DNA from: Methanofollis sp. W23
GTDB lineage: Archaea; Halobacteriota; Methanomicrobia; Methanomicrobiales; Methanofollaceae
NCBI RefSeq assembly: GCF_017875325.1
Contig: NZ_JAGGMN010000001.1
Span: forward strand, 1,240,001 to 1,304,000
Reading direction: 5' to 3'
DNA: 64,000 nt
The stretch's first letter is position 1. Each line of letters begins with the position of its first letter. Shown here one piece after another: positions 1 to 64,000 of the stretch. A program made the translations under genes and the position numbers. Below the pieces are notes generated by a model. That model did no database searches and was not told the DNA's origin. It saw only the letters and a program-made list of their open reading frames with translations.

Positions 1-535
1 GAAGACCGTGAGGAGAGTTTTGGGATGACCTCCGGGATTTATGATCTGATCATCTCGAAGATCAGCCCTATAGAATCTGGCATAAACCCCTGGCTCACGC
101 ATACGCGATGAATATTTCTCGTCACGTGCTTTTTCTCTCTATTCAAGACGATAATATCGGGAGAGGCCGTGTTCAATACGCCGCCCCCAGGTGTGAGATG
201 ACGGGAAGGCAGAGGCCTAATTATCCATGAGATGGATCTATAATCTGTGTATCGGTCTTGAAGGAATCTGGTGGATCCAAACCATTATGGAAACCCTGAG
301 AGATAATATTCGCAATCATTTTCATGGGAACCCCTCACCAATTCCTGATGTGAACCTGACCCCACCGTCTTCCCGGATCGATCGCGCCGGTGGCAGAGTC
401 CCCCGATTCCCTGAACCACGATAAGACCAGGAAGACGAGACGACCATGAAAAGAGGTGGGTGCAGTCTTCGACCTATCCTGACCGCCGGGGGCCCATCAC
501 GAGGACTTCGCCAGGGTCAAAAGTCCGGGAAAACC
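1..535. repeat. Intergenic DNA made of degraded dispersed-repeat modules
   Basis: I see no gene here. Bases 10-33 carry the recurrent module GAGAGTTTTGGGATGACCTCC. Bases 71-130 match the terminal module of the repeat family (TAGAATCTGGCATAAACC, then CGCATACGCGATGAATATT and CTCGTCACGTGC), which is also found at about 3,990 and 31,300. Bases 234-290 carry a third module (ATCTATAATCTGTGTAT, then TCTTGAAGGAATCTGG) shared with 4,270-4,320 and 34,760-34,815. Short open frames exist but lack codon bias and known motifs. Confidence 0.6.
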
Positions 536-925
536 ATGACACCCAAAAAAAGTCACCCAAATATCAAATTAGGACCAGTCCTCCTCAGCATCGCCATTCT
601 CCTCTTTGTGGCCTTTGCAGGATATGGGCTGTACCGAGAAATAAAAAGTACTGATCATCCTTATTCTATCCATCTCTCATCTGTGAATGAGAGCGAGACA
701 GGGGATGGTGTCATCGTCCACCTCACCGAGGAAGACTTTGAGAGGTGGCCATTTCTCGGGGAAGCGGTCAAGGGAGAGAGTAGCAATCCATATGCACCTG
801 AATTGACGAACTCCTCAAGGCGGAGTGAGTTCACTCATGAGTATATATACAACGGCACCCTTGACAGGCCGATTTATCTCGAATATGAAGGAAATTATTT
901 CAAAACCTGGATCAGTGTAGTGTGA
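536..925 (+). CDS. Small membrane-anchored protein of unknown function
   Basis: The product is 129 residues. One hydrophobic helix at about residues 12-32 (PVLLSIAILLFVAFAGYGLY) is followed by an extracytoplasmic domain of about 95 residues. I chose the ATG directly before the Lys-rich N-terminus (MTPKKSH) because the upstream extension reads through repeat-like DNA and would bury the anchor. It is paralogous to the gene at 14,132: VIVHLTEEDFERWP matches LVFHLTDADLEDYP, and YLEYEGNYFKTW matches LYEYKGRYFEIR, with the same anchor-plus-domain layout. It stands alone between repeat blocks, with no operon partner. I do not recognise the family; it is probably specific to this lineage. Confidence 0.6.
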   Translation: MTPKKSHPNIKLGPVLLSIAILLFVAFAGYGLYREIKSTDHPYSIHLSSVNESETGDGVIVHLTEEDFERWPFLGEAVKGESSNPYAPELTNSSRRSEFTHEYIYNGTLDRPIYLEYEGNYFKTWISVV

Positions 926-1650
926 GGAGACAAAACCGTCACCATACAAAAGATACCATGTGCAGCGGTGGAGAAAATCTTGAACAAATCTTGTAGAGAG
1001 CCTCTTGATAGTGCTCTGTGGCGGGGAGCGTGCCACCTGCAAATCAAAAATTTTCGATAGAGTCCCAGGCATGCCGCCCTTGATCAGAGGATCTTTCCAG
1101 GCATCTTCTCTGGCAAGAGCAACGACCGATCAAATACGTGATGTAACCTTCCAGACCCTTCACAAGAAATTAAAAAATAGTTCGATACTATTGGGATAAA
1201 AAACCGGTTCACGAGGGTTTGTAGAAGTCCTCTTGTTCGTTCTCTTCGCCGGGGGGCAGAACCCCCCGGTCCCCCCGCGTGAAGATAGGTGGCGGACACC
1301 AATGTCCTCCTTATAGTCGTTGATGATGCCTTCCTGGCCCTATCTTCATCCTGGGGGTGCGGCGGCACGCGCCCCCGGCGGGAGCATGTGAGAAGGTGTT
1401 AGAATCACGCTCGCATCCCTGATAGGCGGGGGTTTCGACAGAGCGGTCCGAAGGGATATTCAAACCAGAGGGTTTTGAGATATGCTCTCTGAAAATGATC
1501 CCTGATTTCAACCCTGGCGGTATGAGGGACATTTTGTCTTCAGATCCCTTCAGGCTTAATACCCAGAGGACAGAGGCCTCTCCCGCATGATCGGACCTCT
1601 GCCTTCCAGGAGGCCCTATCTTTGTCCCGGGGAAACGCGGCCTTCGTCGT
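926..1650. repeat. Intergenic repeat block with two GC-rich hairpins
   Basis: I find no supported gene. A perfect hairpin CCGGGGGGC-AGAA-(C)CCCCCGG lies at about 1,249-1,269, followed by CGTGAAGATAGG. A second hairpin-type module at about 1,326-1,382 (GCCTTCCTGGCCCTATCTTC ... GCGCCCCCGGCG) matches copies at 12,960 and 36,410. GTTTGTAGAAGTCC at about 1,217 is a degraded terminal motif of the repeat family. These modules recur in most long spacers of the window. Confidence 0.6.
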
Positions 1651-1989
1651 TCAGAGCAGTCTTGTAGCCCCTGTCGGCCGCGGCACCTTGACCACCAGCA
1701 CCCTGAAGTCCTGGTCAGAGTCGTTGAACCACCGGTGCGGGATCCCTGCCGGGCTCTCGACAAGGTGGTCTCTCTCCACGCGCGCCCCTTCGTCACCGAT
1801 CTCGACGACACCGACCCCCTCAAGGACATAGAAGAAGACGTCCACAGGGGTGATGTGCTGTTTAAGGGTCTCTCCAGGCTTGAGGGTGATGACGACGGCG
1901 ACGGCGTCTTTGGAGTCATAGACTTTTCTGGCGTCCACATGATGGGGATTTGGGTGGACCGGCACCTCGGTGAGATTGATGATATTCAT
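1651..1989 (-). CDS. Cupin-domain protein
   Basis: The 112-residue product is a single conserved beta-barrel cupin. Motif 1 is at about residues 34-55 (LKPGETLKQHITPVDVFFYV, with E/H metal-ligand candidates) and motif 2 at about 76-90 (LVESPAGIPHRWFND, with the conserved PxG..H). The length is normal for a one-domain cupin. It starts 14 bases after the stop of the CooS-like gene on the same strand, so the two are probably co-transcribed. Small cupins of this kind bind a metal and act as dioxygenase-like enzymes, isomerases or sensors; the substrate cannot be read from sequence. The pairing suggests a link to redox or metal handling, but that is only inference. Confidence 0.8.
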   Translation of the reverse strand: MNIINLTEVPVHPNPHHVDARKVYDSKDAVAVVITLKPGETLKQHITPVDVFFYVLEGVGVVEIGDEGARVERDHLVESPAGIPHRWFNDSDQDFRVLVVKVPRPTGATRLL

Positions 1990-2003
1990 CTCAATTCATC
2001 TCC

Positions 2004-3908
2004 TCATATTCCAAGCCCGGCTCTCTTCTCCCTGATGTGCCCGGCGATCCCGTCGGCCGCCGCCGTCGCATCCTTCTCAAGGGCCAGCACCCCGCCGGTG
2101 AGTCCCTGGATCTCGTCGGTGAGCAGGGCAACGAGGTTCGGCGCCCCGGTCACGGTCGGGACCGGGTTGACATAGGTGTACAGCCCGAAGGCAAGGGCGA
2201 AGATGGCGTCGACCGTTGCCTTCTGCTCCATGTATTCGGGGGCCGCCACCGCCACCGGCAGGGCGGGCACCGGCACTCCGCCGAGGGCGTCGGCGATCGT
2301 TGCGACGAGGTCGGCGCACCGCCCGGTGTCGGTGCAGGTCCCAAAGGAGAGGACCGGCGGGATGCCAAGGCCGGTGCAGATCTTTTTCAGTCCAGGCCCG
2401 GCCAGAGCAGCGGCCTCGGGAGAGCAGAGTCCGGCGACCTGCATCGCCGCGTTCCCGCACCCCATCGAGAGGACAAGGATGTCGCGTGCGATCAGTTCCT
2501 TCGCCACCGTGACCGAGTGAACGTCCTGCCCCTGGTCCCGGAGAGTGGTGCAGGAGACGAGGGCGACGACGCCCTGAATGCGCCCGTCTTTGATCGCTTC
2601 GAGGAGCGGGGCAAGACTCCCACCGAGGGCGGCGGCGATGCTCTCCGGGGAGAACCCGGCGACCGCCTCCCCCACCGGGAGCCCGGCGAGCGGTTCGACG
2701 GTGCCGTGCCGCCCCTTGAAATTCTCGATCCCCATCTGGAGCAACCTGGCCGCCTGCGCATCGGCCTGCACCGGGTCATAGTCCACCCTGTTCTCGACCC
2801 CCTCGAAGGCAACGAGTTCGGAGACCGGGACCAATTTGAAATGATATTTCTCCGCGTACGCCGGGTCGAGCGGGAGTGAACAGTTCATGTCGGCCACAAA
2901 GACATCGACCGCCCCGGTGGCGAGCACCGCCTCCTGCATGATCCAGTTCCCGGTATACCCCCAGAAGACCTCGTCCACCTGGAGACGCTGGACCATTTCC
3001 TGCCCGGTCTCGATATTGGCGATGACCCTGATCCCCTTCGCCCCGGCCGCCTCTGCCGCCGCCTGCCAGGCCGGATCCCTCGCACGCTCCACCAGCGCGA
3101 ACCCGAGGAAAGGTTCGTGACCGTTCGGGAGGAGGTTCACATAGTCCGGGTCCAGGACGCCGAGGTCGACCCTGATTGAGTGGGGTTTCGGCGTACCGAA
3201 GAGGCAGTCTTGCAGGGTCTCCAGGACCACCTGGCTCTGGTAGGCCATCGCCACCCCGAGGCGCAGCGCCTTTCTGGCGAGCGAGAGGTAGGACCCGTCC
3301 ACGTTTGTGAGGCACGAACTCGTGGTGCGCATCATCTCCCCATAGATCCCGCCAGGAAAGATCCCGAGATCTTGCCAGACCTTCCGCCGTTCACGCGGGG
3401 CGAGCCGCTCGACGATCACGCTCTCCTCCTCGGTGTGTCGGTGGAAGTCCCTCTCCAGGAAGTCGCAGAGACGCAGCGCCACCTCGGCGTCCTCGCCGCC
3501 GGTGAGGACACCGAGTCGCCTGGCAAAATCGGCGAGTTTTTCCGGCTCCTGGATCCGGTATGGCGTCCGGCCGCGGGCCGTCTCGCGCAGGGTCCGCACC
3601 GTCTGCTCGCAGTGGTAGTGGTAGGTCGAGGCCCCCATCACATTGCGCAGGAGCATCATCCGCATCGCCATCCCGTCGGCCGAGATCCCGCAGACCCCGC
3701 GTTTGTCCTGTGCGGCGTCGGCCCGGCAGGGACCGTTGGAGCAGAAGTCGCAGCGGACACCGCCGGTGCAGAAGGCGCACCGTTGGTCAGGGTCACCGCC
3801 CAGTCCCTGGGCCTCGTAGCGGTCCCAGACATTCGAGATGCCGTCTTTTTTCAGGCGTTCATACGCTCTCTTCACCGACGCATGATATGAGATCCGTTCT
3901 GGTTCCAT
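2004..3908 (-). CDS. CooS-type Ni/Fe carbon monoxide dehydrogenase homologue with altered active-site ligands
   Basis: The 634-residue product has the length and fold signatures of monofunctional anaerobic CODH (CooS). Cys44 and Cys47 form a CX2C pair (D-cluster type), followed by Cys53, Cys56, Cys61 and Cys73 (B-cluster). C-cluster ligands expected from CODH are present as His264 (NGHEP), Cys343 (ADMNC), Cys453 (VSCTT), Cys484 (MGCGN) and Cys525 (FGTCTD). The usual CCTANE segment, which supplies one Cys ligand, is replaced by I299-E300-T-G-Q-E304. The Lys motif normally read as HEKA is E561-Q562-K563-A, the form seen in hybrid-cluster proteins. CO oxidation is therefore doubtful; a hybrid-cluster-like oxo cluster reducing hydroxylamine or a similar oxidant is a reasonable alternative. 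I used the ATG giving MEPERISYH because the upstream extension is Pro-rich and lacks homology. No cooC, cooF or CODH/ACS gene is nearby. A cupin gene follows after 14 bases. Confidence 0.85.
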   Translation of the reverse strand: MEPERISYHASVKRAYERLKKDGISNVWDRYEAQGLGGDPDQRCAFCTGGVRCDFCSNGPCRADAAQDKRGVCGISADGMAMRMMLLRNVMGASTYHYHCEQTVRTLRETARGRTPYRIQEPEKLADFARRLGVLTGGEDAEVALRLCDFLERDFHRHTEEESVIVERLAPRERRKVWQDLGIFPGGIYGEMMRTTSSCLTNVDGSYLSLARKALRLGVAMAYQSQVVLETLQDCLFGTPKPHSIRVDLGVLDPDYVNLLPNGHEPFLGFALVERARDPAWQAAAEAAGAKGIRVIANIETGQEMVQRLQVDEVFWGYTGNWIMQEAVLATGAVDVFVADMNCSLPLDPAYAEKYHFKLVPVSELVAFEGVENRVDYDPVQADAQAARLLQMGIENFKGRHGTVEPLAGLPVGEAVAGFSPESIAAALGGSLAPLLEAIKDGRIQGVVALVSCTTLRDQGQDVHSVTVAKELIARDILVLSMGCGNAAMQVAGLCSPEAAALAGPGLKKICTGLGIPPVLSFGTCTDTGRCADLVATIADALGGVPVPALPVAVAAPEYMEQKATVDAIFALAFGLYTYVNPVPTVTGAPNLVALLTDEIQGLTGGVLALEKDATAAADGIAGHIREKRAGLGI

Positions 3909-3982
3909 TCTTGAAGTCCCCCGTGATGGTGCCAGAAGTGGTGGGGGAGGTGAAGGTTGTTTCGGCCGTGTGGAAGAAACAG

Positions 3983-4415
3983 CTCTGTGGAATATAGCAT
4001 GAACCTTGAGGCTCAGGCATATGGAATGAAATATTCTCGTCACGTGCTTTCTCTCTTTCCAGGACTGGAGAAGTGGTGGAGACCGTGTTCACTTCGCCGT
4101 CCCCACCTCTCCTCGTCGCGGGGCCCGGCGCAAGATGACGACGAAGATCCCGTGACTGAGGGCGGCCATTCTTAATCGGCGTGCCTTCTTGCGCCTGGCG
4201 GGGACACGTGCCGCCTGGAACCCCGAGATGAAGATAAGGACGAGAAGGCAGAGGCTCGATCATTCAGGAGAGAGATCTGTAATCTGTGTATCTTTCTTAA
4301 AGGAAATCTGGTGAATTCGACGTCCTGTCTTCATCCTTGGGGTCAGCGAACCCTGTGACATGAAATTTTCAATCGCGTATGCGTGAACCCCACGTTCATA
4401 CCCGATTCTACAGAG
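3983..4415. repeat. MITE-like intergenic element with imperfect terminal inverted repeats
   Basis: The left end reads CTCTGTGGAATATAGCATGAA. The right end, reverse-complemented, reads CTCTGTAGAATCGGGTATGAA, which agrees at about 16 of 21 positions. The interior holds family modules (GAAATATTCTCGTCACGTGC, CTCTCCTCGTCGCGGGGCCC, ATCTGTAATCTGTGTATC) but no gene. The element lies about 75 bases upstream of the CooS-type start codon. The rest of the spacer (to 4,492) shows nothing further. Confidence 0.6.
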
Positions 4416-4492
4416 AGGAAGGCGGAGAGATAACCATGAAGAGGGTTTCTACAGAACTGTTGTTTCACTACTCCCTGCGACCCGGCGGTTCC

Positions 4493-5866
4493 TCAGTCGA
4501 CCCGCCTGATCGGCGGGAGGAGGTACGACCCGTCCAGGACCGCCTGGTCGGGCTGGTACATCCGCATGATCGGCCTGAACTCCCCTTCAGGTGCGGGGAG
4601 CCAGTTCGACTCCTTCTCATGCCCTGGCGGGTCGTACTGGATATAGAGGTCGAGCGAACCGTCGTCATGGTACTGCAGTCCTGGAGTGCGGTCGCCGATG
4701 GAATAGCGGCCGATGGGGTTTTCAACCAGGAGATAGTCGGGCGAGGAGTACATCGTCACCGACCAGAAGGCGCCGACCGGAGGGAGGTGGTCGAAGTGGA
4801 GGAGGTAGTGGCGCTCGCCGGTGAGAAGGTCGCCCTCGCCGTCCTCGTAGGTCCAGGGATATGCCGCCTCGTAGCCGTGGTTGCCAAAGAGCCCGGCCCT
4901 CGCTGCCGCCGCACGACGCATGAAGTTCCCGCTGGTCCATGCCTCCTCCTGCACTGTCCCGACCTCGAAGAACCTGGTGTTGTAGTCCCAGAGGTGCGTG
5001 GTGTACAGCCACCCGTTCACCTTCGGGAGAGCGCTCCTGATGTATGTCCGGATCACCTTCTCGGCCGCGGTCCGCCCGAGGGTCAGCACCGCGGCGATCT
5101 CCGGTTCTGGGTCGAGGTACGGGCTCTCCTTCTCGGTGAGTCCGAGCAGGGCAAAACGGTCGAGGTACTCACCCTCGTCGGCAGGGGGCGGGTAGGCCTG
5201 CATCCAGACCCGCATCTCCTCCCAGACCAGGAGATCGGCCCTGACGCCAGGGCGGGGTGCAGGGAACGCCCAGTCATCGTGACGTCGATTTCCGAGATCA
5301 GGGGGGGTTTCTGGCCAGGCATGGAGAGGGGTGAGGGTGTACTGCTGCTGGAGGGCGCGGACCGCGGGCACGTCGTCGGCCCCGCTCACCTCGGTCCGCC
5401 CGATGATGCCCATGAGGTCGGTCGGCGCCCTGATCCCGGCCACGCCCCGGGGAAGAGTCCCCCCCCATTCTGGCCCGACAAACGCATAGACCCCCTCCTC
5501 TGTCCCGGTCGCTCGCCGACCCAGATATGCAAAGTTGTTCGTCCATGCGTCCACGCACTGCATGACATAGTAACGCCCATGGGTGTCTGGGAGATGGAGA
5601 ACCATCGGTTCGGGCCCCACGTCGACGACCGCAACCGAGTACAGGGTGTCGTTGTTGGGCGAGACCACCTGCCTGAACGCCGGGTCGAGCAACTGGTCGG
5701 CATGCCAGAAGGCGTTCACCGGGGCGCCCATCGCCCCCTCGATCCCGCGGGTCATCTGAGTCATAGTGCGGACGCACTCGGTCAGTGGGTAGCCGTATAG
5801 ATAGGCATCCCGTGCAAGCCCGACAAGTTCCTCATATCTCTTCTCTTCTGCCAGTAGCGTTCTCAA
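4493..5866 (-). CDS. DUF1254/DUF1214 domain protein
   Basis: The product is about 457 residues. The N-terminal half matches DUF1254 (RDAYLYGYPL, then VVSPNNDTLYSVAVVDVG, VLHLPDTHGRYYVMQCVDAW). The C-terminal half matches DUF1214 (HLPPVGAFWSVTMYS, NPIGRYSIGDRTPGL, DLYIQYDPPGHEKESNWLPAP). These proteins are widespread in bacteria and archaea and have no agreed biochemical function. The domain homology begins about nine codons after a TTG preceded by GGGGGATG, so I placed the start there; an upstream ATG at 5,938 is possible but adds a segment without family similarity. I see no signal peptide with this start. The gene stands alone between repeat-filled spacers. Confidence 0.8.
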   Translation of the reverse strand: MRTLLAEEKRYEELVGLARDAYLYGYPLTECVRTMTQMTRGIEGAMGAPVNAFWHADQLLDPAFRQVVSPNNDTLYSVAVVDVGPEPMVLHLPDTHGRYYVMQCVDAWTNNFAYLGRRATGTEEGVYAFVGPEWGGTLPRGVAGIRAPTDLMGIIGRTEVSGADDVPAVRALQQQYTLTPLHAWPETPPDLGNRRHDDWAFPAPRPGVRADLLVWEEMRVWMQAYPPPADEGEYLDRFALLGLTEKESPYLDPEPEIAAVLTLGRTAAEKVIRTYIRSALPKVNGWLYTTHLWDYNTRFFEVGTVQEEAWTSGNFMRRAAAARAGLFGNHGYEAAYPWTYEDGEGDLLTGERHYLLHFDHLPPVGAFWSVTMYSSPDYLLVENPIGRYSIGDRTPGLQYHDDGSLDLYIQYDPPGHEKESNWLPAPEGEFRPIMRMYQPDQAVLDGSYLLPPIRRVD

Positions 5867-6245
5867 CCTACATCCCCCCGTGAGTGAGGCATGACGCCGG
5901 AGTATATGAAGGTGGCGCGGCTGCAACAGGGCAGGCATGCCGGCATGGAAAGGACACGCAGAAGGCCGACCATCATAAGAAAACCTATGGAGAGATCCTC
6001 TTGATAATGATCTCCAATGGTAGGACCAAATTTGAAGAATGGACTGAAGAAAGCACATCTCTCTCCAAAAATATGGAGTCTGCCTTCCCGGCTCAGTCCT
6101 CCCCCCTGGAGTCCAGAGGCAGAGTCCCGGACACGATCAAGGGGGAGGAAGGCGAGTGGGGCACGCTCGTACCAGAAGTATATCCCAATAGTCTCTTCGG
6201 GTGAAGATCCCCTCGAACCGAAGTGCTTCATTTCTGGAATTCTGG

Positions 6246-6561
6246 CTCTGTAGAGACCCTTGCCCTTTATGGGTGCAGGCGTGATTCTCCCGCCTTCCCT
6301 CATGAATCGCGCCGGAGGTTGCACCCCCGGACCCCTGGGATAAAGATTGAACCGGGAAGGCATGATGATCCGGCGTGCCGCCCCCAGTTCCCCACAACAC
6401 GAAAGGGCAAGAGCGACAACACACTCATCAGGATCGTCGATTCTGCCTTCCCATCCTCATCGTGGTTCTCGGGGGTGCGGGGGCAGAGCCCCCGACGCGA
6501 GCATCGGGGGACGGCGATAGAATCACGGTCGCACCAAAAATTGATGAGGGTCTCTACAGAG
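6246..6561. repeat. MITE-like element with a perfect 15-bp terminal inverted repeat
   Basis: The left end CTCTGTAGAGACCCT (6,246-6,260) is exactly inverted at the right end AGGGTCTCTACAGAG (6,547-6,561), giving a 316-bp unit. An internal hairpin CGGGGGCAGAGCCCCCG lies at about 6,478-6,494. I find no coding frame with homology. The surrounding spacer (5,867-6,782) holds further degraded modules, including TTTTTGGGATGACCTCC at about 6,705, and no gene. Confidence 0.7.
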
Positions 6562-6782
6562 TTGAAATTCTAAACCCTATCCTGCCTCTCACCGGAGTGC
6601 GTGCCGCCTCCGACGTGAAGGGGGGGAGGCGACGGATGCGTGGGTGCGTGATGAAAACGCAGGGGTCTCTTCATTACCCCCCTTCGCTCTCATCGGTGAG
6701 GAGATTTTTGGGATGACCTCCAGGAATAAGTGAGGGATTCTGCAAAACCAAAAAATAATCTGATCCCCATGGCCCCTCCCCC

Positions 6783-7475
6783 TTATCCCTCGCCTTCGAG
6801 CATGAGCAGTGCCCCTGACGGTTCCCTGTCTGTCGCCCGCAGGGCCGCGGAGATCCGGTCGTCGACGATGAGACGGTGGGCGGTCCGCTGTTTGAACTCG
6901 TGGATGAGAAAGGAGAGGTGGTTCCGGTAGGTCTGGTCGCGGGTGATGACGATGAGGTCGTCTTTTGCCTCGTCAAGCAGGATCTCCCAGATCACCTCGT
7001 CCCCAACGGTCTGGCCCCGCTCGTTCTTCGGGGGGTTGCCGACGAGTTTGCGGCTCTGGGCCCGTCCCAGGTGTTCACCGGTCCACCTGATCACCCGCAC
7101 CTCTGGGTCGGTGGCAAGGTGTTCGATGGCCACCCATACGGGATCGTCTCTCTTCTCGGTGATCATCGCCTCGACCTTCTGGGCGAGCGCCAGGAGAGCA
7201 TGGACGTACCCCTCGGACGCCTCCTCGTAAACGGCGGCTTCAGGCGAACTTTCGAGAAAAGAAGGTGGGTCCTGGACGGCACTGGCGGCACGTCTCAATT
7301 CTCGTGCATGGTGTCCCAGGAGGCGGTCCCTGTTGCGGAGGAACTCGTCGAGGACAGTCTCGGGGAGGATGAGGTCTGGCTTCAACCGTTCGATCTCCCC
7401 CATGACCGTCTTAAAATCCTCGCCTGCATCGTACAACCCCAGGAACAGGTTGGTGTCAATGAAGACCTTGGTCAT
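6783..7475 (-). CDS. PIN-domain protein (DUF4935-like putative RNase)
   Basis: The 230-residue product opens with the PIN signature MTKVFIDTNLFLGLY (first Asp of the metal site). It continues with LPETVLDEF (second acidic residue) and ends the core with GDEVIWEILLDEAKDDLIVITRD (third and fourth acidic residues). All metal-binding positions expected of an Mg/Mn-dependent PIN nuclease appear intact. The length exceeds a VapC toxin (about 130 residues), there is no antitoxin gene beside it, and the layout resembles the longer DUF4935 PIN proteins. The start ATG has AGAGG just upstream. It lies 152 bases downstream of pelota on the same strand, so a role in cleaving or clearing RNA on rescued ribosomes is plausible by context only. 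Confidence 0.8.
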   Translation of the reverse strand: MTKVFIDTNLFLGLYDAGEDFKTVMGEIERLKPDLILPETVLDEFLRNRDRLLGHHARELRRAASAVQDPPSFLESSPEAAVYEEASEGYVHALLALAQKVEAMITEKRDDPVWVAIEHLATDPEVRVIRWTGEHLGRAQSRKLVGNPPKNERGQTVGDEVIWEILLDEAKDDLIVITRDQTYRNHLSFLIHEFKQRTAHRLIVDDRISAALRATDREPSGALLMLEGEG

Positions 7476-7627
7476 CCTCTTCGGAGTGTCCAATAGTGCC
7501 AGGGAGTGATAAGGGTTTTGAGAGACTGGAGTGTCGTGCGGGCGGTGTCCCAGGGAGTGATGCGATGACACCCGAGAGGGTTTCAGAATTTCTCCCCTCA
7601 GAGACCCGGCCAATGCCTTCCTTCCAT

Positions 7628-8653
7628 TTACCCGATCTTGAACCGCAGGAGCGCCGCCACCCCTCCCAGGGCCTCGAGTTGCTGACCGGGGTCGAACTCT
7701 GAACTGAGAACGACAACTTTTGCGTTCATCTGCTCGGCGGTCTCGAGGAGGCGGTTCATCGAGGGGTTCCTGAGAGATTCATCCAGGACAAGTATCTCCT
7801 CCACCGCCCCATAATTCACAGCGTCGGTCACCTCGGCCCGCCCATAGGCGACCGGGCCGTCGCACCCGATCCGCCTGAGCACCTCCTCCATCCTGGTCAC
7901 CTCGCGGGAGAGCTGGAGGTCGCCGACCAGACGGTCGAGGACGCCCTGGCCGATCACGTCCTGCACCGCGCCGCGCCCGGTGCGCCGTGTCTCGACGGCG
8001 ATCACCCGTTCACCGAGGTCGGCGTCCCTGGCCTTGAGAAACGTGACAAAGTCGTCCTTCACAAACCCTGGCCCTGCCACGACCACCGGCCCGGTCACCC
8101 CTTTGAGGGTGGCAAGGACGTCGGCAAAGAAGGCACTCCTGCTATCGGTGTCGACCCGCTTTCCGCTGCCGCCCGTGACGGTCACCACCCGCTCAGGCCC
8201 ATACTGCCTGATACGGAAGAGTTCGGCCTCCCCCTCCTCAACAGTGAGGACATGGATGACATCATGGAGCGTGGCCTCGACCGCCCGCTCCACCCGCTGG
8301 AGATCGACCGGACGCCAGCGCTTGATGACCGAGACCTCGTGACCGGGATCGAGGTTGAAGGTATGGTACGAGGCGACGTCCACCCCGTACTTGATCATCC
8401 CCCCGACCCTGAGACGGGTGGCGTACTCGTGGAACTCCACCTTCTCGACCCTGATGCCCAGACGGACCGGCTTTTTCTCGGTCTTCTCTGGCCTGAGTTT
8501 GTCGGTCGCCCCGTCGACGCTCCTGAAGGTGGTCGCAAAGACCAGGTCGCCGGGTGCGATGAGGTGCTTGAGATGCCAGAGGTCGTCGACATTCTCTGGA
8601 AAGAGTTTTGCCTCGCCGTACGACTGTTTCAGTTCTCCAAACTCGACTTTCAT
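7628..8653 (-). CDS. pelA: aPelota (Dom34), ribosome rescue factor
   Basis: The 341-residue product is the full archaeal length. The N-terminal Sm-like domain (MKVEFGELKQSYGEAKLFPE, then LIAPGDLVFATTFRSVDG) is followed by the central eRF1-2-like domain (VVVAGPGFVKDDFVTFLK) and the C-terminal eRF1-3-like domain (ILVLDESLR, VVVLSSEFDPGQQLEALGG). It lacks the GGQ motif of eRF1, as expected. Pelota binds stalled ribosomes with aEF1A and promotes splitting together with ABCE1, which is encoded 2.3 kb away on the other strand. Its ATG overlaps the stop of the upstream NFACT gene (ATGA), indicating translational coupling. Confidence 0.95.
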   Translation of the reverse strand: MKVEFGELKQSYGEAKLFPENVDDLWHLKHLIAPGDLVFATTFRSVDGATDKLRPEKTEKKPVRLGIRVEKVEFHEYATRLRVGGMIKYGVDVASYHTFNLDPGHEVSVIKRWRPVDLQRVERAVEATLHDVIHVLTVEEGEAELFRIRQYGPERVVTVTGGSGKRVDTDSRSAFFADVLATLKGVTGPVVVAGPGFVKDDFVTFLKARDADLGERVIAVETRRTGRGAVQDVIGQGVLDRLVGDLQLSREVTRMEEVLRRIGCDGPVAYGRAEVTDAVNYGAVEEILVLDESLRNPSMNRLLETAEQMNAKVVVLSSEFDPGQQLEALGGVAALLRFKIG

Positions 8654-10551
8654 TCTTCTCCCACGATGTCGGTGCCGCCAGGCGGGACGAAGGCGGCGAT
8701 CGCCTCGGTGTTGAGGGCGGTCCGCAGACTCTTCCAGGTCTCCTCGCCGACCTTCTCTTTCAGGACCCGCTGGGCCTTCCTCGCGACGTCGTTGGGGCCG
8801 AAGGTGCCGGGCGTCAGTTCGATGAAGTGTTCGGCCCGCTGTTTTATCGCCTCGACCGGTCCACCGATCACCGCCACGCTCGGCCTGAACTGCACCCCGA
8901 TGGCCGCACCCAGGGTGACGTTGTGGGCATACCGCCGCTCGCCCCTGATGATGAACGCCCCCCGCGCCACGTACTCGCCTGACTCAGGCGTCTTGCTCAC
9001 CTGGTCTGGCCTGGCCATATAGACATCGGCAGTGAAGTGTCCGGCCTTCCAGGCATTCGAGTACGAGGCGGCGAACTGGGCCACCTCGTCCTCCAGGTGG
9101 GCGGTCTCGCCCTTGACGATGACCACTGACCCGCCGTGGACGTCGGCATGCACGAAGGTGTCTTTCCCCTCCATATAGCGTTTGACCAGTTCCTCGTTCT
9201 GGGAAGCGTCCCTCCCGCCGAGTACGAGGACGCCGTCAGAGGTGTAGAACCACCTGAACCGGTGGAACCACTTTGCCTTCATCAGCGTGAAGGTCTCTTT
9301 GGGCTTCTCCTTCTTCTTCGGCACCCCGCGTGCCATCGCGTCGAGGGCACCCTGTTTCTTCTTCTTGAACTTCTTGATCTGGTCGTAGTAGTGCTGCAGG
9401 TTTACCTCCACGCTCTCATGGACATAGACCTTCACCTGCACCCCCTCAAGATCAAGGTCGACGGCCGCATCGGCCGGGTGGACGGCCACGACGACCTGTG
9501 CCGCCGGCAGGTCGCTCTCCTTCAGCACCGCCTCGATCTCCTGCCAGGAACGTTCCTTGCTCACCTGGTCGAGGACGGCGATCACCTCCTGCACCTGGGT
9601 GTAGTGGGTATAGACAGCCTCGATTGCCTTCTCAGCCCGCGCGATCTTCCCGTCGAACTTCTTGAGCGCCGCCTTCTGCTGCCGGAGGATCACCTCCTCC
9701 CTGGAGAGCTTCGGTTTCTTCTTCTCTGCCTTCTTCTCGGCTGCCGTCGTGGGATAGAAGGCTTCCAGTGCCTCGTTGAACGAGGGATACTCCTTTTTCT
9801 CCGTGCCGATCCCTGGTACCGGCCAGCACCCCTTGTCGGTGATCACCGGGTGGCGGTCCCCCTCGATCGTCGCGAGGGTCTGGTGAAACGCCGCATAGAT
9901 CGCGCTCGCGTCGGCCTCTGGGGCCGGCATGTTCTTGTCGACGCCAGCTGCGGCGCAGATCACCTCGGCATATTTCCCCCCGAGGAGACAGTTGACGGCC
10001 AGGGTCCTGACCAGGTCGCGGTCAGAAGCCGCAAGCATCGCGGCAAACCCCTCTTCGTCGTAGCCGCTACAGTCGGTCCCTTCGGGAAGGGCGTAAACCT
10101 CGCCTGGCACGACCGCCCGGTCCTTGAACCGGTGGTGCCAGAGCGGTTTGATGATCACGCCCTCCCCGTCGAGGAGAATGATGTTGCCGTCGTCGAAGAG
10201 TTCGAAGACGAGCCTGAGCGTCCCCCCCTTCTTCCCGACATCGATATAGAAGATCCTCTGGAGCCCGTATTGCCCGACCTCGATGACCCGTCCCCCTTCA
10301 AGGTGCTTACGCAGCAGCATCGCATAACTGAGGGGAAACTTCGGGGCCTCAGGAAGGGCGCCGACAAGATGGGCCCGCCTGCCGACCTCGACAAAGAACT
10401 GATATTTTGCCCCTCCCTCACCATTGATCCTGATGCCCAGAGTCGTGGCGTCGTACTGGTAGATCTTGCCCACCCAGAGCGGGAGCTTTTCTGATAATTC
10501 GGCCGTCATCGCCCTGACGTCGATCCCGCTCATCCCCTTCTGGTCTGCCAT
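8650..10551 (-). CDS. rqcH: NFACT family ribosome quality-control protein (RqcH/Rqc2/NEMF homologue)
   Basis: The 633-residue product has the NFACT-N domain (SGIDVRAMTAELSEKL at about 8-23), a helix-hairpin-helix and long charged coiled-coil middle region (about 280-400, with AEKKAEKKKPKLSREEV) and a C-terminal NFACT-R domain (VLGGRDASQNEELVKRYM, then DTFVHADVHGGSVVIVK). In bacteria and eukaryotes this protein binds 50S/60S-peptidyl-tRNA complexes and adds C-terminal tails. The Asp-Arg pair needed for tailing reads Q98-R99 here (YGLQRIF). Met7 (10,533), directly before SGIDVRAM, is an equally good start given a TATA-like box at about 10,565. The gene overlaps pelota by four bases and diverges from the EMC6-ABCE1 pair. 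Confidence 0.92.
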   Translation of the reverse strand: MADQKGMSGIDVRAMTAELSEKLPLWVGKIYQYDATTLGIRINGEGGAKYQFFVEVGRRAHLVGALPEAPKFPLSYAMLLRKHLEGGRVIEVGQYGLQRIFYIDVGKKGGTLRLVFELFDDGNIILLDGEGVIIKPLWHHRFKDRAVVPGEVYALPEGTDCSGYDEEGFAAMLAASDRDLVRTLAVNCLLGGKYAEVICAAAGVDKNMPAPEADASAIYAAFHQTLATIEGDRHPVITDKGCWPVPGIGTEKKEYPSFNEALEAFYPTTAAEKKAEKKKPKLSREEVILRQQKAALKKFDGKIARAEKAIEAVYTHYTQVQEVIAVLDQVSKERSWQEIEAVLKESDLPAAQVVVAVHPADAAVDLDLEGVQVKVYVHESVEVNLQHYYDQIKKFKKKKQGALDAMARGVPKKKEKPKETFTLMKAKWFHRFRWFYTSDGVLVLGGRDASQNEELVKRYMEGKDTFVHADVHGGSVVIVKGETAHLEDEVAQFAASYSNAWKAGHFTADVYMARPDQVSKTPESGEYVARGAFIIRGERRYAHNVTLGAAIGVQFRPSVAVIGGPVEAIKQRAEHFIELTPGTFGPNDVARKAQRVLKEKVGEETWKSLRTALNTEAIAAFVPPGGTDIVGEE

Positions 10552-10607
10552 GAATTATACCAAATTAAATATGGCTTTGGCACCAAGAAATAGTCTACTG
10601 ATGCGTG
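10552..10607. promoter_or_regulatory. Short divergent promoter between rqcH and the EMC6-abce1 pair
   Basis: This 56-bp spacer contains an AT block (CCAAATTAAATATGG) that can serve as a TATA box in either direction. The predicted start sites lie about 25 bases away, giving very short or no leaders for both transcripts. The two ribosome-rescue units could thus share one promoter region. Confidence 0.5.
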
Positions 10608-10982
10608 ATGAGCGAGGAGGAACAGTTGCAAACAACGCCGAAAGCGCCGAAAGAAAAGGGTGCTGATGAAAAGGCGCAAAAACAGGCTGCGCATGTGCAG
10701 CGGATCAAACGGACCCTGGTAGCCTGTTTTATGGGGATCGCCATGGGTCTGCTCTCGTTCTATGTCTCAGGTCCGGCCGACCCTGCGACCGGACTCCAGC
10801 CGAATGCGATCATCGGCGTCCTCTTCCTCATGGCAGGGGTAGTCTTCCAGAAACATATCTTTATGATGATGCGGATCGACTACACCGAACTCGGTGGGAA
10901 GGACTGGTTCTATCAGGCTTTCATGACCTTTGCATTCTGGTTTATCTCCTGGTCCACCATGCTCACCACAGCTCTGATGTGA
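10608..10982 (+). CDS. EMC6-like small membrane protein
   Basis: The product is 124 residues. A charged cytoplasmic N-terminus (to about residue 33) is followed by three hydrophobic helices (about 37-53, 66-84 and 102-122), with MGIAMGLLSFYVSG, AIIGVLFLMAGVVFQKHIF and FMTFAFWFISWSTMLTTALM. The spacing and the FYVSGP and KDWFY elements fit the archaeal EMC6-like family, related to a core subunit of the eukaryotic ER membrane complex that inserts membrane proteins. I used the ATG one codon after a GTG. The stop is six bases before abce1, so the two are co-transcribed. The assignment is by pattern, not by alignment. Confidence 0.75.
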   Translation: MSEEEQLQTTPKAPKEKGADEKAQKQAAHVQRIKRTLVACFMGIAMGLLSFYVSGPADPATGLQPNAIIGVLFLMAGVVFQKHIFMMMRIDYTELGGKDWFYQAFMTFAFWFISWSTMLTTALM

Positions 10983-10988
10983 TCAGCC

Positions 10989-12764
10989 ATGCGCATAGCG
11001 GTCATCCATAAAGACAAGTGTCATCCAAAAAAGTGCGGAAACGAGTGCATCATCTACTGCCCCAGAGTACGATCCGGGGACGAGACCATCGTCCTCAGCG
11101 AGGAGGACGGGAAGGCCGTCATCTCCGAGGAACTCTGTGCCGGGTGCGGCATATGCGTGAAGAAGTGTCCGTTTGAAGCGATCGACATCGTAAATCTCCC
11201 GGAGGAACTCGAGTATCCGACCCACCGGTACGGGCCAAACACCTTTGTGCTCTACGGCCTGCCGGTCCCGGTCGAGGGGAAGGTGACCGGGATCCTGGGA
11301 CCAAACGGGATCGGGAAGTCCACCTCACTCCAGGTCCTTTCTGGCCAGATCAAGCCGAACCTCGGGATCTTCGAGGAAACGGTAGCGTGGGACGAGGTCC
11401 TGAGACGATTTGCCGGGACCGAACTCTTCGACTATCTCAAGCATATCTCAGGAAAGGAGATCAAGGTCGCGGTCAAGCCCCAATATGTCACTTATATCCC
11501 GAAGGCCTTCTCAGGGACGGTGCAGGAGTTGCTCGCCTCCACCGACGAGCGAGGGACGCTCGACCATCTTGTCGAGCACCTTGGCCTCGCCTCGATCCTG
11601 GACCGCGAGATAGGAAACCTCTCTGGCGGCGAACTGCAGCGGGTGGCTATCGCCGCCTGCCTTGCCAGGGAGGCCGACTTCTATTTCCTCGACGAGATCA
11701 CGCCGTACCTCGACATCTACCAGCGGATGGCGGCGGCCGACCTGATCAGAGAGGTGGCCGAGAGGAGGCCTGTCGTGATCGTGGAGCACGACCTTGCGAT
11801 CCTCGACCTGCTCGCCGATACAGTCCATGTGGCGTACGGCAAACCTGCGGTCTTTGGGGTGATCACCGGGCCGAAGGGGGTGCGGGTCGGGATCAACGAG
11901 TACCTCGAAGGTTACCTGCCTGAGGAGAATGTGCGGTTCAGGGACTCGGCGGTGGTCTTTGAGAAGCGTGCCCATGCCGAGGAGACGGTGCGAGAAGACC
12001 TTGTCGCCTTCCCGAGCATGAAAAAGTCCTACGACCGGTTCACTCTCACAGTGAAGGGCGGAACGGTGAAGAAAGGCGAGGTCCTCGGGCTCGTCGGGCC
12101 GAACGGGATCGGGAAGTCGACCTTCGCAAAACTCCTTGCAGGAGTGGAAGAGCCTGACGGCGGCCCGATCGAGGAGAAGGTCACTATCTCGTACAAGCCC
12201 CAGTATGTGAGGGCCGACTCGGCCGACACCGTGGAGTTCATGCTCAGGCAGATCACCCGGCGGTTCGACACCTCGTTCTACCAGCACGAGGTGATCGAGC
12301 CCCTCGGTCTCCAGCAGATCCTCCAGTCGCCTCTCAACACTCTCTCTGGCGGCGAACTGCAGCGGGTGGCCATCGCCGCCTGCCTCTCCAGGGACGCCGA
12401 CCTCTACATCCTCGATGAACCGAGCGCCCACCTCGATGTGGAGCAGAGGATGGGGCTGACCAAGGTGCTCAAGCACCATGCCGAGGGGAAGGAGTGTGGG
12501 GTGATCGTCATCGATCACGACATCTACCTCATCGACATGATCTCTGAGCGTCTTGTCGTCTTCGACGGCGAACCAGGGATCGCAGGTGAGGCGAAGGGAC
12601 CGTTCTCGATGCGCACCGGCATGAACCTCTTCCTCTCAGAACTCGGCGTCACCTTCAGGCGGGACAAGACCGGACGGCCCAGGATCAACAAGTCAGGGTC
12701 GTACCTCGACCGCGAACAGCGCTCGAGTGGCGAGTATTATTATGCCCTGCCTGAGAGTGAGTGA
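10989..12764 (+). CDS. abce1: ABCE1/Rli1 ribosome recycling ATPase
   Basis: The 591-residue product is a complete ABCE1. The N-terminus carries two [4Fe-4S] motifs (CHPKKCGNECIIYCP and CAGCGICVKKCP). Nucleotide-binding domain 1 has GPNGIGKSTS, signature LSGGELQRVAIAACL and Walker B FYFLDEI. Domain 2 has GPNGIGKSTFAK, the same LSGGELQRVAIAACL signature and LYILDEPSAHLD. ABCE1 splits ribosomes into subunits after termination by aRF1 or rescue by Pelota. It is downstream of the EMC6-like gene by six bases. Neither ATPase site shows damage. Confidence 0.97.
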   Translation: MRIAVIHKDKCHPKKCGNECIIYCPRVRSGDETIVLSEEDGKAVISEELCAGCGICVKKCPFEAIDIVNLPEELEYPTHRYGPNTFVLYGLPVPVEGKVTGILGPNGIGKSTSLQVLSGQIKPNLGIFEETVAWDEVLRRFAGTELFDYLKHISGKEIKVAVKPQYVTYIPKAFSGTVQELLASTDERGTLDHLVEHLGLASILDREIGNLSGGELQRVAIAACLAREADFYFLDEITPYLDIYQRMAAADLIREVAERRPVVIVEHDLAILDLLADTVHVAYGKPAVFGVITGPKGVRVGINEYLEGYLPEENVRFRDSAVVFEKRAHAEETVREDLVAFPSMKKSYDRFTLTVKGGTVKKGEVLGLVGPNGIGKSTFAKLLAGVEEPDGGPIEEKVTISYKPQYVRADSADTVEFMLRQITRRFDTSFYQHEVIEPLGLQQILQSPLNTLSGGELQRVAIAACLSRDADLYILDEPSAHLDVEQRMGLTKVLKHHAEGKECGVIVIDHDIYLIDMISERLVVFDGEPGIAGEAKGPFSMRTGMNLFLSELGVTFRRDKTGRPRINKSGSYLDREQRSSGEYYYALPESE

Positions 12765-12792
12765 AGAGATCGGCCCTGTCAAACACTCACAC

Positions 12793-12799
12793 CTTTTTT
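12793..12799 (+). terminator. T-tract terminator after abce1
   Basis: A CTTTTTTG run follows about 30 bases after the stop codon, the usual form of an archaeal intrinsic terminator. A repeat element begins immediately after it. Confidence 0.5.
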
Positions 12800-12801
12800 G
12801 A

Positions 12802-13243
12802 CTCTGTTGAATCGGGCATGAACCCCGGGTTCATGCTCTATTGCCATGAAAATGATCCAGACGTTCAATTCTGGAGTTATGGATGAGAATTTGAACACAC
12901 AGATTTCTCCCATAATTGATATGCGGAGAACAAAACGGTCTTCCGAACGATTAGACTCTCTGCCTTCCCGGCCCTATCTTCATCCCCGGGGTCCGGGGGC
13001 AGAGCCCCCGGCGGGAGGATGGGGGAAGGCGTGATGATCCGAGGTGCCGCCCCTATCGCAGACTCTTTCCCACAATCTCACGCTGGGGAAAAACCCCGTA
13101 CCCTCCACGACGAAGATAGGCGGGGGCGGCGATGGAACACGATTCCCACCGATTCTTCATTCTTGAAAAAGAGATATCAAGCGACGAGAAATTTTCATCC
13201 TGTATGCCTGAGGCGTGATCTCGCCTCATGCCGAATTCTACGG
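12802..13243 (+). repeat. Near full-length copy of the dispersed intergenic element
   Basis: The left end CTCTGTTGAATCGGGCATGA and the inverted right end (TCATGCCGAATTCTACGG on this strand) match at about 15 of 20 positions. The order of modules is: ATGAAAATGATCCAGACG with ATGAGAATTTGAACAC (12,846-12,900); a GC hairpin CCGGGGGCAGAGCCCCCGG (12,993-13,011); GTGATGATCCGAGGTGCCGCC with ACGAAGATAGGCGGGGGC (13,032-13,125); and GATATCAAGCGACGAGAAAT with TTTTCATCCTGTATGCC. The same order appears inverted at about 31,294-31,710. Confidence 0.65.
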
Positions 13244-13351
13244 AACCGATGATATTACACAACCCTGAATGAACGCAGTTTTTTCATTCCTTCTTCTCCA
13301 TGAGAATCCACGCCGTCGCCGTACTCTACGATGACACGCCCGACCGGAGAG

Positions 13352-13512
13352 AGATCAAAAAACCTATCTCGATCCCGTCATCAGTCCATACCATGTGAGA
13401 GAGCAGATGAAATGAGAAGAGAAAGATCCTCATCCTGACGCGACCCGGCAAAGTTCACATAAATGTCCGGCTCCTCCTCTGCAATCTCAGAGAACTGGAG
13501 GTATGAAGATCC
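13352..13512 (+). pseudogene. Remnant of a duplicated acyltransferase leader
   Basis: Bases from about 13,352 (GAGATCAAAAAACCTATCTC) to 13,440 parallel 19,720-19,805, the promoter and first codons of the intact acyltransferase-3 gene. GTCATCAGTCCATACCATGT matches ATCATCAGTGCATATCATGT. The copied start ATGAGAAGAGAAAGATCCTC matches ATGGAAAGGATCCTC but the frame stops at once and the rest of the gene is missing. The downstream secreted-protein gene is retained. A large deletion inside a duplicated segment explains this. Confidence 0.55.
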
Positions 13513-14037
13513 ATGAAAGCCCTGAAATTGATCGTCTTCCCGCTTGCAATGCTCATCGCCGTGACGATGATAGTCACGATGCTGGGCGCGGCAGGAGAAG
13601 GATTCGATGAACACGATCACGATGAGATGAACAAATCCACAGATGTGCCCGATCATTTCATCCCTCCCGAATATTTCAAGGACGCAAGACCTGCGACACC
13701 CTTGCCAGAATCTGAAATGATCTCATTTATTCTCTCAGAAAAAACTCTCAACACATCGGCGCAGGATAAAAGAAAAGGGATCATCGAACCCCCGGTTCCA
13801 TCCCCGGATCAAGATCCCCGTTTCATGAAATACAAAGAACACCGGAACATATTCATCGAAACAAACATCGATCACGATGACGCGGTCGTGCTGGTACGGA
13901 TGCCGGAGAGCATGTACGAAAGATTCCGTGCCGGTGCACAGAACAATACGATAACTTTACCCGCATCGCACTTCTGCAAGTTTCATGATAACCTCACTGA
14001 TCTCGATACCCATATTGCATGCAACGTACGCGATTGA
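13513..14037 (+). CDS. Secreted or membrane-anchored protein, C-terminally shortened paralogue of the 20,857 gene
   Basis: The product is 174 residues. An N-terminal hydrophobic segment (about 5-25, LIVFPLAMLIAVTMIVTMLG) acts as signal or anchor, followed by an acidic His-rich stretch (EGFDEHDHDEMN) and a soluble region. Long stretches match the paralogue closely: DVPDHFIPPEYF, ARPATPLPESEMISFILSEK and YERFRAGAQNNTITLPAS. After NLTDLDTHIA the sequence diverges into CNVRD and stops, so the last 40 or so residues of the paralogue are missing. GGAGGT lies upstream of the ATG. I do not recognise the family. The HDHDE run could bind a metal, which is conjecture. Confidence 0.65.
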   Translation: MKALKLIVFPLAMLIAVTMIVTMLGAAGEGFDEHDHDEMNKSTDVPDHFIPPEYFKDARPATPLPESEMISFILSEKTLNTSAQDKRKGIIEPPVPSPDQDPRFMKYKEHRNIFIETNIDHDDAVVLVRMPESMYERFRAGAQNNTITLPASHFCKFHDNLTDLDTHIACNVRD

Positions 14038-14131
14038 CATGCCCGGCACTACACTTTCATCAACGAGGCGATAGAATCATGAAAATATCATCTCGAAAAA
14101 TATTTCCTGAGGACGATAATGACCAAGTCTG

Positions 14132-14599
14132 ATGACATTGTCTCAACATACCCGAAAAAAGATCGCAATCGCGTGTATTCTCATATGCATCGGGACCATC
14201 TGCGCCTACCTGGCCTATGGGGCACTTACGGGGAGAACGCCCTGGCACGATCAGCCGGAAAATAAGACGCAAGAGACAATGTTCCGGTGTTTTATCATCG
14301 AATATAACCAGAGTTTCACGAAAGACGCCCTGGTATTCCATCTCACTGACGCAGACCTGGAGGACTATCCGGAATATAAGCGGGGAATGGAGGAGGCAAA
14401 TTTTAGTACCATGGAATGGCGCGATGGGAAGCGGTTTATTTATGAAGTAAAGGACTTTTCAGATGAGCATCTCTGGTCATTTAACCTCTGTCCTGAGAAC
14501 TATTCCAGATCAGAGTGTTTCTCCCATCTGAGATTATACGAGTACAAGGGACGATACTTTGAGATACGGTGCATCCCCTCACTCATGAGAAACCGGTGA
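14132..14599 (+). CDS. Small membrane-anchored protein, paralogue of the 536 gene
   Basis: The 155-residue product has a basic N-terminus (QHTRKK), one hydrophobic helix (IAIACILICIGTICAYLAYG, about 10-29) and an extracytoplasmic domain with four Cys (including CPENYSRSEC). The domain shares HLTDADLEDYPEYKRGMEEA and EYKGRYFE with the equivalent parts of the first gene in the window. It sits between the truncated secreted protein and a decayed transposase, inside the accessory island. The function is unknown. The ATG used has no strong ribosome binding site, so the start is moderately uncertain. Confidence 0.6.
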   Translation: MTLSQHTRKKIAIACILICIGTICAYLAYGALTGRTPWHDQPENKTQETMFRCFIIEYNQSFTKDALVFHLTDADLEDYPEYKRGMEEANFSTMEWRDGKRFIYEVKDFSDEHLWSFNLCPENYSRSECFSHLRLYEYKGRYFEIRCIPSLMRNR

Positions 14600-14659
14600 G
14601 ACCAATCCTACGCCTTCGCTCATCTCCACCTGGACAATAAAGTCGATCGACACAGAAAC

Positions 14660-15279
14660 CACAAATACCGTGGGTGCCAGAGGCAGAACTGTGGATGACC
14701 CATGGCACCCTCCGAGGAAGCGAAAACAGCGGAAATGGGTTCGCTATGAACGGGAACATTTCATGTCTCTCTGGAAGGGTGACCGGAAGATGATTACCCT
14801 GAACGGCCAGGACAGATGGCTCATCGCATTCATGAACGATTCTTCTCGTCTTATTACCTGTTATGGCGTCTTCGATCGACCAATGACTCAATACACGATA
14901 CAGATCCTCGAACAGGGGTTTTGAGAATACGGGATCCCGCGTGAAATCCTCACAGATAATGGTTCACAGTTTGTTTCAGCCAGAGAACCGGAAACTGCAC
15001 ATCACACTTTTCGAAAATTCATGGAACACCACGGGATTCGACACATAAGAGCCAGAGTGCACCATCCTCAGACAAACGGCAAGATCGAGAGGCTCATTCG
15101 AGGAAGTAAAACGGAGAGCGATAAAATTCGGATCAGTGGAGGCAGCGGTACACTGGCATAATGAGATCAAGCCGCATAGCAGTCTCGAATACGATGAACC
15201 GGTACATGCGTTCTTTTATCGATTGCCTCCGGAGCGGATCCTAGAGTATGCACAGAGGTGGATGAATGCGGAAGATTAA
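14660..15279 (+). pseudogene. IS481-type transposase (rve integrase core), decayed
   Basis: The sequence reads through the DDE integrase core: WKGDRKMITLNGQDRWLIAF (first Asp region), then GIPREILTDNGSQFVSA (second Asp), then HHGIRHIRARVHHPQTNGKI and IERLIRG (Glu region), then AVHWHNEIKPHSSLEYDEP. An in-frame TGA at 14,922-14,924 interrupts it before EYGIPREIL. A frameshift near 15,110 moves the reading to EEVKRRAIKFGSVEAAVHWH, which ends at TAA 15,277-15,279. The N-terminal helix-turn-helix part of the family is missing. It cannot make an active transposase. Confidence 0.8.
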
Positions 15280-15550
15280 TAGGTGTAAAATTAACTCGGA
15301 CTACTACAAATACAATTTTTTGGCAAAAGCTTTATCATAAATGACTTCCAAAAAGTCCCTGCCTGTAACTTATCGAGCGGCCTGTACAACTACATGCAGG
15401 TTGCTGACTGCAGGCAAAACTGCGGAGGTTCATCCAATCTGTCCAAGGCCGGGTGAACCCCCCACTGCCCAAAGGCAAGGGATAGGTTTGCGCTTCCTGT
15501 ACTTAAGGTTGTGCCTCTTTTGCCTCCGGGTTATGGTAGGAGGAAAGAAA
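15280..15550 (+). promoter_or_regulatory. Long leader/promoter region of the secreted protein gene
   Basis: An AT-rich promoter-like stretch (TACAATTTTTTGGCAAAAGC) at about 15,310 lies some 230 bases before the ATG. The intervening leader contains inverted repeats such as GGTTCA ... TGAACC (about 15,427-15,460) and CTGCAGG-type pairs. A strong GTAGGAGGAAAGAAA ribosome binding site precedes the gene. I do not recognise a riboswitch class. Confidence 0.35.
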
Positions 15551-16345
15551 ATGAATGAAAAGAATAGAACAAGAAACGTAGGTCAAACAGTTGGAGTCCT
15601 AATAACGTTGTGCATATTTGGTGCAATGCTTGTTCCTATGGCAAGTGCATATGGGAATAGTGAATATGCCAGCTTGGACACACCTGATTTATCAGAGGAA
15701 GATTATTACAGGGAATTAATCTCCAACCTTATTGGGAAAGATATCACTTACGCAGAATTCTACGAAGCAGTCTATCCCGGCGAGATGGAGAAACTCCCAG
15801 AAGATCTTCAGAAACTCTATAAATCCAGTAAAATTCAATGGACTGCTCCTGAAGAGCAAATGCCAGAACCTCTCACAGAAGAGGAGATGAGTGAGATCAG
15901 GTCGAGGGCATCTGATTCGAAATCCGGTCTCAACAAAGTCCCATCTGCGGAAGAAGCTGGTGTAGTTCTTCGAAATATAATGAACAATAATAGCGCATCG
16001 AAGGATAGCGATTTATGCATTGCTGGGTTATCATGGGCTTCTCATGGAAACAGGGTTGTAAACTATTATTCTTCAAGTCAGGCACAGCCTAAGATACAAA
16101 TACCCTACATGTCGACAAAAACACGATTATTCATGTTCGTCAAGCCGGCGTGGGTGGAGATCGCAAACGAGGAGAAAATTGGGATTCTTGTTACATCCCA
16201 GACAGTAACGGGGCAAAAATCCGTAGATGGAGACAATTTATACCAGGTGCTTGGTGACCATTATTGTGGTGTCCCGCCTCCAGGCTATGTCATAGTAGGG
16301 TCTAACCCGGGGTACAGCACGAGCCAAGTATTTTACGTTAGTTGA
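15551..16345 (+). CDS. Predicted secreted protein of unknown function
   Basis: The product is 264 residues. The signal peptide (basic start, then VGVLITLCIFGAMLVPMASA, cleavage expected after ASA near residue 34) is followed by an acidic region rich in Glu (EEDYYRELI, EEQMPEPLTEEEMSEIRS) and a C-terminal domain with LFMFVKPAWVEIANEEKIGI and GDHYCGVPPPGYVIVGS. I chose this ATG because a clear GGAGGA site precedes it; the upstream in-frame extension has no homology and would bury the signal. Base composition is more AT-rich than the housekeeping genes, and the gene lies between two dead transposases, so recent acquisition is likely. I do not recognise the family. Confidence 0.75.
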   Translation: MNEKNRTRNVGQTVGVLITLCIFGAMLVPMASAYGNSEYASLDTPDLSEEDYYRELISNLIGKDITYAEFYEAVYPGEMEKLPEDLQKLYKSSKIQWTAPEEQMPEPLTEEEMSEIRSRASDSKSGLNKVPSAEEAGVVLRNIMNNNSASKDSDLCIAGLSWASHGNRVVNYYSSSQAQPKIQIPYMSTKTRLFMFVKPAWVEIANEEKIGILVTSQTVTGQKSVDGDNLYQVLGDHYCGVPPPGYVIVGSNPGYSTSQVFYVS

Positions 16346-16370
16346 CACTAAACTGGCTGAACAGAAAAAA

Positions 16371-16381
16371 TTTCTTTTTTT
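16371..16381 (+). terminator. T-tract terminator
   Basis: TTTCTTTTTTT follows 25 bases after the stop of the secreted protein gene. An archaeal-type terminator is likely. Confidence 0.5.
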
Positions 16382-16500
16382 GAACAAGCCTTTTTATTAG
16401 GCCCGTGAGAACTTTAGAGAAATATAGTTAGCAAATTTTGATAAAACTACAATTAATGTGTGAACAGATCGCGATCATGGAGTAACTGACTTCCCGAAAG

Positions 16501-18050
16501 TTAAGCGCATAATCTCAACTTCTCAAGGATCGTCCTCTGTCTCCGCGAGAGTTCCGTCACCATAATCTCACCATTGGTAAGTCTAATCTTCTTGATATTG
16601 ACCAGTTCCAGCAGCATCCCTTCATGCATATAGTCCTCCATCAGCCCCGTCTCTTTCATCCATTTCAACAACCCTCAGGATCAGGCCGATGAAGGTCACA
16701 AACAGGAACCCCTTCATCGAAGACTCGTTCTTTGCGTTGAGTGGCATCACCTGAATGTCCTGTTTCAACGTTCGGAACGCCTTCTCCACCGCATCGCGCT
16801 CCCGGTACACTGTGAGACACTCCTGCCAGTCGAGTGAACTATGGGTGAGGATAATCTGTTTTCCCATCTGGTTTACCCTCTGCGAGACCGCATTCTTCCG
16901 TATCTCAACCTAGAATCAGTTGTCAACCACCTGCTAAGTATTTCGTCATCTTTCCTGCTTGTTCCTTGAATACTTCTTCAGGCCTGCGCCACCCGGGAAT
17001 CCGACTCGATTCGAGTTTCGCTTTTAGGTCATGCAGGCGGATGTAGAACAGATTGCACTCCGTCTGCTCTCATTTCAGATCGTAATTACAGAATCCGGAG
17101 ACAGGAATGTCCTGAAACGTCAGAGTAACGTGTTTCACGAAGATCGGATCCTGCTGGTACACCTACAGGTACTGCGGGCTTTCGAGAACCTGTTGTGCTT
17201 CCGTCAATACTTCCTTCACCTGTTTAAGGGGGAGTGGGGCCGGGATGACAAAGGATATCTCTTCCTGGAGGAGTTCCTCCAGATTTCCCTGGCTGAAAAA
17301 CTCGCGATCGAGGGCCATGGTATAGTTGTGGATACCATGTGCGCTGAGCCTGTGGACGGTGTTCTTCAGGCGTGAGGACATCGACGATGCTGCCGGGATA
17401 GATATCGTACATGACTGGAATCGCGTGCTCGGTGTCGAAGATGAACAAGAAGTTGATCTGCGGCAGATTGAGACCGTCCCAATTATAACTGTGTTCGAGG
17501 AGCAGAATGAGATGGGAGTAACTGGACAGGCTGGTGATGTCATAGATCAGGGTTGAGTCGGTACTGATACCCATGAGGAGGGACGTCATGAATGCGTCGG
17601 GAACACCACTTTCACCGATCTCGAAGAAAAGTTCACTGATCCGCTGGCTGGAGAGCGGAAGGCCCGGGTTGGTCAGGAAGAGGAAGTATCTTCGTACCAC
17701 GACGAGACTAGGTGCATGGCTAGCGGCTGCACGGCCCGGTTCATTGAATGTGCTAAAATGACGTTTGTTTCGATATCGCTCGTCAATGATAAGAGATATT
17801 CGTCCAGATGAAGATCCTTGGTGATTGCCAGGAGGGGAAGAAAAGGACCGTGAGAATAAGCATGTGTGGGGACGGAGGCGATGGATGTACCGGCGGTTTC
17901 GGTCCTTACTTTGACGGGTTTCCCGTCGATGATTTTCCCGAGATATCAGGATTTGTGCTGGATCTGCTTTGTTTCGGAGTCGTAGTAGGGGATGTCTTCG
18001 TACCAGTATTTCTTTCCTTTGATTCGTTTGATCCAGACGAGGGGTTTCAT
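16501..18050 (-). pseudogene. IS4-superfamily (IS1634-like) transposase, decayed
   Basis: Reading on the minus strand from MKPLVWIKRIKGKKYWYED, the expected segments follow in order across several frames: IIDGKPVKVRTETAG, LIIDERYRNKRHFSTFNEPG, TDSTLIYDITSLSSYSHL, DGLNLPQINFLFIFDTEHAI, YTMALDREFFSQGNLEELL, and finally RERDAVEKAFRTLKQDIQVM. The last is the YREK-like Glu motif of IS4-type DDE transposases. The coding stretch ends at TAA 16,501-16,503. At least three frameshifts or stops break it, for example a stop after QIQHKS near 17,950 and a break near 17,390 and 16,900. The total length (about 515 codons) is near that of an intact family member. I could not identify matching terminal inverted repeats. 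Confidence 0.75.
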
Positions 18051-18518
18051 ATACTGAATTAATAGGTAGTGCCCCCGGCAATAACTGATAACAAAAAAAA
18101 CTCTCTCTGCGCCAGTTTCTGTTATGAATACAGGTCACTGCTCAACGGAATTCGGTCAGATTTTCAGAAATAGATTTTCAGTTCTATTCTGGAGCACTAC
18201 TAATTAATAAGTGCATTAAAAATATTAAATATCTTCTGATTAGTTGGGTGAAAGAAGAATTGGGTAGTTAAAATACAATTATGATGTGCTTAAAAAAACG
18301 GGAACTCAGGGAAGTGCGCTTCCAACTCTGTCTTAAAAACGGATCAAACATTATAAAGAGTCGCCTGAAGCAATGTCGCACTCCAATATTTATCCATCGT
18401 GTATAAGAGAGCACGCATCATCAAAAGCAGCAAATGCCGTCGGAAGGTTGAGAACCTTCAAGGTTCCAGGGTAAGAATTATATGCCAAGATGTTTAAATT
18501 AATAAATGGCGAGTATAT
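18051..18518. other. AT-rich spacer between dead transposase and lipoprotein gene
   Basis: No gene is visible. A perfect hairpin GAAGGTT-GAG-AACCTTC lies at about 18,450-18,466, followed by AAGGTTCC, so two alternative stems are possible. A TATA-like TTTAAATTAATAAAT at about 18,491-18,505 sits some 22 bases before the lipoprotein ATG, so that transcript may be leaderless. Confidence 0.45.
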
Positions 18519-18887
18519 ATGACGTATAAGATATTGTCCTACATTTCAACTATATCAATTGCATTCGTTCTCATTTTAGCTCTGCTCTCAAGCGGTTGTA
18601 CTGATACAGGAAAAACCGAGGAAGAAATCGTTATTGGGACGGTCTTATATGTCGAAAACGATAACGGGACATATATCATACAGGCGGAAAACGGAACACG
18701 CTACGCTCCTGTGAATCTGGACGAAGAATATCAGATCGATGGCATAGTGGTAGGTTTTCGAGGGGTCACTCTGGAAAATGATAGCGTAGTAGAATCTCCA
18801 GGTATTCCTCTCGAAATTCACTATATAGGTACATATGTTCCGCCCGGAGCAAATGCCACAATCAAACTTGAGAAACAGTTGCCGTGA
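18519..18887 (+). CDS. Small lipoprotein of unknown function
   Basis: The 122-residue product has an N-terminal hydrophobic segment ending in a lipobox (LALLSSGC, with Cys at about residue 27), then a Thr/Glu linker and a compact beta-rich domain of about 90 residues (IVIGTVLYVENDNGTYIIQA, YAPVNLDEEYQIDGIVVGF, ALTIKLEKQ-like end). It is probably anchored on the outer face of the cytoplasmic membrane. The domain has an OB-fold-like alternation of strands, but I cannot assign a family. A TATA-like box lies about 22 bases upstream, so the mRNA may be leaderless. It belongs to the AT-rich accessory island. Confidence 0.65.
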   Translation: MTYKILSYISTISIAFVLILALLSSGCTDTGKTEEEIVIGTVLYVENDNGTYIIQAENGTRYAPVNLDEEYQIDGIVVGFRGVTLENDSVVESPGIPLEIHYIGTYVPPGANATIKLEKQLP

Positions 18888-18889
18888 GA

Positions 18890-19249
18890 CAATCTCGTAT
18901 CGTACTGCAGAGTTCAACCGGCTGCCTGAAGAAACCATGGGAACGGGTGCATCTCTTTCCCTAACAAACAATCTGCATCGGTTCCGATCGTGAGGGAAAT
19001 CCTGTATGCAACTCTGAAACGCCTCTTCAAGGCCCTGGACTGCCTGTTCGGTGGAGATCTGGAGCGAGTTTGGCAAGCAGGCACGATGCATGAAGGTCGA
19101 ATTTCTGCTTCTTCGTCACCCCTGCGCACGGTGAGCCCGAAGAGATGTTTTTTTGATTTCGCACTCGTTTTTGAGAGACCGGCAACAATTTCCATATCGT
19201 GGGGAATCTGATAGATATACCATTCAAAAAACTCGTGCGCCTCCTTCTC
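18890..19249 (-). pseudogene. Degraded protein fragment of unidentified family
   Basis: On the minus strand a stretch beginning MNEKEAHEFFEWYIYQIPHD and continuing EIVAGLSKTSAKSKKHLFGL looks like real coding sequence. Continuation requires a frame change to MHRACLPNSLQISTEQAVQG, and a further shift near FVRERDAP. The two pieces together resemble the tail of a longer protein broken by frameshifts. I cannot name the family; a transposase remnant is possible given the setting. Confidence 0.35.
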
Positions 19250-19300
19250 ATTCATCTCCCTGACCTCGACGAGGTTTGATGGAGAGTGTTTTCAGATATA

Positions 19301-19630
19301 GGCTCTGTTGAAACCCTCTTCTGGAGTGGGAGTGGGGCTGACCACATCTCTGTTTCATGTGAACTTGATAGGCAGAGGACGCCACCAATCTTAGAAACGT
19401 TCCCTATTCTGCCTTCCCACTCCAATCTTGATGCCAGGGGTTCTGGGGTGCTAGTCCCCGGCGCAATTGATGTGAGAAGGCATGAGGGCAGGAAGAAAGG
19501 AGAGAAACAGCGGAAGGTCGGAGCGCCCCCCTGACCCCCCACGGATGAAGATAGCCGAGGGTGGGCAAGGAACTCTGGACCCGACTGCTGCTTTGCTATA
19601 AGGAGAATGATCTAGGAATTCAACAGAGCC
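19301..19630. repeat. MITE-like element with a perfect 12-bp terminal inverted repeat
   Basis: The left end GGCTCTGTTGAA (19,301-19,312) is exactly inverted as TTCAACAGAGCC (19,619-19,630), giving a 330-bp unit. The interior has the family module CTGCCTTCCCACTCCAATC, followed by the GGGGTGCTAGTCCCCGGCG hairpin region, and ACGGATGAAGATAGCCGAGG. GATATA occurs directly outside the left end and two bases outside the right end, a possible target duplication. The remaining flank to 19,781 carries the promoter region of the acyltransferase. Confidence 0.7.
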
Positions 19631-19781
19631 CGGATATACAAATCCCTCTCTTTTTTGTTCCTTCGTCGCCGGGGAGACAATTCTGTTGACACTCAATTAC
19701 ACTCGGCCCTTCCAAAATAACAGATCAAAAAGACTATCATGATCCTATCATCAGTGCATATCATGTAAGGGGGCAAATGAA

Positions 19782-20696
19782 ATGGAAAGGATCCTCTTTT
19801 TGGACGAGATAAAGGCCTTCGCAATCCTTCTTGTCATTTTTATTCATATGCAAAATTTCCTCTCAGTCTTCCTCGTAAAGAATATTCTTATCTTTGAGAT
19901 CTTGAAATTTATCGCAGTGGGATGCTTTACATTTGCCTCTGGGTACGCCATCTACAGGAACAATTCAAACATACAAACCAGAAGGGAAGGTTTGCATTTC
20001 TATAAAAAAAGAATTATGAGGATTTATCCTCTCTACCTCGCTGCACTCTTGGTATATTTTCTCTGCTTCCAGGTCTTTGCGCTCTTCCCCCCTCTCCACT
20101 ACAGCACTATCGAATGGATCGCCACCATCCTCTCTCTCCAGGTACTGCTGGCACCCTATATCGAACCGATCTTCACTCTCTGGTTTATCGGTTTCATCAT
20201 GGTGATGTATGCCCTCTACCCCTTATTTTCACGATCTTCAGGTAAGATGAGGAAGAGAGTCATCCTCGCTGCAAGCATCTTTGCTCTCCTGTTCATCCTT
20301 CATCAGGTTCTGGACATCATCGACTATCGCTTCTTTTTCTACTATTTCTTCTTCATTGCCGGGATATTTGCAGCAGAAAAAAACTGCCGTTTCCTTATTC
20401 TTGAGCGTCCACTCAAAAGGTACAGAAGTAGCATCGCCCCTGCCGTCATTGCACTCTCGTATGCGTCGTACTGTATCTTCCTCTTTCACATGCCGGTGTT
20501 TGCCATATCTGGCTACTTCATATCTAGAATGGATCTTCCCGGGTACCTGCAGAACGGAGTCGTCCTGTTCATCGTCATCCCCACCATGATCTGTCTGTGT
20601 TATTTTGTCCAGAGATCATACGATGCTGTAATCAAAAACGGTGGAATCAGGTTCCCGCGTGATTCATTCTCCTTGGGAAAGAGGAACAGAGGATGA
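19782..20696 (+). CDS. Acyltransferase family 3 membrane protein
   Basis: The 304-residue product is a polytopic protein with about nine to ten hydrophobic helices. The N-terminus shows the acyltransferase-3 signature FLDEIKAFAILLVIFIHMQN, including the conserved His22 in the first helix, and later KRIMRIYPLYLAALLVYF (R-x-x-RIYP motif) and IEPIFTLWFIGFIMVMY. The C-terminus has SYASYCIFLFHMPVF, also typical. Such enzymes transfer acetyl or other acyl groups to sugars of surface polysaccharide or glycolipid. The substrate is not evident. The secreted protein gene follows 160 bases later; a copy of that pair with the acyltransferase deleted is seen at 13.35-14.04 kb. Confidence 0.85.
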   Translation: MERILFLDEIKAFAILLVIFIHMQNFLSVFLVKNILIFEILKFIAVGCFTFASGYAIYRNNSNIQTRREGLHFYKKRIMRIYPLYLAALLVYFLCFQVFALFPPLHYSTIEWIATILSLQVLLAPYIEPIFTLWFIGFIMVMYALYPLFSRSSGKMRKRVILAASIFALLFILHQVLDIIDYRFFFYYFFFIAGIFAAEKNCRFLILERPLKRYRSSIAPAVIALSYASYCIFLFHMPVFAISGYFISRMDLPGYLQNGVVLFIVIPTMICLCYFVQRSYDAVIKNGGIRFPRDSFSLGKRNRG

Positions 20697-20856
20697 GATC
20701 TGCATGAGGGAGGGACCATCGGTCTATTCGGATATTGGAGCGAGAATAGTACGTATTTCCAGGAATGGCGAACATGATATATGGGCAGGAGCATAGGTTG
20801 AATTCTATAGGGACGTGCCCCTGCACCTCCTGAGAATGAAGAGAGGTATGATTGAC

Positions 20857-21471
20857 ATGAAGGCCCTGAAGTTCAGGATCCTCCTGCTTGCAATCATTAT
20901 AGTGGCAGTGACCATGGTCTCGATCCTGGGTGCGGCAGAAGATGGATTCGATGAACATGATCACGCCGACGTGAACTCAACCGCCGATGTGCCGGATCAT
21001 TTCATCCCTCCTGAATATTTCATGAACGCAAGACCTGCAACACCCTTGCCAGAATCTGAAATGATCTCTTTTATTCTCTCGGAAAAAACTCTCAACATAT
21101 CGGCGCAAGATGAGGGAAGTGGGATCATTGTCCTCCCTCTTCCGTCGCTCTGTCAGGACCGGTATATGAACTACAAAGAACACCCGCACCGATTCGTTGA
21201 AACAAATATCGGCCCGGATGATGGGATTGTTCTGGTACAGATGCCTGAAGCGATGTACGAAAGATTCCGTGCCGGTGCACAGAATAATACCATCTCTCTA
21301 CCCGCCTCACCCTTCTGCAGGTTTTATGACAACCTCACTGATCTCGACGCTCACCTTGCAGGTGAGGAGGGCGTCTTCACGGTGCTTCCAGGGGAAGCAG
21401 ATGCGAATACAAATACTACGGTCCCCCCTCTGGCGGTCACCCCGGAGAGACAGGAGAGCATACTGATATAA
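20857..21471 (+). CDS. Secreted or membrane-anchored protein, full-length paralogue
   Basis: The 204-residue product has an N-terminal hydrophobic segment (LLLAIIIVAVTMVSILGAA, about 8-26), an acidic/His stretch (DGFDEHDHADVN) and the conserved core shared with the 13,513 gene (DVPDHFIPPEYF, ARPATPLPESEMISFILSEK, YERFRAGAQNNTISLPAS). It keeps a C-terminal tail (GEEGVFTVLPGEADANTNTT) that the other copy has lost. I used the ATG at MKALKF because it matches the start of the paralogue; in-frame ATGs upstream exist. The function is unknown. It follows the acyltransferase and may be expressed with it. Confidence 0.65.
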   Translation: MKALKFRILLLAIIIVAVTMVSILGAAEDGFDEHDHADVNSTADVPDHFIPPEYFMNARPATPLPESEMISFILSEKTLNISAQDEGSGIIVLPLPSLCQDRYMNYKEHPHRFVETNIGPDDGIVLVQMPEAMYERFRAGAQNNTISLPASPFCRFYDNLTDLDAHLAGEEGVFTVLPGEADANTNTTVPPLAVTPERQESILI

Positions 21472-22262
21472 TATTCTCCTTGATGCGCTTCGGCGGGGGG
21501 GGGCGTGCCGGGCCCCAGGGGTCCGGGCGGCACATGTCCCCGCCATGATGGCGCAAGAAGGCACGCCGATCAGAATGGCCGCCCTCAGTCACAGGTTCTT
21601 CGTCGTCATCTCACGCCAGGCCCCACGATGAGGAGAGGAAGGGGCGGCAATGCAGTGGGCTTTCCACCCGTTGTACTGCTCAGAAGGAGGAAGACAGATC
21701 AGTGCACGAGCAGGAGACCCAAATCATTCTCATCCAGTATGCGTGAGCCTTAAGATTCATGCCGGATTCTACAGAACCAGGGAAACAGGATTCTCTCCTG
21801 ACACCGATTCACAAGGCAAGAATACTCCCCACACTCCTGGAGATTTTCTGGGTCATATTTATCGTGTATACGCGGTACAATGGTCCATACTTGGGGTTTG
21901 TAGAAACCCTCAGGATATAACTCTTCGACAGGGAGCGTGTCGCTCCCAAAACTCCCCACCACGAGATTGGTCGTGGACGTTAAATCGCCCTACAGGTCCA
22001 TCGATTATGCCTTCCCAGTCCTATCTTCGTCCTGGGGGTCCGGGGGTAGCGTCCCCGACACATATGATGGAGAAGGCGGGGGCGGCACTCGTCCCAGAGA
22101 TTGGTGAGGGATGAGGGGTTCTCCAGGGTCCAGACTTGATTTTCCCTGGCAAAAAAATGACCATCCAGGATCATCTGGCCCGGGGATTGTGTTGTCACAA
22201 TCGCAACAAATAGTTTATTCATCTCCCGGACATACATACTGGGTTAATATGGAGGTCGAGGT
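21472..22262. repeat. Intergenic repeat block
   Basis: No gene is supported. Modules present are GTATGCGTGAGCCTTAAG with CATGCCGGATTCTACAGAAC (right-end type, about 21,737-21,777), GGGTTT-GTAG-AAACCC (a self-complementary terminal motif at about 21,895), and TGCCTTCCCAGTCCTATCTT with GGGGGTCCGGGGGTAGCGTC (about 22,012-22,052). The promoter of the RND gene must lie at the right edge, where GGAGGTCGAGGT precedes the GTG start. Confidence 0.55.
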
Positions 22263-24497
22263 GTGAAGTCCCCGTATCAGACAATTGCAGAAACCATCAA
22301 TAAACACCCCGCGACAGTGGCCGGCCTCTTCGTGATGCTCCTCCTCGTTGCCTTCTATGGGACGAGCCTCATCGCAATGGAGACCGGGTCAGACACCTAC
22401 CTGGACAAGACCACCACCCGCGGGATGCTCTACGACAAGTACTCCGACTCATTCATGTCAGACAGCATCATGCTGCTGGTCGAGACCGACAATGTGCTCA
22501 ACCCCCAGGTCCTCGAATACCTGGACACTCTTCAGGAGGACATTGCCGACGAACGCTATGTCAGTTCGACCCAGAGCATCGTCGACATGGTCAAGCAGGT
22601 CAACGGCGGTGTCCTGCCCCGTTCAGACGGAGAGGTGCAGCAGGCCAGGGCCCTGGTTCCCCAGGAGGTCATGGACCGTTACGTTCCCTCCAACATGATG
22701 ACCATCGGGATCATCACCCTTGAGCCGGGCGTCTCCTCAGATGTAAGAGAGACCGTCCTCAATGCCATCGACTCGGCAGTGGCCATCTCCAACCCCCCGC
22801 CAGGGGTTGAGATCACTGTCAGTGGCGACCCAGCCTTCGCCCAGCAGATGAAGGACGAGATGGGCTCTTCGACGGGCGTGCTCATCGGGGCGGCGATGCT
22901 CCTGATGATCCTTGCCGTCGGCCTCCTCTTCTCGCATGTGAGGTACCGCTTCCTCCCGGTCTTCATCGTGGCCACCGGGCTTGTCCTCACCTTCGGGCTG
23001 ATGGGGCTGACCGGGATCAAGATCAACATGGCGACGATGGGTGCGTTCCCGGTGCTCATCGGGATCGGGATCGACTATGCGATCCAGTTTCATTCCAGGT
23101 TCGACGAAGAGCGACGGCGTGCCCCGGTCGATGAGTCGGTGGTCACCACCATCACCAGGACCGGGCCCTCGGTCCTGTATGCGATGACCGCGACATCAAT
23201 GGGTTTTCTTGCGATGTGGATCTCGCCGGTCCCGATGGTGCAGAGTTTCGGTCTCGTCTGTGTCATCGGGGTGGTGATGTGCTATCTATCGGCCCTTATC
23301 ATCGTCCCGACCTTTGGAGTACTCTTCAAGTACCGTCCCAGGGAAGAGAACGGGAGCGCCGCAAGTGGGAAGATGGCCGCATACAACAACTTCCTCGGCG
23401 GCCTGGCCGTGAAGATCGCAAAGAACCCGGTCCCCATCCTCCTCATCCTCGGCCTCGTCGCCTTTGTCGGGGTCGAGATGGACAGCGAGATCAAGATCAG
23501 CACCGACGAGCAGACCTTTGTCCCCTCTGATATGCCGGCGGTCGTCGACCTGAAAAAGATCACGCGCACGATGGGTTCGACCCAGACACTCCCGATCTAT
23601 ATCAGGGGCGACGACGTCACCAGCATGGACAGTCTGGAATGGATCGAGAGGTTCTCGCGATCTGAGGTGCACGACAATGCCGAGATCACCGAGGCGACGA
23701 GCATCGTCAGTCTGGTCCAGCAGTACAACCATGGAGTCCTGCCAGGGACCGACGCCGAAGTCGCTGCAGTGCTGGACCTGATCCCTGAGGCAGAAAAAGC
23801 GAAGTACCTGCGCGGGAACATGGAAACGGTCATCCAGTTCTCCCTGACCGACATGGAGATGGAACAGGCGGAGAGTTTCATCAATAAAGTCCGCCAGGAC
23901 ATTGCCTGGGACAAACCGCCGGCCGGGATCGTCGCCGACCCGACAGGTTCTCTTGAACTCTTCACGGCGCTCATCGACGATATCGCCAAGGGCAAGACTC
24001 AGATGACGCTCCTCGGTTTCGGGCTCATCCTCGGGTTCCTCTTCCTGATATATCGCAAAATCGGGAAGGCGGCCTCCCCGCTCATCCCGATCATGATGAT
24101 CGTGGGGTGGAACGGGTTGATCATGTACCTCCTCGGGATCGACTACACCCCGCTCACTGCGGTCCTTGGTTCGATGACCATCGGAGTGGCCTCAGAGTAT
24201 ACCATCCTGATCATGGAGCGGTTCTATGAGGAGCGCGACAAGGGGTCAGGAGTCTATGATGCAGTCCAGCACGCGGTCTCCCAGATAGGGACTGCGATCA
24301 CAGTCTCCGGGATGACGACGGTCTTTGGGTTCTCGGCACTGGTCCTCTCGACCTTCAACATCATCCAGAACTTCGGCGTCGTCACAGTGATCACGGTCGG
24401 GTTCTCGTTGATGGGCGCGATCATCGTGATGCCTGCGGTTCTCTCCCTGGTGGGGCGCTCATGGCGCCCAGATCAAGGAAATACCGCCGCAAAATGA
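22263..24497 (+). CDS. RND superfamily transporter (MMPL / hydrophobe-amphiphile efflux-3 type)
   Basis: The 744-residue product has two repeats, each with one N-terminal helix (LFVMLLLVAFYGTSLIAM and VPILLILGLVAFVGVEM), a large extracytoplasmic loop and a five-helix bundle. Diagnostic segments are FPVLIGIGIDYAIQFHSRFDEE (first half) and MTIGVASEYTILIMERFYEE (second half). The first has the GxxxDY motif of RND pumps; the second has SEY in its place. The two halves repeat the sequence TEATSIVSLVQQYNHGVLPG / SSTQSIVDMVKQVNGGVLPR. Archaeal members are proposed to move lipids or hydrophobic compounds. It starts at GTG with a good GGAGG site and is followed by T-rich sequence (24,505-24,519). Confidence 0.88.
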   Translation: MKSPYQTIAETINKHPATVAGLFVMLLLVAFYGTSLIAMETGSDTYLDKTTTRGMLYDKYSDSFMSDSIMLLVETDNVLNPQVLEYLDTLQEDIADERYVSSTQSIVDMVKQVNGGVLPRSDGEVQQARALVPQEVMDRYVPSNMMTIGIITLEPGVSSDVRETVLNAIDSAVAISNPPPGVEITVSGDPAFAQQMKDEMGSSTGVLIGAAMLLMILAVGLLFSHVRYRFLPVFIVATGLVLTFGLMGLTGIKINMATMGAFPVLIGIGIDYAIQFHSRFDEERRRAPVDESVVTTITRTGPSVLYAMTATSMGFLAMWISPVPMVQSFGLVCVIGVVMCYLSALIIVPTFGVLFKYRPREENGSAASGKMAAYNNFLGGLAVKIAKNPVPILLILGLVAFVGVEMDSEIKISTDEQTFVPSDMPAVVDLKKITRTMGSTQTLPIYIRGDDVTSMDSLEWIERFSRSEVHDNAEITEATSIVSLVQQYNHGVLPGTDAEVAAVLDLIPEAEKAKYLRGNMETVIQFSLTDMEMEQAESFINKVRQDIAWDKPPAGIVADPTGSLELFTALIDDIAKGKTQMTLLGFGLILGFLFLIYRKIGKAASPLIPIMMIVGWNGLIMYLLGIDYTPLTAVLGSMTIGVASEYTILIMERFYEERDKGSGVYDAVQHAVSQIGTAITVSGMTTVFGFSALVLSTFNIIQNFGVVTVITVGFSLMGAIIVMPAVLSLVGRSWRPDQGNTAAK

Positions 24498-24627
24498 TCA
24501 TATCTCTTTTTCTTTCTTTGTCCTCGTATTTCCCGGTCACTTCATTCCCGAATGTCCTGAATCAAGCTATAATTATTTTTAATTTGATTTTGAATACCAT
24601 ATAGATAAATAACACAATTGAATACTT

Positions 24628-24640
24628 TTAAATATTAAAG
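24628..24640 (+). promoter_or_regulatory. TATA box for the HAMP/Roadblock gene set
   Basis: CTTTTAAATATTA sits in a strongly AT-rich spacer, about 25 bases before the ATG at 24,657. The spacing predicts a leaderless or nearly leaderless transcript. Confidence 0.5.
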
Positions 24641-24656
24641 TGTAGAATAATCTCCC

Positions 24657-25079
24657 ATGGAAGGTATGGCCAAGTCCGGCGCAGGGGGGAGGAGCCCCAC
24701 CCTCCAGATCCCCATCTTCTACAAGCTCTTTGCAAGTATGCTCTTTGTCGCCGTAATTCCCGTCATCCTGCTCGGGATCATGGCAGCAGGAGATACCGAA
24801 GGGATTGTGGAGATCCTTGGTCTCCAGGGGACGGTCTTTGTCCTGACCCTGGCGACGCTCGGGATTGTGGTGATGTGGAGTCTCTTCCTTGCAAGCAGCA
24901 TCACGCGCCCCATCACCCAGCTCTCAGAGGTGGCCAGGAATGTCTCGATGGGAGATCTCAGGGAGGCAAATGTGGACGTCACAAGCAACGACGAGATCGG
25001 GGATCTTGCCGCGTCCTTCAACAGGATGATCAACTCGTATCGGGTGCTCGACGCCCTTGCCCGTGAAGATAATGAGTGA
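24657..25079 (+). CDS. Membrane HAMP-domain protein without an output domain
   Basis: The product is 140 residues. Two hydrophobic helices (about 19-39, KLFASMLFVAVIPVILLGIM, and about 58-79, FVLTLATLGIVVMWSLFLAS) are followed by a canonical HAMP segment (SSITRPITQLSEVARNVSMG, then DLREANVDVTSNDEIGDLAA) and end shortly after SFNRMINSYRVL. There is no kinase, MCP or cyclase domain, so it must signal through a separate partner. Thirteen bases later a 76-residue protein begins and two Roadblock genes follow, so the four probably form one membrane-associated signalling unit. Confidence 0.8.
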   Translation: MEGMAKSGAGGRSPTLQIPIFYKLFASMLFVAVIPVILLGIMAAGDTEGIVEILGLQGTVFVLTLATLGIVVMWSLFLASSITRPITQLSEVARNVSMGDLREANVDVTSNDEIGDLAASFNRMINSYRVLDALAREDNE

Positions 25080-25091
25080 GGCGGTCCCTGC

Positions 25092-25322
25092 ATGCCACTG
25101 GACAAGAACGTGCTCACCGCCCTGGAGGAGGAGACCGGTCCATCGGCCAGTTATGTCCTCTCAAGGTCTGCAAAAAAAGCACTGAACAAGAGTCCGGCCA
25201 GCCTGACTGTTACCGACCTCCCCGCCCTGGCTGATGCTTGTTACTCCGCGGCGGTACCGGTCCTCGGCACCGAGGCGTCCGGCAAGATAAAAAATAAGAT
25301 CGAGATACTTTTAAGGGTCTAA
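25092..25322 (+). CDS. Small conserved-looking protein of the HAMP/Roadblock set
   Basis: The 76-residue soluble product is mainly helical (LDKNVLTALEEETGPSASYV, then TVTDLPALADACYSAAVPVL, then GTEASGKIKNKIEILLRV). I do not recognise a domain. It lies 12 bases after the HAMP gene and 10 before the first Roadblock gene on the same strand, which supports it being a real gene and a partner of these proteins. The alanine- and leucine-rich pattern suggests a small helical bundle that could link HAMP to Roadblock, but this is inference. Confidence 0.65.
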   Translation: MPLDKNVLTALEEETGPSASYVLSRSAKKALNKSPASLTVTDLPALADACYSAAVPVLGTEASGKIKNKIEILLRV

Positions 25323-25332
25323 GAGGGATTGT

Positions 25333-25680
25333 ATGGTTGGAATGCTCACGTTTGTCCTGAAAAAACTCCTGATCGGTGGGGCGTTCGGTGCCGCCCTGGT
25401 CGGGCCTGACGGAGAGGTTCTCGGCCAGGCGGGAGGGGCCGACTGGGACGGCGCCGCCCCCCTGATCCATGAGGCGGCATCGTCCTGGGACTGTCTTGCC
25501 GGCGGACCTGAAGCCGAGCGGTACGGTGGGGCCATTGTGGAGGGGGCCGGGGGGAGCCTCCTTGTCATGCCCATCGAAGACGGGTCAGTCCTTGCCGTCC
25601 TCCTCGGCCCTGGCGCCAACCAGGGACGGGTCAGATACGAGATGAAGAAGAATATAGAATTGATCACATCGGTGGTATGA
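25333..25680 (+). CDS. Roadblock/LC7-like protein
   Basis: The 115-residue product has the Roadblock/LC7 pattern: GAFGAALVGPDGEVLGQAGG (first strands), a helix (AAPLIHEAASSWDC), GGAIVEGAGGSLLVMPIEDG and SVLAVLLGPGANQGRVRYEM, ending with a helix. Such domains dimerise and act as scaffolds or GAPs for small Ras-like GTPases in archaea and bacteria (MglB type). No GTPase gene is present in the cluster. The stop overlaps the next gene by four bases, so the two are translationally coupled. Confidence 0.7.
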   Translation: MVGMLTFVLKKLLIGGAFGAALVGPDGEVLGQAGGADWDGAAPLIHEAASSWDCLAGGPEAERYGGAIVEGAGGSLLVMPIEDGSVLAVLLGPGANQGRVRYEMKKNIELITSVV

Positions 25681-26384
25681 CAGTAACACTCCCTGAAGGA
25701 ACCAGTCTTGGCACGATGCAGGCCCCGCTCACCTGGGTCTTCTCCCACACCGGCAAATTTGTCGGGAAGGTTGCAGTCCAGGTCCAGGGTGGAAACGGTT
25801 TTCTCCTGATCAGGAAAGGGGAGGCGATTGCCTACTGGTTTAGATATGGCAAGATGATCCTGCGTGGAAACGCAGCCAGAGAATATCTTCTCTCCCAGGG
25901 GGTCGTCGACCTGAACCTCTGCCGATATACTGAAGAAGAATTTTCTGCGGCTCAAGAATGGTGCAGAGAACACGGGGTCCAGATCGCGGGTTCCTCATCC
26001 CCCCCGGCACCGGCGACTGGATCAGATGAACCAGATGAACCAGATGAACAGAAAGCCCAGGTAAGGCCCCCGACGCAACCAGTCCAGGCCACACAGTGGT
26101 CTGATGCCGGAATAATGATGGTCGGCCGGTGCGGGTCCGAAGGCCTCGAAGTGCTGGCCGGGCGGCGGCCTGCAGATCTGAACGAGCATGCCCTCTGCTC
26201 GTCCTTTGGAGTCGCCCGTAAACTTGCAGAGACTCTTGGGATCGGCGAGATCTCGGACTTCACGCTTGAGACACGCTCTGGGACCTATCTGGTCTCAGAC
26301 GAGGATGAAGGGGTTCTCTGTCTTATCACTACGCCTGATGTACCCTTCGGGCGGATCAGGACTCTCCTGCAGAGAAGAGAATAG
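25677..26384 (+). CDS. Two-domain protein with C-terminal Roadblock-like domain
   Basis: The product is 235 residues. The N-terminal part (about 1-105; FVGKVAVQVQGGNGFLLIRK, GEAIAYWFRYGKMILRGNAA) resembles the DUF2226/PATAN-type effector modules found in archaeal signalling proteins. A Pro/Glu linker with tandem DEPDEPDEQ (GATGAACCA repeats at about 26,028) follows. The C-terminal domain (about 145-235; VLAGRRPADLNEHALCSSFG, LETRSGTYLVSDEDEGVLCL) is Roadblock-like. It is the last gene of the HAMP set. The linker repeat may vary in length between strains. I give the domain names as tentative. Confidence 0.6.
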   Translation: MTVTLPEGTSLGTMQAPLTWVFSHTGKFVGKVAVQVQGGNGFLLIRKGEAIAYWFRYGKMILRGNAAREYLLSQGVVDLNLCRYTEEEFSAAQEWCREHGVQIAGSSSPPAPATGSDEPDEPDEQKAQVRPPTQPVQATQWSDAGIMMVGRCGSEGLEVLAGRRPADLNEHALCSSFGVARKLAETLGIGEISDFTLETRSGTYLVSDEDEGVLCLITTPDVPFGRIRTLLQRRE

Positions 26385-27442
26385 ACCTCCGAAGATGAAA
26401 TCTTTCAAGGGGGCCGCCGCGACGCGCGAGGCTCTCTCAATTGGAGAGCATAATCCCTGCGGAACGCAGATCTCCGCGGGGGACCGCATCCTGTTCTCAT
26501 GACCTTTTTTCTGCCTTCCCGCACCAATCGCCATTCCGGGAGGTGCCAGGGAAACTGAATGCATGCAGGACTCACCACTTCCCTGCACCACCTATCTTCA
26601 TCCCGGAAGGCCTGGAGCGCCGCCCCCCCCCGGTGCGTATGATGTGGGAAGGGAGGAGGGTCATGTTCACACTAGGAAGGGGCGAGGGTTTTACAGAGCC
26701 AAAAATTCGAAACACTCTCTTCCACCGGGGGGCTTTTGTTGCCCCCCGGACCCCCACGAATAAAGATTGGCGGGGATTTGCGTCCTGTCTTCATGGTTTA
26801 TTTTTCTGCCCTCCCGGTGCAATTGTGGTCCAGAGGGATCAGGCGGCACTCATCCCCGGCATAGTGGCGTGAGGAAAGGCGACGAATGCATGGGTGCGCG
26901 ATGAATATGCAGAGGTCTCTTCATTCTCTTCTAATCGTGCTCATCGACGAGGAGAAAGGCGGGAGAGTTTTTGAATGACCCCCATGAAAATGAACCTGAA
27001 GATCGCCTCTCAGGGTTTGCATGAGAATTTGCACATTTCCCGGTGTGAATAACGGAGGAAGGCGACCGATCAGACGTGCCGCCCACAAAAAAATAAAACA
27101 TGGTTCTTGCTCTCTCCTGCCGGGGGCGCTGCCCCCGGACCCCTCACGATGAAGATAGGGGGGAAGTTCTTGAACGAGATCTGCTTCAGATACTTCCTCC
27201 ACTCACTAATTAAGGCCAGAGTAATTTCGGGATGACCTCAAAGGAAAAAATTTCATCAGAGAACCTAAAACGTGCTTTTTCTCCTCGCACGATGAGTGCA
27301 GATGGAAACGGTTCCACCCAGTCTCCGGTGTACAACCAGACGATGCACCAGATGACCGCTGATCTTCGAGGTCCGGCACCAGGTCGGAGAGCCCCCTGGG
27401 GCAAGGATAATAGTTCCCTGGCCCCTATCCTGAGTGAGTCTG
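26385..27442. repeat. Intergenic repeat block
   Basis: No gene is supported. Modules include TCTGCCTTCCCGCACCAATC (about 26,512), GTTTTACAGAGCCAAAA (about 26,688, terminal type), GAGAGTTTTTGAATGACCCC with CATGAAAATGAACCTGAAGA and ATGAGAATTTGCACATTTC (about 26,960-27,040), and the hairpin CCGGGGGCGCTGCCCCCGG (27,120-27,138). That hairpin is identical, base for base, to 63,851-63,869. The aminopeptidase promoter must lie near the right edge. Confidence 0.55.
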
Positions 27443-30280
27443 ATGACGCGTCTCTTTACTTTTTATCCTGAAGATTTCGGTGAACTGCCGGTTGAAGTTC
27501 TCCACATGGACCTCGTCATCCTGGTCGGCGACGAGGCGACCGAGGTAAAGTCACGGATGCACCTGCGGGTGCGGGACCGACCAGTCGCACATCTTGCACT
27601 GAATGCCCGCGACCTCAAGGTGCTGAGCGCCTCGTGCGAGGAGTGTGTGACCCCGGTCAGGTACGACGCCAGGGCACACCTCCTAGTCTTCACCTTCGCC
27701 ACCCCGCACCCCGCCGGGACAGATCTCCACCTCCTCACCCACACCAGGTGCCGGCCCTCCGACCACCTCCTGGAGGGGCTGTATTATGACGTGCCCCCTG
27801 CCGGCGCCCCGCCGACCCAGATCACCCAGTGCCAGCAGTGGGGCTTCCAGCGGATCGTCCCGTGCTTCGACGAGATGACGGCCAAGTGCACCTACACCAC
27901 GACGGTCATCGCCGACGAACGCTATACCAACATCATCTCCAACGGCGACCCGCTCTCGGCCCCGAGGCCATATGGGGACGGCCAGATGATCGTCACCTTC
28001 GACAACACCACCACCCCGATGGCCCCATACCTCTTCTTCCTGGGCGTTGGAACCTATGCGACCTTCAGGCGCGAGTTCGAGTACCCGGATGGCCGGACCT
28101 TCACCCTCGAACTCCTGGCCCCTCCGGGTGCAGACCCTGCGGCCGCAGAGGAGGCCCTGGAGGTACTCGCCGACGGCGTGCTCTGGGTCTATCTCTTCAC
28201 CGGGCCGGAGCAGTACCGCCACCTCCCTCTCCGCAAGGCTCTCATGGCGCGTTGCCACGAGCGTGACTTGGCAAAGGCGGTAGGAGACGAGGAGCGCGTC
28301 GAGGCGTTGCGGACCAGACTCGTCGAACAAGTCAGGGAGATCACTCCCGGGTATGCCTATACCGGCACGGTCTACCGCGAGATCGGGATGCAGAACTCAG
28401 ACTATGGCGGGATGGAGAATGTCGGCAACACCACCATCACCACCAACCGGCTGATGCCCTTCCCGCAGATAACCGACCGGGCCTATGAATATATGGTGCG
28501 GGTGAAGGTCCACGAGTATTACCACAACCTCAACGGCTCTGAGGTGACCGGGAAGACGCCATTTGAGATCTGGCTCAACGAAGCGGTGACGGTGCATGTG
28601 GAAAACCAGCACTTCGGGTTCTTCTTCGGCGAGGAGTACGCCCGTCTCCAGACAGTCCTCGAACTCGTCGACCCTGAGACCGGCACCTTCGCCCTGGACG
28701 AGGGGGCGGCCTCGATGCCCATCGAGCCAGACGGCTTCAACGACCCCAACGAGTTGATCACTGGGGTCACCTACGTGAAGTCGCCTGAGTTTGTGAGGAT
28801 GGTCGAGACGGTCGTGGGAAAAGAGACCTTTGCCCGTGGGCTCGGGGTGTATCACCGACGGTTCGCCCATGGGAACGCTTCCAGGCAGGACTGGCTGGAG
28901 GCGATGGAGGAGGTCTCAGGGTGCAGTCTCGGCAAGATGGCGGCGGGGTGGCTGAAGCAGACCGGGTACCCGGAGGTGCGGGTGGCGCACCGCTACGATC
29001 CGACGAGGCGCACCTGCACCCTCTCGATCGAGCAGGAGACCCCCGAGGGTGCAGAGCCCTGGACCTTCCCGCTGACCATGGCCCTGGTCGGGGCCGACGG
29101 CGTCGACCTCGCGGAGCAGACGCATCTGGTGAGAGGTCGGCACGAGACCATGGTCTTTGAGGGCGTCGACGCTCCTGCCTACCTCTCGGTCAACCGCGGC
29201 TATACCTTCTATGGACGGGTGACCAACGACGCCGCGCCTGCGGCACTCTACCTCCAGGCGCGGACCGACCCCGACCTCATTGCCCGTTTCTGCGCCTTCC
29301 AGCGGTGTGCGGAGGCCGAGATGCTCAGGTTGCTCCAGGACCCTTCGGCCGCTCCCTCGAATGAGTTCTGTACGCTCTACGTCGACCTCGCCTCTGACGA
29401 CGACCTGATGCGCCGGGCCGGCGGGCAGTTCCTCACCCTCTTCGAGTCGGTGACCGACCCGCACTATGCCCACTGCTACACCGCCCTCCATGAGGCACGG
29501 GTGCGCCTGCTGAGGGGGATCGCGGCCGCCCACCAGGAGCGGCTTACGGCCCTGTACCACCGGTACGCGGCGGCGCCGGCCGACCGGAGCCCGTCGGCGA
29601 TCAAAGCACGGCAGGTGAAGAACGCCGTCCTGCAGGTGCTCGCCGCCCTCGACACCCCTGAGGTCCATGCCCTCATCAGGGAACAGTTCGAGGATGCGGG
29701 CTGCGCCACCGACCAGATTGCGGCCTTTGCCGCGTACCTCGATTCTTCGGCCCCTGACCGGTGTGCGGTACTGGAAAAGTTTGAGGCTGAGTCGAAGGAA
29801 CATCCGGTCTCATGGGAGACGTTCCTTGCCGTTGTCGCGGGGTCGTCAGCCCCCGACACCCTCGACCTGGTGCAGGAGGTGGCGGCTTCGCCATCCTTCC
29901 ATATCGAGCAGTCCAATGATCAGCGGGCACTCTTCGGGCGGTTTACCAGGAATCGTCGGCTCTCCCTGGAAACTCCTGAGGGACGCGAGTATCTTGCAGA
30001 GGTGCTCGGCCGTCTCGGCCAGATAAACGAGTACAACACGGTCAGCGCCCTCGAGGTCTTCGGCGCCCTTGACAGGATGGCAGAGGAGCACCAGATTCCG
30101 CTGGTGGGCGTGCTTCTCTCGGTGATGCGGGGCGTCGACCCTGAGATGCAGCCGAGTGTCTACCACACCGCCCGCCGCCTCCTCCATGGGGCACCGCATG
30201 CGGTGGCGAGGTACGTCGCCGAGCACGGCCCTGCCCCTGAACTGGTTGAGGTGCCGCACCTGGCTGGGCATGGGGCGTGA
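27443..30280 (+). CDS. M1-family (aminopeptidase N-like) metallopeptidase
   Basis: The 945-residue product has the exopeptidase motif GGMEN (322-326) and the zinc site HEYYH (357-361) with the third ligand Glu380 (NEA) exactly 18 residues after it. Upstream are the N-terminal saddle (QCQQWGFQRIVPCFDE) and downstream the long helical C-terminal domain typical of aminopeptidase N. An unusual feature is the insert at about 235-290 (ERVEALRTRLVEQVREITPG) before the active site. It probably removes N-terminal residues from peptides produced by the proteasome. The ATG I used is three codons after a GTG; neither has a clear ribosome binding site. It is monocistronic. Confidence 0.92.
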   Translation: MTRLFTFYPEDFGELPVEVLHMDLVILVGDEATEVKSRMHLRVRDRPVAHLALNARDLKVLSASCEECVTPVRYDARAHLLVFTFATPHPAGTDLHLLTHTRCRPSDHLLEGLYYDVPPAGAPPTQITQCQQWGFQRIVPCFDEMTAKCTYTTTVIADERYTNIISNGDPLSAPRPYGDGQMIVTFDNTTTPMAPYLFFLGVGTYATFRREFEYPDGRTFTLELLAPPGADPAAAEEALEVLADGVLWVYLFTGPEQYRHLPLRKALMARCHERDLAKAVGDEERVEALRTRLVEQVREITPGYAYTGTVYREIGMQNSDYGGMENVGNTTITTNRLMPFPQITDRAYEYMVRVKVHEYYHNLNGSEVTGKTPFEIWLNEAVTVHVENQHFGFFFGEEYARLQTVLELVDPETGTFALDEGAASMPIEPDGFNDPNELITGVTYVKSPEFVRMVETVVGKETFARGLGVYHRRFAHGNASRQDWLEAMEEVSGCSLGKMAAGWLKQTGYPEVRVAHRYDPTRRTCTLSIEQETPEGAEPWTFPLTMALVGADGVDLAEQTHLVRGRHETMVFEGVDAPAYLSVNRGYTFYGRVTNDAAPAALYLQARTDPDLIARFCAFQRCAEAEMLRLLQDPSAAPSNEFCTLYVDLASDDDLMRRAGGQFLTLFESVTDPHYAHCYTALHEARVRLLRGIAAAHQERLTALYHRYAAAPADRSPSAIKARQVKNAVLQVLAALDTPEVHALIREQFEDAGCATDQIAAFAAYLDSSAPDRCAVLEKFEAESKEHPVSWETFLAVVAGSSAPDTLDLVQEVAASPSFHIEQSNDQRALFGRFTRNRRLSLETPEGREYLAEVLGRLGQINEYNTVSALEVFGALDRMAEEHQIPLVGVLLSVMRGVDPEMQPSVYHTARRLLHGAPHAVARYVAEHGPAPELVEVPHLAGHGA

Positions 30281-30795
30281 GGATGTGCTGCAGTGTGCAT
30301 TAACGTATACATATTTTTTGAACAATATTTCATATTCGATATCGGTAGGATTTCATGAGCCCGAATATCGGACAAATAATAACATCTAAGAGACTTTTTG
30401 TCCCTTTTATTCCCCTATGATTCTTAAAAGCCCAAATAAAAACAGAATTGGAAATATTCAGGCAAATAAAACCTATTTATTTTGATTTTCATCGTGCCGA
30501 GATATGCCAAATTCAAATCTGGACGCGTATGGGGCGCAGAACCGATTAATGGCCTGAGCGTCCCTCACTGGATATGGGAGGCTGAATCTTGCCGATAATT
30601 GGCCCCCATCTATTTTCCTCCCGGAATTGTCCCAATTGTCCAGATATGCACATTTTTAACCATTATTTGGCATTTTTAATCGAATATTCGCAGTATATTT
30701 TCAATCCCTCCGAGGTATCGCGAGAGATATTTTTAAATCTCCATCATGTGTTGTAGATCCATCAATATCCTCTAGACCCCCAGGAGGGGATCAGT
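30281..30795 (+). promoter_or_regulatory. AT-rich promoter region of the AdoMetDC-like gene
   Basis: This spacer lacks the GC-rich repeat family and is the most AT-rich long spacer of the window. GAATTGTCC-CAATTGTCC (about 30,616-30,638) is a direct repeat that could bind a regulator. GAGATATTTTTAAATCTC (about 30,724-30,741) is a near-palindrome overlapping a TATA-like box some 60 bases before the gene. CCAGGAGGGGATCAGT is a strong ribosome binding site. I see no gene. Confidence 0.45.
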
Positions 30796-31263
30796 ATGGA
30801 GATGACCACTACCAAAATGAACAACCAGCCTGACATGCTTGGCCTGAACCGTGCGATGACAACCTGGGACGCCCTCTCCGACGAAGAGATCATCGAGCGG
30901 TTCAGGGAACAGGGTTCATGGGGCCTGTATACCAGTGTCGACCTCAAGGACTGCGACCCCCAGGCCATCAGAGACGCCGACACGATCAGGCGGTTCATTG
31001 TTGAGCTCTGCGACCTCATTGATATGAAGCGCTTTGGCGAGCCGACCGTCGTCCACTTCGGCCCGAACGAGAAGGTGGCGGGCTACTCGATGACCCAGCT
31101 CATCGAGACTTCCCTGGTCTCAGGCCACTTTGCGAACGAGACCAACGCCGCCTACCTTGACATCTTCTCCTGCAAAGAGTACGGCCCCAAGAAGATGGGG
31201 GGGTTCTGCAAGCAGTTCTTCGGCGCTCGCACTATGACTACCCACATCCTCTTCAGGGACTGA
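30796..31263 (+). CDS. S-adenosylmethionine decarboxylase-like (SpeD fold) protein with altered self-processing site
   Basis: The 155-residue product aligns with prokaryotic AdoMetDC over its C-terminal 115 residues: GLYTSVDLKDCDPQAI (strand and helix), EPTVVHFGPNEKVAGYS, IETSLVSGHFANETNAAYLD, IFSCKEYGP. AdoMetDC cleaves itself at a Glu-Ser bond to make a pyruvoyl group. Here the position reads E104-T105-S106, so the serine is replaced by Thr or shifted. The catalytic His appears as His111 and the proton-donor Cys as Cys126. It may have lost AdoMet decarboxylation or use another processing residue. The N-terminal 40 residues are extra. A strong ribosome binding site and long AT-rich promoter suggest high or regulated expression. 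It stands alone. Confidence 0.7.
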   Translation: MEMTTTKMNNQPDMLGLNRAMTTWDALSDEEIIERFREQGSWGLYTSVDLKDCDPQAIRDADTIRRFIVELCDLIDMKRFGEPTVVHFGPNEKVAGYSMTQLIETSLVSGHFANETNAAYLDIFSCKEYGPKKMGGFCKQFFGARTMTTHILFRD

Positions 31264-31277
31264 AAAGAGCGTTCCCC

Positions 31278-31292
31278 TTTTTTTCTTTTTTT
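31278..31292 (+). terminator. T-tract terminator after the AdoMetDC-like gene
   Basis: TTTTTTTCTTTTTTT starts 15 bases after the stop codon and is directly followed by a repeat element end. Confidence 0.6.
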
Positions 31293-31293
31293 G

Positions 31294-31710
31294 GATCTGT
31301 AGAATTGAACATGAGCCTCAGGCTCAAGCATACAGGATGAAAATATCTCGTCGCTTGATCTCTCTTATTCAAGACAGGAGAATTGTTGGAGACCTTGTTC
31401 CATCGCCGCCCCTGCCTCTCCTCGTCGTGGGGGGGTTCCGGGGAGTGCAACCCTCGGGCGCGAGATGGCGGTGAAGATGCTGCCTGCGATTGAGGGCGGC
31501 ACGCCTGATCAATCATCACGCCTTCCCAAACACCGGTGCCGGGGGCGAGTGCCGCCCGGACCCCCGGGATGAAGATGGGGGTGGGACGGCGCCATCAATG
31601 ACCATGCAGAGGGTAATGCCGTCCACCGCCTATCGAATCGCGCGGGGGGGTTTGGGGGCGGCCAACCCCCCCTCGAAAAGAGAACCATCACAATGATTTT
31701 CTACGGGGCC
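31294..31710 (-). repeat. Near full-length dispersed element, inverted relative to the 12.8-kb copy
   Basis: The left end reads GATCTGTAGAATTGAACATG, the right end TTTTCTACGGGGCC. In reverse complement the modules follow the same order as at 12,802-13,243: a GC hairpin GGGGGCGAGTGCCGCCC, then GGAAGGCGTGATGATTGATC, GCGTGCCGCCCTCAATCGC, GGCGGCGATGGAACA, GATCAAGCGACGAGATATTT and TCATCCTGTATGC. This is the best pair for comparing orientation. The rest of the spacer to 31,836 shows nothing else. Confidence 0.6.
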
Positions 31711-31836
31711 AGTATTTTCAGATCATCTCTTGCGCCGAAGAAGGCACCGCCCCCTTCATGATCACCGCTCTGCCGTCCTGTTTCAATCTTCGGGCTCTTC
31801 GGGTGAGTGATCAGAGGGGCGTTGCCCTTCCCCTGT

Positions 31837-33249
31837 TCACGGCCTGATCAACAGCGCCTTCTCCTCGGTGTAGCGCTCAAGGGCATGCACCCCGTTCTCT
31901 CGCCCGGTGCCGCTCCACTTTACCCCGCCGAAGGGGGTCTCAGGCGGCACCTTGATGTGCTGGTTTACCCAGACGATGCCGGCCTCCAGGTCCTGGCACC
32001 CGCGCTCGGCCCGCCCGAGATCTTTCGTCCAGATCGAGGCGCCAAGACCGTACCGGGTGCTGTTCGCCGCCTCCACCGCCTCGTCGAGGTCCTCGACCTC
32101 CACGACCGGGAGGACCGGACCAAAGACCTCCTCGCTGAGGACGGGGGCGTCGGCAGGAAGCCCGGCAAGCAGGGTCGGTTCATAGAAGAACCCCTTCCCC
32201 TCAGGCCTCGTCCCGCCGGTGAGGATCTCGGCCTCGTCGCGCACGTCCTCGACCACCGCTTCGATCCGCTCGAGGCCCGCGGCATTGTTCAGCGGCCCCA
32301 TCCGCACCCTTTTCTCCATCCCATTCCCGATAGTGAAGGCGCGGGTCTTCTCGGTGAGCAGTTCCCTGAACCGTTCGGCAACTTCCGAGAAGACATACAC
32401 CCGCTTCACCGCGGTGCAGGTCTGGCCGCAGTTATAGAACCGCCCGGCCGCTGCCCCGGCCGCCGCGACCTCAAGGTCGGCGTCGTCGCAGACGATCATG
32501 GGATCGCTCCCGCCGAGCTCCAGGCTCACATGCTTCATCGTCTGCGCCGCCGTCTCGGCCACATGCCGCCCGGTCCCGATCTCGCCGGTGAACGAGACCT
32601 TCCTGACCTCAGGATGCGTGACCAGGGCCTCCCCCACAGTCTCGCCAGGCCCGGTGACGATGTTGAGCACCCCGGCCGGCAGGCCGGCCTTGAGGAAGAG
32701 GTCGCCGATGGCCAGGGTCGTCAGCGGCGTGGTGCTCGCCGGTTTGAGGACCATGGTGTTCCCGGCCGTCAGGGCCGGTCCGATCTTCCATCCCGCAATC
32801 ATCACCGGCATGTTCCAGGGGATAATCCCGGCGCAAACCCCGAGAGGACGCTTCTCGACGATGATCCGTCCGTAGAGCCTGGTGTTGATGCTCTCCCCAT
32901 ACAGCGACGACGAGAGCCCGGCATAGTACTCCAGGACATGAGCAAACCCACGCACCTCGTCGGTCGCCTCACGCAGGGGTTTGCCCTGTTCCGCAACGAG
33001 CATGGCTGCAAGTCGTCCCACCTCCTCACGGACCAGCGCCGCCGTCCTGAAGAGGATCTTTCCCCGCTCGACCGGCGGGAGGGCGGCCCAGCCCGAGCAT
33101 GCTTCTGATGCGGCGTCCACCGCTGCACCCACGTCGTCCTGGCCGCCCTGGGGAACCACCCCGACCTTCTCCCAGGTCGCCGGGTTGATCACCTCCATCT
33201 CTCCTCCGCTTGCTGCCGTCTTCCATTCTCCTCCGATGAGCATCTTCAT
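31837..33249 (-). CDS. NAD(P)-dependent aldehyde dehydrogenase
   Basis: The 470-residue product is a complete class ALDH. It shows GVCAGIIPWNMPVMIAGWKI (nucleotide-binding start), KPASTTPLTTLAIG, FTGEIGTGRHVAETAA, the general base in LELGGSDPMIVCDDAD, the nucleophile region FYNCGQTCTAVKRVYV and EEVFGPVLPVVEVEDL. The C-terminal PFGGVKWSGTGRENG is normal. The closest type is the succinate-semialdehyde/lactaldehyde dehydrogenase group; in methanogens such enzymes oxidise lactaldehyde during F420 side-chain synthesis in some lineages, but the substrate cannot be fixed here. It is followed at its 5' side by the divergently transcribed RNase III gene, with 84 bases between them. Confidence 0.92.
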   Translation of the reverse strand: MKMLIGGEWKTAASGGEMEVINPATWEKVGVVPQGGQDDVGAAVDAASEACSGWAALPPVERGKILFRTAALVREEVGRLAAMLVAEQGKPLREATDEVRGFAHVLEYYAGLSSSLYGESINTRLYGRIIVEKRPLGVCAGIIPWNMPVMIAGWKIGPALTAGNTMVLKPASTTPLTTLAIGDLFLKAGLPAGVLNIVTGPGETVGEALVTHPEVRKVSFTGEIGTGRHVAETAAQTMKHVSLELGGSDPMIVCDDADLEVAAAGAAAGRFYNCGQTCTAVKRVYVFSEVAERFRELLTEKTRAFTIGNGMEKRVRMGPLNNAAGLERIEAVVEDVRDEAEILTGGTRPEGKGFFYEPTLLAGLPADAPVLSEEVFGPVLPVVEVEDLDEAVEAANSTRYGLGASIWTKDLGRAERGCQDLEAGIVWVNQHIKVPPETPFGGVKWSGTGRENGVHALERYTEEKALLIRP

Positions 33250-33333
33250 AATGCGTCACTTCTATATTTCTCTGCACAATAGCCTTTTCCCCGGGCAACG
33301 GGCAGGCCAACCTCACCTGACGGTGGTTATTCG

Positions 33334-34047
33334 ATGGAATGGACCAGAAAAAAAGAACTCATACAATTTCTTGCACAGCCAGGGATCGGCGTCACCGACC
33401 CCGACGACGACGCCCTCGCCCGGTACGACCAGGCCCTGACGCACCGCTCCTATGCCTACGAGCACCCCATCGGGCCCTTCCCCCGCCCAGACTACGAGCG
33501 GATCGAGTTCCTGGGCGACCGCGTCCTCAACTTCATCGTGGCCGAATATCTCTTCCGCCACTTCGACTGCTCGGAGGGTGCGCTCTCCAAACGGATGGAG
33601 GCGACCAAGAACGAGCACCTGGGGGCGATCGTCCCGGGGACCGGGATTGGATTGGAACAGCACATCCTCCTCGGCGCCGGCCAACCTCTCACCCGTCCGA
33701 TCATCGCCGACGTTTTTGAGGCATTTATCTGCGCCCTCTATCTCCACCTCGGGCTTGACCGGACGCGCGAGATCGTCCTCGGGCTTATCGCCGACGACGT
33801 CCTCCACTTCGACCCAGACGGAAATGTCATCGGCAGGCTCCAGGAACATCTCCAGCAAGAATACAATGAGATGCCGGAGTATCACCTCCTTGGGCGCACA
33901 GGCCCTGACCATGCCCCGACCTTTGCCTGTGCGGTCACCGCCCCCGGCCTCCTCTCAGCAAGGGGCCTGGGTCGGAGCAAGGCCGACGCAAAACGAGCCG
34001 CGGCACAGAGGGCCCTCGCCGCCCTGGAGAAGAGAGCGGAAAGGTAG
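33334..34047 (+). CDS. rnc: Ribonuclease III (bacterial type) with dsRNA-binding domain
   Basis: The 237-residue product has the catalytic signature YERIEFLGDRVLNFIVAEYL with Glu55, Glu58 and Asp62, and the second metal-site pair Asp126 and Glu129 (IIADVFEAFI). All four essential acidic positions are intact and spaced as in bacterial RNase III. A dsRBD follows (about 160-235; GRLQEHLQQEYNEMPEYHLL, LGRSKADAKRAAAQRALAAL). The length equals bacterial Rnc. Most archaea lack this enzyme, so it was probably gained by transfer, though codon use does not differ visibly from its neighbours. The start has GACGGTGG-type sequence upstream. It diverges from the aldehyde dehydrogenase gene. Confidence 0.92.
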   Translation: MEWTRKKELIQFLAQPGIGVTDPDDDALARYDQALTHRSYAYEHPIGPFPRPDYERIEFLGDRVLNFIVAEYLFRHFDCSEGALSKRMEATKNEHLGAIVPGTGIGLEQHILLGAGQPLTRPIIADVFEAFICALYLHLGLDRTREIVLGLIADDVLHFDPDGNVIGRLQEHLQQEYNEMPEYHLLGRTGPDHAPTFACAVTAPGLLSARGLGRSKADAKRAAAQRALAALEKRAER

Positions 34048-35559
34048 TTGGGAAGGCAGGAACGAAGGAAGCAGGTATGTTCAGGGTTGTGAGAGGCTCT
34101 CGCCCCTCTCTCATCGTCTCCAGAAGAGGATGGACAGGGCCGGGTGAGAGAGGGATTGAACGCGAGAAAAACCGACTCAAAGGCTCTGTAGAAACCCTGA
34201 TAGATCGGTGAGAGTACCTCTCTGATCACGTGCCTTCTCATCTACCTCGTGCCGGGGGGGCACCCCCTGAACTCCCCCGACGAGGAGAGGGGCGGGGCGG
34301 CAGCAATGAGGCGGCGGTCTCACAGAGTCTCCTGCGCTGAAGGGGAGCACAATTTCACACACCCTGGGGAACCACGATCATTTTCATCACGTACGCGTGA
34401 GCCTCAGGGTCATGCCTGATTCTACAGGGCCGACTCAAAAGAAATTATCTTCATGCCAGGGGTATGCCGCCCCTGGACACACCCACAGAGGTGACTGGTC
34501 GAAAACGGCGAAACAGGCGATCAGGTACGAGAATTATAGACTCTTTTGAACCGCTCATGAAGCAAACGCACGCCTCACACATACGGGATGAAACACGGGA
34601 TGAAACGTTCTCGTCGCGTGCTTTACCTCTCTTTCCAAGACTGGAAGATCGGTGGAGACCTTGTTCCATCGCCTCCCCACATTCCACTCTCATACAGGGG
34701 TTTTGCGCCCCCTGACCCCAGGGAACCAGATTGGACCAGAAAGGCAGAGGCTCGATCATTCTGGAGATGTATCTGCGATCTGCGCTATCACTCTTGAAGG
34801 ATATCTCGTGAATTCTAACTATTATAGAAAGAGGGAGAGATGATCTTCGCGATCATTTTCATAGAACATATCCCAAAACTCCCTGAGGCCTGACCATCGT
34901 CTTGAACTGAAGTGCGTCCTTCCAGAAATTCAAAACGTTTTCCTCCACCAGGGGGCGTGCCGACCCCGGGGATCCGCCGTCGATGAAGATTGACGGGAGA
35001 TTGCAGCCTCGTTTCATGGCTTCTTGCTGCCTTCCCCCATCTTCTCGCCGGGGGCGCGGCCCCCGCACCCCCCCCCTGGATGAAGACAGGGCAGGGAAGG
35101 CACAATCAATCGCTATGAAGGGCGTAATGCCGTCCACCACTTCTCTTCGCGCGGGGAGACCGGGGGAGCGAGCGGCACGCCCCCCCGCCAAAGATACCTG
35201 TCCGGAGGATTTCTACAGAGCCCGAAACTCAAAGATTTCCCAGTGGTCGCCATCGCTCACAGCCACCTGATCTCGTGAGGAAGATTATGCCAGGAAGGTG
35301 GAATGGATGATCATGAAGAGGGAGGTGCCGTCCGCAACCCTATCGTGTCGTGATACGCCTCCCCCAGCGGAGATCATAATTATCAAGACGCTTTTTAAAG
35401 AGCCAAAAGATCGTTATTTTTCTGATAGACACTCATGCTCTCTGTGAGGAAATGAGCAGGGTGTTTGGGAAAAGTGTACTCATGCCCCCGACCGGAAGCC
35501 AAACCCCAGGATCCCCTGGATAAAGATTGAAGATTAAACCAGAGAGATCTGAGGTTCAC
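34048..35559. repeat. Long intergenic repeat block with several element copies
   Basis: No gene is supported in 1.5 kb. The left end AAAGGCTCTGTAGAAACCC (about 34,180) and the right end CATGCCTGATTCTACAGGGC (about 34,413) bound a likely 250-bp copy. A second copy begins at about 34,545 (CTCATGAAGCAAACG, then GGGATGAAACG). A hairpin CGGGGGCGCGGCCCCCG is at 35,049-35,065. GGATTTCTACAGAGCCCG at about 35,204 is another right end. TCTGCGATCTGCGCTATCAC (about 34,769) is the module seen at 240 and 4,270. Confidence 0.6.
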
Positions 35560-35982
35560 CTATCCGATGATCTCAGGTTCTTCAAAGTCTTCCAGATCGT
35601 CGAGGAACGGCATCAGCCCGGTCATATAAGGCTCACCCTCGATCTCGCCGACGGCGACGACCTCGATGATGAGAGGGAGTTCTTTGAGCCGCATTTCAAA
35701 CGAGTAGGGATCGAACTCCCTGGCAAATTGCAAGAACTTCTCCACCGAGATGAACGGGCGCTCAGTCTCGGGCACGTTCTCGTATGCCTTCTCGTCGGCC
35801 GCAAGGTTGCCGTTCCTCCCCATCTCCTCCTCGAAATAGAGGACCGCCCTGAACCCGTAGTCCTGGCTGAACCGCTGGATCTCGAGGATATCGATCCGCT
35901 CGCCAGGGGCGATCCCCAGGCCGGCAAACTTCTCCTGGACATTTTCTCCGTCCAGATATTCGAACACATTCTTCGTACTCAT
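35560..35982 (-). CDS. Hypothetical soluble protein
   Basis: The 140-residue product is acidic and has no membrane segment or Cys. Segments include MSTKNVFEYLDGENVQEKFA, GIAPGERIDILEIQRFSQDY, RPFISVEKFLQFAREFDPYS and a Glu/Asp-rich tail ending DDLEDFEEPEIIG. Codon use and composition match real genes here rather than the repeat DNA around it. I do not recognise a family. It is isolated between two long repeat blocks, so context gives no clue. Confidence 0.6.
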   Translation of the reverse strand: MSTKNVFEYLDGENVQEKFAGLGIAPGERIDILEIQRFSQDYGFRAVLYFEEEMGRNGNLAADEKAYENVPETERPFISVEKFLQFAREFDPYSFEMRLKELPLIIEVVAVGEIEGEPYMTGLMPFLDDLEDFEEPEIIG

Positions 35983-37409
35983 GGATTTTCACCGAATTCG
36001 TCCCGAAACCTTCTGGCGGGTTGGCGCTGATCTCTGTAGTAGGTTTTTCGTGCGGATGTTATGTAAGTTCTGGAAAGGGAGGATGGAGTGGTCTTTCTCT
36101 TTCTCTCCAGATAATACCGGAGATACCCCCAGAAGGGAGAACAGGGTCTGGAAAAAGCCCTTGATAGATCTCACTCCTCTCCTCAGACCCCACACAAGGA
36201 GAGACCGGTAAATCATACTCAAACCAAAATCGTGAGGTTTACCATGAGCATATCCCAAAAGTATCCCGGACATGAATCTCCGTCTGGATCTAAACCTTTC
36301 ATTCCAGAAATTCTGAGCGCAGATCTTCCGCCGGGGGGCTGGCCGGCTGCCCAGCAGTCCCCCCGCAGAAGAGAGAGGGGGGAGGAGGTCATCCCCTCTT
36401 CTGCATCATCACATGCGCCTTCCCGCCCCTCTCTTCATCCTGGGAGTCCGGGCGGCACTCGCCCCCGGCGAGATTGTTCAAGGACGGCGACCGATCACGT
36501 GCCGCCCCACATATAGATTAAAGGCTCTGTAGAAACCCTCTTGATGGTTCTCTTCGCCGGGGGGCTTGCCGCCCCCCGAACCCCCCATGACGAAGATAGA
36601 GGTCGGGTGGCAGGACACCCGGCGAAAAAGATACAAGAAGGCGATGAATGGATGTTCACGCTATGAAAAGAGGAGAGTTTGACACCATCAATTTTCTTTA
36701 TTTCTGGCAGAGGGGGAACTCAGGAGAGTTTTGGGATGACCTCCATGAAAATGATCCTGACGATTATCTTTCCTGGTTTTTATGAGAATTTGAACCATCC
36801 AGATCTCGTTGAAGATGATATACAGATGAGAGAGACACCTTCAGCATGATCGGTGCTCTGCCTTCCCACTCCTATCCTCATTCCGGAGGTTTGGGGGAGC
36901 CGCGCCCGCGGCGTGAAGGTGCAAGAAAGAGTGATAATCGGGTGTGCCGCCCCAGATCGTAGAACCTTCCCTGTAATCTCATGCCGGGGGGTCACTCTCC
37001 CCATCATCGCCTGCCCACTTCAATCTGTATCCAGAGATAGGAAGACGTGAAAATGGGGTTGTGTCGAAACCATTTCCCTCATCTTCTCACCGGGGGCGCC
37101 GCCCCCCTGACCCCATGCTGATGAAGATTAGCGGGGGAACCGCATCCCGTCTTCACGATCATCGCTCTACTTTCCCACTCCAATCGCCATCCCGGGATCT
37201 CGAGGGCAGTGCCCCCGACGCAGTGGTGTCGGGAAGGCATGAATGCATGGGTGCGCAACGAAAAGGTGATGAACTTCCTACCACATCCATTGCTCTCTTC
37301 TGGAAGGAGGAAGGGTGGAGAGGTTTGGGATGACTTCAGAACCAGGATATAGGCGAGGTGCCGCGCCCCCATCCACCACCGACTCTCCTGCACCCGAATA
37401 TATACCCTC
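35983..37409. repeat. Long intergenic repeat block containing a well-ordered element
   Basis: No gene is supported. From about 36,731 the modules run GAGAGTTTTGGGATGACCTC, ATGAAAATGATCCTGACGAT, ATGAGAATTTGAACCATCC, TCTGCCTTCCCACTCCTATC, GCCGCGCCCGCGGCG, GTGATAATCGGGTGTGCCGC, in the same order as at 12.8-13.1 kb. AAGGCTCTGTAGAAACCCTC (about 36,522) is a terminal motif. A hairpin CGGGGGCGCCGCCCCC lies at about 37,092-37,107. The MFS gene 3' end abuts the right edge. Confidence 0.6.
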
Positions 37410-38480
37410 TCACGCCGGGACATGACACCGGCACCGCCCGATTGTGACGGCCATCAGGACCGAAAGAACGGCGACCATCGCAAACGCCGCCACAAACCCC
37501 TGGACCTCGGCGACGACCCCTGCAACAAAAGGCAGGAGCGTCATCCCGGCATAGGTCGAGGTGTTGAAGAGCCCCATCACCGCCCCCTGACGAGTCGGGT
37601 CGGCCGCAAGATAGTTGACCTGGGCGATGATCACCACCCCTGCCAGCGCCCCGATGACCACAAAGGCCGCCGGCGTGAAGTACAGGGCCGCGACCGCCGC
37701 TCCCATCAACACTGCCGCCGCCCGTATCGTCGGGATCGGGCTCAGTGAGACCCTCGACGCCACCAGCGACGAGAAGATCGTGGCCACATTCATCGCCCCG
37801 ATCAGCACTCCCAGGGCCGCCGCCTCTTCGCCCGTATACTCCGGGTAAAGCGCCGTCACCGCCCCGGTCGCCCCGATCAGCATGATCGTCGCGACATACA
37901 TCCAGAAATAATCCCTGCCAATCGCCGCCAGGTCGGCACTCCCGCGCGGCACATCCCCGACCGCCGCGTCCTTCATCACCACGCTGAGCAGGAGCGGGAG
38001 AAGTGTAGCAAGCGTGAAGGCCGCGATTCCTCCTGCCGGCCCCATGGCCTCGTTCAGCCACCCGGTTACGACCAGACCCGAGACCAGGCCCACATTCAGG
38101 GCGGCAATGAAGTTGCCGCTCATCTTCCGGTGGTCTGGCTGGAGATTGATCCAGGACATCGCCGCCGGCACAAAGAGTCCGGCCCCGATCCCCTCCAGGG
38201 CCCGTGCCGCCAGGAGGACGATTGGATCTGCGACCGCCAGGATCAATGCCCCGCTCACCAGGGTCAGCACCAGCGCAGCCCTGACCAGGGGCACCCGCCC
38301 GATCCGGTCAGAGAGGAGCCCCGCCGGGAAGACAGTCAGGAATGCTCCTAAAAAATATGCCGAAAAAATGGCGCCCTGGAATGCCGCACCCTCTGCAAGG
38401 GCCGGCAGGACCGGGACGACCGCATTGGACAGCGCCATCACGGCGAAGACGCCGAGCAAAAGGGTCAGGCGCTGTCTCAT
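37410..38480 (-). CDS. MFS transporter
   Basis: The 356-residue product has about eleven to twelve hydrophobic helices and the MFS loop motif GLLSDRIGRVPLVRAALVLT between helices 2 and 3. N-terminal MRQRLTLLLGVFAVMALSNA is followed by VFPAGLLSDRIG, IGAGLFVPAAMSWINLQP and NVGLVSGLVVTGWLNEAM. It is shorter than typical 12-helix members (about 400 residues), with reduced loops. The substrate is unknown; drug/metabolite efflux is the common role for this type. The start codon lies one base after the stop of fttA, so it is the last gene of the proteasome-FttA unit, an unexpected partner. Confidence 0.85.
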   Translation of the reverse strand: MRQRLTLLLGVFAVMALSNAVVPVLPALAEGAAFQGAIFSAYFLGAFLTVFPAGLLSDRIGRVPLVRAALVLTLVSGALILAVADPIVLLAARALEGIGAGLFVPAAMSWINLQPDHRKMSGNFIAALNVGLVSGLVVTGWLNEAMGPAGGIAAFTLATLLPLLLSVVMKDAAVGDVPRGSADLAAIGRDYFWMYVATIMLIGATGAVTALYPEYTGEEAAALGVLIGAMNVATIFSSLVASRVSLSPIPTIRAAAVLMGAAVAALYFTPAAFVVIGALAGVVIIAQVNYLAADPTRQGAVMGLFNTSTYAGMTLLPFVAGVVAEVQGFVAAFAMVAVLSVLMAVTIGRCRCHVPA

Positions 38481-38481
38481 C

Positions 38482-40371
38482 TTATACCATACGATAGGTT
38501 TCGAGGTTCATCGGCGAACGAGTCTCGATCCGGTAGCGCTTATAGATCGAACTGGCCAGGTCGATGGTGTTCCCCTCGTCGCCGTGGATGGTGAAGATCT
38601 TCTCTGGCCTTGGCTGGAGATGATGGACAAAGTTCATCAACTGTTTGCGGTCAGAGTGACCTGAGAACCCGTCGACCGTCTCAATATCCAGTTTGACGAC
38701 CAGCGTCTCGCGGTTGCCCATCGGGATCTCGCGCCATCCCTTCTGGAGCCTGCGGCCAAAGGTCCCGTCGGCCTGGTAGCCGACAAAGATCAGGGTGTTC
38801 CTCTCGTCAGGCGCCAGGGAATAGAGATACTCCATCACCGGTCCACCACTGAGCATACCGCTCGTGGTGATGATGACGCAAGGGTCGCCGCCGATGACCT
38901 TCTCCCGCAGCTCAGAAGAGTCGACCTGAACAAAACACTCGGCCAGGAAGGGGTTGAGCCCGTCCCTGAAGATCTGGTTGCGCAGGTCGTTGTTGAGATA
39001 CTCCGGGTAGGTGGTGTGGATGGCCGTCGCCTCCTTGATCATCCCGTCCAGGTAGACCTTGACATTGGGGATCTTGTTCTTGCGCATCCCCTCCTCGAGG
39101 GCGAGCATGACCTCCTGCGACCGCCCGACCGCGAATGCCGGGATGATCACCTTCCCGCCCCGCTCGATCGTCTGGTTCACGACCTCGTAGAGTTTCTTCT
39201 CGGCCTCGTCGCGTGGTGGCTGGAGAGCCCTCGACCCACCATAGGTGCTCTCCATAAACATCGCTTCGAGACGGGGGAAACTCGAGACCGCCGGTGAGAA
39301 AAGACGGGTCTTCTGGTAGTTGAAGTCGCCGGTAAAGGCGATGTTGTAGAGCCCGTCGCCGATATGGAAGTGGGCAATGGCCGACCCCAGAATATGGCCC
39401 GCATTATGGAGGGTGAGTTTGATATCAGGCGCGATATCAGTGACCGACCCATAGTTGAGGGTGATCGAGTGCTTGAGATATTCTTTCACCTCATTGGAGG
39501 TGTATGGCTGTTTTCCGGCGTCCTTCTTGACCACGTCCAGGTAGTCGAGTTGGAGGAGTGCCGCGAGGTCCCGTGTGGGGGGTGTCGAATAGACAGGACC
39601 GTCGTATCCGTACTTGAAAAGCAGCGGGACAAGAGCACAGTGGTCAAGATGGGCATGGGTGAGCACCACCGCGTCGAGTGAGGAGAGCGGGGAGATCTCA
39701 GGCACGTACAGGTACGGCGTGCTCGTGGCACTCCCCGGCTTTTCTCCACAATCGATGAGGATCTTGCTCTCTGGGGTTGTGAGCAGGAAGGCCGCACGTC
39801 CGACCTCCCGGCAGCACCCGAGCGTTGTCGCCCTGACCCAGTGGTCCCTGGCGATGACGTCCCGGTGAATTCGCCGGCCGATCGTGCGCAGGAAATCCTT
39901 ACGTTCGTCCTTAATAGAACGAAGATATTGACGGACCTGTTTTACGGTTGAACTCTCGATCGGCGGGGTCCGTACCACCTTGGGAGTCCAGCATGTTTTC
40001 TTGGTGATCTCACGCAGGGTTGCCCCGTTCTTCCCGATGACGACTCCTGGTTTCTCGGCCTCAATGAGCACCTCACCGGTATCGGGATCGAAAAATATGT
40101 CTGATATGCCTGCGTTCTCAGGGACGACCCCCTTGATCTCGGTGGCCGCAGTCTCGGGATCTTCGAGAATGGTGGGTCGAACAACAATACGCTTACGCAG
40201 GTCCCTGGCAAGCACCTTGATCAGGTCTTCCTGGTCGGCGAACTTCTTGGGTTCGTCGGTGTAGATGACCAGCTCAGGGCCTTCAAACTCGACCTGGGAG
40301 ATGGTAATCCCGGCCGGGACCTTGGCGTTGATCTTGTCCCTGAGTTCTTTAAGTCTGTCCTCTATGAGCAT
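38482..40371 (-). CDS. fttA: FttA/aCPSF1, archaeal transcription termination factor and ribonuclease
   Basis: The 629-residue product has two N-terminal KH domains (about 1-140; GVVIGKNGATLREITKKTCW is the second GXXG), a metallo-beta-lactamase domain (LTHAHLDHC zinc motif; GHILGSAIAHFHIGDG; FTGDFNYQ) and an inserted beta-CASP domain (IPAFAVGRSQEVMLALEEGM; TTSGMLSGGPVMEYL; GFSGHSDRKQLMNFVHHLQP; IHGDEGN). It is the full archaeal length with all metal ligands intact. FttA acts at transcript 3' ends, coupling cleavage to RNA polymerase release. It starts 22 bases after the proteasome beta gene, an arrangement common in archaea. Confidence 0.96.
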   Translation of the reverse strand: MLIEDRLKELRDKINAKVPAGITISQVEFEGPELVIYTDEPKKFADQEDLIKVLARDLRKRIVVRPTILEDPETAATEIKGVVPENAGISDIFFDPDTGEVLIEAEKPGVVIGKNGATLREITKKTCWTPKVVRTPPIESSTVKQVRQYLRSIKDERKDFLRTIGRRIHRDVIARDHWVRATTLGCCREVGRAAFLLTTPESKILIDCGEKPGSATSTPYLYVPEISPLSSLDAVVLTHAHLDHCALVPLLFKYGYDGPVYSTPPTRDLAALLQLDYLDVVKKDAGKQPYTSNEVKEYLKHSITLNYGSVTDIAPDIKLTLHNAGHILGSAIAHFHIGDGLYNIAFTGDFNYQKTRLFSPAVSSFPRLEAMFMESTYGGSRALQPPRDEAEKKLYEVVNQTIERGGKVIIPAFAVGRSQEVMLALEEGMRKNKIPNVKVYLDGMIKEATAIHTTYPEYLNNDLRNQIFRDGLNPFLAECFVQVDSSELREKVIGGDPCVIITTSGMLSGGPVMEYLYSLAPDERNTLIFVGYQADGTFGRRLQKGWREIPMGNRETLVVKLDIETVDGFSGHSDRKQLMNFVHHLQPRPEKIFTIHGDEGNTIDLASSIYKRYRIETRSPMNLETYRMV

Positions 40372-40393
40372 TACTATCGTCCTGAAAAAAGAA

Positions 40394-41032
40394 TTATTGA
40401 GTCAGTTCAGAATATTTCTTGGTAGCCTCGACGGTTTTTTCCTCGTATTTCTCCTTGGTGATGACAACAACACTGATGTCTTCCCCTGACGCGGCGTCGC
40501 GACGCATCGCCGCCTTGAGTGCCCTTGTGGCAAGTTCGGCCGCTTCGGCCTCTTCCATCTCAGGGTGGTAGCGGTCTTCGAGGACGCCGTATGCCATGGG
40601 TGAGCCTGAACCGGTGGCGACGATCTCGTCTTCCAGTGAGGCTCCACCCATCGCATCGACCGAGTAGACACTTGGTCCCTTCCGGTCGACGCCGCCGACA
40701 AGGAGCTGAACATAATACGGGTAATAGCGGTTCTGCTGAAGATAGTTGGAGAGAAGCGTTGCGGCTGCCCCGACCGAGATCGGTTTGCTGTGGCGAACCT
40801 TGTAGAGGTTGCACTCCACCTGCATCAGCCTGGCAAGCGACTGTGCGTCGCCGACGCCTCCTGCCGTGGTCATCCCGATGCGATCTGCAATCTGGTAGAC
40901 CTTCTTTGCTTTCTTGCTTGCAATAAGGGTGCCCATCGTCGCACGCCGTTCAGTGGCGAGAACGATGCCCTCTTTAAATACTAAACCTACAGTTGTGGTC
41001 CCTTTGAGTATTTCCTGATTAATTTCAGGCAT
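40394..41032 (-). CDS. psmB: 20S proteasome beta subunit
   Basis: The 212-residue precursor has an 11-residue propeptide ending in Gly before Thr12 ([12 protein letters not shown]), which becomes the catalytic N-terminal threonine after autoprocessing. The active-site partners are present: ERRATMG, in which Glu replaces the usual Asp17, and Lys in [27 protein letters not shown] and [20 protein letters not shown] are conserved. It assembles in the inner rings of the 20S core. FttA follows after 22 bases. In the 77-bp spacer upstream, CTTTAAATTTC and a GGGGGTA ribosome binding site are visible. Confidence 0.97.
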
Positions 41033-41109
41033 TCGGATACCCCCAAAAACTACACGCTAAAAGTTGGAAAAGCGTTATCAGTTATAAGTGATACCAAGAA
41101 ATTTAAAGG

Positions 41110-41973
41110 TTATTGATCTGGGGCCCCTTCAGGCCCGGCACAGAGCACCTTGATAAGCTCACGGTCAAAGAGCATTGCAATGAGTTTTTTGTCGCCGTTG
41201 ACCACCGGGAGTTGGTCGAGGCGCGAACGCTTCATAAGAAGGGCGCATTCACTCACGCCGGCGTTTTTCGGGACGGTGATGACGTTCTGGATCATCGCCG
41301 CACTCACAGGACGGTCTGGGAGCAGAACCTTGGAGACACCATAGCTGATCACGTGCATGTCCCTGATGCTCTCCCAGGTCCACTCGTCGTCGTCGGTCCC
41401 GTTCGAGAAGTCGGAGACCTCGACCGAGTCCTCGATGTGAGAACTCCTGATGAGGTCGCGTTCCGCGATGATCCCGGCGACCCGCCCCTTGTCGTCCATG
41501 ATCGGTACCGCCTCGACATCTGAGATCTCCATGATCCGACCGACGAGGGGGAGCGGGGTCTCTTCCCACAGGGCAAAGGTGTTGCTGGTGAAGTGGGACG
41601 AGATCTCATCTTTGATCCTGAGTTGAGCGATCGCCGCCACGAGATCTGCGACTGAGAGGAGCCCAACGAGCGCACCGTTCTCTTCGACGACCGGCAGTCT
41701 GCGGAAGTGATGTTTGGTCATCAAGGTGGCCGCCTCGGTGAGGGTGGCGTCCGGGTGGATCGTGACCGGGTTTGGAGCCATCAGGAGGGCGACCTGGGTC
41801 TCTTCCGATTTGCGGAGGAGATCTTTTCTGGTCACGACCCCGACGATCTTGCCCTTCTCGGTGACCGGCACGCCGCTGATCCCGGTCCGCTTGAGGATCT
41901 TGAGAATGTCGTCGCGGTTGCTGGGGATCTCAACCGAGACGACGTCTTTGGTCATGTAGTCTCTGACGTACAT
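41110..41973 (-). CDS. Protein with four CBS domains
   Basis: The 287-residue product consists of two CBS pairs: MTKDVVSVEIPSNRDDIL with GISGVPVTEKGKIVGVVTRK; PNPVTIHPDATLTEAATLM with HFRRLPVVEENGALVGLLSV; a third with VEAVPIMDDKGRVAGIIAER; and a fourth with VITVPKNAGVSECALLM and LDQLPVVNGDKKLIAMLF. It has no catalytic domain. Tandem CBS proteins bind AMP, ATP or AdoMet and sense energy or methyl status. It follows uspA by 20 bases and precedes psmB by 77, so it may be a regulator expressed with the stress protein. Confidence 0.92.
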   Translation of the reverse strand: MYVRDYMTKDVVSVEIPSNRDDILKILKRTGISGVPVTEKGKIVGVVTRKDLLRKSEETQVALLMAPNPVTIHPDATLTEAATLMTKHHFRRLPVVEENGALVGLLSVADLVAAIAQLRIKDEISSHFTSNTFALWEETPLPLVGRIMEISDVEAVPIMDDKGRVAGIIAERDLIRSSHIEDSVEVSDFSNGTDDDEWTWESIRDMHVISYGVSKVLLPDRPVSAAMIQNVITVPKNAGVSECALLMKRSRLDQLPVVNGDKKLIAMLFDRELIKVLCAGPEGAPDQ

Positions 41974-41993
41974 GTCTACTGTTGTTGCAGGAA

Positions 41994-42419
41994 TTATCTC
42001 ACCACCATGGTCGTGCAGCTGCTGTTCCTGACCACGTGCTCGGAGACGCTACCGAGGAGAAGGCGGTCGATGTTGCTTTTGCCGCGAGAACCAATGATGA
42101 TCAGGTCGGCCCCGACCTCGTCAGCCAGGGCAAGGATTTCACTTCCCGCGTGACCGTCCCTGAGGTGGGTCTCAACGGAGAGTTCTTCCTGTTCAGCGCG
42201 CGTTCTGGCCTTTTCAAAGACTTCTTTCCCTTCGGTCTCCAGGAGAGAGTAGATGATCTCCCAGGTGTTGTCCATCGGGATAGAGGAGAACATGCTGGTC
42301 TCAACGACGTAGACCAGGTGGAGGTCTGCGTCCCAGACCTCTGCTTCGTGCATGGCGGTCTCAAGGGCCTTCATGCTTATCTCTGAGCCGTCGACAGCGA
42401 CGACAATTGTGTGGAACAT
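41994..42419 (-). CDS. Universal stress protein (UspA family)
   Basis: The 141-residue product has the UspA Rossmann-like fold: MFHTIVVAVDGSEISMKALE at the start, and the ATP-binding pattern GSRGKSNIDRLLLGSVSEHV with VVRNSSCTTMVVR at the end (G-2x-G-9x-G-S). It is therefore likely to be the ATP-binding type. GGAGGTGCAGGT precedes the chosen ATG; twelve upstream codons exist but lie over this ribosome binding site. The CBS gene follows after 20 bases. Its role in the unit is probably adaptation to energy or nutrient stress. Confidence 0.92.
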   Translation of the reverse strand: MFHTIVVAVDGSEISMKALETAMHEAEVWDADLHLVYVVETSMFSSIPMDNTWEIIYSLLETEGKEVFEKARTRAEQEELSVETHLRDGHAGSEILALADEVGADLIIIGSRGKSNIDRLLLGSVSEHVVRNSSCTTMVVR

Positions 42420-42451
42420 ACCTGCACCTCCAAAAATCAAAATTTGCAAGA

Positions 42452-43495
42452 TCACTCGGTTTGTGTGTTTATAACAGTTTCGAGGAGGTCGTTCCGTCCT
42501 GTCCGTTTGACGATGGACGCGACCGGGTCTGTACTGAATCTGAGATTTGATCGAGATGTATTAATTATGGTGAAATGGGCTTTTTTTCCCTCTTCTATGA
42601 AATATGACCGGCCGGTCAGTTCTGCGCCCTTCACGGCGGCGCGCATGATCTCAGGTGGAGGGAGCCGGGTGACGGTCTCAACAAAGGCCATCTCACTGAG
42701 CATATCGGGCTGGACGAACATAACGTTGTCGGTGCCAAGGAGAGGGCTACACCCAAATTCAAGCATTTTTTTCAGGGGCGGGTGACCGGCACCGGTGGTC
42801 ACCCCAAGGGTCCAGTTGGAACGGACGCAGACGGCGATGGGGATGCCGGCGTCGGCGATGGCCCGCAGGTGTCGGTCGGTGGCGTGGGTACAGTGGACGA
42901 GGAGGTCTGGGTCATAGGCGAGGGCCTCGTCGATGTCGTCTGGATCCTTCTCGCCGGCATGGAAGGCGACGGCCTTGCCGGCGGCCCGTGCCCGTGCCAC
43001 CTGATCGTCGGCGTCGGCGACGTCCCTGACGCTGCTGATCCCGACGCCGTCGCCTGGCCCCTCCCCTCCGTCGCGCCCGAGGATGAACGGGTGGAGGGGC
43101 GAACCTTCGAGGGCTTCTCTGAGGGCGAGCACTCCGTCTGGCCCTCCTTCCCTGAAGTCGGCAAACCCGGCGGTGCCGGTGGCGGCCATCACGTCAAGGC
43201 TGGCCTGCATACCGGCAACGAGTCGGTCACGCGGGGTCGCCCTGAGGATACGGTGTTTGAGACCGTCAGGTGGCGTGACCAGGTCGGAGAGGTTGCCGAA
43301 GGTGGCGCAGTCCATTGCGACGGTATCGCCGAGATGGGTGTGGGCATTGAAGAAGGCCGGGCAGATCCAGTGGTCTGTAGAGACCTGTCCCTCTTCGATC
43401 CCGGTCACCACCCCGTCTTCGACGACGAGTCTCCCGTCCACTGCGTCAAGGCCCTCCCCGAGAAGGATGGTCCCCTCATATACCTCTTCGGGCAT
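42452..43495 (-). CDS. Amidohydrolase-family metal-dependent hydrolase
   Basis: The 347-residue product has the amidohydrolase metal motif NAHTHLGD (near residue 52), a middle His (AFHAGEKDPDDID), a further His (LLVHCTHATDRHL) and the final Asp (PLLGTDNVMFVQPD). The N-terminal strand pattern (GTILLGEGLDAVDGRLVVED) is a composite beta domain. Related proteins deaminate or hydrolyse purines, pterins or other cyclic amides; the substrate is not clear. I used the second ATG because it lies about 25 bases from a TATA box shared with the divergent Sec61-beta gene, suggesting a leaderless mRNA; the first ATG is two codons earlier. UspA follows after 32 bases. Confidence 0.8.
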   Translation of the reverse strand: MPEEVYEGTILLGEGLDAVDGRLVVEDGVVTGIEEGQVSTDHWICPAFFNAHTHLGDTVAMDCATFGNLSDLVTPPDGLKHRILRATPRDRLVAGMQASLDVMAATGTAGFADFREGGPDGVLALREALEGSPLHPFILGRDGGEGPGDGVGISSVRDVADADDQVARARAAGKAVAFHAGEKDPDDIDEALAYDPDLLVHCTHATDRHLRAIADAGIPIAVCVRSNWTLGVTTGAGHPPLKKMLEFGCSPLLGTDNVMFVQPDMLSEMAFVETVTRLPPPEIMRAAVKGAELTGRSYFIEEGKKAHFTIINTSRSNLRFSTDPVASIVKRTGRNDLLETVINTQTE

Positions 43496-43512
43496 ACCCA
43501 TCCATTGACACC

Positions 43513-43527
43513 GTATTTATATATATT
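43513..43527. promoter_or_regulatory. Symmetric TATA box between the amidohydrolase and Sec61-beta genes
   Basis: GTATTTATATATATT is nearly palindromic and lies about 25-26 bases from both start codons (43,495 minus and 43,546 plus). That spacing predicts two leaderless transcripts from one shared TATA element. Confidence 0.55.
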
Positions 43528-43545
43528 GAATGTAAACCTTTCATC

Positions 43546-43704
43546 ATGGCGAAGAAAAGTGGCGGACGGCTTGTCTCGTCTGCGGGGCTTGTGAACTATT
43601 ATGACAGCGAGAGCCGGCGGGCGTTCCATATCAACCCGATGTATGTGCTCGCAATCGCTACAGCGGTGGGCGTCTTTATTCTTCTGTTGGACCTCTTCTA
43701 CTGA
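43546..43704 (+). CDS. secG: Sec61-beta/SecG preprotein translocase subunit
   Basis: The product is 52 residues, with a cytoplasmic N-terminus containing GGRLVSSAGLVNYYDSES (the conserved archaeal Sec61-beta motif, ending in a basic RRAFHINP) and a single C-terminal membrane helix (MYVLAIATAVGVFILLLDLF). The length is typical. It joins SecY and SecE in the translocon. The TATA box about 26 bases before the ATG predicts a leaderless mRNA. TACTTTTTTTATT follows the stop as a terminator. Confidence 0.9.
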   Translation: MAKKSGGRLVSSAGLVNYYDSESRRAFHINPMYVLAIATAVGVFILLLDLFY

Positions 43705-44823
43705 TACTTTTTTTATTCAGTCGGATGTGGGCGGGGCAGATCGCCGGAGGGCCGTCGACCGAACTGCGGACCCTTGTTTTCCCTGTATCCTATCCCTTCA
43801 CAGGGCTCTTGCGGTCCCTGTTTTGCGCTTGATGCGACGGTAAGGCCGAGTGAGCGGTACGGAGATCAGGGCTCTATATGAAACCCTCACCAGTTCTTGG
43901 TGTGGGCGCGACAGGACCGTCTTCCCATCACATAGCCGGGGGCAAGTGCCCCCCTGACCCCCAGGAGCAAGATTGGGCCGGGAAGGCTGAATAGACGAAT
44001 ATGAAAAAGGGGGTGCAACCCCCGGCGTGATCAAGGTGGAAAGATTCGTGATCAGAAGGGTACTCTGACAGATCAATGAAAGTTTCTACAAATCCTATCC
44101 CAGAACTCTCTGACTGTATCCTTACAGAAAAGAGCGCGGGATGATGATGGAGAGGTTCTTATTTTTCGTCATGCTTCCATGCACCAGATCGCCTTTTCTC
44201 GCCTTCGATCCGGGCGCTCCGCCCTTGGCCCCATAAATGACGATAGGGACGGGAAGGCAGCGAGAAGCCACGAAGAGAGGCTGCGATCTCCCGTCAATCT
44301 TCATCGGCGGGGGGTGCGGGGGGCGACACGCCCCCCAGGGGATGAGAAAGATTAGAATTTCTGGAAGGATGCACTTAGGTTCGAGGAGATGTTCACCCCA
44401 AGAGAGTTTTGGGATATGTTCTAAGTGTATTCATGCCCTCCACCGTGGGCTCGGCGCGCCCCTGACTCTCCTGCGCGACGACAGGCACGGGGACGCCAGA
44501 GGGGTGAACCAGGTAAGACACTCCAATTGTCGTGACGAGGGCACCAACATGGGAGAGAGGGCCTGACCACTCGCACCCGACATTTGAACAGATAAAAGTT
44601 GAAAGGAGTGGCCCTGTAGAAACTCCTGCCAGTTCTTGATAGACTGACTGAATCACCTTCCCTTCTCTTCGGCCGGGAACGAGTGCCCCCCGGACCCCCA
44701 AGATCACGATTGCGCTTTGAAAACAGAATCGATGACTATAAAGGATGCGTTGCAGCCTTCGACCCATCGTGTAGAGGGGAGAACGGGAGGCGGCACGCCC
44801 CCCGCTCTACAGAACCAAAAGGA
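43705..44823. repeat. Intergenic repeat block with two or more short element copies
   Basis: A T-run at 43,708-43,714 terminates secG. No further gene is supported. GGCTCTATATGAAACCCTC (about 43,869) and GAAAGTTTCTACAAATCC (about 44,080) may bound one copy. GGCCCTGTAGAAACTCCTG (about 44,609) and CTCTACAGAACC (44,809-44,820) bound another of about 210 bp that ends next to the cofE stop. GGGGGGCGACACGCCCCCC (about 44,319-44,337) is a hairpin. GAGAGTTTTGGGATATGTTC lies at about 44,401. Confidence 0.55.
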
Positions 44824-45564
44824 TCAGTTCTTGTCGAGTGCCTGCCTGATGAGGTCTTCGTCTTTTCTGAAGTGGAGGTCGTCGTGCCCGGTCCACCCAG
44901 GGCAGTTCCTGAAGACCACGACCGGGATGCCGTTGTTGCTCTCGCCCATCACGAAGTTCGAGAAACCGGCGACCTCGTCGACTACTGCTTCTTCGGTGAT
45001 CTCGAGGGTGTGGCCGAAGAGGTCGTGGTCACCCCTGAAGTCGCGGATCGCCGTCATTCCGCTCCACCCGATAGCGACGCCCGCCTGGCCCCGCCTGAAT
45101 GAGCGCCCGCAGGTATCGGTGATGATCACCCTGACCTCTTTCCCGGAGGCCGCCTTGAGGGCGTCACATAGCCCTGATGCGGCCTGCATCGGGTCGGGGG
45201 GGAGGCGGACGATCATGCCGTCCTCGACATTGGAGTGGTCGAGTCCGGCCCGCACGCCGATATGACCGGTGACTGTCTCAGAAAGGATGAAGGGCTCTTC
45301 CAGGATGACGTCGGTGGTGTCGTCGAGGACGGCCTGGATAAACCTGGGGTCTTCATGAGTCTTCTGAGCGATCCGTTCTGCGTCGCCCGAGGGGACGATC
45401 TCGTCGAGCAGTCTGGTGTGGCCGTGCGCCTTGGAGTAGACCGAGGAGGCGAGACAGAGGATGTCGCCGTCCTCGAGGGCGACCTGCCGGCAGATCATCT
45501 CTGCGAGGTCATCCCCCTGATGAATGAGTGGGAGGCCTTTGACCGGGATTACCTCGATATGCAT
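44824..45564 (-). CDS. cofE: Coenzyme F420-0:L-glutamate ligase (CofE)
   Basis: The 246-residue product matches archaeal CofE along its whole length: IEVIPVKGLPLIHQGDDLAE, GDILCLASSVYSKAHG, ILEEPFILSETVTGHIGVRA, GLDHSNVEDGMIVRLPPDP, VRVIITDTCGRSFRRGQAGV and AIGWSGMTAIRDFRGDHDLF. It adds glutamates to F420-0 with GTP, giving F420-2. The conserved Asp residues for metal and GTP binding (HSN, TDTCGR, DHDLF) are visible. It is monocistronic with a short upstream spacer; a repeat copy abuts its 3' end. Confidence 0.96.
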   Translation of the reverse strand: MHIEVIPVKGLPLIHQGDDLAEMICRQVALEDGDILCLASSVYSKAHGHTRLLDEIVPSGDAERIAQKTHEDPRFIQAVLDDTTDVILEEPFILSETVTGHIGVRAGLDHSNVEDGMIVRLPPDPMQAASGLCDALKAASGKEVRVIITDTCGRSFRRGQAGVAIGWSGMTAIRDFRGDHDLFGHTLEITEEAVVDEVAGFSNFVMGESNNGIPVVVFRNCPGWTGHDDLHFRKDEDLIRQALDKN

Positions 45565-46998
45565 AGAATATCTTTATCATACTCCTCCAGACTAATAGCC
45601 ATCGGTCGGGGCGCCTGTGGTTCATGAATACATGCGAGCCCTTAGACATCGACTGGGCATGAGCCCTGGCCCAGGCATACCAGATGAATGTCTCATTTCA
45701 CTGTTCTCAGGGACGTGAGAGGACCGATCTTTGATCCTTTGCTTTGTAGGGAGGTCCTGTGATCCTCACCGCCTGGGGGCGATGCACAAATCCCCCATGA
45801 AGAGGCGAAGGTCTCTACAAAATGATCCTTCCCCATGCAACAGAGGCGAGAAGGGGAACGTTCATCGATTGTACCTTCCCGACACAATCGTCATCTCTGG
45901 GGTTTAGGGGCAGAGCTCCCGGCACGCTCGATGGGGGAAGGTGAGTGAGTCACGGTCATTCCAGGAATGAGTGAGGATTTCTACAAAGAAGTCTTCGACA
46001 TGGCCGGAAGGACGGCAAGCCCATACAAGACCTGAACGCCGCTATCATGGGAAATTCACACGATAGAACAGGCCCACGATCTTCATACAGTGATATCGCG
46101 GCTTGATGATGTTCTCTGGCAGGGAGGTGGCCGTTCCACCCTGTCCCCCGCGCGAAGAGAGGCAAGGGACGACATAATCTTCTCCTGGACTTTCGATGCT
46201 GCGTTCTCGGCCCAATCTTCATCCTGGAGTCTGGGGGCAGAATTTCCGGCGCGACCACGTGGGAAGGTGAGCCATTGGGGCTCTGTAGAATCCGACATAA
46301 TCCTGGGGGTCAGGCATACGAGATAAAAATGATCATGGGTCTTTGGATCGTGCACTGATCAGTGTTCCTCCTTCAGAGCACGACACCACGCGGGAACATC
46401 ATCACATGGCCGCCCCCACCTATCTTTGTCGTGGGGGGGTCGGGTGGGCAAGGCCCTCCGGCGCGAGACGGCGGTGAAGATTTGACGATTGAGGGCGGCA
46501 CATCTGATTATCACGCCATCCCACACCTTCACGCCGCGGGCGCGGCGCCCCCGGACCCTCGGGATGGCGATGGGGCTGGAAGGCAGAACGCCGATCATGC
46601 TGAAGCAGTCCTTCTCATCTGCATATCATCTTCAACGAGATCGGCTGGTTCAAATTCTCATAAAAACCCCGAGATGTCATCGTCAGGGTCATTTTCATGG
46701 TAAATCCTCTTGATGAATCTCTGACTGGGGGCGTGCCGCCCCCCTGACCCCCTGCCACATGATAGATCAAGGACGGCATCGCTCTTGTCACAGTCACCCA
46801 TTCTGCTTTCCCAGTTCTATCTTGCATCTTGGGGTTCGGGGGTAGCGCCCCCGGCGCGAGTATAGGAGAAGACAGTCGAGTCACGCGTGCACCTCAAAGA
46901 GGGGAGAATTTCTACACAGCCATGGGTTTGATATAGGTGTGCCGTGATGGGGGAGAGTGAGCGGGCGTCCGTGGAGGGAGGTCCGTGGAGGTGTCGAG
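45565..46998. repeat. Long intergenic repeat block including an inverted ordered element
   Basis: No gene is supported. CGACTGGGCATGAGCCCTGG (about 45,652) is a left-end type. GGCTCTGTAGAATCCGACAT (about 46,280) and AATTTCTACACAGCC (about 46,906) are opposed ends. Between 46,420 and 46,700 the modules run in reverse complement: CGCGAGACGGCGGTGAAGAT, CGGCACATCTGATTATCACG, GCCGCGGGCGCGGCGCCCC, TCATCTGCATATCATCTTC, CAAATTCTCATAAAAACCC and GTCAGGGTCATTTTCATGG, matching 36,743-36,990 backwards. Confidence 0.6.
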
Positions 46999-47178
46999 AT
47001 GACATGGTATAGCATCGGAAAACTTGGGAAAGAGGAACTTGCCCAGCGGAAGTTTGGACCCCCGGTGAAGAAAGGCACCGGTGAGACTGCCGAGAGAGCG
47101 GCAGTCCCGGCCACGATGGAAGTCGTCATCAGGACCGAGACCGGGAAGCAGGAAGGGCGCTGGCACTGGCACTGGTGA
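46999..47178 (+). CDS. Small hypothetical protein
   Basis: The 59-residue product starts at an ATG with a good GGAGGTGTCGAG ribosome binding site. It reads MTWYSIGKLGKEELAQRKFG, is followed by a basic Pro/Lys/Thr stretch and ends in the aromatic run GRWHWHW. It has no Cys and no membrane segment. The strong ribosome binding site and the T-run after the gene (47,197-47,203) support expression. I do not recognise it. The His/Trp tail could bind a metal, as conjecture. Confidence 0.55.
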   Translation: MTWYSIGKLGKEELAQRKFGPPVKKGTGETAERAAVPATMEVVIRTETGKQEGRWHWHW

Positions 47179-47254
47179 AAGGGCCGGCGTAATCTCTTTT
47201 TTTGGGACTCGGGAACATTTGCCTGATCCTCATCTTTTATCTATTAATGCGCAT

Positions 47255-47506
47255 ATGAGTACTAATTGTATGCCAGGAATGGATGGTACCGGCCCTCTGG
47301 GACGAGGGCCAATGACCGGATGGGGGCGCGGTCGGTGCAGACCGGTCGCTCCCGCACCCGTTGCAGAGACCACTGAAAACACAGCTCCAGCACAGCCCGC
47401 ACAGCCTCCACAGAGTGCCGCCTATTACGGCCTCGGGCGCGGCGGACTCCCACGCGGGTGCGGCCGTGGGTTTGGCGGCGGCCGCGGTCGCGGCTGGCGC
47501 TGGTGA
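47255..47506 (+). CDS. DUF5320-like small Gly/Arg-rich protein
   Basis: The 83-residue product has the DUF5320 start MPGMDGTGPLGRGPMTGWGR with RGRC just after, a Pro/Ala/Gln linker and a Gly-Arg-Cys tail (GRGGLPRGCGRGFGGGRGRG, WRW). In this family the N-terminal motif is fixed and the tail variable; function is unknown, though members often lie next to nitrogenase-accessory or metal-cluster genes. The alternative start at MPGMDG (47,270) is equally likely. Confidence 0.75.
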   Translation: MSTNCMPGMDGTGPLGRGPMTGWGRGRCRPVAPAPVAETTENTAPAQPAQPPQSAAYYGLGRGGLPRGCGRGFGGGRGRGWRW

Positions 47507-47583
47507 CCGGGGCACTGCACGCCCCTTCTTCTTTTTATCGATACAGAGAGGAATCTTTTTCACCAAGCAACCCCCATTTCCGG

Positions 47584-47856
47584 ATGATGTACCGCGTCAT
47601 CCGCTGTCCGGGGTGCCTCACCTTTACCTATGTCGATCCGTACCAGCACTGGAAACTCTGTCATGTCTGCGGCGAGGTGATCGACGCCACGCGCGCACCT
47701 GTGTATCTCGAAGTCATCGACCACCAGGATGCGGAGAGGGTCGTCTGCCAGCTCCAGGACTATCTCGAAGAAACCTGCAGGGAAGATCTCGACGATGCAG
47801 AGAAGAAAAAAATCCGCTCAGAATATGCCCGCTGGGTCAGGAGCCGGATCGACTGA
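47584..47856 (+). CDS. Small zinc-ribbon protein (DUF1922-like)
   Basis: The 90-residue product begins MMYRVIRCPGCLTFTYVDPY and has a second knuckle LCHVCGEVIDATRAPVYLEV, giving four Cys (CPGC and CHVC) for one zinc. A helical part follows (DAERVVCQLQDYLEETCRED) and a charged C-terminus (AEKKKIRSEYARWVRSRID). It resembles the DUF1922 zinc-ribbon family of methanogens. The role is unknown; RNA or protein binding is usual for such knuckles. It follows the DUF5320-like gene by 77 bases. Confidence 0.7.
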   Translation: MMYRVIRCPGCLTFTYVDPYQHWKLCHVCGEVIDATRAPVYLEVIDHQDAERVVCQLQDYLEETCREDLDDAEKKKIRSEYARWVRSRID

Positions 47857-49072
47857 GAGTGTCAAAGGTCCGAGCATCTTCCTGAATCATTCATGAGGCA
47901 CATGGCACGCCTCAGGCATGCCGCATGAGTCTTGTTCGTCACGGTTTTTCGTGCCTGTTCCAGGAGGCTATCCTTTCGGCGCACCACACTTGTTAGGACG
48001 ACACGGTTTTTCGCGGTGCCGACTCTGGAGAGTCAGAGATGAAGATGGAGGTCACGCATACTGGGAAAACTCCGCTTCATCTTCATCAGCGAGAGTTAGG
48101 GGGCGGCACGCCACCAGGTGAAGAATAGGGTTCTAAATTTCAGGAAGGAAGCGCCCTAGTTCAAGGGGATATCTAAGCCTCTGAGAGTTCAGGAATATCT
48201 CTGGATGAACATTGTTCTGGACGGCACCTCGGCATGCGAGAAGATCGGCTCTGGAGAAACCCATGTCAATTCTTGGTGTGAGCGCGACTCCTCCACCTTC
48301 CTACATCTTTGGCCAGGGGCGCTACCCCAGACCCCCCGGGCCCCCCGCCGATGAAGATTGGCGGAGGATTGCGTCCCGTCTCCATGAACTTAACTCTATC
48401 TTCCCATCCTCATCGCCATCCCGGGGGTCCGGGGGCAGAGCCCCCGGCGTGGGTGATGTGGAAGGCGACGAATACATGGGTGCGCGATAAAAAAAGCTGG
48501 GATCTCTTCATTGTCATCCATCGCTCTCAATCGGTGAGGAGGAGGGCCGGAGAGTTTTGGGATGACCTCGATCATAAAGAGGGTGCTGCCGTCCACGACC
48601 TATCGTGGCGCCGGGGGTCCGGGGGGCGGCACGCCCGTCTGCCAGAGAGAAACCTCCAGAGAAGTTACCATGAAACTGATCAAGAAGATCCTCTCTTCAG
48701 GTTTGCATTGGAGTTTTAATTCTCCATATCCCGTTGAAGTTAATACGCAGAGGATAGAGGATTCTTCTGATGAATCGGCCGCCCCGAATCGTGGAGATCT
48801 CCCTGCCATCTCGCGCCGGGGGGTTGCACCCCCCGGACCCCCACGACGAAGATAGCCGAGGGGCGGCACGACGCTCGACTTCGATTCACTCCCGGGACTC
48901 AAGGAGGAGAGTCAAAAATTGATTCAACTCTGATATAAAATTTCATCCCGTATGCTTGAGGCGTGTTCTCGCCTCATGCCAGATTCTACAGAGCTAAAAA
49001 TTGGCTCTTCAAGAGAGAAATCGAATCCATCACGCCCACATCAGACCTCTCCTGACCGACGACCCTCCACCT
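47857..49072. repeat. Intergenic repeat block
   Basis: No gene is supported. The hairpin CCGGGGGCAGAGCCCCCGG (48,429-48,447) is identical to 12,993-13,011. GAGAGTTTTGGGATGACCTC lies at about 48,549, CAGGTTTGCATTGGAGTTTT at about 48,699, and CGCGCCGGGGGGTTGCACCC at about 48,811. ATTTCATCCCGTATGCTTGA with CTCATGCCAGATTCTACAGA (about 48,941-48,990) is a right end. GGCTCTGGAGAAACCC (about 48,248) may be its left end. Confidence 0.55.
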
Positions 49073-49222
49073 TCACCAGCGCTTCCCGCACCTCGGGCAG
49101 ATCATCGTCACCTGTCTGCCGCAGTTTGGACAATATACTCCACGACGTTCAGAATATGCAAGGGGGCGGCCGCAGCGCCGGCAGAAGACCGGCGCCTCAT
49201 ACCCGCATTCGTGCCGTATCAT
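49073..49222 (-). CDS. 49-residue zinc-ribbon protein at the end of the eha-fwd operon
   Basis: The product reads MIRHECGYEAPVFCRRCGRP, then a short basic loop, then VYCPNCGRQVTMICPRCGKRW. It has seven Cys plus His4, enough for two zinc knuckles (HEC/CRRC and CPNC/CPRC). Its ATG shares a base with the fwdC stop (TGATG), so it is translationally coupled to fwdC and probably expressed with the whole operon. It is too short for routine gene finders. I know of no function. Small zinc-ribbon proteins often help assembly or act as electron-carrier adaptors, so a role with formylmethanofuran dehydrogenase is possible. Confidence 0.7.
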   Translation of the reverse strand: MIRHECGYEAPVFCRRCGRPLAYSERRGVYCPNCGRQVTMICPRCGKRW

Positions 49223-49998
49223 CAGTCCAGATATTGATAGTGCCTGACCAAAAGATTTCCTTTTCCTCGGTTGGCCACGTCCCCGGTGAAATGAGTGAGT
49301 GGGAGACCGTCCGGCCCTTCGACCTCGCCCTCTGTCTTGAACGTCGGGATCATCCCTGAGACACACCCCAGCACCGTGCACTTCCCTTTGGTCATGTTCC
49401 CACAGGGACGTGCACAGTTGCCATGGATGGTGAGATACCCCCCCTGCATATCGACACCAGGCATATCGCCGCAGTTCCCGTGGACGACCACCTCGCCGCC
49501 GAAGAGATGCTCGGCCGTGAAGTCTCCGGCATTCCCGAAGACCTCCACCTTCCCGCCTCTCATCCCTTTCTTCTCGCCCCGGTAGCCTGCGGCACAGTAA
49601 TGACCCACGTTGCCATGACAGGTGATCGTGCCGCCCCGCATTTCTCGCGCGAACCAGCCGCCGGCATCTCCCATCACCTCGATGGTACCCGCGGCCATGA
49701 AGTTCCCGCAGTGCATCCCGACGTCCCCCTCGACGGTGATCTTCCCGCCGTCCATATACTCACCGACCCGCTTCACCCTTGAGGTATCGCCGCGGAGCAC
49801 CACTTCGACCTCGTTGACCGAGGTGGCCTTCCCCTCCACCTCGACCTCAAAGACCTCGTCGAGACGGCGCTCCTTGTTCCCCTCCCAGACCGTGAGGTCG
49901 TCGGTCCCCCACATCAGGAAGGCCGGGTTGATCTTCTCGGCCTCGATGGGGACATGTGGGTTTGTGCGCGGCTTCATCGTCAGCACGATCCGCATCAT
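49222..49998 (-). CDS. fwdC: Formylmethanofuran dehydrogenase subunit C
   Basis: The 258-residue product is a parallel beta-helix protein with repeated G-x-x-G motifs: VEGKATSVNEVEVVLRGDTS, GDAGGWFAREMRGGTITCHG, GGKVEVFGNAGDFTAEHLFG, GGYLTIHGNCARPCGNMTKG. It resembles the glutamate synthase alpha C-terminal domain, as in known FwdC. It binds FwdA and FwdB in the complex that reduces CO2 to formylmethanofuran. The ATG overlaps the fwdA stop by four bases and its stop overlaps the zinc-ribbon start. Confidence 0.96.
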   Translation of the reverse strand: MMRIVLTMKPRTNPHVPIEAEKINPAFLMWGTDDLTVWEGNKERRLDEVFEVEVEGKATSVNEVEVVLRGDTSRVKRVGEYMDGGKITVEGDVGMHCGNFMAAGTIEVMGDAGGWFAREMRGGTITCHGNVGHYCAAGYRGEKKGMRGGKVEVFGNAGDFTAEHLFGGEVVVHGNCGDMPGVDMQGGYLTIHGNCARPCGNMTKGKCTVLGCVSGMIPTFKTEGEVEGPDGLPLTHFTGDVANRGKGNLLVRHYQYLD

Positions 49999-51695
49999 AT
50001 CGTCGCCTCCGTCTCCATCCGCAGGTTCCGTTTGAGATACTCGTCCTGGACCGGATAGTTGCTCATCCGCACCGAATACCAGTGGTTGAACATCTCGGTG
50101 AACTCAGGGTCACGGCTCATATCATGCGCAGGGCTGATCTTGGGGTCGACCCAGATGGTCGTGTTCTCGCCATGGACCAGGATCTCGCCGTCCCGCGCCA
50201 CCGGGCGGCCCCGCTTGACAGTCCACCTGGTCTTTGAGAACCCGTCGATGATCTTCTGGTACTCCTGCGCCGGATCGATCTCGCCGACCTTCAGCGGGTA
50301 GACGGCGATGTCGGCCTCGGCCCCTATGCCCAGGTGACCCTTCCCGATCCCGGTGATCCCGAGGGCTTTTGCCTGTCCGGCCCGCGTCATCACCGCGATC
50401 TCGTTCCAGTCCATCTCGCGCTCAAGGGACGGGAGGATAACCCTGGACTCGGTCCTGCGGTTCACCGTCGCAAACTCGGCGTCCCTGTACTTCTTGCTCA
50501 TCAGGAGGGCGATGATCTCGGGGTACTTCACGAACGGCGCCCCATTCGGGTTGTCGGTCGTGAGCAGACACCGCCATGGATCCTTCACGAGCAGAGCAAG
50601 TTCAAGCCCGATCGACCACATGATCGAGTTGACCAGGTTCTTCTTCCTGTACAGCACCGGGATGATCCCTGACCCGGTCTCCAGTTCCACGTCATGGTTG
50701 GACCACTTGTTGTGGTGGAGACGGTAGAGGTTGAACTCCATCGGGCCGTCCGCGGTCATCGTGGTGGTCTTGCCAAACATCACCTGCCCCATGTCGATGA
50801 CGATCTGGGGGAGGTTGTTCACGGTGTAGGCCACCGGCTCGGCCTTCGAGCAGAAGGTCTTCCAGTCAGACCCGCCGTAACTATGGAACTGGACGTGCGT
50901 GGCGTACAGGCTCTGCCGCGTTTTGTTAAGGTCAGGAACCAGGTTGAAGGTCCCGATCGTGCAGGCATAGTTGCCTGGCGTGCCCAGGTTGTTGCAATGA
51001 AGATGGACCGAGTGAGGGAGCCTGAGCATCTCGCAGGCCCTGATCATCGCCTCGATGATCTCGGCCGGGGACACCCCGAAGTGCGGGACCTCGTCCTTGA
51101 TGCACCTGAGATCCTTGCCATAGCCCCATGCCTCGGTCCCGCCAGGGTTGGTCAGTTTGATCCCGAACCCCTTCACCGCCGAGAGCGTCCACCCGACGAT
51201 CGCGGCCACCCGCTCGATGTCGCCCTCGGCCACCGCCTTCATCACGCCCCAGTTTCCGTCGAAGAGCGTGTTGGCCATCATGTCCTGGAGAGGCGTGGCC
51301 GAAAACTCCTCATGGGTGTGACGGGCCTCGAGGGGCGCCATCGCCCCTTCGAGAAGGGTGGTATAGCCCATGAGGGCGTAGCGGTACGAGTTGGCGTACG
51401 TCGTCGGGACCGAGTAGCCGGACGTGGCGTGCTTCACGCCGCGGCGCACCTCACGTCCGGCCCGCATGTCTTCAGGGCTCATATAGCGCCCGAAGTTCAC
51501 CTTGGTCCCGCAGACATGGGTGTGGGAGTCGACCCCGCCGGGCAGGGTGAGGCAGCCCCCGGCGTCGATCACCTCTGCCTTCGGGCCGACGTCCTCGACG
51601 ATATACCCGTCTTTCACGGCGATGTCCATCACCTCGCCGTCGATATGGTTGATTGGGTCGATGACATAGGCGTTTTTGACCAGTAACTCGCTCAT
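49995..51695 (-). CDS. fwdA: Formylmethanofuran dehydrogenase subunit A
   Basis: The 566-residue product belongs to the amidohydrolase superfamily: LTLPGGVDSHTHVCGTKVNF (two metal His), NYACTIGTFN, VHLHCNNLGTPGN, TTDNPNGAPFV (metal Asp) and GHLGIGAEADIAVYPL. FwdA forms the binuclear metal site that condenses formate with methanofuran after FwdBD reduces CO2. The ATG (MSELLVKNAYVIDPIN) has GGAGG upstream and overlaps the fwdB stop by four bases; the long upstream extension is in the wrong frame of fwdB and was rejected. Confidence 0.97.
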   Translation of the reverse strand: MSELLVKNAYVIDPINHIDGEVMDIAVKDGYIVEDVGPKAEVIDAGGCLTLPGGVDSHTHVCGTKVNFGRYMSPEDMRAGREVRRGVKHATSGYSVPTTYANSYRYALMGYTTLLEGAMAPLEARHTHEEFSATPLQDMMANTLFDGNWGVMKAVAEGDIERVAAIVGWTLSAVKGFGIKLTNPGGTEAWGYGKDLRCIKDEVPHFGVSPAEIIEAMIRACEMLRLPHSVHLHCNNLGTPGNYACTIGTFNLVPDLNKTRQSLYATHVQFHSYGGSDWKTFCSKAEPVAYTVNNLPQIVIDMGQVMFGKTTTMTADGPMEFNLYRLHHNKWSNHDVELETGSGIIPVLYRKKNLVNSIMWSIGLELALLVKDPWRCLLTTDNPNGAPFVKYPEIIALLMSKKYRDAEFATVNRRTESRVILPSLEREMDWNEIAVMTRAGQAKALGITGIGKGHLGIGAEADIAVYPLKVGEIDPAQEYQKIIDGFSKTRWTVKRGRPVARDGEILVHGENTTIWVDPKISPAHDMSRDPEFTEMFNHWYSVRMSNYPVQDEYLKRNLRMETEATI

Positions 51696-52987
51696 GGATG
51701 TCTCACCTCCTTGACTTTCTCGAATATGGAACCGATGATCTCGGTGTCGGTCGGGTAGCCCAGGTCCATGAATTTCTTCACATGGATCGGCACCCCGTCC
51801 ATCCGGTAGGCCGTGCCCGGGGCGTCCATTCCGGTGACCGCCGTCGGGATCTGGCACCTGACAAGCGGGGTGGTCATGGTGTGCATCGGGTCGATGAGCA
51901 CCGACGGGATGGAGGCCAGGTGTTCGAGGCACTTCTTCGGGAAATGGGCTCCAGGATCACTTGCCACGATGAGCGCGGCGTCGCACTCCTTCCTGGCCAT
52001 GAGGTCCACCGCCGTCGTCTCGCCAGGGTTGTAGAAGGCGATCTGCCTGGAGAAGTCGACGGCGTACGGGTAGCCGGTCATCCAGGTGAAGACTTCGTTG
52101 GAACCATAGACATTGTAGTGCCCACGCAGGGGGGTCAGCGTGAACTTGGTGTGGCGGCTCAGTTCGTCGACCAGTTCGATGGCGTTCCTGACATTCTTGT
52201 ACTTGCCAGGCGACATCGTAAGCCCGACGCCGAAGAAGAGGGCGCCGAACTTGGCCTCCTTGCAGAGGGCGGCGACCCTGAGGAGTTGCTCCTTGGTCAC
52301 CCCGGCCACCGTCGGCGGGACGACGTCCTCGCGTCCCCGCACAATCGCCCGCAGCGCCGAGAGGACGGCATAGTCGCCGCCAGGCTTCACCTGCACGAAC
52401 TCGTCGGCGATGCTCGCCGTCTCGGTCTTCCTGACATCGACAAGGATGAGTTTCCTGTCCCTGAAGGCGTTCTCCAGGAAGTAGCCGTCGGCATAGGTGG
52501 TGTACCTGCTCATGTGCCGCGGATGGGCCTCAGTCGGGTTGCACCCCCAGTAGACGATGAGGTCGGCCCTGTTCTTCACCTGGCCCAGGGTACAGCCTGG
52601 ATGGCCGACCTCCTGGATGGCCAGGATGGAAGGGCCGTGACAGACCGAGGTGGTCGAGTCGATCACCCCGCCGAGGAGTTCGGCCATCGAGACCCCGGTC
52701 CCCTGCGCCTCCCCCTGGGTGCTCGACCACCCGTACAGCAGGGGACGGTCGGCGTCCAGGAGGATCCCGGCGGCGTACTCGATCGCCTCTTCGTACCTGG
52801 CGTCGCGCCACGCTCCGCCCTCCCGCATGATCGGACTCTTGAGCCGGTGCGTCCCGGCATTCATCAGTTTGTGGCTCCCGAGGGTGCAGGCATTGTCCAC
52901 CCGCACCACCTCGGTCCCCTCGGTCTCGATGACCAGGTCGTCGCAGAGACACCCGCAGAACGGGCAGATCATATCTTCGTGGATCAT
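51692..52987 (-). CDS. fwdB: Formylmethanofuran dehydrogenase subunit B (molybdo/tungstopterin)
   Basis: The 431-residue product has the N-terminal [4Fe-4S] motif ICPFCGCLCDDL with Cys34 (ACTLG), and the metal-ligand Cys116 in STTSVCHGPS. It is Cys, not selenocysteine. ADLIVYWGCNPTEAHPRHMS and DAALIVASDPGAHFPKKCLE match the pterin-binding folds. It reduces CO2 to formate using low-potential electrons. Whether Mo or W is used cannot be read from sequence. Start and stop overlap the neighbours by four bases each. Confidence 0.96.
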   Translation of the reverse strand: MIHEDMICPFCGCLCDDLVIETEGTEVVRVDNACTLGSHKLMNAGTHRLKSPIMREGGAWRDARYEEAIEYAAGILLDADRPLLYGWSSTQGEAQGTGVSMAELLGGVIDSTTSVCHGPSILAIQEVGHPGCTLGQVKNRADLIVYWGCNPTEAHPRHMSRYTTYADGYFLENAFRDRKLILVDVRKTETASIADEFVQVKPGGDYAVLSALRAIVRGREDVVPPTVAGVTKEQLLRVAALCKEAKFGALFFGVGLTMSPGKYKNVRNAIELVDELSRHTKFTLTPLRGHYNVYGSNEVFTWMTGYPYAVDFSRQIAFYNPGETTAVDLMARKECDAALIVASDPGAHFPKKCLEHLASIPSVLIDPMHTMTTPLVRCQIPTAVTGMDAPGTAYRMDGVPIHVKKFMDLGYPTDTEIIGSIFEKVKEVRHP

Positions 52988-53382
52988 TCTTCGTCCCCCC
53001 TGTAGGCGACCCCGCCGACCGCTTCCATCAGGTCGGCAGGGGTTTTCACCTCGTCGTCGGTCGCTTCGAGGTCGACCATGCAGGACTTGTAGTCAGGCAT
53101 CCCGGTGGCATGGGTGCCCGCATCGATGACGGCGTTGGCATACGGCCCCATCGGGACATAGACCGTTCCACGTGGAACCCCTTCGTTCAGGACGGTGGTG
53201 AGGACCACCTCGCCTGCGGGGCCGCGGACATGCACCCGCTCCCCTTCCTCCAGGTCGAGGTCCATCAGGTCCACCGGGTTCATCATACAGACCGAGGTCG
53301 CCTCCATATATTCAGGCCGCGCCTTCGCCTCCAGTCCCTGGCCCTGTGCCGAAGTGCGCCCGGTATTGAAGAGGGCCTTCAT
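52984..53382 (-). CDS. fwdD: Formylmethanofuran dehydrogenase subunit D
   Basis: The 132-residue product is the molybdopterin dinucleotide-binding beta-barrel normally fused to the large domain in formate dehydrogenases: MKALFNTGRTSAQGQGLEAK, DLMDLDLEEGERVHVRGPAG, VVLTTVLNEGVPRGTVYVPM, GPYANAVIDAGTHATGMPDY. It completes the pterin site of FwdB. The ATG with GGAGG overlaps the stop of the four-cluster ferredoxin gene by four bases. Confidence 0.94.
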   Translation of the reverse strand: MKALFNTGRTSAQGQGLEAKARPEYMEATSVCMMNPVDLMDLDLEEGERVHVRGPAGEVVLTTVLNEGVPRGTVYVPMGPYANAVIDAGTHATGMPDYKSCMVDLEATDDEVKTPADLMEAVGGVAYRGDEE

Positions 53383-53984
53383 CTCCTCCCCTCCTGCGTC
53401 CCTTCGGCGACCCGTGCGATCGCGATGGCGTCGGTCGGGCAGACCTCCTCGCAGGTCTTGCACCCGGTGCACTTCTCGTCATGGATCACCCAGAGGTTAC
53501 CGTTGCGGATCTTCATGATCACCTCATCGTTTGCCGACGTCCCGGTCGACCCGAGTTGCGGGTCGGCCTCCTTGTTCACCGGGCAGGCGACGACGCAGTT
53601 GCCGCACCGCACACAGGCCTCAGGATTCACCGTCACCTGATACCTCACCGAGATCGCGGTGTGGTCGCGGTGCTGGGTGGCAAGCACCCGCCCGGAATCC
53701 AGGACATCTTCAGGGCAGGCCTCGACGCAGAGGCCGCACCTGATGCAGTGGCCCTCGTAGATCTTCGGGGTCCATCCTTCGCCCTCTTTCACCACCTCGA
53801 TCGCACCCGGTGTCGGGCAGATCATCATGCAGGAGAGGCAATGGGTACATTCTTTCCCGGTAAGCGTCGGGTAGCCCCTGAAGTAGGGGGGATCGACGAG
53901 CGGGGCGGTCTTTGCGAAGAAGAACTTCTTCACCCACTCGCCACGCAGAAATTCTCTCAGATACCAGATGACCGAAGCACTCAT
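53379..53984 (-). CDS. Four-cluster ferredoxin linking Eha hydrogenase to Fwd
   Basis: The 201-residue product carries four [4Fe-4S] motifs: CTHCLSCMMICP, CIRCGLCVEACP, CVRCGNCVVACP and CTGCKTCEEVCP. The N-terminus (SASVIWYLREFLRGEWVKKF) resembles the membrane-arm contact region of EhaP/EchF-type subunits. The gene lies between ehaO and fwdD, so it could receive electrons from the hydrogenase small subunit and pass them to FwdB. I chose the second ATG, seven bases past the ehaO stop, with GAGAGAGG upstream; an earlier ATG overlapping ehaO is possible. Confidence 0.85.
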   Translation of the reverse strand: MSASVIWYLREFLRGEWVKKFFFAKTAPLVDPPYFRGYPTLTGKECTHCLSCMMICPTPGAIEVVKEGEGWTPKIYEGHCIRCGLCVEACPEDVLDSGRVLATQHRDHTAISVRYQVTVNPEACVRCGNCVVACPVNKEADPQLGSTGTSANDEVIMKIRNGNLWVIHDEKCTGCKTCEEVCPTDAIAIARVAEGTQEGRR

Positions 53985-53991
53985 CCTCTCT

Positions 53992-55077
53992 CTACCTCTC
54001 ATTGCAGGCGATGCACGGGTCCGAACTGATAAATGTCGAGGTCACGTCGGCGAGCGAGTTGACCTCTGTGAGCATATAGTGGGCACATGCATCGATGTTC
54101 ATAATGGACGGCGTCTGGATGGCGATCTCTTCCACCCGGCCGTAGCGGTCGGTCCTGATAAAGTAGGTGAGTTCTCCCCGCGGGGCCTCGCCAGAGTAGC
54201 GCGCCTCGCCGCCCTTGCACTCGCCGCCGCCACGCACCGGGCCCTCCGGCATCATCGCCAGGGCACGCCTGATCAGCCCGATGCTCTGCATGAGTTCGTC
54301 GAACCTGACCATGATCCGGGCGTAGTTGTCCCCTTCAGTCCTGACAATCGGCTCAAACCCGAGCTTCTGGTACGTCGGGTGGTTGCTCCGGCAGTCTGCG
54401 GGGATCCCGCTTGCCCGTCCTGTCGGGCCGACGGCATGGGCTTCGAGGGCCTCTTCTTTCGTGAGCACCCCGATCCCGCGGCTCCGCAGGGCGATGAGGG
54501 GGCCGCCGTCGAACATCTTCGTGTAGCGCCTGAGGTTCTTCTCGAGACGGTCGAGGTTGTTCCTCATCGTCTCGGCGTCTTCCTCGCGCAGGTCATAGCG
54601 CACCCCGCCCGGGATCATGTAGGCGGTGTTCACGCGGTTGCCGGTAAGAAGTTCGATCATGTCCATCACCGTCTCGCGCTCGTTGAGGAGGTACATCGCC
54701 AGGGTCTCGTGCTCAATGGTGTAGCAGTACGAGAAGTTGGCGATGAGATGGCTCTGCATCCGGTCGAGTTCGTTGGCCACGACTCTGAGGAACGCCGCCC
54801 GTTCTGGCGGGACGATCCCTGAGATCTCCTCCATCGTCTCGGTAAAGACCATGTTGTGGACGATCGAACAGATCCCGCAGACCCGCTCGGCCAGGAACAT
54901 CACTTCCTGCCAGGGGCGGCCCTGCATGATCCGCTCGATCCCCTTCTTCATGTATCCCATCTCGACCTCGGCACCGAGCACCTTCTCGCCCTTGGTCTCA
55001 CACTTGATCCTGACCGGTTCCTTCCAGCAGGGGTGGACCGGCCCGATCGGCATTGCAACGTCGACGGTCTTTTTCAT
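53992..55077 (-). CDS. ehaO: Eha-type energy-converting [NiFe] hydrogenase large subunit
   Basis: The 361-residue product has the N-terminal nickel motif RVCGIC (Cys67, Cys70) and C-terminal DPCIAC (Cys355, Cys358), so all four NiFe ligands are intact. Only three residues (NER) follow the last Cys, so no maturation peptide needs removal, as in group 4 hydrogenases. It resembles NuoD of complex I (IGPVHPCWKEPVRIKCETKG, NELDRMQSHLIANFSYCYTI). It oxidises H2, with ion gradient energy used to reduce ferredoxin. The ATG overlaps the small-subunit stop by four bases. Confidence 0.94.
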   Translation of the reverse strand: MKKTVDVAMPIGPVHPCWKEPVRIKCETKGEKVLGAEVEMGYMKKGIERIMQGRPWQEVMFLAERVCGICSIVHNMVFTETMEEISGIVPPERAAFLRVVANELDRMQSHLIANFSYCYTIEHETLAMYLLNERETVMDMIELLTGNRVNTAYMIPGGVRYDLREEDAETMRNNLDRLEKNLRRYTKMFDGGPLIALRSRGIGVLTKEEALEAHAVGPTGRASGIPADCRSNHPTYQKLGFEPIVRTEGDNYARIMVRFDELMQSIGLIRRALAMMPEGPVRGGGECKGGEARYSGEAPRGELTYFIRTDRYGRVEEIAIQTPSIMNIDACAHYMLTEVNSLADVTSTFISSDPCIACNER

Positions 55078-55529
55078 TCTTTCTTCTCCTCGTAGTCCTC
55101 GAAGACCTGCGGCGCAAGTGAGAGGATCGCCCTGATGATCTCGGTCGGCCGCGGTGGGCATCCCGGCACGGTGGCCGCGATCGGAATGTGTTTCTCTGCC
55201 GGCGGGTTGACGTAGCCGCCGTCACGGTTGAAGACGCAACCCGAGACCGGGCAGTTGCCGATGGCGATCGCCACCTTGGGCTCGGGGATCTTCTCCCAGA
55301 TCGACCTGAGTTTGTCTTCCCATTGTGGGGTGCAGCACCCGATCACCAGGAGGACGTCGGCCTCCCTGGGGTTGTTGTGGACATAGATCCCGTACTGCTC
55401 CAGGTCGTACCTGGGGGAGAGGCACGCGAGCACCTCGATGTCGCAGCCGTTACACGAACCCGTGTCCACGTACGAGACGTGGATCGAACGGGAGCGCACG
55501 GCGTTTTTCATTTTCTGGAGGACGCTCAT
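55074..55529 (-). CDS. ehaN: Eha-type hydrogenase small subunit (NuoB-like)
   Basis: The 151-residue product has the proximal [4Fe-4S] ligands Cys26 and Cys29 (GSCNGCDIEVLACLSP), Cys93 (IGNCPVSGC) and Cys124 (PGCPPRPTEI). It matches NuoB and group 4 hydrogenase small subunits in order and spacing. It takes electrons from the nickel site of the large subunit and passes them to ferredoxin. It overlaps the preceding DUF1959 gene and the following large-subunit gene by four bases each. Confidence 0.94.
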   Translation of the reverse strand: MSVLQKMKNAVRSRSIHVSYVDTGSCNGCDIEVLACLSPRYDLEQYGIYVHNNPREADVLLVIGCCTPQWEDKLRSIWEKIPEPKVAIAIGNCPVSGCVFNRDGGYVNPPAEKHIPIAATVPGCPPRPTEIIRAILSLAPQVFEDYEEKKE

Positions 55530-55888
55530 CCTATGATCACTTCCTTGAGCAGTGTTTTCCCGGCACCTTCGTCTCCTGCCGCCCGCGCCGCCTCAAGGGC
55601 GCGGGCCATCTCCTCCTCGGTGAAGAGCGGGATGTTCCTGGTAAACCGGCGGGCACCGAGCGCGGCCTCAAGCGGGTCGGTCTCTGGCGCCGCCTCGGCG
55701 ACCTCCCAGCGGGCCGGCATATTTTCCATATCTGACATGTCCAGCCTCTCGATGAGGAACTTGCGCATCGGCTGGACACGGACATTGAACCATCGTGCGA
55801 TCGCCCGCACGGCCTGGTCCTGGCGTAGGCCGGTCAGAACATGATATTTCATCGGACGCAGGTCTTTCTCATAGATGATATCCACCAT
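55526..55888 (-). CDS. ehaM: Eha hydrogenase subunit, DUF1959 type (EhaM)
   Basis: The 120-residue soluble product reads MVDIIYEKDLRPMKYHVLTG, then DQAVRAIARWFNVRVQPMRK and a C-terminal helix. DUF1959 proteins are encoded in eha clusters next to the small subunit, which fits here. The role is probably structural. It overlaps the small-subunit start by four bases and begins one base after the upstream membrane-subunit stop. A longer in-frame extension overlaps upstream genes and was rejected. Confidence 0.75.
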   Translation of the reverse strand: MVDIIYEKDLRPMKYHVLTGLRQDQAVRAIARWFNVRVQPMRKFLIERLDMSDMENMPARWEVAEAAPETDPLEAALGARRFTRNIPLFTEEEMARALEAARAAGDEGAGKTLLKEVIIG

Positions 55889-55889
55889 C

Positions 55890-56129
55890 TCAGAACACAC
55901 CTCCGATCCGGGCAAGGGCATAGCCTGCGATCGCAAGGACCATGCACCAGAGCAGGGCCTGTTCGGCCCGGTGCAGGGGTTCCTCTCTCCCGAAGAGGAG
56001 GGCCCCGAGGAGAACGAGGAGGGCGGCGACTCCGCTGGCCTGGAGGAGGACCGATCCCGTAAGGAGGCCCTCGACCAGGGCGATGACAAGGTAGACCGCC
56101 GCACCGCCTGCGATGAGTTCACGTATCAT
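55890..56129 (-). CDS. Eha hydrogenase small membrane subunit (EhaK/EhaL type)
   Basis: The 79-residue product has three hydrophobic stretches (AAVYLVIALVEGLL, ASGVAALLVLLGALLFG, ALLWCMVLAIAGYALARIG). It starts at ATG overlapping the ehaJ stop (ATGA). By position it corresponds to EhaK or EhaL, the small membrane subunits between EhaJ and EhaM; sequence alone does not say which. The organism may lack one of the two. Confidence 0.7.
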   Translation of the reverse strand: MIRELIAGGAAVYLVIALVEGLLTGSVLLQASGVAALLVLLGALLFGREEPLHRAEQALLWCMVLAIAGYALARIGGVF

Positions 56130-56968
56130 AATACCACCACCAGGAGCGCCGTCCATGCAAGCACCACCACGATGAGTCCGGTCTGTACCGTGACCGAGTC
56201 GAAGGGCGCGAGCATCGGGGTGAGGGCGCAGACGAACGAGAGGGTGAGCATGAGCACGAGCATCGCCAGGAGCATCAACAGGAGCGGGAGCGGCCCCACG
56301 AAGAGGAGCACGAAGAGGTACAGCAGGACAAAGGTCTTGATCCCGTCTGCGGCCTCCAGTCCTGCCCGCCAGACCCCGAAGTGCTCGGTCTTGTAGCCGC
56401 TGACGATCTCTTTGCTCTCCACAATAGAGAAGGGACTGTAGTGCATCTTCGAGAGGATGACGACGTACAGTGCCAGGGCCGCCGGGGCCGCGGTGACAAG
56501 CAGGGAGCCGTGTTCGACCTGGAAGGCGGCGATGTCCCTGATCATCAGTGACCCGGTGAAGAAGTAAAGCACTCCCACCGAGAGGAGGAGCGGGATCTCG
56601 GAGGCCGCCGAGATGACCGAGCGCACCCCGCCGAACTTGGCGTAGGGCGACCCCGGCGAGAGCCCGACCCCGTGCTCGACCATCTTGTAGCAGATATAGA
56701 GCCCAAAGATGATCAAAAGGCTCCCGCCTGAGATGACGACCCAGAGGGCCGTGGTCCAGATCCCGATGGCCACCATGACGATCCCGATAAAGATCGCGGG
56801 GCTTGCGGTCTTCGGCACCCAGGTCCGCTTGAAGGAGAACTTCAGGGTGTGGAGGAGTTCCTGCCAGATCGGCGGGCCCGGGCGTCCCTGGATCCTGGCG
56901 ATCACCTTCCGGTGGATGCCCATATACAGCAGCCCGATGAAGATTGCAAGTATCAGATAGCCGATCAT
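56126..56968 (-). CDS. ehaJ: Eha hydrogenase subunit J (NuoH-like membrane anchor)
   Basis: The 280-residue product has about eight helices and the NuoH features GRPGPPIWQELLHTLKFSFK (quinone/ferredoxin-site region) and MHYSPFSIVESKEIVSGYKT (conserved cytoplasmic acidic loop, SxxE). It links the hydrogenase module to the ion channel. The ATG at MIGYLILAIFIGLLYMG follows the ehaI stop by two bases; the longer in-frame start overlaps ehaI and was rejected. Confidence 0.9.
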   Translation of the reverse strand: MIGYLILAIFIGLLYMGIHRKVIARIQGRPGPPIWQELLHTLKFSFKRTWVPKTASPAIFIGIVMVAIGIWTTALWVVISGGSLLIIFGLYICYKMVEHGVGLSPGSPYAKFGGVRSVISAASEIPLLLSVGVLYFFTGSLMIRDIAAFQVEHGSLLVTAAPAALALYVVILSKMHYSPFSIVESKEIVSGYKTEHFGVWRAGLEAADGIKTFVLLYLFVLLFVGPLPLLLMLLAMLVLMLTLSFVCALTPMLAPFDSVTVQTGLIVVVLAWTALLVVVL

Positions 56969-56970
56969 CT

Positions 56971-57180
56971 CTAGTACCCCATGAATGGAATGTCCCCTTC
57001 GCCCTTCCCGGCCATCCACCAGAGCATGGTGGTAACTGCAGAGACCGGGAAGGCAACGATGGTGAGGGCTGCTGCGGCCCAGTCGGGCACGAGGCCCAGC
57101 AGGCCGACAAAGCCGGCTCCGACCCAGAGGAGAGTCGAGACCGCGGCAACCAGTCCGTATGTCTCTTTTTTCATATGCAT
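56971..57180 (-). CDS. ehaI: Eha hydrogenase small membrane subunit (EhaI)
   Basis: The 69-residue product has two hydrophobic helices (YGLVAAVSTLLWVGAGFVGL, AAAALTIVAFPVSAVTTMLW). Position between the ion-pump subunit and EhaJ identifies it as EhaI. The ATG shares a base with the ehaH stop (TGATG); another ATG two codons later is possible. Confidence 0.7.
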   Translation of the reverse strand: MHMKKETYGLVAAVSTLLWVGAGFVGLLGLVPDWAAAALTIVAFPVSAVTTMLWWMAGKGEGDIPFMGY

Positions 57181-57845
57181 CACACCGCCAGGAGGATCTC
57201 GACCACCCGCAGGAACATCAGCAGGGACGAGACGTGGATGAGGATCACGTAGGGCGCACCCGGCGCCCTGAACAGTTCGGTCTTTGCGGCGTAGAAGGGG
57301 GCGATCCCTTCGCCCATCACGCCGAGGAGGAGGAGGAGTTTGGCGATGAGCGGCATGCCCGCCCCTGCGGAGAGTTCCCAGATCGAAAGGGTGCCGGTCG
57401 TCGCCAGGGTGATCGCCGCCCCGGCAAAGAGCGGGACCGTGGCGGTCATGGCGACGATCCCGTACTGGAAGGCGGCGTTGAGGACGTGCTGGTTCTTCAC
57501 TGCCGCAACGATCCCGATGATCGTGATCCCGATGAGGGAGACGAAGAGGGTGAAGTTGAAGATGTCGCCGCTCATCATCGCGCCCATGGTGGCGATCCCG
57601 CAGGCGACGGCCATGAACCGCCTGAACTTGAGTTCGTCCGGGCTCACTTCCTTTGTATAGAAGGCGTCGGTGCCGAAGACGATGTCAAGCTGTTTCTCCG
57701 GCCTGGAGATGAGGGCAAAGACCGTGAAGATCAGGGCCACTGCAAAGAGGGTCGCCGTCAGGGGCGTGATGTAGTTGACGATGTCCCCGAAGGGGACGGT
57801 CGCAAGAAGGTCGCCGCCGATGGCGCCGCCGGTGAACTCAGGCAT
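57180..57845 (-). CDS. ehaH: Eha hydrogenase subunit H (NuoL/M-like proton or sodium channel)
   Basis: The 221-residue product resembles part of the antiporter-like subunits of complex I: MMSGDIFNFTLFVSLIGITI, AAFQYGIVAMTATVPLFAGA, MPLIAKLLLLLGVMGEGIAP. It has about six to seven helices, shorter than NuoM, as known for EhaH. The conserved Lys in the helix (IAKLLLL) and Glu (GEGIAPF) may carry ions. I took the ATG at MPEFTGGAIG, which overlaps ehaG by eight bases; a GTG three codons earlier is possible. Confidence 0.88.
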   Translation of the reverse strand: MPEFTGGAIGGDLLATVPFGDIVNYITPLTATLFAVALIFTVFALISRPEKQLDIVFGTDAFYTKEVSPDELKFRRFMAVACGIATMGAMMSGDIFNFTLFVSLIGITIIGIVAAVKNQHVLNAAFQYGIVAMTATVPLFAGAAITLATTGTLSIWELSAGAGMPLIAKLLLLLGVMGEGIAPFYAAKTELFRAPGAPYVILIHVSSLLMFLRVVEILLAV

Positions 57846-58434
57846 CCTGACCACCTCGCATCGTCCCGAGGAGGGACATCTTGGTCATCACCTTCACGAG
57901 GACCGCAGACCCTGCGGCCATGACGGCGAAGAACCAGTACTGCGGCAGGAACATGAAGACCAGGAAGGCCCCGATCCATGCCGCCCAGGCATATCCGCTG
58001 ACCGTCTCCAGGAGCTCGAACTGTTCCTGGTGGCCTTTGCAGAGGAACCAGAAGACGACGCCAAGGCCTGCGACGACCCCGCCGGAGAACCCTGAAAGGA
58101 CGAGGCCGTAGACGACGAGGACGGCCGCGAGGATCCCTGGGGCGGTGTCCATCACTTCGAAGTGCACCCGTTCAGATGGTTCGTCATAGAGCTGCTCTTT
58201 CTTGAGATAGATCTCGGAGAGGGCCATCAGTTCCGAGATCCCGACCACCAGGCCGGGGAGGATAAGGGCCTCGGCAAGGTCGGTGCCGACGAGGGCGATG
58301 ACCGCAAGGGCCAGGATCTCGGCAAGGTCGGTGAGGAGGAGGCGGTGGAGGTCGTCTCTCTCCCGTGCCAGTGCCAGGAAAGCAACGGCGATCCCGGTGA
58401 AGGCGACGGCGAGTCCGAGAGTATATTCGTTCAT
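57838..58434 (-). CDS. ehaG: Eha hydrogenase subunit G (DUF2105)
   Basis: The 198-residue product has about five helices, including YTLGLAVAFTGIAVAFLALA, LILPGLVVGISELMALSEIY and IGAFLVFMFLPQYWFFAVMA, with a cytoplasmic charged loop (KKEQLYDEPSERVHFEVMDT). It corresponds to EhaG by order and features. The ATG shares a base with the ehaF stop (TGATG). Confidence 0.8.
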   Translation of the reverse strand: MNEYTLGLAVAFTGIAVAFLALARERDDLHRLLLTDLAEILALAVIALVGTDLAEALILPGLVVGISELMALSEIYLKKEQLYDEPSERVHFEVMDTAPGILAAVLVVYGLVLSGFSGGVVAGLGVVFWFLCKGHQEQFELLETVSGYAWAAWIGAFLVFMFLPQYWFFAVMAAGSAVLVKVMTKMSLLGTMRGGQDA

Positions 58435-58898
58435 CAATTTCGTCCCCTCCTGAAGACATAACTGGCGATCGCAAAGGCCACAAAGAGGATGGTCGTCTCG
58501 ACGACGGTATCCAGGCCCCTGGTGTTGTACAGGATCTCGTCGATGATCCCGCCCGGATGGGAGACGATCGTCGTCCCGGTGTAGAGGGTGAGCGCCGCCA
58601 GGGCCCGTGTCAGGGGCGTGAGGTAGGCGGTGACGTAGCCGAGGTACGGCGAGTTCTCAGGGTACTGCGCCACGACGGTGGCGTTCCCGAAGGGTTCGCC
58701 GCCACGGTCGTAGGGGTCGAGGGGGCTGGTGCGGTCGATGGTCTTTGGGTAGAGCTGGTCGTCGTGATAGGCAAGTTCAGGCAGAGTAAAGATCCCGACG
58801 ACCGCGACGAGCACGACGATGGCCGCAAAGACGCTGACCAGTTGTTCGTAGTCCGAGAGCACTTCGGAGATCCGGTGCACGAGTTCGTAGATCCTCAT
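58434..58898 (-). CDS. ehaF: Eha hydrogenase subunit F (DUF2106)
   Basis: The 154-residue product has three hydrophobic helices (VSVFAAIVVLVAVVGIFTLP, YVTAYLTPLTRALAALTLYT, TTILFVAFAIASYVFRRG) and an outer loop (YPKTIDRTSPLDPYDRGGEP). The arrangement resembles the membrane-bound MrpB/EhaF group. Its ATG overlaps the ehaE stop by four bases. Confidence 0.8.
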   Translation of the reverse strand: MRIYELVHRISEVLSDYEQLVSVFAAIVVLVAVVGIFTLPELAYHDDQLYPKTIDRTSPLDPYDRGGEPFGNATVVAQYPENSPYLGYVTAYLTPLTRALAALTLYTGTTIVSHPGGIIDEILYNTRGLDTVVETTILFVAFAIASYVFRRGRN

Positions 58899-59131
58899 GG
58901 TTCACCCCTCCGCTCGATCACCCGCACCAGCACGAAGGTGGAGATGGCCGTCACCGCGATGAAGGTGAGGAGGGCCAGGGTCTCGTCGTAGGCGAGCATG
59001 ATGAGGAGCAGACCCCAGGCCGGGATCTCCAGGCTGATCATCCGGGAGAGATAGGTGTGCGGCCGCGGCTTTGCGGCGGCAAGGGTTCCGATGACGAGTA
59101 CGGCGAGGCCGAGATAGAACTCAGGCGTCAT
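58895..59131 (-). CDS. ehaE: Eha hydrogenase subunit E (DUF2107)
   Basis: The 78-residue product has helices YLGLAVLVIGTLAAAK, LEIPAWGLLLIMLAYDETLA and LLTFIAVTAISTFVLVRVIE. The Tyr-Asp-Glu (YDETLAL) is the charged residue pair in a membrane helix typical of MrpC-like small subunits. The ATG (MTPEFYLG) has GAGGGAG upstream and overlaps ehaD by eleven bases. Confidence 0.8.
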   Translation of the reverse strand: MTPEFYLGLAVLVIGTLAAAKPRPHTYLSRMISLEIPAWGLLLIMLAYDETLALLTFIAVTAISTFVLVRVIERRGEP

Positions 59132-59360
59132 AGAACTCCCTCCTCCCTGCGATGAGCAGGACAAAGATAGTCGCGATCGGGGCGATGAGACTCACGGCGA
59201 TGGCGACGTCGAGGTATCCCCGTGCCACGATAAAGGGGACGATCCCGCCGATCATCACCCCAAGGGCGATGAGTTTGGAGAAGGGGTCGCGCACCCAGGC
59301 GGTGGCGATCGCCCCGGCAAGCACGATCGCCGCCAGCACGATGATCAGGAACTCAGTCAT
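59121..59360 (-). CDS. ehaD: Eha hydrogenase subunit D (DUF2108)
   Basis: The 79-residue product has three hydrophobic segments (EFLIIVLAAIVLAGAIATAW, LIALGVMIGGIVPFIVA, DVAIAVSLIAPIATIFVLLI) with the conserved RDPFSKLIALG between the first two. It overlaps ehaC by eight bases and ehaE by eleven, so the order is translationally coupled. Confidence 0.8.
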   Translation of the reverse strand: MTEFLIIVLAAIVLAGAIATAWVRDPFSKLIALGVMIGGIVPFIVARGYLDVAIAVSLIAPIATIFVLLIAGRREFYDA

Positions 59361-59604
59361 CGCGGGTCACCCCCGCGCGGGCCGAGGCGATGGCGTTGGC
59401 CTCCAGAGTCGAGCCGACAAAGTAGGCGGCAGCCGCGACGAGAGAGAGCGGGTGCTGGAGGACCAGGACAATGAGTCCGGCAATCGCGAAGTTGAGCACA
59501 TTGAGGTACGGGAGCTTTCTATAGGGGTCGGGTTCGATGAGTGTCCTGGCGGCCGCAAAGAGGGCGACCACCCCGCAGATGTACAGGGCGATCAACTCCG
59601 CCAC
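59353..59604 (-). CDS. ehaC: Eha hydrogenase subunit C (DUF2109)
   Basis: The 83-residue product has three hydrophobic segments and the conserved DPYRKLPYLNVLNFAIAGLI, as in EhaC. LAAYFVGSTLEANAIAS-like sequence ends the last helix (VAAAAYFVGSTLEANAIASA). It overlaps the upstream gene by 13 bases. Confidence 0.8.
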   Translation of the reverse strand: MAELIALYICGVVALFAAARTLIEPDPYRKLPYLNVLNFAIAGLIVLVLQHPLSLVAAAAYFVGSTLEANAIASARAGVTRDD

Positions 59605-60077
59605 CCCCAGACGCGCCCGAGGAGCCTGCTCGCATACCGGTGCGAGAGGCCCTGGATGGTAAGGATTGCAATGACCATCCCGGCGATAAAGTTTTCAGCA
59701 GAAAAGCCGGCCCCGACAAGGCCGGTAAAGATGAAGCTGGCAAGCACCGCGCCGGTCGTCCCGGCATATCCTGGGTCATGGCAGATACGGTTCCCGATAT
59801 AGACCAGGACCGCCGCAGCAAGCCCTCCAGGCAGCCCGGCGACATAGATCCCACATGCGGCCAGCAGGGTACCGGCAGAGGCGTCGGGCGAGGATACGAT
59901 GTTGCCCATCATGTAGCCGCCGTGGAGGGCGCCACCGTCGGCCTCGATCTTCTTCCCGATCGCGGCCGCCCCGCTCACTCCTCCCTTCTCAGGCAGTCTA
60001 AAGAGGACGTCGATGGTGACAAAGAGGAGCCAGCAGAGGACGGCAGCGATCAGTACTTGTTCATAGTCAGCGAGCAT
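59592..60077 (-). CDS. Eha hydrogenase first membrane subunit (EhaA/EhaB type)
   Basis: The 161-residue product has four to five hydrophobic segments (VLIAAVLCWLLFVTIDVLF, TLLAACGIYVAGLPGGLAAA, GAVLASFIFTGLVGAGFSAE, FIAGMVIAILTIQGLSHR). By order it is the first eha gene; Eha clusters normally begin with EhaA and EhaB, and only one gene is present here. The length suits EhaB. GGAGACCTGAA precedes the ATG. Confidence 0.7.
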   Translation of the reverse strand: MLADYEQVLIAAVLCWLLFVTIDVLFRLPEKGGVSGAAAIGKKIEADGGALHGGYMMGNIVSSPDASAGTLLAACGIYVAGLPGGLAAAVLVYIGNRICHDPGYAGTTGAVLASFIFTGLVGAGFSAENFIAGMVIAILTIQGLSHRYASRLLGRVWGWRS

Positions 60078-60220
60078 TTCAGGTCTCCGGGTACGGTTTA
60101 TTAAACGTAATTAACTTGGACCAATGGATAAATCTTTTGAATTTCCGTTAATTGGTCTGTTCTCTATTTATTTCAGGATGAACGAGGTATTTGCCTGCCA
60201 TCCTATAATAAAATTGATAT
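60078..60220. promoter_or_regulatory. Promoter region of the eha-fwd operon, divergent from the permease
   Basis: On the minus strand a TATA-like GTTTAATAAACC lies about 30 bases before the first eha codon, flanked by AATTAC and by TTGGTCCAA (a nine-base palindrome at about 60,116-60,124). A second TTAATTGGTC is at about 60,149. The repeated TTGGTC half-site could bind a regulator of the operon. Toward the permease, CCTATAATAAAATTG (about 60,201) is a TATA candidate. Confidence 0.4.
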
Positions 60221-60281
60221 CATGGCATTTTTTTGTCAGGGTATGATCAGGGAGGGTTTATACCACGTGAGGCGCACTCAC

Positions 60282-61319
60282 ATGTACATCTCTATGACGT
60301 ACCACCTCTCCCCCCCTGACCGATTGACATTGGTCCTGGTCTTTGCCGTCTTCCTCACGGCGACGGTCGCATTCTGGGACCTTCTCTGGGTGGTCGTGCT
60401 GGCCCTCTCCCTGGCGGTGGTCGTGCTGCCTCTCCAGCGTCGCCTGGTCAGGTGGGGGATCCCGGAGGGGGTGGCGGCCCTGGCCGTGACGGTCATCGTC
60501 TTCCTGGCGCTGACCGGCGCGGTCGGGTTTACGGCGGCGGTTCTCGCGCAGAACGCCGATTTCCTCGCTGAGATCGTGCAGGGGATCACGGGCTGGATCG
60601 GCGCGGCAGGTGTCGACCCCGTGGCCAGTGTGGGCCCGGAGAGCGAGGCAGCCGCCTGGTTTAACGAGTGGACCGCTTCACTCACAGATGCTGCCACGAC
60701 ATTCGCCGCACAGGTTCCGACCCTGGTCCTGGACTTCATCGTCTTCTTCCTGGCCCTGTACATGTTCATCTACCGCGGCGCCGCGGTCGCCGCCGAACTG
60801 ACGGCCGCGCTCCCGTCCCGCCTGCGGGCGGCGGTGGAGCGGATGACCAGGGCCTCGGTCGACACCCTCTATGCGATCTATATCGTGCATGTGGCGACGT
60901 CGGTGATCACTTTCTTCCTGGCCATCCCCTTCTTCTGGGTGCTTGGCTATGATCATGTCATCTTCTTTGCGGTGATGGCCGGGATCTTCCAGCTCATCCC
61001 GATCATCGGGCCTTCGGTGATCATGCTCATCGTGGGGGCCTTCGCCCTCTCGCAGGGCGATCTCAGGGGGGCGGCCCTTGCCGCTTTCGTCGGCTACCCG
61101 CTCGTATGCGCCCTCCCTGACATCTATTTCCGTCCGCTCATGATGGGGCGGCGGGCGAGGATCCACCCGGTGATCATGTGGATCGGGTTCTTCGGCGGCC
61201 TGGTAGTGATGGGGTTGGTCGGGTTCATCCTGGGACCGGTCCTTGTGGTGCTCGCGATCACGGCCTATCATATTCTGGTGGAGGAACTGGAGGGGGCGAA
61301 GGAGACGGCAAAGGGGTGA
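60282..61319 (+). CDS. AI-2E family membrane permease
   Basis: The product is 345 residues with about seven to eight helices: LTLVLVFAVFLTATVAFWDL and VVVLALSLAVVVLPLQRRLV at the N-terminus, LVLDFIVFFLALYMFIYRG in the middle and IFQLIPIIGPSVIMLIVGAF, IWIGFFGGLVVMGLVGFILG-like helices near the end. The family (PF01594) includes AI-2 exporters and Na+/H+ antiporters; a function in this organism cannot be set. Start choice is uncertain: I used the ATG at MYISMTYHLS; in-frame ATGs lie upstream (60,222) and four codons downstream. Confidence 0.82.
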   Translation: MYISMTYHLSPPDRLTLVLVFAVFLTATVAFWDLLWVVVLALSLAVVVLPLQRRLVRWGIPEGVAALAVTVIVFLALTGAVGFTAAVLAQNADFLAEIVQGITGWIGAAGVDPVASVGPESEAAAWFNEWTASLTDAATTFAAQVPTLVLDFIVFFLALYMFIYRGAAVAAELTAALPSRLRAAVERMTRASVDTLYAIYIVHVATSVITFFLAIPFFWVLGYDHVIFFAVMAGIFQLIPIIGPSVIMLIVGAFALSQGDLRGAALAAFVGYPLVCALPDIYFRPLMMGRRARIHPVIMWIGFFGGLVVMGLVGFILGPVLVVLAITAYHILVEELEGAKETAKG

Positions 61320-61324
61320 AGGAG

Positions 61325-61865
61325 AGGGGGGGTACGACTCGCCCTCGAATACGACTGAATCAGTCCCCATTTCACGGGCTGAGGATCTGATCAGGGCCTG
61401 TCCTGGGCTTCGTTCCAGATTTGCCCATAGTAGCCTTATTTCATCCAACGCAGTGAGAAAACCGGGTCACACACGCCCCTTAGAGCCCCTGAATTACCTG
61501 GGGTAATGTAGTTCGTTGTGGTCGCCCGGTACGCCTGTGGAAAGTGGAAATAGGAGAGAGGATTACGGGGGGATTATGGGGGGTCTGGCCCGCCCAGCGA
61601 GTACGATTCGGCTACGAATACGGCCAAATTGGCCCCTGTTTCACAGATGGGGCCCACAATTCGGGGTCAATCTGGGCTTTGTTCCCGATCAGGCCATTGA
61701 GCTGTTATTACATCCAACGCAGCGAGGAAAACGGGCCACACAAGGCCCTCCAGACCCTTGAATTACTGCAAGTAATGGGAAACCCCCGTGGCCGCCCGGT
61801 ACGGCTGCAAGAGGGGCAGGAAAGGAAAGAGGATTGCGGGCGGATTCTGGGGGGTCAGATCCTGA
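61325..61865. repeat. Tandem duplication with a unit of about 270 bp
   Basis: Two diverged copies lie head to tail. Landmarks recur 269-270 bases apart: CATCCAACGCAG at 61,442 and 61,711; GCCCGGTACG at 61,524 and 61,794; CGAATACG...TTTCAC at about 61,347 and 61,617. Identity is roughly two thirds. No frame is kept open with homology. The rest of the spacer (to 62,306) contains family modules: GGGGTGCGGGCGGCACGCGC (about 62,001), GGAAGGCGTGATGATCCGAC (about 62,038) and CGCCGGGGGGTGCACCCCCC (about 62,097). Confidence 0.7.
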
Positions 61866-62306
61866 TGGGCTCCTGGTCTGTGGACCCCCCTGAATTGGTC
61901 GTACTTCCTGAATACCGGCCGCCCCCTGGTCCCCCACGCGAAGATAGGCGGGGGATGGCAGATCCTTCTTCATGATCCTTCCTGACCAATCTTCTTCCCT
62001 GGGGTGCGGGCGGCACGCGCCCCCGGCGTAAAGGTGCGGGAAGGCGTGATGATCCGACGGCCCGCCCCAATCGTCGAATCTTTCCCAGTAATCTCTCGCC
62101 GGGGGGTGCACCCCCCGACCCCTCCTCAGCGAGGCGGGGTGTTTCCCCTGCTATCCGCTTGTGAGGGCTACGACACCCCACCATCTGTCTCCATCTTCGG
62201 CGAGGGGTGGGGATAGGAATGTTCTGGGGTGGCCTCGGGGTTATAAAACCATTTTTTGCTGCATTGTTCAGATAGGATCATACCAGTATTCTGGAGGATG
62301 AAGTCG

Positions 62307-63164
62307 ATGAGAACACAATGGCGCTCATGGTTGATGGCGTCTCTCTGCCTCTGCGTGCTTGTGACCGCAGGATGCACAGGGACGGTCGACAACGAAACTG
62401 CAACGACACCGACAGCGACCCCCTTGCCGTCCGCCCCGGCGGTCTCCATCAATGAGACACCAGTCCAGTATGCAGAGGTGAACGGGGTCAGTCTGGCATA
62501 CCGTGAGTTCGGCGAGGGCGACCCCCTGCTGCTGATCACCGGGTTTGGCGAGGTGATGGAGGACTGGAACGAGACCTTCGTCGGGATGCTTGCAGAAGAG
62601 TACCATGTCTATATGTACGACCACCGGGCGATGGGACACAGCGGCGAGGGCGACGCTCCCTATACGCTCCCGCAACTCTCCGACGACGCGGCAGGGCTCG
62701 TGGATGCGCTTGGGCACGAGAGCATGCACATCTACGGCGTCTCGATGGGGTCGTCGGTCTCGCAGCAGTTGGTCGTCGACCACCCGGAGACGGTCAGAAA
62801 ACTCGTCCTCTCCTCCCCCAGTTACATCGTTGGACCGAACGAGACGGCGACGCTGTATACCCTGGTAATAGAGAGCGCCGGCGATCCTTCCCTGCCCGAA
62901 GGAGTACGAAAAGAGGCGGGGGCGATTCTTGCCTGGGAGGGTACCTATGATGGTCTCTCCGGTATCACCAATGACGTGATGCTCCTTGTCGGAACCGACG
63001 ACGTCATCACTCCCGATTCGATCGCCGTACAGATGGCCGGAGAGATCGAGGGATCGTGGCTGGTGCGGTTCAAGGGCATCCCGCATGTGGGATCGGCCTA
63101 TGCGCCTGAGGAGTACGGGCGGGTGGTCCTGACCTTCCTGGAGGTGGATGAGTCGCCTGAGTGA
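62307..63164 (+). CDS. Alpha/beta-hydrolase lipoprotein
   Basis: The 285-residue product has a lipoprotein signal (MRTQWRSWLMASLCLCVLVTAGC, lipobox VTAGC) followed by a Thr/Pro linker and an alpha/beta-hydrolase domain: LLITGFGEVMEDWNETF (oxyanion region), YDHRAMGHSGEG, IYGVSMGSSVSQQLV (nucleophile Ser), LLVGTDDVITPDS (acid Asp) and IPHVGSAYAP (His). The catalytic triad is intact. It acts outside the cytoplasmic membrane; substrate unknown. TGGAGG is nine bases before the ATG chosen, and an ATG directly after that site was set aside for being too close. Confidence 0.88.
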   Translation: MRTQWRSWLMASLCLCVLVTAGCTGTVDNETATTPTATPLPSAPAVSINETPVQYAEVNGVSLAYREFGEGDPLLLITGFGEVMEDWNETFVGMLAEEYHVYMYDHRAMGHSGEGDAPYTLPQLSDDAAGLVDALGHESMHIYGVSMGSSVSQQLVVDHPETVRKLVLSSPSYIVGPNETATLYTLVIESAGDPSLPEGVRKEAGAILAWEGTYDGLSGITNDVMLLVGTDDVITPDSIAVQMAGEIEGSWLVRFKGIPHVGSAYAPEEYGRVVLTFLEVDESPE

Positions 63165-63168
63165 GGGG

Positions 63169-63179
63169 TTTCTTTTTTT
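63169..63179 (+). terminator. T-tract terminator after the lipoprotein gene
   Basis: TTTCTTTTTTT begins five bases after the stop, with a second T-run 12 bases further on. Confidence 0.5.
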
Positions 63180-63348
63180 GTTGAAGGGTTTTTATTCTGT
63201 TCTGGTTTTGATCGTTGGCAGGGGGTGCGTACGTAGCCAGGAACCATTTGGATCAGAGAGTTCGGTGATTTGAGGATGAGAGGGTGGGCCGAGTTCGTCC
63301 TGGGACGGACCATCGTGATGATCGTGATTATGAGGTACAGGATCTTCT

Positions 63349-63576
63349 TCATTGAGGAGATGAAGGGCGCGAAGGTGGGGAGATTTTTGTATGTACGGAT
63401 TGCAGGTTTTCTCTGATTAGTATCACATTCGGATGATCGGGCCCGTAAACTTTCTCTTCTATTTCGAGTGCTCGCTCGAATGCCTTCTTCGCTCCTTCAA
63501 GGTTGCCGAGGGCACGTAGGGCACTCCCAAGGTTGTTGATATCGGTGGCGACTGCTGGATGTGCTGGCCCGTAGCA
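63349..63576 (-). pseudogene. TPR-repeat gene fragment
   Basis: The minus strand reads YGPAHPAVATDINNLGSALR, then ALGNLEGAKKAFERALEIEE and KVYGPDHPNVILIRENLQSV. This is one full 42-residue kinesin-light-chain type TPR (TPR_10/TPR_12) plus part of a second. The frame continues to a stop at 63,349-63,351 but has no start; homology ends abruptly at the 63,576 side. It is a leftover of a longer TPR protein, perhaps an NB-ARC/TPR type. Confidence 0.75.
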
Positions 63577-64000
63577 TGAAACAGTCCATGGAAGACATAA
63601 TCGTGAAGGTGCTGGAGTCTGAAAATTTATCTGGCTTTGTAGAATTCCTCCTCTGGAGCGTGAATCAGTGGCTGATCAAAAATCACCCCCCTTCTGAGCA
63701 GGACACGCTATGAGACCACCTCCTCATCGCCGCCCCCACCTCTCCTCTCTCCGGCGGGGTCCGGGGGTGCAACCCCCAGTGCGAGACGATGGAAAAAGAT
63801 CTCGATGCGGGCGGCACGTTCTGATCATCAGGCCTTTCCAGATATCGGTGCCGGGGGCGCTGCCCCCGGACCCCCGGGATGAAGATAGGAGCGGGAAGGC
63901 AGAGGGCTGATCGTTCAGAGGTTTTACCTGTCCTCTGCTTATCAGTCATGTGGGGAGTACGGATCCAGACATCATGGAGACGACAGAGAAGATCCCTCAC
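63577..64000. repeat. Intergenic repeat block at the window end
   Basis: No gene is supported. CGGGGTCCGGGGGTGCAACC (about 63,753) and CCGGGGGCGCTGCCCCCGG (63,851-63,869) are hairpin modules; the latter equals 27,120-27,138. GGGATGAAGATAGGAGCGGG follows it. GGCTTTGTAGAATTCC (about 63,633) is a terminal-type motif. The element runs toward or past the window edge. Confidence 0.55.

Follow-up and report, generated by a model that had tools for sequence, protein, structure and literature searches.

Within the proteins built on the carbon monoxide dehydrogenase (CODH) scaffold, group D-1 of clade D was defined by a type III D-cluster, a Glu at the position of the first C-cluster Cys and a Tyr at that of the acid-base His (Inoue et al., 2019, PMC6344411). 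CooS-V of Carboxydothermus hydrogenoformans was later solved (PDB 7B7Q), revealing a type III D-cluster motif that binds a [2Fe-2S] cluster and a Ni-free [4Fe-3S-nO] hybrid cluster (Jeoung et al., 2022, PMC9311411). CooS-V neither oxidises CO nor reduces CO2, its reduction of hydroxylamine is very slow (kcat 0.13 s-1), and catalytic NO reduction was not detectable; its potentials lie approximately 300 mV below those of the hybrid-cluster protein (HCP) of E. coli, leading the authors to infer a different physiological function, and its substrate channel is redox-gated, being opened by reduction (PMC9311411). The C295E variant of CODH-II was Ni-deficient and unable to oxidise CO (PMC9311411). 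The regulons of HCP respond to nitrogen oxides (PMC1274295, PMC5701242), and in D. desulfuricans NO induces both hcp (Ddes_1829, 3.17) and the cupin-fold gene numbered next to it (Ddes_1828, 4.4; PMC5701242). In a 2026 survey of CODH gene neighbourhoods clade D was left without a clear pattern, and cupins are unmentioned in its main text (PMC13056359).

The 64,000-nucleotide stretch of Methanofollis sp. W23 analysed here (the window) encodes a protein of this type (Table 1). It was matched by Pfam Prismane (E=3.7e-139) and scored 727 bits against TIGR01702 (CooS, cut-off 478), a CODH equivalog and its top-scoring NCBIfam model. The top match in a PDB search was CooS-V (7B7Q; 2e-206, 52% identity), which also ranked first (TM 0.92) in a structure search with an AlphaFold model derived from 21 sequences (mean pLDDT 85, with the N-terminal cluster-binding stretch, residues 35-63, below 50). 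Judged by its sequence, the protein is of the CooS-V type and, since it carries the features defining that group, is classed in clade D, group D-1, a kind known since 2019 and with a solved structure since 2022. A longer start, at the GTG at 4043, finds no support, as the alignments of relatives begin at the Met at 3908. Located 585 bp upstream on the same strand is a gene encoding a DUF1254/DUF1214 protein (4493-6058, minus strand, 521 aa by ORF); this gene and the PIN, Pelota-like and NFACT genes upstream do not form a neighbourhood conserved among the relatives' loci.

Table 1. Features of the CooS-V-type gene and the adjoining cupin gene (positions within the window)
Feature	Position	Strand	Remarks
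CooS-V-type (clade D-1) CODH-like hybrid-cluster enzyme	2004..3908	-	634 aa; ATG at 3908, stop 2006-2004
C44-x2-C47, type III D-cluster Cys	3768..3779	-	inter-subunit [2Fe-2S] by homology
B-cluster Cys53, Cys56, Cys61, Cys73	3690..3752	-	alignment
His264 (CooS-V His259)	3117..3119	-	hybrid-cluster ligand by homology; alignment
Glu300 (CooS-V Glu295; Ni-CODH Cys295)	3009..3011	-	Cys-to-Glu exchange marking hybrid cluster; PMC9311411
Asn342-Cys343 (CooS-V Asn337-Cys338)	2880..2885	-	Gln-Cys in Ni-CODH, Asn-Cys in HCP
Cys453 (CooS-V Cys449)	2550..2552	-	alignment
Cys484 (CooS-V Cys480)	2457..2459	-	alignment
Cys525 (CooS-V Cys521, persulfide-forming Cys)	2334..2336	-	alignment
Glu561-Gln562-Lys563 (EQK)	2220..2228	-	CooS-V Glu556 is a ligand; HCP has identical EQKA
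Single-domain cupin, cup1 family	1651..1989	-	112 aa; 14 nt past the CooS-V-type stop, same strand

The ligand set was compared in a MAFFT alignment comprising the window protein, CooS-V (7b7q), 80 relatives (the best 80 of 418 matches) and, as Ni-CODHs, 6b6v, 6elq (C. hydrogenoformans CODH-IV) and the second CODH of the same genome. Residues H264, E300, C343, C453, C484, C525, E561 and K563 align with H259, E295, C338, C449, C480, C521, E556 and K558 of CooS-V and are invariant in all of these best 80 matches, whereas the Ni-CODHs have Cys at the position of E300 and Ser or His at that of E561. The Asn-Cys and EQK second-sphere motifs are likewise those of CooS-V and invariant in the relatives. 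The first-pass annotation had named the same eight residues, together with an Ile299 before Glu300, and the alignment bears it out on each; at the position of Cys295 in CODH-II there is indeed Glu300 and no Cys. Its description of a complete CODH set of D- and B-cluster Cys stands as to the presence of the Cys and is refined as to the D-cluster, which has the type III motif C44-x2-C47-x5-C53, with Arg52, directly before C53, replacing the Cys of canonical CODHs with a type II D-cluster. Tyr96, invariant in the relatives, occupies the position of the acid-base His found in the Ni-CODHs; Arg52 and Tyr96 are both hallmarks of D-1. The residues of a competent Ni,Fe-CODH are thus incomplete in two respects: Glu300 replaces one of the five C-cluster Cys, and of the acid-base pair Lys563 is present and the His is exchanged for Tyr96. 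Homology to CooS-V, with its solved cluster, lends strong support to the earlier proposal of a Ni-free, oxo-type, HCP-like cluster. By analogy with that homologue, the window protein would almost certainly contain a [4Fe-3S-nO] cluster and lack CO oxidation.

The resemblance to HCP itself is more distant. Against TIGR01703 (HCP) the protein scored 25.3 bits vs a curated cut-off of 360.8, and is therefore not an HCP member by sequence. A profile comparison (hhalign) with HCP gave a probability of 97 (E=1e-10), aligning H264, N342-C343, C453, C484, C525 and E561-Q562-K563 with the H, NC, C, C, C and EQK of HCP. The GEM motif of HCP, which contains the first Glu ligand (Dv Glu268), was placed by hhalign at Glu304 and by an ungapped reading from the preceding strand at Glu300, both on sequence alone.

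The genome contains a second CooS (G000:C1:1682883-1684667; L002:1471-3294), which is 36% identical to the window protein and canonical, with the motifs CCTGSE and EWYSQKA. Just upstream of it lies a gene for a MinD/ParA-like P-loop protein (L002:581-1387) that may be CooC. A literature search on Methanosarcina acetivorans CooS locus tags returned unrelated matches only.

In a tree of 88 sequences with SH-aLRT support, the Ni-CODHs were split from the CooS-V types by a branch with a support of 100, and the proteins with 60% or more identity to the window protein formed one clade (support 100, stem of 0.68 changes per column), CooS-V grouping with a second set of proteins 47-56% identical to the window protein (support 90). 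Twelve diagnostic columns, among them Asp54, Phe270 and Ala297, set the window's clade apart from the remaining CooS-V types. Within this clade, Methanomicrobia, Asgard archaea, Bathyarchaeota, Actinomycetota, Chloroflexota, WOR-3 and Desulfobacterota are intermixed, and horizontal transfer of these genes is therefore likely. In the window's phylum, a CooS-V-type gene was found in 100 of 393 genomes, including all 8 sampled from the window's own genus; the nearest relative among the matches listed (94% identity) comes from a Methanofollis MAG. Two CooS-V-type genes contain a single in-frame TAG or TGA (G022:C1:1841650-1843551 and G115:C12:4213-6111), representing pseudogenes, sequencing errors or recoding.

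The cupin gene downstream, the single cup1 copy in the window's genome, is probably co-transcribed with the CooS-V-type gene. Its model (pLDDT 90) has small metal cupins (1V70) and the Mn/Cu cupin TM1459 among its nearest folds, and the invariant residues His45, Asp50, Glu57 and His85 are candidate metal ligands. Profiles were built from the relatives' neighbour genes for cup1, the related cup2, an Rrf2 regulator and a family named fd, whose members have two 4Fe-4S motifs at the N-terminus and Cys residues in the C-terminal region. Neighbour genes were called by six-frame profile searches, and a partner was counted when located within 500 bp. The first 80 loci, being the best 80 of 418 matches, are biased to close relatives; relatives were dereplicated at 97% identity, leaving 114 in the window's clade. 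Here cup1 or cup2 was found in 29 loci, fd in 13 and Rrf2 in 4, with at least one partner in 40 of the 114. The other CooS-V-type set had a partner gene in 1 of 29 loci, and no partner was found beside canonical CODHs at 21 control loci (Fisher p=0.0004 for any partner, uncorrected for kinship). The remaining 74 relatives of the 114 have no recognised partner adjoining, which speaks against the HCP-like role considered below. In Actinomycetota the cupin gene precedes the CooS-V-type gene, in the window's group it follows, and the presence of the cupin on the tree needs at least 12 changes; the association has therefore arisen or re-formed repeatedly, or has been repeatedly lost. In Methanoculleus-type loci (L006, L008, L010, L012, L013, L020), the CooS-V-type gene is followed on its own strand, at 1.7-4.4 kb, by a cup1 and a cup2 gene, one of each. 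A full-length FrdX-like protein was not found in the window's genome.

The same families adjoin genes of true HCPs. Directly downstream and on the same strand, cup1 was present at 17 of 30 archaeal HCP loci. In a reverse search across the window's phylum, 150 cup1 genes were recovered from 130 genomes: 43 lie less than 300 bp from an HCP gene, all on the same strand (chance expectation approximately 0.1), 9 lie less than 300 bp from a CooS-V-type gene, 16 more are within 5 kb of either, and 81 are near none of HCP, CooS-V-type and canonical CODH genes. Since the 43 adjoining HCP-cup1 pairs are all confined to one archaeal family (f8, probably Methanosarcinaceae), they represent few evolutionary events and are not independent. 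The sole cup1 gene among the 150 that lies less than 300 bp from a canonical CODH (G338:C34:4864-7286) is on the opposite strand. In several related f8 genomes (G032, G041, G212, G300, G352), a single in-frame stop codon (TGA or TAA) interrupts the cup1 gene that follows hcp, indicating a shortened protein or decay. Among Desulfobacterota, fd adjoins hcp at 19 of 35 HCP loci examined, the position held by FrdX, the ferredoxin-like electron-transfer partner of HCP (PMC1274295, PMC5701242); it is by position and composition only that fd is called FrdX-like. Mutual exclusion of CooS-V-type and HCP genes was not found in the window's phylum, both being present in 39 genomes (33 expected); HCP was detected in only 4 of 32 sampled genomes of a mostly bacterial and Asgard set. 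The first-pass annotation had suggested that the cupin may belong to the same system, and both the adjacency conserved across lineages and the occurrence of this cupin family beside true HCPs support that suggestion.

The explanation that we consider probable overall is that of a homodimeric hybrid-cluster enzyme of the CooS-V type, acting with the cupin as a low-potential reductase that detoxifies N-O compounds. On the CODH scaffold of each homodimer, a Ni-free [4Fe-3S-nO] cluster would replace the Ni-Fe C-cluster, held by His264, Glu300, Cys343, Cys453, Cys484, Cys525 and Glu561, and electrons would pass from the bridging [2Fe-2S] D-cluster through the [4Fe-4S] B-cluster to the hybrid cluster. 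Because reduction opens the substrate channel of CooS-V, the enzyme should act as a reductase. As a guess, its substrate may be a small toxic N-O species, either hydroxylamine or another product of nitrogen-oxide stress. The small, putatively metal-binding cupin of the same transcription unit would work alongside the enzyme in an HCP-like manner, any chemistry ascribed to it being equally a guess. The partner genes common to CooS-V types and HCP support an HCP-like reductive role, and stress detoxification is on this ground rather to be expected. The first-pass annotation had arrived at a similar overall interpretation, of which the cluster and cupin parts are supported, while the N-O substrate is called into question by the very slow hydroxylamine reduction and undetectable NO reduction of CooS-V.

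Indeed, with a homologue so poor on NH2OH and NO, another substrate is quite possible. The same hybrid-cluster reductase could act outside reactive nitrogen species, for instance on a peroxide, on an oxime or N-hydroxy compound of metabolism, or on another low-potential acceptor, and the cupin would then act on that metabolite too. The potentials of CooS-V, far below those of HCP, agree with such a substrate, as does the frequent occurrence of cupin folds in enzymes and small-molecule binders, TM1459 being among the near folds; nevertheless, the partner genes are common with HCP, whose regulons are those of a nitrogen-oxide response, and we regard a substrate of this other kind as unlikely. 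For clade D, the authors of the 2026 survey suggested a redox sensor or regulator with a morphing cluster instead of an enzyme; in that survey, clade D neighbours include regulators and clade D co-occurs with active CODHs (PMC13056359). The Rrf2 regulator beside 4 of the 114 relatives and the canonical CODH in this genome are in line with that suggestion, which appears improbable given that the window protein has no fused regulatory domain, that CooS-V has a redox-gated substrate channel, that the partners are those of the HCP enzyme, and that an electron-transfer partner (FrdX-like) better fits an enzyme. That the database annotation is right, and the protein a working Ni-Fe CODH with an unusual Glu ligand, could be argued from its top NCBIfam model and from a fold and B- and D-clusters as in CODH; this is very hard to reconcile with the Ni deficiency and lost CO oxidation of CODH-II C295E, with CooS-V, Ni-free and CO-inactive with the same ligand set (PMC9311411), and with the separate canonical CODH of this genome.

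Both in methanogens and in environmental surveys, proteins of this type carry the annotation of CO dehydrogenases and are counted as such; the window protein should not be read as evidence of CO metabolism. The novel part concerns the accessory genes common to CooS-V-type enzymes and HCP; no paper joining these facts was found in a search that covered few subscription papers. The common cupin and ferredoxin-like partners offer a testable handle on the role of CooS-V-type enzymes and on the archaeal partners of HCP. It seems evenly balanced whether two hybrid-cluster enzymes of separate evolutionary origin, HCP and the proteins of a large CooS-V subclade with members in methanogens, Asgard archaea, Actinobacteria, Chloroflexi and other groups, rely on a single interchangeable kit of accessory genes for two related cupin subfamilies and an FrdX-like ferredoxin protein. 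If so, the cupin would be a general and so far unstudied part of hybrid-cluster chemistry, for instance in substrate delivery or sensing, and the operons of clade D would follow a conserved logic, none having been recognised before.

Compared with known systems, the window protein agrees with CooS-V in fold, in the seven hybrid-cluster ligands, in Asn-Cys, EQK and the Tyr for His, and in the CX2CX5C D-cluster, at 52% identity, and differs from it in belonging to a separate, long-stemmed and fully supported subclade often located beside a cupin or FrdX-like gene. All the defining motifs of group D-1 match, whereas HCP-type partner genes do not appear to belong to its description (Inoue et al., 2019, PMC6344411). 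With canonical Ni,Fe-CODH it has in common the overall fold, the B-cluster and four of the five C-cluster Cys, but the canonical enzyme has Cys at position 300 and lacks the Glu of EQK, with Ser or His at 561. HCP has the H, N-C, C, C, C and EQK motifs in register and, in common with the CooS-V types, cupin partner genes in archaea and ferredoxin-like ones in Desulfobacterota; unlike HCP, the window protein has a CODH-type N-terminus with a D-cluster.
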